A DNA stretch of 11,629 nucleotides from a bacterium (lineage in GTDB: Bacteria > UBP15 > UBA6099 > DSWB01), in NCBI GenBank assembly GCA_020061125.1, contig JAGUYV010000062.1:1-11629 (forward strand), read 5' to 3'. The notes beneath the pieces were generated by a model. It saw nothing but the letters and a program-made list of their open reading frames with translations. It made no database searches and was not told where the DNA came from. This document shows, in pieces, positions 1 through 11,629 of the stretch. A program made the translations under genes and the position numbers. The first letter of the stretch is position 1, and each line of letters starts with the position of its first letter.

Positions 1-629
1 CGGACCTCAAGGCCAAGGACGGGCTGGGCGGCGTGACCCGCGCCGCGGGCGACGCGCCCGAACTTACAGTCCTCGCATACAACAACACCGCCACCACGCA
101 GACCCGGCCGGTGTTCGCATGGGAAGCGCCGGAAAAAACCGTCTCCGTGACCTTTACCCTCTATGACGAGAATTTTGAGGAAATCTGGTCCGTGAAAACC
201 GACAAGAGCGTGCTGGCGTGGCCCGCGGACAAAGAGCCGCTGGCACAGGGCGCGGAATACACCTTCATGGTGTCCGCGGATGTGGACGGAACCCCTGTGG
301 ACAAAGACGGCTCGTTCCAGATTCTGGACAAGGAAACCTCGGAGGAAATTCTGGCTACCGTCGAGGCTATCAAAACGGATTATTCCGCGGAAGACGACAT
401 GGCCATCCAGCGCCTGCTCCTGGCGCAGTACTTCAAAGAAAACGAAATGTACATGGATGCGGCGGACCAGCTCAAGGCCATGATCGCCCTCGACGAAAAT
501 GATCTGTACGCCTGGAACGAACTGGCGCTCATCTACAAGCAGACAGGCATGAAGACCAAACTCGAGGAAGCCCTGGCCAAAATCACGGCGATCGAAGAAA
601 AGTTCGGCGCCCAGGACGACACCTTCTGA
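1..629 (+). CDS. C-terminal part of a protein with a beta-sandwich-like domain and TPR repeats (5' end outside window)
   Basis: The reading frame is open from base 3, so this is the 3' portion of a larger gene. No start codon is assigned; a GTG at base 33 is probably internal. The first ~100 visible residues contain RPVFAWEAP and alternating beta-strand-like segments (VTFTLYDE, EYTFMVSADVDG), which resemble the fibronectin-like or FecR-associated surface domains that precede TPRs in many deltaproteobacterial proteins. The last ~95 residues are helical with TPR spacing (AADQLKAMIALDENDLYAWNELALIYKQ would be one and a half repeats; key residues A, L, Y, W, A, Y). The protein is acidic. TPRs mediate protein-protein contacts. 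The function is unknown, and an envelope location is only inferred from the domain style. The gene ends just before a strong terminator, so it is the last gene of its unit. Confidence 0.8.
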   Translation, partial: DLKAKDGLGGVTRAAGDAPELTVLAYNNTATTQTRPVFAWEAPEKTVSVTFTLYDENFEEIWSVKTDKSVLAWPADKEPLAQGAEYTFMVSADVDGTPVDKDGSFQILDKETSEEILATVEAIKTDYSAEDDMAIQRLLLAQYFKENEMYMDAADQLKAMIALDENDLYAWNELALIYKQTGMKTKLEEALAKITAIEEKFGAQDDTF

Positions 630-667
630 CACGCGCAGCGAGATCCAAGCGGAAAAACAAACCCCAG

Positions 668-693
668 GCCCCCGGCGCGTCCGGGGGCTTTTT
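668..693 (+). terminator. Intrinsic terminator of the upstream TPR gene
   Basis: An 8-bp perfect GC stem (668-675 with 681-688) has a 5-base loop and is followed directly by a T-rich run (TTTTTCTTGTT). It lies 39 bases after the stop codon of the TPR gene and isolates that gene from the DAHP synthase promoter that follows. Confidence 0.9.
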
Positions 694-722
694 CTTGTTC
701 TCTCGACCGGCCGGAAAAACAA

Positions 723-751
723 TTGACACGCCGCGGGACGCGCACTAACAT
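723..751 (+). promoter_or_regulatory. Sigma70-like promoter for the DAHP synthase leader transcript
   Basis: The -35 box is a perfect TTGACA (723-728). A 17-base spacer separates it from TAACAT (746-751), which matches four of six -10 positions. Transcription would start near base 758, about 28 bases before the leader peptide ATG, giving an untranslated leader of about 225 bases ahead of the DAHP synthase. A CATAAT (749-754) matches the -10 better but would need a 20-base spacer. Confidence 0.75.
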
Positions 752-785
752 AATGGCATCGGCGCAACCGGAAGGATCGGGCCAC

Positions 786-884
786 ATGCAGCAGCACACT
801 CACAACAACGCCTTCGCCTTTAGCGGCTATTACTTTATCTGGACAAGCGCGGGGCCGCGGTTGTGGATGCGCATGGAGGCATAG
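786..884 (+). CDS. Aromatic-rich leader peptide (32 aa) of the DAHP synthase attenuator
   Basis: This short ORF encodes MQQHTHNNAFAFSGYYFIW followed by 13 more residues and TAG. Seven of 32 residues are aromatic: F10, F12, Y15, Y16, F17, W19 and W27, with five of them in a seven-residue stretch from residue 15 outward plus the two Phe just before. An AAGGA Shine-Dalgarno (772-776) sits 9 bases ahead of the ATG. The ORF lies between a good promoter and a terminator-type hairpin, immediately upstream of the enzyme that starts aromatic amino acid synthesis. This is the arrangement of the trp and pheA leader peptides of gammaproteobacteria. Its role would be to stall the ribosome when charged tRNA-Phe, -Tyr or -Trp is scarce. 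Codons 24-28 overlap the 5' strand of the antiterminator helix, so a ribosome reading to the stop would block that helix. The peptide itself probably has no function once made. Confidence 0.85.
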   Translation: MQQHTHNNAFAFSGYYFIWTSAGPRLWMRMEA

Positions 885-915
885 GCCGGCCAGAACACAA
901 AATCCACAGCCGCGG
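855..915 (+). promoter_or_regulatory. Antiterminator helix of the aromatic amino acid attenuator
   Basis: Bases 855-868 can pair with 902-915 in a continuous 14-bp helix with one G-U pair (861 with 909). The 3' strand shares bases 908-915 with the terminator stem (908-916), so the two helices cannot coexist. The 5' strand begins 12 bases after the Trp19 codon (840-842). A ribosome paused in the Tyr-Tyr-Phe-Ile-Trp run would leave it largely free to pair and allow read-through. A ribosome that reaches the stop codon (882-884) would cover it and let the terminator fold. A short upstream segment (823-827) can also pair with 854-858, placing the aromatic codons in the loop, and may act as the protector strand. 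Confidence 0.8.
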
Positions 916-946
916 GACCCGCCGCCAAGGCGACCCGCGGCTTTTT
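908..946 (+). terminator. Attenuator terminator upstream of DAHP synthase
   Basis: A 9-bp stem (908-916 with 934-942) is capped by an inner 4-bp stem (920-923 with 929-932) and a 5-base loop. It is followed by a run of five T, then CGTTT. It lies before, not after, the DAHP synthase gene, with the leader peptide stop 24 bases upstream, as expected of a regulated terminator. In read-through RNA, bases 939-946 can pair with 957-964 (8 bp), which would keep the 3' arm out of the terminator. Confidence 0.85.
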
Positions 947-984
947 CGTTTACGCCAAAAAGCCAACCAGGGGGTTCCGCAGAA

Positions 985-2007
985 ATGATCATCGTCATGA
1001 CAAGCAAAGCCACTCTCAAGGACCGCGAGGCCATCGTCAAGCGCCTCGAAAACCAGGGCTACATGGTGGACATCTCCGAAGGCAAGGAGCGCACCCTCAT
1101 CGGCGCCATCGGCGCCAATGTGGAAAACAAGGAAGCCATCATGAACCAGCTCTCCACCCTGCCCTATGTGGAGAATGTGGTGCCCATCCTCAAGCCCTAC
1201 AAGCTCGCGGGCAAGGAAATCCACGAAAGCACCGAGTTCGATCTGGGCCGCGGCGTAACCATCGGCGGCCGCGACATCTTGGTCATGGCCGGCCCGTGCG
1301 CGGTCGAGGGCCAGGAGCGCATTCTGGAAATCGCGCGCGGTCTCAAGGCCGCAGGCGTGAAAGTCTTCCGCGCGGGCGCTTACAAGCCCCGCACCTCACC
1401 CTACAGCTTCCAGGGCTACGGCCTGGCCGGTCTCAAGATGCTGGACAAAGTGCGCGAGGAAACAGGCATGCTCATCGTCACCGAGGTCATGGCCCCGCGG
1501 GATCTGAAGCATGTGGAGAAATACGCGGATGTCGTACAGATCGGAACCCGCAATATGCACAACTTCGAGCTGCTCAAGGACTGCGGCAAGTGCAGCAAGC
1601 CCATCCTGCTCAAGCGAGGCCTGGCCGCCACCATCGAGGAATGGCTGCTCGCCGCCGAATATATCATGAAAGCCGGCAATCCGAGAGTGATTCTTTGCGA
1701 GCGCGGCATCCGCACCTTCGAGACACATACGCGAAACACCCTGGATCTGAACGCCGTGGCCTCGGTCAAGCACCTGTCGCATCTGCCCGTGGTGGCGGAC
1801 CCGAGCCACGGCACGGGACGCTATGAGCTTGTGGCTCCCATGGCCAAAGCCTCCATCGCCGCGGGCGCCGACGGCCTCATGCTCGAAGCCCACACCAATC
1901 CCGGCGAGGCCATCAGCGACTCCCAGCAGACCATCAGCATCAAGGATTACCGCGCGCTCAAAAAGCAGCTTGCAGCCGTGGCCGCGGCCGTGGGAAGAAA
2001 ACTCTGA
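985..2007 (+). CDS. aroF: 3-deoxy-7-phosphoheptulonate (DAHP) synthase, type I-beta with N-terminal regulatory domain
   Basis: The enzyme condenses phosphoenolpyruvate and erythrose 4-phosphate to DAHP, the first step of the shikimate pathway, in the cytosol. Residues 1-70 form a ferredoxin-like/ACT-type domain; residues ~85-340 form the TIM barrel. Visible motifs are GPCAVE (103-108), RAGAYKPRTSPYSFQG (129-144), QIGTRN (185-190), LLKRG (208-212) and DPSHGTGR (272-279). The expected metal ligands are present as C105, H275, E301 and D312, each offset by three from those of the Thermotoga maritima enzyme, and the length (340 aa) is nearly the same. In that family the N-terminal domain binds Tyr or Phe for feedback inhibition. 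The ATG follows a G-rich Shine-Dalgarno (970-974). It is the only structural gene of a unit with its own promoter, attenuator and terminator, so expression probably falls when aromatic amino acids are plentiful. Confidence 0.96.
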   Translation: MIIVMTSKATLKDREAIVKRLENQGYMVDISEGKERTLIGAIGANVENKEAIMNQLSTLPYVENVVPILKPYKLAGKEIHESTEFDLGRGVTIGGRDILVMAGPCAVEGQERILEIARGLKAAGVKVFRAGAYKPRTSPYSFQGYGLAGLKMLDKVREETGMLIVTEVMAPRDLKHVEKYADVVQIGTRNMHNFELLKDCGKCSKPILLKRGLAATIEEWLLAAEYIMKAGNPRVILCERGIRTFETHTRNTLDLNAVASVKHLSHLPVVADPSHGTGRYELVAPMAKASIAAGADGLMLEAHTNPGEAISDSQQTISIKDYRALKKQLAAVAAAVGRKL

Positions 2008-2044
2008 CCCCGCCGCTCTCTCACGGACTGATTATGAAAACATC

Positions 2045-2083
2045 CCCCGGCCGCGGGATTTTCCGCGCCGGGGTTCTTTTTTC
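2045..2083 (+). terminator. Intrinsic terminator after DAHP synthase
   Basis: An 11-bp GC stem (2045-2056 with 2063-2073, with C2051 bulged) has a 6-base loop of GATTTT and is followed by TTCTTTTTTCTC. It begins 37 bases after the DAHP synthase stop and separates the gene from the response regulator downstream. Confidence 0.9.
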
Positions 2084-2094
2084 TCACACTCACC

Positions 2095-2103
2095 TGTTAC
2101 AAT
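2095..2103 (+). promoter_or_regulatory. Candidate extended -10 promoter for the response regulator gene
   Basis: TGTTACAAT contains an extended -10 TG, one base, then TACAAT, which matches five of six consensus positions. No convincing -35 box lies 16-18 bases upstream, because that position falls in the T run of the preceding terminator. The leader before the ATG would be about 70 bases. This is the best promoter candidate in the gap, but weak. Confidence 0.3.
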
Positions 2104-2181
2104 ACTCCAAGGATCGATTACATTGTTCGCGCCGGTTTTCAACGCGCGAGAATTTGGCACTTCAGAACGGGCCTGGCCGCA

Positions 2182-2562
2182 ATGCCGGAAAAAACCATTC
2201 TCATTGTCGAAGACGACGACGATTTGCGGAACATGCTGTATTTGCTGTTCAGCAAAGATTACAATGTGCTCGAAGCCGCCGACGGCCACGAAGCCCTGGG
2301 CCTTTACATTTCCGAAAAACCCGACCTGGTCATCACTGACAATCGCATGCCCCGCATTACCGGCCTGCAGTTCGCCATCCTCATGCACGAGGAAAAGCGC
2401 CGCCGCCGCATCCCCGTGGTGATGATCACCGCATATAAAGTCGAACCTTCGGATCTGCGCAAGGCCAACATTGACGCCTTTATCGAAAAACCGTTCGATC
2501 CCTCGGATTTGCGCGCCACCGTGGAGCGCCTTCTGAACGGCAGCGATTCCACACCCGTTTAA
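2182..2562 (+). CDS. Single-domain response regulator (CheY-like receiver)
   Basis: The 126-residue protein is one receiver domain without an output domain. The acidic pocket is in ILIVEDDDD (residues 6-14), the phospho-acceptor is D53 in VITDNRMP, the switch threonine is T83 in VMITAY, and the conserved lysine is K103 in IEKPF. Such proteins take a phosphoryl group from a histidine kinase and act through protein contacts. No kinase is encoded nearby. The ATG has no clear Shine-Dalgarno, so start choice rests on the fit to the receiver fold. It converges on the HD-GYP gene, whose stop is 54 bases away. A 5-bp hairpin over its stop codon (2554-2566) is too short to call a terminator. The alternative RR/MalT-type functions are excluded because no DNA-binding region is present. 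Confidence 0.92.
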   Translation: MPEKTILIVEDDDDLRNMLYLLFSKDYNVLEAADGHEALGLYISEKPDLVITDNRMPRITGLQFAILMHEEKRRRRIPVVMITAYKVEPSDLRKANIDAFIEKPFDPSDLRATVERLLNGSDSTPV

Positions 2563-2616
2563 CGGGCTTTCACATCAAACACATCAAATTGAAATGTTGC
2601 CGGATATACGCTTTGG

Positions 2617-3555
2617 CTATTTCTTTTTTGCGAGATTGAGCACGAACTGGCGGAACACTTCTTTGTTGAACTTGCCGGAGAAAAGTTCGTTGCGGATTTT
2701 CCACAGAGCCGGATACGGGCGCAGGGCCGCGCGGTAAGGCCGCTCATGGCAGGTGATGGCCTCGAAGCAGTCAATGAATCCTATGACCTCCGCGGGCCAG
2801 CAGAAGCTGGTGGCGCCGAAAGGATAGCCGGACCCGTTCACGCGCTCGTGGTGCTGCAGCGCCGTGAGGCATGTCTCGCGCGGCAGCAGATTCTGGCTAA
2901 GAAGCCGGTATCCTCGGATGGTGTGCTGCTTCATGACCTCGAACTCGTGGTCCGTGAGCCGGCGCGGCGCCTTGAGAACATGCGTGCTCACCTCGGTCTT
3001 GCCCACATCATGCAGCAGCGCCGCCAGACCCAGCTCCTTGCACTGTGACAGTGAGTACTGACAATAGAAGCCGAAACGGATCGTCAGAGTCATGACATTG
3101 ATTGAATGAACGGCCGTGGTGTAATCCGTGGTGACCACACTGACCAGAGTGTTAATCACATTTTCGTTCTTGAGATAATCGTCCACCAGGCGGTTCACCG
3201 TTCCCGCGGCCATTTCCACATTTTCGCTTGTGGGGCTGCGAACCGCGTCTTGAAACAGATCCACGAGTGTCTCCTTGACCCCCGCCGGGTCATTGGACGC
3301 CATGAATTCGCCAAGTTTTTCATTAAGCCCGAACTGCATTTCGCGCAATGCGCGCTGTTTGTCCTCGGTGTGATAGAACAGCGGATCCGGGTGCGCGCCG
3401 CTGGCTCTGCGCACTTCGTCAATGAACATGAATTTGGGTTTGTACAAGTCGAAGGAACTGGGGTCGCACCTATAGTAAAGCGGAGTTTCCCAGAAAAAGC
3501 GCAGATGCGCGGATTTGACGCGCACCATGTTTTTAAGCGCGGTAACCTCATCCAT
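2617..3555 (-). CDS. HD-GYP domain protein, probable cyclic di-GMP phosphodiesterase
   Basis: HD-GYP enzymes hydrolyse c-di-GMP in the cytosol using a bi- or trinuclear metal centre. With the start chosen here (312 aa) the signature residues are H150, the HD pair in LLHDVGK (H182, D183, K186), H211 in MKQHTIRGY, H235-H236 in QHHER, a GSGYP motif (241-245) and D262, so the full metal-binding set is intact. The usual HHER-x-DG reads HHERVNG, a D to N change next to the GYP motif. Residues 1-145 have no recognised domain; the segment LYYRCDP...LYKPKFMF is typical of deltaproteobacterial HD-GYP proteins. No membrane segment is visible. The ATG at 3555 has GGAAG 9 bases upstream; an in-frame ATG at 3606 would add 17 residues but lacks a ribosome site. 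It has its own promoter and lies downstream of two receiver genes on the same strand. Confidence 0.9.
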   Translation of the reverse strand: MDEVTALKNMVRVKSAHLRFFWETPLYYRCDPSSFDLYKPKFMFIDEVRRASGAHPDPLFYHTEDKQRALREMQFGLNEKLGEFMASNDPAGVKETLVDLFQDAVRSPTSENVEMAAGTVNRLVDDYLKNENVINTLVSVVTTDYTTAVHSINVMTLTIRFGFYCQYSLSQCKELGLAALLHDVGKTEVSTHVLKAPRRLTDHEFEVMKQHTIRGYRLLSQNLLPRETCLTALQHHERVNGSGYPFGATSFCWPAEVIGFIDCFEAITCHERPYRAALRPYPALWKIRNELFSGKFNKEVFRQFVLNLAKKK

Positions 3556-3681
3556 GACGAGGCGCTTCCGCGCGTGCGCAGGGTGGTCTGGTCCGCCAGA
3601 TCTCATGTCCGGTGTGCGAAAAAATTCATCTCAACCGCAAAATGTGAAGGGAGAGCGCCCGGGCGCGCGGCTGGCAACACA

Positions 3682-3710
3682 ATTATAAATTTTCGCCGGG
3701 GGGCAGTAAA
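3682..3710 (-). promoter_or_regulatory. Sigma70-like promoter for the HD-GYP gene
   Basis: Read on the minus strand, TTTACT (3710-3705, four of six -35 positions) and a perfect TATAAT (3687-3682) are separated by 17 bases. Transcription would begin near base 3675, about 120 bases ahead of the preferred start codon and about 70 ahead of the alternative one. The HD-GYP gene can therefore be expressed independently of the receiver gene upstream of it. Confidence 0.6.
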
Positions 3711-3739
3711 CGGGCTGCCGGGAATAAAAGCGGGGGGTG

Positions 3740-4132
3740 TCACGATTTGCCGTTGAGCGCGGCGCCGACCTGTTGCAGAAGCGAAACCCTGTCCACGGGT
3801 TTGGTGATGTAGCCGCGTGCGCCGGCCATGAAGCATGAGAATTTACTGGTGAGATCTTCACGGCCCGTGAACACAATGATGGGAATCCCCCGTGTGCGCG
3901 GATCCTTTGCCAGAGCGCGGCAGATGTTCACGCCATCGGCGTCGGGCAGATTCAAATCCAGGAGGATTAGTCCTGGTTTTCGCCCTACGGCCAGGCTTAC
4001 GGCATGATCCCCGTCAAAAGCGGACACGGACTCGAATCCGGCGCTGTCCAGGGCGTCGCACACCTTGCCATTGACCGCGTGATCATCTTCAACCACGAGC
4101 ACAAGTTTTTTGTCTGCCGCCAGCGCTTCCAT
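3740..4132 (-). CDS. Single-domain response regulator (CheY-like receiver)
   Basis: The 130-residue protein is one receiver domain. The acidic pocket is VVEDD (13-17), the phospho-acceptor is D59 in LLDLNLP, the switch residue is T89 in IVFTGR, and the conserved lysine is K111 in YITKPV. The start at 4132 is chosen because GAGGGA (4146-4141) lies 8 bases upstream. The frame stays open to an ATG at 4213, but the 27 extra residues look unlike a receiver N-terminus and have no ribosome site. It aligns without gaps to the receiver encoded at 4373-4768 (55 identities in 119 positions by hand count), so the two are close paralogues. No kinase or output domain is near. The HD-GYP gene follows 185 bases downstream on the same strand, which makes a functional link plausible but unproven. 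Confidence 0.92.
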   Translation of the reverse strand: MEALAADKKLVLVVEDDHAVNGKVCDALDSAGFESVSAFDGDHAVSLAVGRKPGLILLDLNLPDADGVNICRALAKDPRTRGIPIIVFTGREDLTSKFSCFMAGARGYITKPVDRVSLLQQVGAALNGKS

Positions 4133-4258
4133 GAGAACGCTCCCTCTTGCGTGTTGCGCCGCCTCATTTCTTATGTACCCAGTATGATGCCGGATTACCG
4201 CAAATTGTTTCATTTCTGTGAAATTTTTTGAAAACGCAAAAAGAGAGCTGATGCCCGG

Positions 4259-4360
4259 AAAAGGCGCGGCCCCGGCCTGTGCGCCCTGGGAGACATGGCG
4301 CGGCCGGGGACCGGCCCCGTTCCGAAATATATGTTTCGGGAGCCTCGTGGGGAAGCTCCC
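4259..4360 (-). terminator. Hairpin cluster between the two receiver genes, possible terminator
   Basis: Read on the minus strand, the gap contains a 9-bp hairpin (4338-4346 with 4352-4360), a 6-bp hairpin (4322-4327 with 4334-4339), a 6-bp GC hairpin (4302-4307 with 4311-4316) and a 5-bp stem (4263-4267 with 4281-4285) that is followed by TTTT. None is a textbook intrinsic terminator, but together they probably reduce read-through from the upstream receiver gene. The 4133-4258 part of this gap shows no convincing promoter. Confidence 0.35.
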
Positions 4361-4372
4361 AGCCGAGGGTTG

Positions 4373-4768
4373 CTAGGACAGCGTGCGCTCCAGTTCCGTC
4401 AAAAGGCTTGTTTCCTCGAACGGTTTGGTGATGTATCGCTTTGCGCCGGATACATAAGAGGAGAGTTTGGTGGTGAGATCGTTGCGGCAGGTCATGATGA
4501 TGACGGGGATTTTCTGCGTGCGTTCGCCAGCGGTGATGCTGCGGCAGATGTCTATGCCGTTCTGGTCCGGGAGCATGATGTCCAGCAGAACAAGGTCCGG
4601 CCTGTACTCGTTGGCCATGCGCAGGCCGTCGCCTCCGCAGAAGGCCTGCATGGTCTCGTAGCCCGCATCGTCCAGCATGAGGCACACGAGTTCATTCATG
4701 TCGAAATCGTCCTCGACAACCAGGACGCGTTTCCTGTCGCGGTGTTCCTGAATCGCCATGTCCGTCAT
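4373..4768 (-). CDS. Single-domain response regulator (CheY-like receiver)
   Basis: The 131-residue protein is a lone receiver. The acidic pocket is VLVVEDD (15-21), the phospho-acceptor is D63 in LLDIMLP, the switch residue is T93 in IIMTCR, and the conserved lysine is K115 in YITKPF. The ATG follows a purine-rich GGGGGA about 6 bases upstream. The short charged N-terminal stretch (residues 1-13) precedes the first beta strand. It is the closest visible relative of the receiver at 3740-4132, sharing the run DLT-K-S then GA-YITKP, which suggests a tandem duplication. It is expressed from a good promoter about 250 bases upstream and so has an unusually long 5' leader. No DNA-binding output domain is present, so the output must be through protein contact. 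The partner kinase is not in the window. Confidence 0.92.
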   Translation of the reverse strand: MTDMAIQEHRDRKRVLVVEDDFDMNELVCLMLDDAGYETMQAFCGGDGLRMANEYRPDLVLLDIMLPDQNGIDICRSITAGERTQKIPVIIMTCRNDLTTKLSSYVSGAKRYITKPFEETSLLTELERTLS

Positions 4769-5016
4769 GTTTCATCCCCCGCTTCCGGGCCGTCGCCTTA
4801 GCTTGCGCTCCGGCCTGTGCCAGCAGAACGGGACATGCGGCTAAAAAGTTCCCAAGGGGGAGGTTGCGGGGGCGCAAGAGCCGCAAACCGTGCCTTTCGC
4901 GGTTCTGTGCGCATCGTTTTGATGGCAGCTTTTCTGCTCTATTAAGGACGGTGAAGTGGAGCCGTGAACCGTCGCCCGCCAGCCTGTCCCAAACTTTGTC
5001 TACAGGTATTTTGTTC
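4769..5016 (-). other. Long structured 5' leader of the receiver gene; no gene seen
   Basis: This is most of a 431-base stretch without a convincing gene. From the promoter at 5017-5045 the leader RNA would be about 240 bases. Its strongest fold is a long hairpin (4872-4912): a 5-bp outer stem (GCGCA with TGCGC), a bulge, three pairs, one mismatch and four GC pairs. A second possible stem pairs GACGGT with ACCGTC near 4950-4975. I do not recognise a known riboswitch; the c-di-GMP-I (GEMM) core was considered and does not fit. An in-frame 108-codon ORF exists here but its ATG precedes the predicted transcription start. Confidence 0.4.
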
Positions 5017-5045
5017 ATAGTAACAGACTTTCAACAATCAGTCAA
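5017..5045 (-). promoter_or_regulatory. Sigma70-like promoter driving the receiver gene at 4373-4768
   Basis: On the minus strand TTGACT (5045-5040, five of six -35 positions) is followed after exactly 17 bases by TACTAT (5022-5017, four of six -10 positions). Transcription would start near 5010. This is one half of a divergent promoter region shared with phoH. Confidence 0.6.
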
Positions 5046-5075
5046 CCGGTCAGGCGAAATAAATACTTTTCCCGG

Positions 5076-5104
5076 TAGATGTTGAAACGCGTACAGGTTA
5101 TAAT
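5076..5104 (+). promoter_or_regulatory. Candidate promoter for the phoH operon
   Basis: A perfect TATAAT (5099-5104) lies about 95 bases ahead of the phoH start. The hexamer 17 bases upstream (TAGATG) is a poor -35 box; a TTGAAA (5082-5087) is nearby but only 11 bases away from the -10. It may need an activator or be a partial extended -10 promoter. The rest of the gap up to the phoH start holds no other clear signal. Confidence 0.4.
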
Positions 5105-5199
5105 GCGGGTAACCATCCCACGCACAACCGGCATACCATGACTGTGAACGCCCATGCCGGGCGGGGAGGGAAAAGGCGGCGCAAATCAGGGATATTGTT

Positions 5200-6177
5200 G
5201 TGAGCAAAGGCGCGATGGCCAAAACCGTGACACATGAACTCGAAATCCACAGCCAGGAAGAGGCTGTGAACCTGTTCGGGCAGGGGGACCGCAACCTGCG
5301 CACCATCGAGCGCGAGACGGGAGTTCGCATCGTGTTGCGCGACGGCAATCTCGCGATAAAAGGCCCCCCGGCCCTGGTTCCGCTGGTGGGCGACATGCTC
5401 GCGCGGCTTTTGCAGCAGGCTCGCGCGGGACGCCCCGTGCAGGCCTCGGATGTAAAATTCGCGCTCATGGTTCTTGCGGACGGGCAGGCCATGCCCGACG
5501 CGCCCGAGATCATGGTGGACGGCCGCGGCAGGCCCGTAAAGCCGCGCACTCCGGGGCAGGCCGACTATGCCCGCTCCATGAATGAAAACGATCTCGTCAT
5601 TTGCATCGGCCCTGCGGGCACGGGAAAAACCTTCCTCGCCGTGGCCGCGGCCCTGCGGCGGCTCAACGCCGAAGAGGTGTCCCGCATCGTGGTGTGCCGC
5701 CCGGCCGTGGAGGCAGGCGAAAAGCTCGGTTTCCTGCCAGGCGATTTCCAGCAGAAAGTGGACCCCTATCTGCGGCCCATTTACGACGCCCTGTTTTCTC
5801 TGCTTAACCCTGACCGCTGCGCCCGGCTTCTGGAGCGAAACATCGTGGAAGTGGCGCCGCTTGCTTACATGCGCGGCAGAACCCTGGACAGCGCATTCGT
5901 GATTCTGGACGAAGCGCAGAACACCACGGTCGAGCAAATGAAAATGTTCCTCACGCGCCTGGGGCGGCACTCACGCGCCGTGGTCACGGGCGATGTGACG
6001 CAGGTGGACCTGCCGGCGGACATTCCGAGCGGGCTTGTGGACGCGGCCCGGCGGCTCGACGGCATCGAGGGCATCGGGTTCGTGCGCTTCACCCGGCGCG
6101 ATGTGGTGCGCCACGGCCTGGTCAGCCGCATCATCAAGGCCTACGAGGGGGACGCCGCGGGGTCTGACCGCGGCTGA
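5200..6177 (+). CDS. phoH: PhoH family protein (PhoH-like ATPase)
   Basis: PhoH-like proteins are cytosolic P-loop ATPases linked by context to RNA metabolism and ribosome maturation. The 325-residue protein has the typical length. Residues ~10-75 form a KH-like nucleic-acid-binding region. The ATPase core shows Walker A GPAGTGKT (137-144), the family motif VCRPAVEAGEKLGFLPGD (165-182), Walker B FVILDEAQN (233-241) and the sensor TGD (263-265). The start is GTG, preceded by AGGGA at a 7-base spacing; an ATG five codons later has a poorer site. The stop is 3 bases before the next gene, a sign of translational coupling. PhoH, a 7TM-HD protein and YbeY in this order is a conserved bacterial gene neighbourhood. 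Confidence 0.95.
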   Translation: MSKGAMAKTVTHELEIHSQEEAVNLFGQGDRNLRTIERETGVRIVLRDGNLAIKGPPALVPLVGDMLARLLQQARAGRPVQASDVKFALMVLADGQAMPDAPEIMVDGRGRPVKPRTPGQADYARSMNENDLVICIGPAGTGKTFLAVAAALRRLNAEEVSRIVVCRPAVEAGEKLGFLPGDFQQKVDPYLRPIYDALFSLLNPDRCARLLERNIVEVAPLAYMRGRTLDSAFVILDEAQNTTVEQMKMFLTRLGRHSRAVVTGDVTQVDLPADIPSGLVDAARRLDGIEGIGFVRFTRRDVVRHGLVSRIIKAYEGDAAGSDRG

Positions 6178-6180
6178 AAT

Positions 6181-8406
6181 ATGGAAAACGGGAACAAATC
6201 CAAAACCCGAAAGCGCCGCACCGTGCAGCCTTCGTCCGTCACGCGCCTCGACACAAAGCCTGGGCTGCGCCAGAGGCTGGCCGGCGCATGGGACGGTTTC
6301 CTCGAAGCCAGAATGATCACGGCGGCAGTGGTTCTTTATCTGCTTGTTGCCGCGGCCCTGCTCTATCCCTCATTCCGGGTTCCTCTGGAGCCGGGGGATC
6401 GCTCGCCCCGCGACATCGCCTCTCCGCGCCGCATGGAATATGTGGACGCGGAAGCCACGGAACTCGCACGCACTCGCGCCAGAAACAATGTGGAAAAAGT
6501 CTATGTTGTGGATATCAAGAATATCCTGGCCGATTACAACACCATTACGACTATGGTGGCGGGAATTTATGACGAAATGCCGGTGGACGAGTTCCAGGAC
6601 GCCGGATCCGTGCGCAACTATCTGCTGGACACCATGTATCTCGACTCGAAAACCGTTGATGCGTTGATAAACAAGGGCAGGAACAATACCCTTGAACCGC
6701 TGAACCAGGCTCTGGCCGCGGCTGTCGCGGAACTGGCGCAGGGCCGGGATCGCGTGGAGCAGAACCGGCTCGACAACATCGAGGCCAGAGTCAGGGAACT
6801 GGCGGCCGCCCAGAACATCGCCGAACAGGACATTCCCGTGATTGCGGATATCCTGAATGTGCTTGCGGACAGGAACCGGCGATTCGCCGTGGATGAAACG
6901 GAACAGAAGCGCGATGCGGCGGCTCTTGCTGTGACGCCCGTGACCAGGGTCACCGAGCAGAGCGAAGTGATCGTCAAAAAAGATCAGCGGGTTTCCGCGG
7001 CGCATGTGCGCGCGTTCGCCAACGCCGGGTTGCATCCCACACGCACCCCCTGGATGCGCCTTGGTGGGTGCGCCCTGCTTCTGGCGTTCCTGTTCGTGAT
7101 GGGCGGGGTCTACATCCGCCACGCCCTGCCCGATGTCTACGCCGACGACAAAAAGCTTTACATGCTTTTCATGCTGATCGCGTTCGCCGTGCTGTGGTCC
7201 CTGATGGCGCACATGCTGAACCTCGCCATTCCGCAGTTCAGCCCCTATTCCATGGGCGTGGGCATGGCCGTGCTGACCATCCTGTCGTGTTTCCTGGTGC
7301 AAGGGCAGGCCGCGCTGGCCGCGGCGCCGCTCACAGCCGCGGCCATCATGATCTGCCTGGGCCTCGAACCCGGCGTCTTCCTGGTCATGCTCGCCGCGGG
7401 GCTTACGGGATATTTCTTCTCCATGCGCCGCCAGGACATGGACAGCATCATGAAAGCGGGCCTGGCCGTGTCCGCGGTGAGCATGATCATCATCGCGGGC
7501 CTTCACATGGCGCAGTCTTCCCCCATGCCCCGCGCGCTCATGGACATACTGGTGTTCGGCGCAGGCAACGGGCTGCTCACCGCCATTCTCGCCACGGGAC
7601 TGCTGCCCCTGTTCGAGCGCGTGTTCAATGTCATCACCCCGCACCGCCTTCTGGAATTAAGCAACCCCGAGCACCCGCTTCTTAAAAAGTTGCTCATCAA
7701 CGCGCCCGGCACCTATCACCACAGCATCTTCGTGGGCAATCTGGCCGAAACCGCGGCCGACGCCGTGGGCGCGGACACCCTGCTTGTGCGCATCGCGTGC
7801 TTCTACCACGATGTCGGCAAGATCAACCGGCCCTATTTCTTTGCCGAAAACCAGCTCCACGGCGAAAATCCGCTCGACGACAAATCCCCGTCCATGGGCG
7901 CTCTCATCATTTACCAGCACCTCAAGGAAGGCGTGGAGATGCTTCGCGAGCACAAACTGCCCGAGCCGATCATCCGCATCGCTTCCGAACACCACGGCAC
8001 ATGCCTGATCTCTTATTTCTATCAGCAGGCGCGCACCCAGGCCAGGGATCCGGAAACCGTGTCCGAGGAGCGGTTCCGCTATCCCGGCCCCACGCCCAGC
8101 ACGCTCGAAAGCGCCATCGTCATGTTGAGCGATGGGTGCGAAGCCGCGGTCCGCGCTCTCAAGGAGCACAGCACGCGCAACATCGAAAACACGGTCAACG
8201 CCATCGTCAAGGCGCGCCTCATGGACGGACAGTTCGATCACTGCCGCATCACCCTCGAACAAATTGACACCGTGCGCAAAACGCTTATCGAAACCCTGGC
8301 GCGCATTCACCACGCACGCGTGGATTACCCCGACGAAGAAGAACTCAAAAAGAAGCTCCACGACCCCCATGCGGCCAACGGCCGCCATCCGGGCAAAGCT
8401 TCCTGA
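6181..8406 (+). CDS. 7TM-HD membrane phosphodiesterase (YqfF/PgpH family), probable c-di-AMP hydrolase
   Basis: Family members such as Listeria PgpH hydrolyse cyclic di-AMP to pApA. The 741-residue protein has the full architecture: a basic N-terminus, a first membrane helix (~47-64), an extracytoplasmic helical 7TMR-HDED region (~70-290, with coiled-coil-like stretches), a block of about seven membrane helices (~293-475), and a cytosolic HD domain (~485-712). HD residues are H514 in TYHHS, H543-D544 in FYHDVGK, H580 in IYQH, H604-H605 in SEHHG and D651 in MLSDG, so catalysis should be intact. The C-terminal 30 residues are charged. The ATG lies 3 bases after the phoH stop without a strong ribosome site, consistent with coupling. 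The sensed ligand and the presence of a c-di-AMP cyclase in this genome cannot be judged here. Confidence 0.93.
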   Translation: MENGNKSKTRKRRTVQPSSVTRLDTKPGLRQRLAGAWDGFLEARMITAAVVLYLLVAAALLYPSFRVPLEPGDRSPRDIASPRRMEYVDAEATELARTRARNNVEKVYVVDIKNILADYNTITTMVAGIYDEMPVDEFQDAGSVRNYLLDTMYLDSKTVDALINKGRNNTLEPLNQALAAAVAELAQGRDRVEQNRLDNIEARVRELAAAQNIAEQDIPVIADILNVLADRNRRFAVDETEQKRDAAALAVTPVTRVTEQSEVIVKKDQRVSAAHVRAFANAGLHPTRTPWMRLGGCALLLAFLFVMGGVYIRHALPDVYADDKKLYMLFMLIAFAVLWSLMAHMLNLAIPQFSPYSMGVGMAVLTILSCFLVQGQAALAAAPLTAAAIMICLGLEPGVFLVMLAAGLTGYFFSMRRQDMDSIMKAGLAVSAVSMIIIAGLHMAQSSPMPRALMDILVFGAGNGLLTAILATGLLPLFERVFNVITPHRLLELSNPEHPLLKKLLINAPGTYHHSIFVGNLAETAADAVGADTLLVRIACFYHDVGKINRPYFFAENQLHGENPLDDKSPSMGALIIYQHLKEGVEMLREHKLPEPIIRIASEHHGTCLISYFYQQARTQARDPETVSEERFRYPGPTPSTLESAIVMLSDGCEAAVRALKEHSTRNIENTVNAIVKARLMDGQFDHCRITLEQIDTVRKTLIETLARIHHARVDYPDEEELKKKLHDPHAANGRHPGKAS

Positions 8407-8428
8407 CCCATACGGCGGAACCCTCCCC

Positions 8429-8896
8429 ATGACCCATTCCGGACCCAGAGCCGAATTGCGAAACCGCACACGCACGCGCGTGCCGGAGGCGCACCTGCGC
8501 CGCCATGCCGAGCGCATCATGAGCTTCATCCCAGAAACCCGCCACGCATGCGTGGACATCACCCTGGTCGGCGAACGCGCCATCCGCGCGCTCAACGCGC
8601 AGTACCGCGGCAAAGACAGGCCCACGGATGTGTTGAGTTTCCGCCTCGACGACAACCCCGGCCCCCTCGAACCCTTCGGCACTGTGGTCATCTGCGCGCG
8701 CGTGGCCGCGGACCAGGCGCGCGACGAAGGCGTCTCCCTGCAAGCCATGCTCGAAGAACTTATCCTGCACTCGATTCTTCATCTCACAGGCAGCGACCAC
8801 GAAACGGATGCGGACCACAGAGCCATGGAAAGGCGCCGGAAAAACATCCTCAAAAAACTCGCCGCGCAGCCCCCGGCGCGCAACGGCCGCGCCTGA
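8429..8896 (+). CDS. ybeY: Endoribonuclease YbeY (rRNA maturation factor)
   Basis: YbeY is a zinc-dependent single-strand endoribonuclease needed for 16S rRNA 3'-end maturation and ribosome quality control. The 155-residue protein carries RGKDRPTDVLSF (60-71) and the zinc motif H-x3-H-x5-H (H114, H118, H124 in HSILHLTGSDH). R60 matches the conserved arginine of the family. Two positions differ from the usual sequence: the glycine after the first zinc histidine is S115, and the GD(I/L)VI segment reads GTVVI (84-88). Neither removes a metal ligand. The frame stays open far upstream within the previous gene, but the ATG at 8429 follows the preceding stop by 22 bases and gives the normal length. 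It closes the phoH operon. Confidence 0.93.
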   Translation: MTHSGPRAELRNRTRTRVPEAHLRRHAERIMSFIPETRHACVDITLVGERAIRALNAQYRGKDRPTDVLSFRLDDNPGPLEPFGTVVICARVAADQARDEGVSLQAMLEELILHSILHLTGSDHETDADHRAMERRRKNILKKLAAQPPARNGRA

Positions 8897-8929
8897 ACGC
8901 GCCCGGCCGCGCTTGCCACTCTGCGATTC

Positions 8930-8938
8930 TGGTATTAT
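8930..8938 (+). promoter_or_regulatory. Extended -10 promoter for aconitase
   Basis: TGG followed by TATTAT (8933-8938, five of six positions) forms an extended -10 element. A TTGCCA lies upstream (8913-8918), but only 14 bases away, so the TG extension probably substitutes for a full -35. Transcription would start near 8945, inside the palindrome that follows. The aconitase gene is therefore probably not solely a member of the phoH operon. Confidence 0.5.
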
Positions 8939-8941
8939 TGT

Positions 8942-8959
8942 TTTTTCATTAATGAAAAA
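8942..8959 (+). repeat. Perfect 18-base palindrome at the aconitase transcription start, candidate operator
   Basis: Nine bases on each side are exactly complementary (arms TTTTTCATT and AATGAAAAA), extended by one T-G pair. It starts 3 bases after the -10 hexamer and abuts the AAGGAG ribosome site (8958-8963). It could be a repressor site, or, if transcribed, a weak AT hairpin overlapping the ribosome site. It is AT-only except for the central C and G, in a GC-rich region. I do not match it confidently to a known regulator. Confidence 0.6.
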
Positions 8960-8970
8960 GGAGCGCCGCC

Positions 8971-10911
8971 ATGAGCAAACCCATGACTGTCACCGAGAAA
9001 ATCATTCGCGAACACCTGGTGGAAGGCGAATACGGACCGGGCAACGACATCGCGATTCGCATTGACCACACCCTGACCCAGGACGCCACCGGAACCATGG
9101 TGTACCTGCAATTCGAGAAGCTCGGCCTGGACCGCGTGCGCACCGAGGTGAGCGCGAGCTATGTGGACCACAACCTGCTGCAGGTGGATTTCCGCAACCA
9201 CGACGATCACCGCTTTTTGCAGAGCGCCGCGAAACGCTGGGGCATCCATTTCTCGCGACCGGGCAACGGCATTTCGCACCAGGTGCACCTGGAGCGGTTC
9301 GGCGCGCCCGGCAAAACCTCCCTCGGCTCGGACAGCCACACGCCCACGGGCGCGGGCGTGTCCATGCTGTCCATCGGCGCGGGCGGCCTGGATGTGGCCC
9401 TGGCCATGGCGGGCATACCCTTCTATATTAAATGCCCGAAAATCCACGGCGTGCATCTCACCGGAAAGCTCGGCCCCTGGGTTTCCGCAAAAGATGTGAT
9501 TCTGGAACTGTTGCGCCGCTACGATGTCAAGGGCGGCGTGGGCATGGTGTTCGAGTATTTCGGCCCGGGCGTGGAAACCCTGTCCGCATCCGACCGCGGA
9601 ACCATCGGCAACATGGGCACGGAGCTGGGCGCGACCTCCACCATGTTCCCTTCGGACCACCGCACAAAAGCGTTCCTCGAAGCCCAGGGCCGCGGCGAAT
9701 GCTGGCGCGAAATTAAAGCTGACGACGGATGCGAATACGATCTGATCACAGAGCTGAACCTGTCGGAGATCGAGCCGATGATCGCGTGCCCGTCCTCGCC
9801 CGGCAATGTCAAGCGTGTGGCCGAGGTGGCGGGCATTGAGGTGGGACAGGTCATCACCGGCTCGTCCGTGAATTCCTCGTACCGGGATCTCATGATCGTG
9901 GTCAAGGCGCTCGAGGGCAAAGTGGTGCATGAAAATGTGGAAATGGACATCAACCCAGGCAGCCGCCAGGCGCTGATGAATGTGGCCGAAGCCGGCGGGG
10001 TAACCATTTTGAGCAAGGCGGGCGCACGCATCCAGCAGAGCGGGTGCCTGGGGTGCATCGGCCAGGGCCAGGCGCCCGGCAAAGGCATCGTATCCCTGCG
10101 CACCTTCCCGCGCAACTTCCCCGGCCGCAGCGGAACCGAAGGCGACCAGGTCTATCTGTGCAGCCCGGAAACCGCGGTAGCCGCAGCCATCACCGGAAAA
10201 ATCACGGACCCCCGCACCCTGGGCGCATATCCCGAAGTCAAAGACCCCGAAAAGTTTCTCGTTGACGACAACAACATCATCTTCCCCCTGCCCGGGGAAG
10301 AAGCGCGCAAAGTCGAGCTGGTCAAGGGGCCGAATGTGGTGTCCCTGCAGGACTTCGACCCCCTGCCCGATTCGCTCGAAGGCGAGATTCTGTTGTCCGC
10401 GCCCGACAACACCACCACGGATGAAATCATGCCCGCGGGCGCGGATGTGCTCAAGCTGCGCAGCAACATCCCGGCCATCAGCGAATACACTTTTACGCGC
10501 ATTGACAAAGACCTGCCCGCCAGGGCCAAAGAAAAAGGCGGCGGTTTCATCCTGGGCGGCGACAACTACGGCCAGGGTTCGAGCCGCGAGCATGCGGCGC
10601 TCGCTCCGCGTTTCCTGGGCATCCGCGCCAAAATCGTGAAAAGCTACGCCCGCATCCACAAGGCCAACCTCATCAATTTCGGCATCCTGCCCCTGGTGTT
10701 CAAGGATCCCGGGGACCATGACAAAGTCAAAATCGGCTCCAGGGTCGTAATGAAGAACATCCGCTCCCTGCTGGAACAGGGCGCCGAGGAATTTCCCATC
10801 ACCGTGGACGGAACGGAAATCATGGTGCGCTGCGAGGTGTCCGCGCGCGATCGCGACATCCTGGCCGCGGGCGGCAAGCTGAATTTTGTCAGAAAGCAAC
10901 TTGGCAAATAA
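8971..10911 (+). CDS. Aconitate hydratase, ~640-residue prokaryotic type
   Basis: Aconitase interconverts citrate and isocitrate via cis-aconitate with a [4Fe-4S] cluster. The 646-residue protein shows SDSHTPTG (120-127), SGCLGCIGQGQAPGKG (357-372) with cluster cysteines C359 and C362, SLRTFPRNFPGRSG (375-388), and the swivel-domain motif GGDNYGQGSSREHAAL (529-544) holding the catalytic Ser-Arg region. The length is well under that of AcnA (~890) and AcnB (~860) and fits the short prokaryotic aconitase family. The position of the first cluster cysteine, normally GSCTNSS, reads GSSVNSS (297-303). C273 in IACPSSPGN is a possible replacement ligand. The ATG has an ideal AAGGAG 7 bases upstream. 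Homoaconitase or LeuC-type activity is less likely because large and swivel domains are fused. It has its own promoter and terminator. Confidence 0.94.
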   Translation: MSKPMTVTEKIIREHLVEGEYGPGNDIAIRIDHTLTQDATGTMVYLQFEKLGLDRVRTEVSASYVDHNLLQVDFRNHDDHRFLQSAAKRWGIHFSRPGNGISHQVHLERFGAPGKTSLGSDSHTPTGAGVSMLSIGAGGLDVALAMAGIPFYIKCPKIHGVHLTGKLGPWVSAKDVILELLRRYDVKGGVGMVFEYFGPGVETLSASDRGTIGNMGTELGATSTMFPSDHRTKAFLEAQGRGECWREIKADDGCEYDLITELNLSEIEPMIACPSSPGNVKRVAEVAGIEVGQVITGSSVNSSYRDLMIVVKALEGKVVHENVEMDINPGSRQALMNVAEAGGVTILSKAGARIQQSGCLGCIGQGQAPGKGIVSLRTFPRNFPGRSGTEGDQVYLCSPETAVAAAITGKITDPRTLGAYPEVKDPEKFLVDDNNIIFPLPGEEARKVELVKGPNVVSLQDFDPLPDSLEGEILLSAPDNTTTDEIMPAGADVLKLRSNIPAISEYTFTRIDKDLPARAKEKGGGFILGGDNYGQGSSREHAALAPRFLGIRAKIVKSYARIHKANLINFGILPLVFKDPGDHDKVKIGSRVVMKNIRSLLEQGAEEFPITVDGTEIMVRCEVSARDRDILAAGGKLNFVRKQLGK

Positions 10912-10936
10912 CGGAACGCAACGGCAACCACACATG

Positions 10937-10969
10937 GGCCTTCGCCGCGCGCGCGGCGGAGGCCTTTTG
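10937..10969 (+). terminator. Intrinsic terminator after aconitase
   Basis: A 12-bp stem (10937-10948 with 10953-10964, one G-T pair) has a 4-base loop and is followed by TTTTG and ATTT. It begins 25 bases after the aconitase stop. It lacks a T run in the opposite direction, so it does not clearly terminate the converging gene. Confidence 0.88.
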
Positions 10970-10989
10970 ATTTCCCGGGACTCGGGTTG

Positions 10990-11629
10990 TTATTGTCTGG
11001 GTTTTGCGGTTATGACATTGGGGATGGGCAGCGCGCCCGCGCTGAACAGGCCGCTCCGGGTCAGCGTCATGCCTCCCGAGGCCATGAAAAGCTGCGTGGG
11101 CGGCCCACCTTCGAGATACAACGCGCTCCGGATGTCCAGAGGCAGCGCCATCAGCGCCTGCGCGAATTCGTAGGTGGACACAGGCTCCTGCACATAAATG
11201 AAGACCGCGCGCCCTCGGGAGTCCGCGGCGGCTGCGGCCTGGGTGTGGCGCTTGTCCGACCGCTGCCATACGATGTTCCCCTTGCAATCGGTCATGCGGA
11301 TGCTCTGCAGCACATGGCTGTATTGATCGCGCAGGGCCGGGTAATCGTGGCACTGTTTGTCTATGATGCGCACAGCGGGCAGGTCCGGATTGCCGGGGCC
11401 GAACGCAAGCGCGGCTTTATAGTCCCCGGGGTCCCGCCCGGACAGAACTTTGCCCGCGCGCTTCATGTACCCCACGCCGGTGCCGCGCGCATCGTCCAGA
11501 TACATTCCCGCATTGATTGCGAATGTGAGGCCTTTGGTGTGCGCCCAGTCCGCGGCTGTGAGCGTGGCGCCTCCGTGCTCGCTCGCGGTGAGAATGTCCA
11601 GTTCGAAGTATTGGGGATCGATGCGCACC
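10990..11629 (-). CDS. Phosphodiester glycosidase (NAGPA/DUF2233) domain protein, C-terminal part
   Basis: The gene enters from beyond the window end; the first visible GTG codon (11628) is probably an internal valine, and the true start is outside. About 213 residues are visible. Family features are RIDPQYFELDIL at the domain start, INAGMY (about 38-43), VRIID, HVLQSIRMTD, the Lys-His-Thr-Gln-Ala stretch followed by RAVFIYVQEP, LYLEGGPPTQL, and the closing ALPIPNVI. The domain is named for the enzyme that removes N-acetylglucosamine from phosphodiester-linked sugars; in bacteria many members are exported and act on cell-wall or exopolysaccharide components, but the substrate here is unknown. 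The usual LDGG near the C-terminus reads LEGG. A signal peptide cannot be checked. It converges on the aconitase gene. Confidence 0.85.
   Translation of the reverse strand, partial: VRIDPQYFELDILTASEHGGATLTAADWAHTKGLTFAINAGMYLDDARGTGVGYMKRAGKVLSGRDPGDYKAALAFGPGNPDLPAVRIIDKQCHDYPALRDQYSHVLQSIRMTDCKGNIVWQRSDKRHTQAAAAADSRGRAVFIYVQEPVSTYEFAQALMALPLDIRSALYLEGGPPTQLFMASGGMTLTRSGLFSAGALPIPNVITAKPRQ

Follow-up and report, generated by a model that had tools for sequence, protein, structure and literature searches.

Transcription attenuation by a translated leader is a classical mechanism. Its textbook examples respond mainly to one amino acid and control a terminal branch of a pathway, as is the case for trpL and pheL of Escherichia coli, each of which comprises a leader open reading frame (ORF), a protector, an antiterminator and a terminator. 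The enterobacterial ilvGMEDA leader is an example of a single leader that serves several end products of a common pathway, in that case the branched-chain amino acids. The leader described here shares the anatomy of trpL and pheL, its protector being a candidate one, but it stands before a gene for DAHP synthase, with which the aromatic pathway begins, and appears to read the end products of the pathway together; it is unrelated to the ilvGMEDA leader in sequence and target. It lies in a stretch of bacterial DNA of 11,629 nucleotides, the whole of which is referred to as the window.

Among the closest described systems is the aroR-aroF attenuator of Corynebacterium glutamicum, reportedly the subject of work by Neshat et al. 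in 2014; surveys of attenuators by comparative genomics are likewise said to have been published by Vitreschak in 2004 and Lopatovskaya in 2010. In two accounts of the C. glutamicum system, an attenuator with Phe-Tyr-Phe codons precedes aroF and answers Phe limitation, but not Tyr limitation (PMC11802643, PMC4046766). Both there and in the window, an aromatic-codon leader peptide precedes a DAHP synthase gene and ribosome-mediated attenuation is described or proposed. Unlike the window leader, that of C. glutamicum carries Phe-Tyr-Phe with no Trp mentioned, and it belongs to another phylum; the likeness is one of function, drawn from descriptions.

Motif uORFC-13-1 of Acholeplasma is a computational prediction of a Phe uORF before aroF (PMC8632094). 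It resembles the window leader in having a uORF with one or more Phe codons and a terminator before a DAHP synthase gene, and differs from it in its restriction to Phe, its extra conserved substructure and its phylum. Attenuation has also been proposed for E. coli aroF, and cis-elements have been predicted for aroF/aroH in Shewanella (PMC2659441, PMC8632094). These too are located 5′ of DAHP synthase genes, but they are listed as sensing Tyr-tRNA, and no three-aromatic leader is reported among them. A broad attenuator screen of 2010 states that, up to that point, leader peptide systems had been demonstrated in Proteobacteria and Actinobacteria only, and its main text makes no mention of aroF or aromatic genes (PMC2965389).

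No report of a three-aromatic leader was found in the freely readable literature, subscription papers aside. A first-pass annotation of the window had regarded such a leader as undescribed, to its author's knowledge, for a deltaproteobacterial DAHP synthase gene, which is too broad given the C. glutamicum attenuator and the Acholeplasma uORF. As far as the freely readable literature shows, what is new is the three-aromatic specificity and its breadth. The more interesting result is that about ten phylum-level groups have type I-beta DAHP synthases with aromatic leaders.

Parts of the leader in the window

The gene downstream of the leader (985–2007; forward strand, as are all features below) encodes a type I-beta DAHP synthase with an N-terminal ferredoxin-like domain. 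The protein matches PF00793 (DAHP synthase family I) and PF18152 (ferredoxin-like) and scores above the cut-off of TIGR01361, in agreement with the first-pass assignment. A second DAHP synthase homologue, with 46% identity, is present in the same genome.

An intrinsic terminator of the upstream gene (666–690), consisting of a 10-pair stem with 8 G-C pairs followed by a T-rich tail, sets the leader transcript apart from upstream transcription. Beyond it lies a sigma-70-type promoter, TTGACA-17-TAACAT (723–751), with 10 of 12 matches; it is the sole match between 500 and 1300, where shuffled sequences predict 0.1. Transcription would start near 758. A Shine-Dalgarno sequence, GGAAGGA (770–776), is followed by the leader peptide ORF (786–884), which begins at ATG 786 and comprises 32 codons: MQQHTHNNAFAFSGYYFIWTSAGPRLWMRMEA. 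Six putative regulatory codons fall within ten codons of this ORF (813–842), namely Phe 813, Phe 819, Tyr 828, Tyr 831, Phe 834 and Trp 840, and a second Trp codon is found at 864.

The end of the ORF contains the 5′ strand of an antiterminator (segment 2; 855–868), which is complementary to segment 3 (902–915) over exactly 14 pairs, one of them G-U. An intrinsic terminator hairpin follows (908–942; 908–916 paired with 934–942, −27.1 kcal/mol) and is succeeded by a T run. With a loop of more than 8 bases, it escaped a simple terminator scan. The terminator and antiterminator have 8 bases in common (908–915). Two candidate protector strands were also recognized, and their role is putative: segment 1a (763–770), with 8-bp complementarity to 858–865, and segment 1b (800–806), which can form 7 bp with 860–866. 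Strands analogous to segment 1b were seen by eye in two related leaders, as GCAACCG/CGGTTGC in L004 and CGCCG/CGGCG in L007.

Much of this had been proposed in the first-pass annotation: the promoter, Shine-Dalgarno sequence, 32-codon ORF and six clustered aromatic codons are present nearly base for base, as are the 14-bp antiterminator in the end of the ORF and the terminator that shares eight bases with it. The extent given there (786–964) needs a small correction, as the element begins with the promoter at 723 and ends with the T run that follows 942. When the upstream region was shuffled 3000 times with dinucleotides preserved, no shuffle yielded a leader with a terminator.

Judged by its sequence, the element is very probably a ribosome-mediated (Yanofsky-type) transcription attenuator that controls the type I-beta DAHP synthase gene behind it. 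Several features expected of such a system are present: a short ORF with a Shine-Dalgarno sequence and a run of end-product codons, an intrinsic terminator 5′ of the structural gene (both kept in the related leaders L004–L007), and an antiterminator that excludes the terminator and has its 5′ strand inside the ORF. RNA polymerase would initiate at the predicted start, followed by a ribosome translating the leader. A shortage of charged tRNA-Phe, -Tyr or -Trp would stall the ribosome at codons 10–19 and leave segment 2 free to pair with segment 3, in which case no terminator would form and the DAHP synthase gene would be transcribed. If all three were plentiful, the ribosome would reach the stop codon and cover segment 2, segment 3 would pair with segment 4, and transcription would end at the T run. 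Since a stall at the codons of any of the three aromatics would prevent termination, the leader would behave as an OR gate whose inputs are the three end products and whose target is the first committed enzyme of the pathway. A three-aromatic leader of this kind would offer a simple, testable logic by which one general DAHP synthase could meet the demand for three products.

Conservation and predicted switching in the window's phylum

Searches at the order, class and phylum levels returned an identical set of 7 genomes from 4 genera. A deltaproteobacterial phylum would be expected to include far more genomes than that, so the term "deltaproteobacterial" used in the first-pass annotation is unsupported. 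An orthologue of the synthase, with 65–66% identity, occurs in four of the six other genomes (L004, L005, L006 and L007). The lack of the ORF or helices upstream of orthologues had been named beforehand as evidence against the attenuator; all four are preceded by a TTGACA promoter at the equivalent position, an aromatic-rich leader ORF, also equivalent in position to that of the window, and a terminator. The leader peptide is MSGTTMQPDNRRAFWSGYYYYFWGHPTVARLSR in L004, with L005 and L006 being near copies, and MEAMWSKHFRGIADEGFYGYYFYFYYQPKTPGGAAS in L007. The five leader peptides share the aromatic run as well as a GYY motif and have otherwise diverged. The core of L007 is without Trp, and its antiterminator, by eye, is only ~8 bp long and bulged.

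A covariance model built from the five leaders and searched over the 7 genomes recovered those five at E ≤ 3.3e-20, with the next match at 0.086, and thus no further copies in the phylum. Paralogues at 46–48% identity (L008–L012 and L002) are without such a leader, and no aromatic leader was found for trpE or prephenate dehydratase in this phylum. The comparison with related genomes bore out the conservation of aromatic codons. Covariation of the helices was slight: at terminator pair 909:941 the window has G-C where its relatives have A-U, the remaining eight pairs are invariant, and this one double change among three distinct lineages also arose in 101 of 500 shuffles.

Folding tests were performed on a transcript in which segment 3 has been made and segment 4 has not, with the ribosome footprint masking the RNA as far as 15 bases beyond the start of the A-site codon. 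The detailed sample comprised the window leader, L004, L006 and L007 (three lineages); L005 is a near copy of L006. In the window leader, the probability (P) that segment 3 pairs with the ORF was 0.86 for ribosomes at the Phe/Tyr codons and 0.57 at Trp 840, dropping to 0.05 at codon 852 and to 0 at the stop codon. L004 and L006 gave values of 0.51–0.90 within the core, 0.26 directly after it and 0 at the stop, and the corresponding values for L007 were 0.47–0.62, 0.12 and 0. In all four, then, a stalled ribosome is predicted to free the antiterminator strand and a ribosome at the stop codon to cover it. The first-pass view of a complete ribosome-mediated attenuator is supported by this predicted behavior and by retention of the leader in four relatives.

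With no ribosome present, P was 0 for L004 and L006, where a protector helix forms, 0.39 for L007 and 0.85 for the window leader. Because antitermination is predicted for the window leader without a ribosome (P 0.85 versus 0), its protector helix looks weaker than those of L004 and L006. When the whole leader was folded from 758, the start of the ORF paired with segment 2 and the terminator formed. These models thus make it uncertain that the window leader would terminate at a basal level when it is not translated.

Aromatic leaders in other phyla and the amino acids they would read

The survey was extended to a wide sample of 138 further genomes across the domain, apparently one per phylum-level group; this sampling was checked for three phyla (G000, G036 and G123), each of which is represented by one genome in searches started outside it. 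Regions upstream of DAHP synthase genes were examined in the wide sample and in the G036 and G123 phyla for an ORF with at least 5 Phe, Tyr or Trp in ten codons, followed by a terminator. Such a leader preceded 42 of 183 type I-beta DAHP synthase genes, in about ten phylum-level groups. In comparison, the reverse-complement control gave 1 region, other sets of residues with as many codons, or nearly as many, gave 1–8 regions (partly within the same leaders), and dinucleotide shuffles predicted 0.9 (182 regions; L210 was left out as too short). Examples include MTPAVRNFWFYYFSWWRPVPVRLE (L121), MGNRKAYFFNGYRFFWGYFWFSRSPSPCVFT (L122), VYFTYFTYFNFNYYWFFGGGG (L115) and MKNVKAYFNFFFSSYYFYFFFGEAA (L100), and further leaders are those of L133, L097, L088, L110 and L089. 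Leaders of different phyla have no evident sequence in common apart from the aromatic run.

Two phyla were covered in greater depth. In the G123 phylum (50 genomes; L100 and L189–L209), a second synthase copy has a Phe/Tyr-rich leader, such as MLGRLFYGFFFGFFFYCFFSNRSVAV, together with a terminator; in genomes with two copies, searches upstream of the first found no leader. In the G036 phylum, all three genomes (L121/L157, L159 and L228) carry an FSWW leader before one of two synthase copies. Below the survey thresholds, weaker aromatic leaders with a terminator nearby were observed in L143/L235 (G031), L081 (G149) and L130/L236 (G150): MRTLGRYFGFYYPAGGALRSA; MYLAGGRFAFFGFTPVRPRARFG; MHQHGTCFYMRFIRFSLFFILCGVPLMVFA.

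An automatic switch test over the 42 leaders, L005 included, gave a median P of 0.81 for stalled ribosomes and 0.04 for ribosomes at the stop codon, versus 0.50 for leaders whose middle part had been shuffled. Several leaders, L097, L110, L185 and L212 among them, did no better than their own shuffles, and L110 and L212 do not pass the test. The last 145 bases before the L110 gene (G086) hold a very short leader, VRLFNFYFGYYWTW, with spacing unlike that of other leaders. Its complementarity is long, antiterminator-like and obvious by eye, and starts around the stop codon, a placement that the footprint model handles poorly.

Which amino acids are read was addressed with a non-circular test, in which cores were set by Phe and Tyr alone (at least 5 in ten codons). 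Trp enrichment over all leader residues had been dropped as a measure, being biased because the leaders were found by their combined Phe, Tyr and Trp content. Among the other core residues of 15 leaders from about ten groups, 15 of 113 were Trp versus 1.3% expected (p ~4e-11, a value somewhat too small since several of the 15 leaders are from one phylum). In the 16 leaders of the G123 phylum, the corresponding count was 0 of 73. Taken together, these counts indicate that Trp reading is real and recurrent, and that its absence elsewhere is likewise real. Reading of all three aromatics thus appears to be common, but not universal.

Three-way sensing is likely for the window leader on this comparative evidence. 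The first-pass claim that it reads all three aromatics accords with the presence of Phe and Tyr in every leader and of Trp in most; the L007 core, without Trp, does not follow it. Phe and Tyr probably carry most weight in control. A stronger version of the latter, in which a genuine attenuator responds in practice to Phe and/or Tyr alone and the Trp codon is incidental, is a possible reading, if clearly the less probable one. It is consistent with the excess of Phe and Tyr codons over Trp codons, with L007, with the Phe/Tyr cores of the 50-genome G123 phylum, and with the window itself, where a stall at Trp 840 brings P down to 0.57 and Trp 864 lies beyond the switch point. C. glutamicum offers a parallel, as Phe limitation alone was found to matter there despite the Phe-Tyr-Phe codons of aroR (PMC11802643). 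Against it, Trp is ten times above expectation in cores defined without it, across about ten phylum-level groups, and neither trpE nor prephenate dehydratase of the window's phylum has a leader of its own.

Specificity of the signal and its distribution among synthases

The same comparisons bear on explanations that dispense with attenuation. If the terminator were constitutive, yielding a small RNA or closing a tiny gene, the leader ORF could simply encode a small protein, and trans-acting leader peptides do exist, such as peTrpL of Sinorhizobium (PMC7298713). Yet the peptide has diverged outside its aromatic run, whereas in the tested lineages the end of the ORF stays complementary to the terminator, a relationship needless for a gene with its own terminator; this explanation is improbable. 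Still less probable is a T-box or another tRNA- or ligand-binding riboswitch with the ORF in a secondary role. Some aromatic genes of other bacteria are under T-boxes (PMC1262725), but the T-box covariance model has no match in the window, where Rfam searches at E up to 5 found no family apart from a spurious miRNA match; no plausible family was found at 16 related loci. A chance cluster of aromatic codons beside a GC-rich hairpin has a negligible probability, for although the region is GC-rich, hairpins are common, and weaker aromatic ORFs arise at random, the arrangement is absent from all window shuffles, is kept in all four phylum orthologues and exceeds expectation in the survey by 42 to 0.9.

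The distribution of the leader was followed on a tree comprising 88 synthases. Presence of the leader, used as a label, required 8 changes versus 19.7 for shuffled labels, with at least 4 changes forced by well-supported branches. L158 was wrongly labeled negative in the tree (its leader was found in L228), and L111, the positive of G085, was judged doubtful and not entered as a positive. The data fit one old origin followed by losses as well as they fit several gains. In each of the three phyla examined that have two type I-beta copies, those of G123, G036 and the window, one paralogue bears the leader and the other lacks it. The leader can also serve as a functional tag for one of the two, presumably the copy that is adjusted to the supply of amino acids. 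Somewhat more likely than not, three-aromatic leaders are a widespread and repeatedly evolved OR gate on one type I-beta copy, with certain lineages, such as the G123 phylum, using Phe/Tyr only.

Two minor observations concern the surroundings and more distant relatives of the synthase. KDO8P-synthase-like homologues L015 (G006) and L016 (G005) have one in-frame TAA each inside the match. Downstream of the synthase gene, window positions 2182–4768 encode three stand-alone response regulator receivers and an HD-domain protein.
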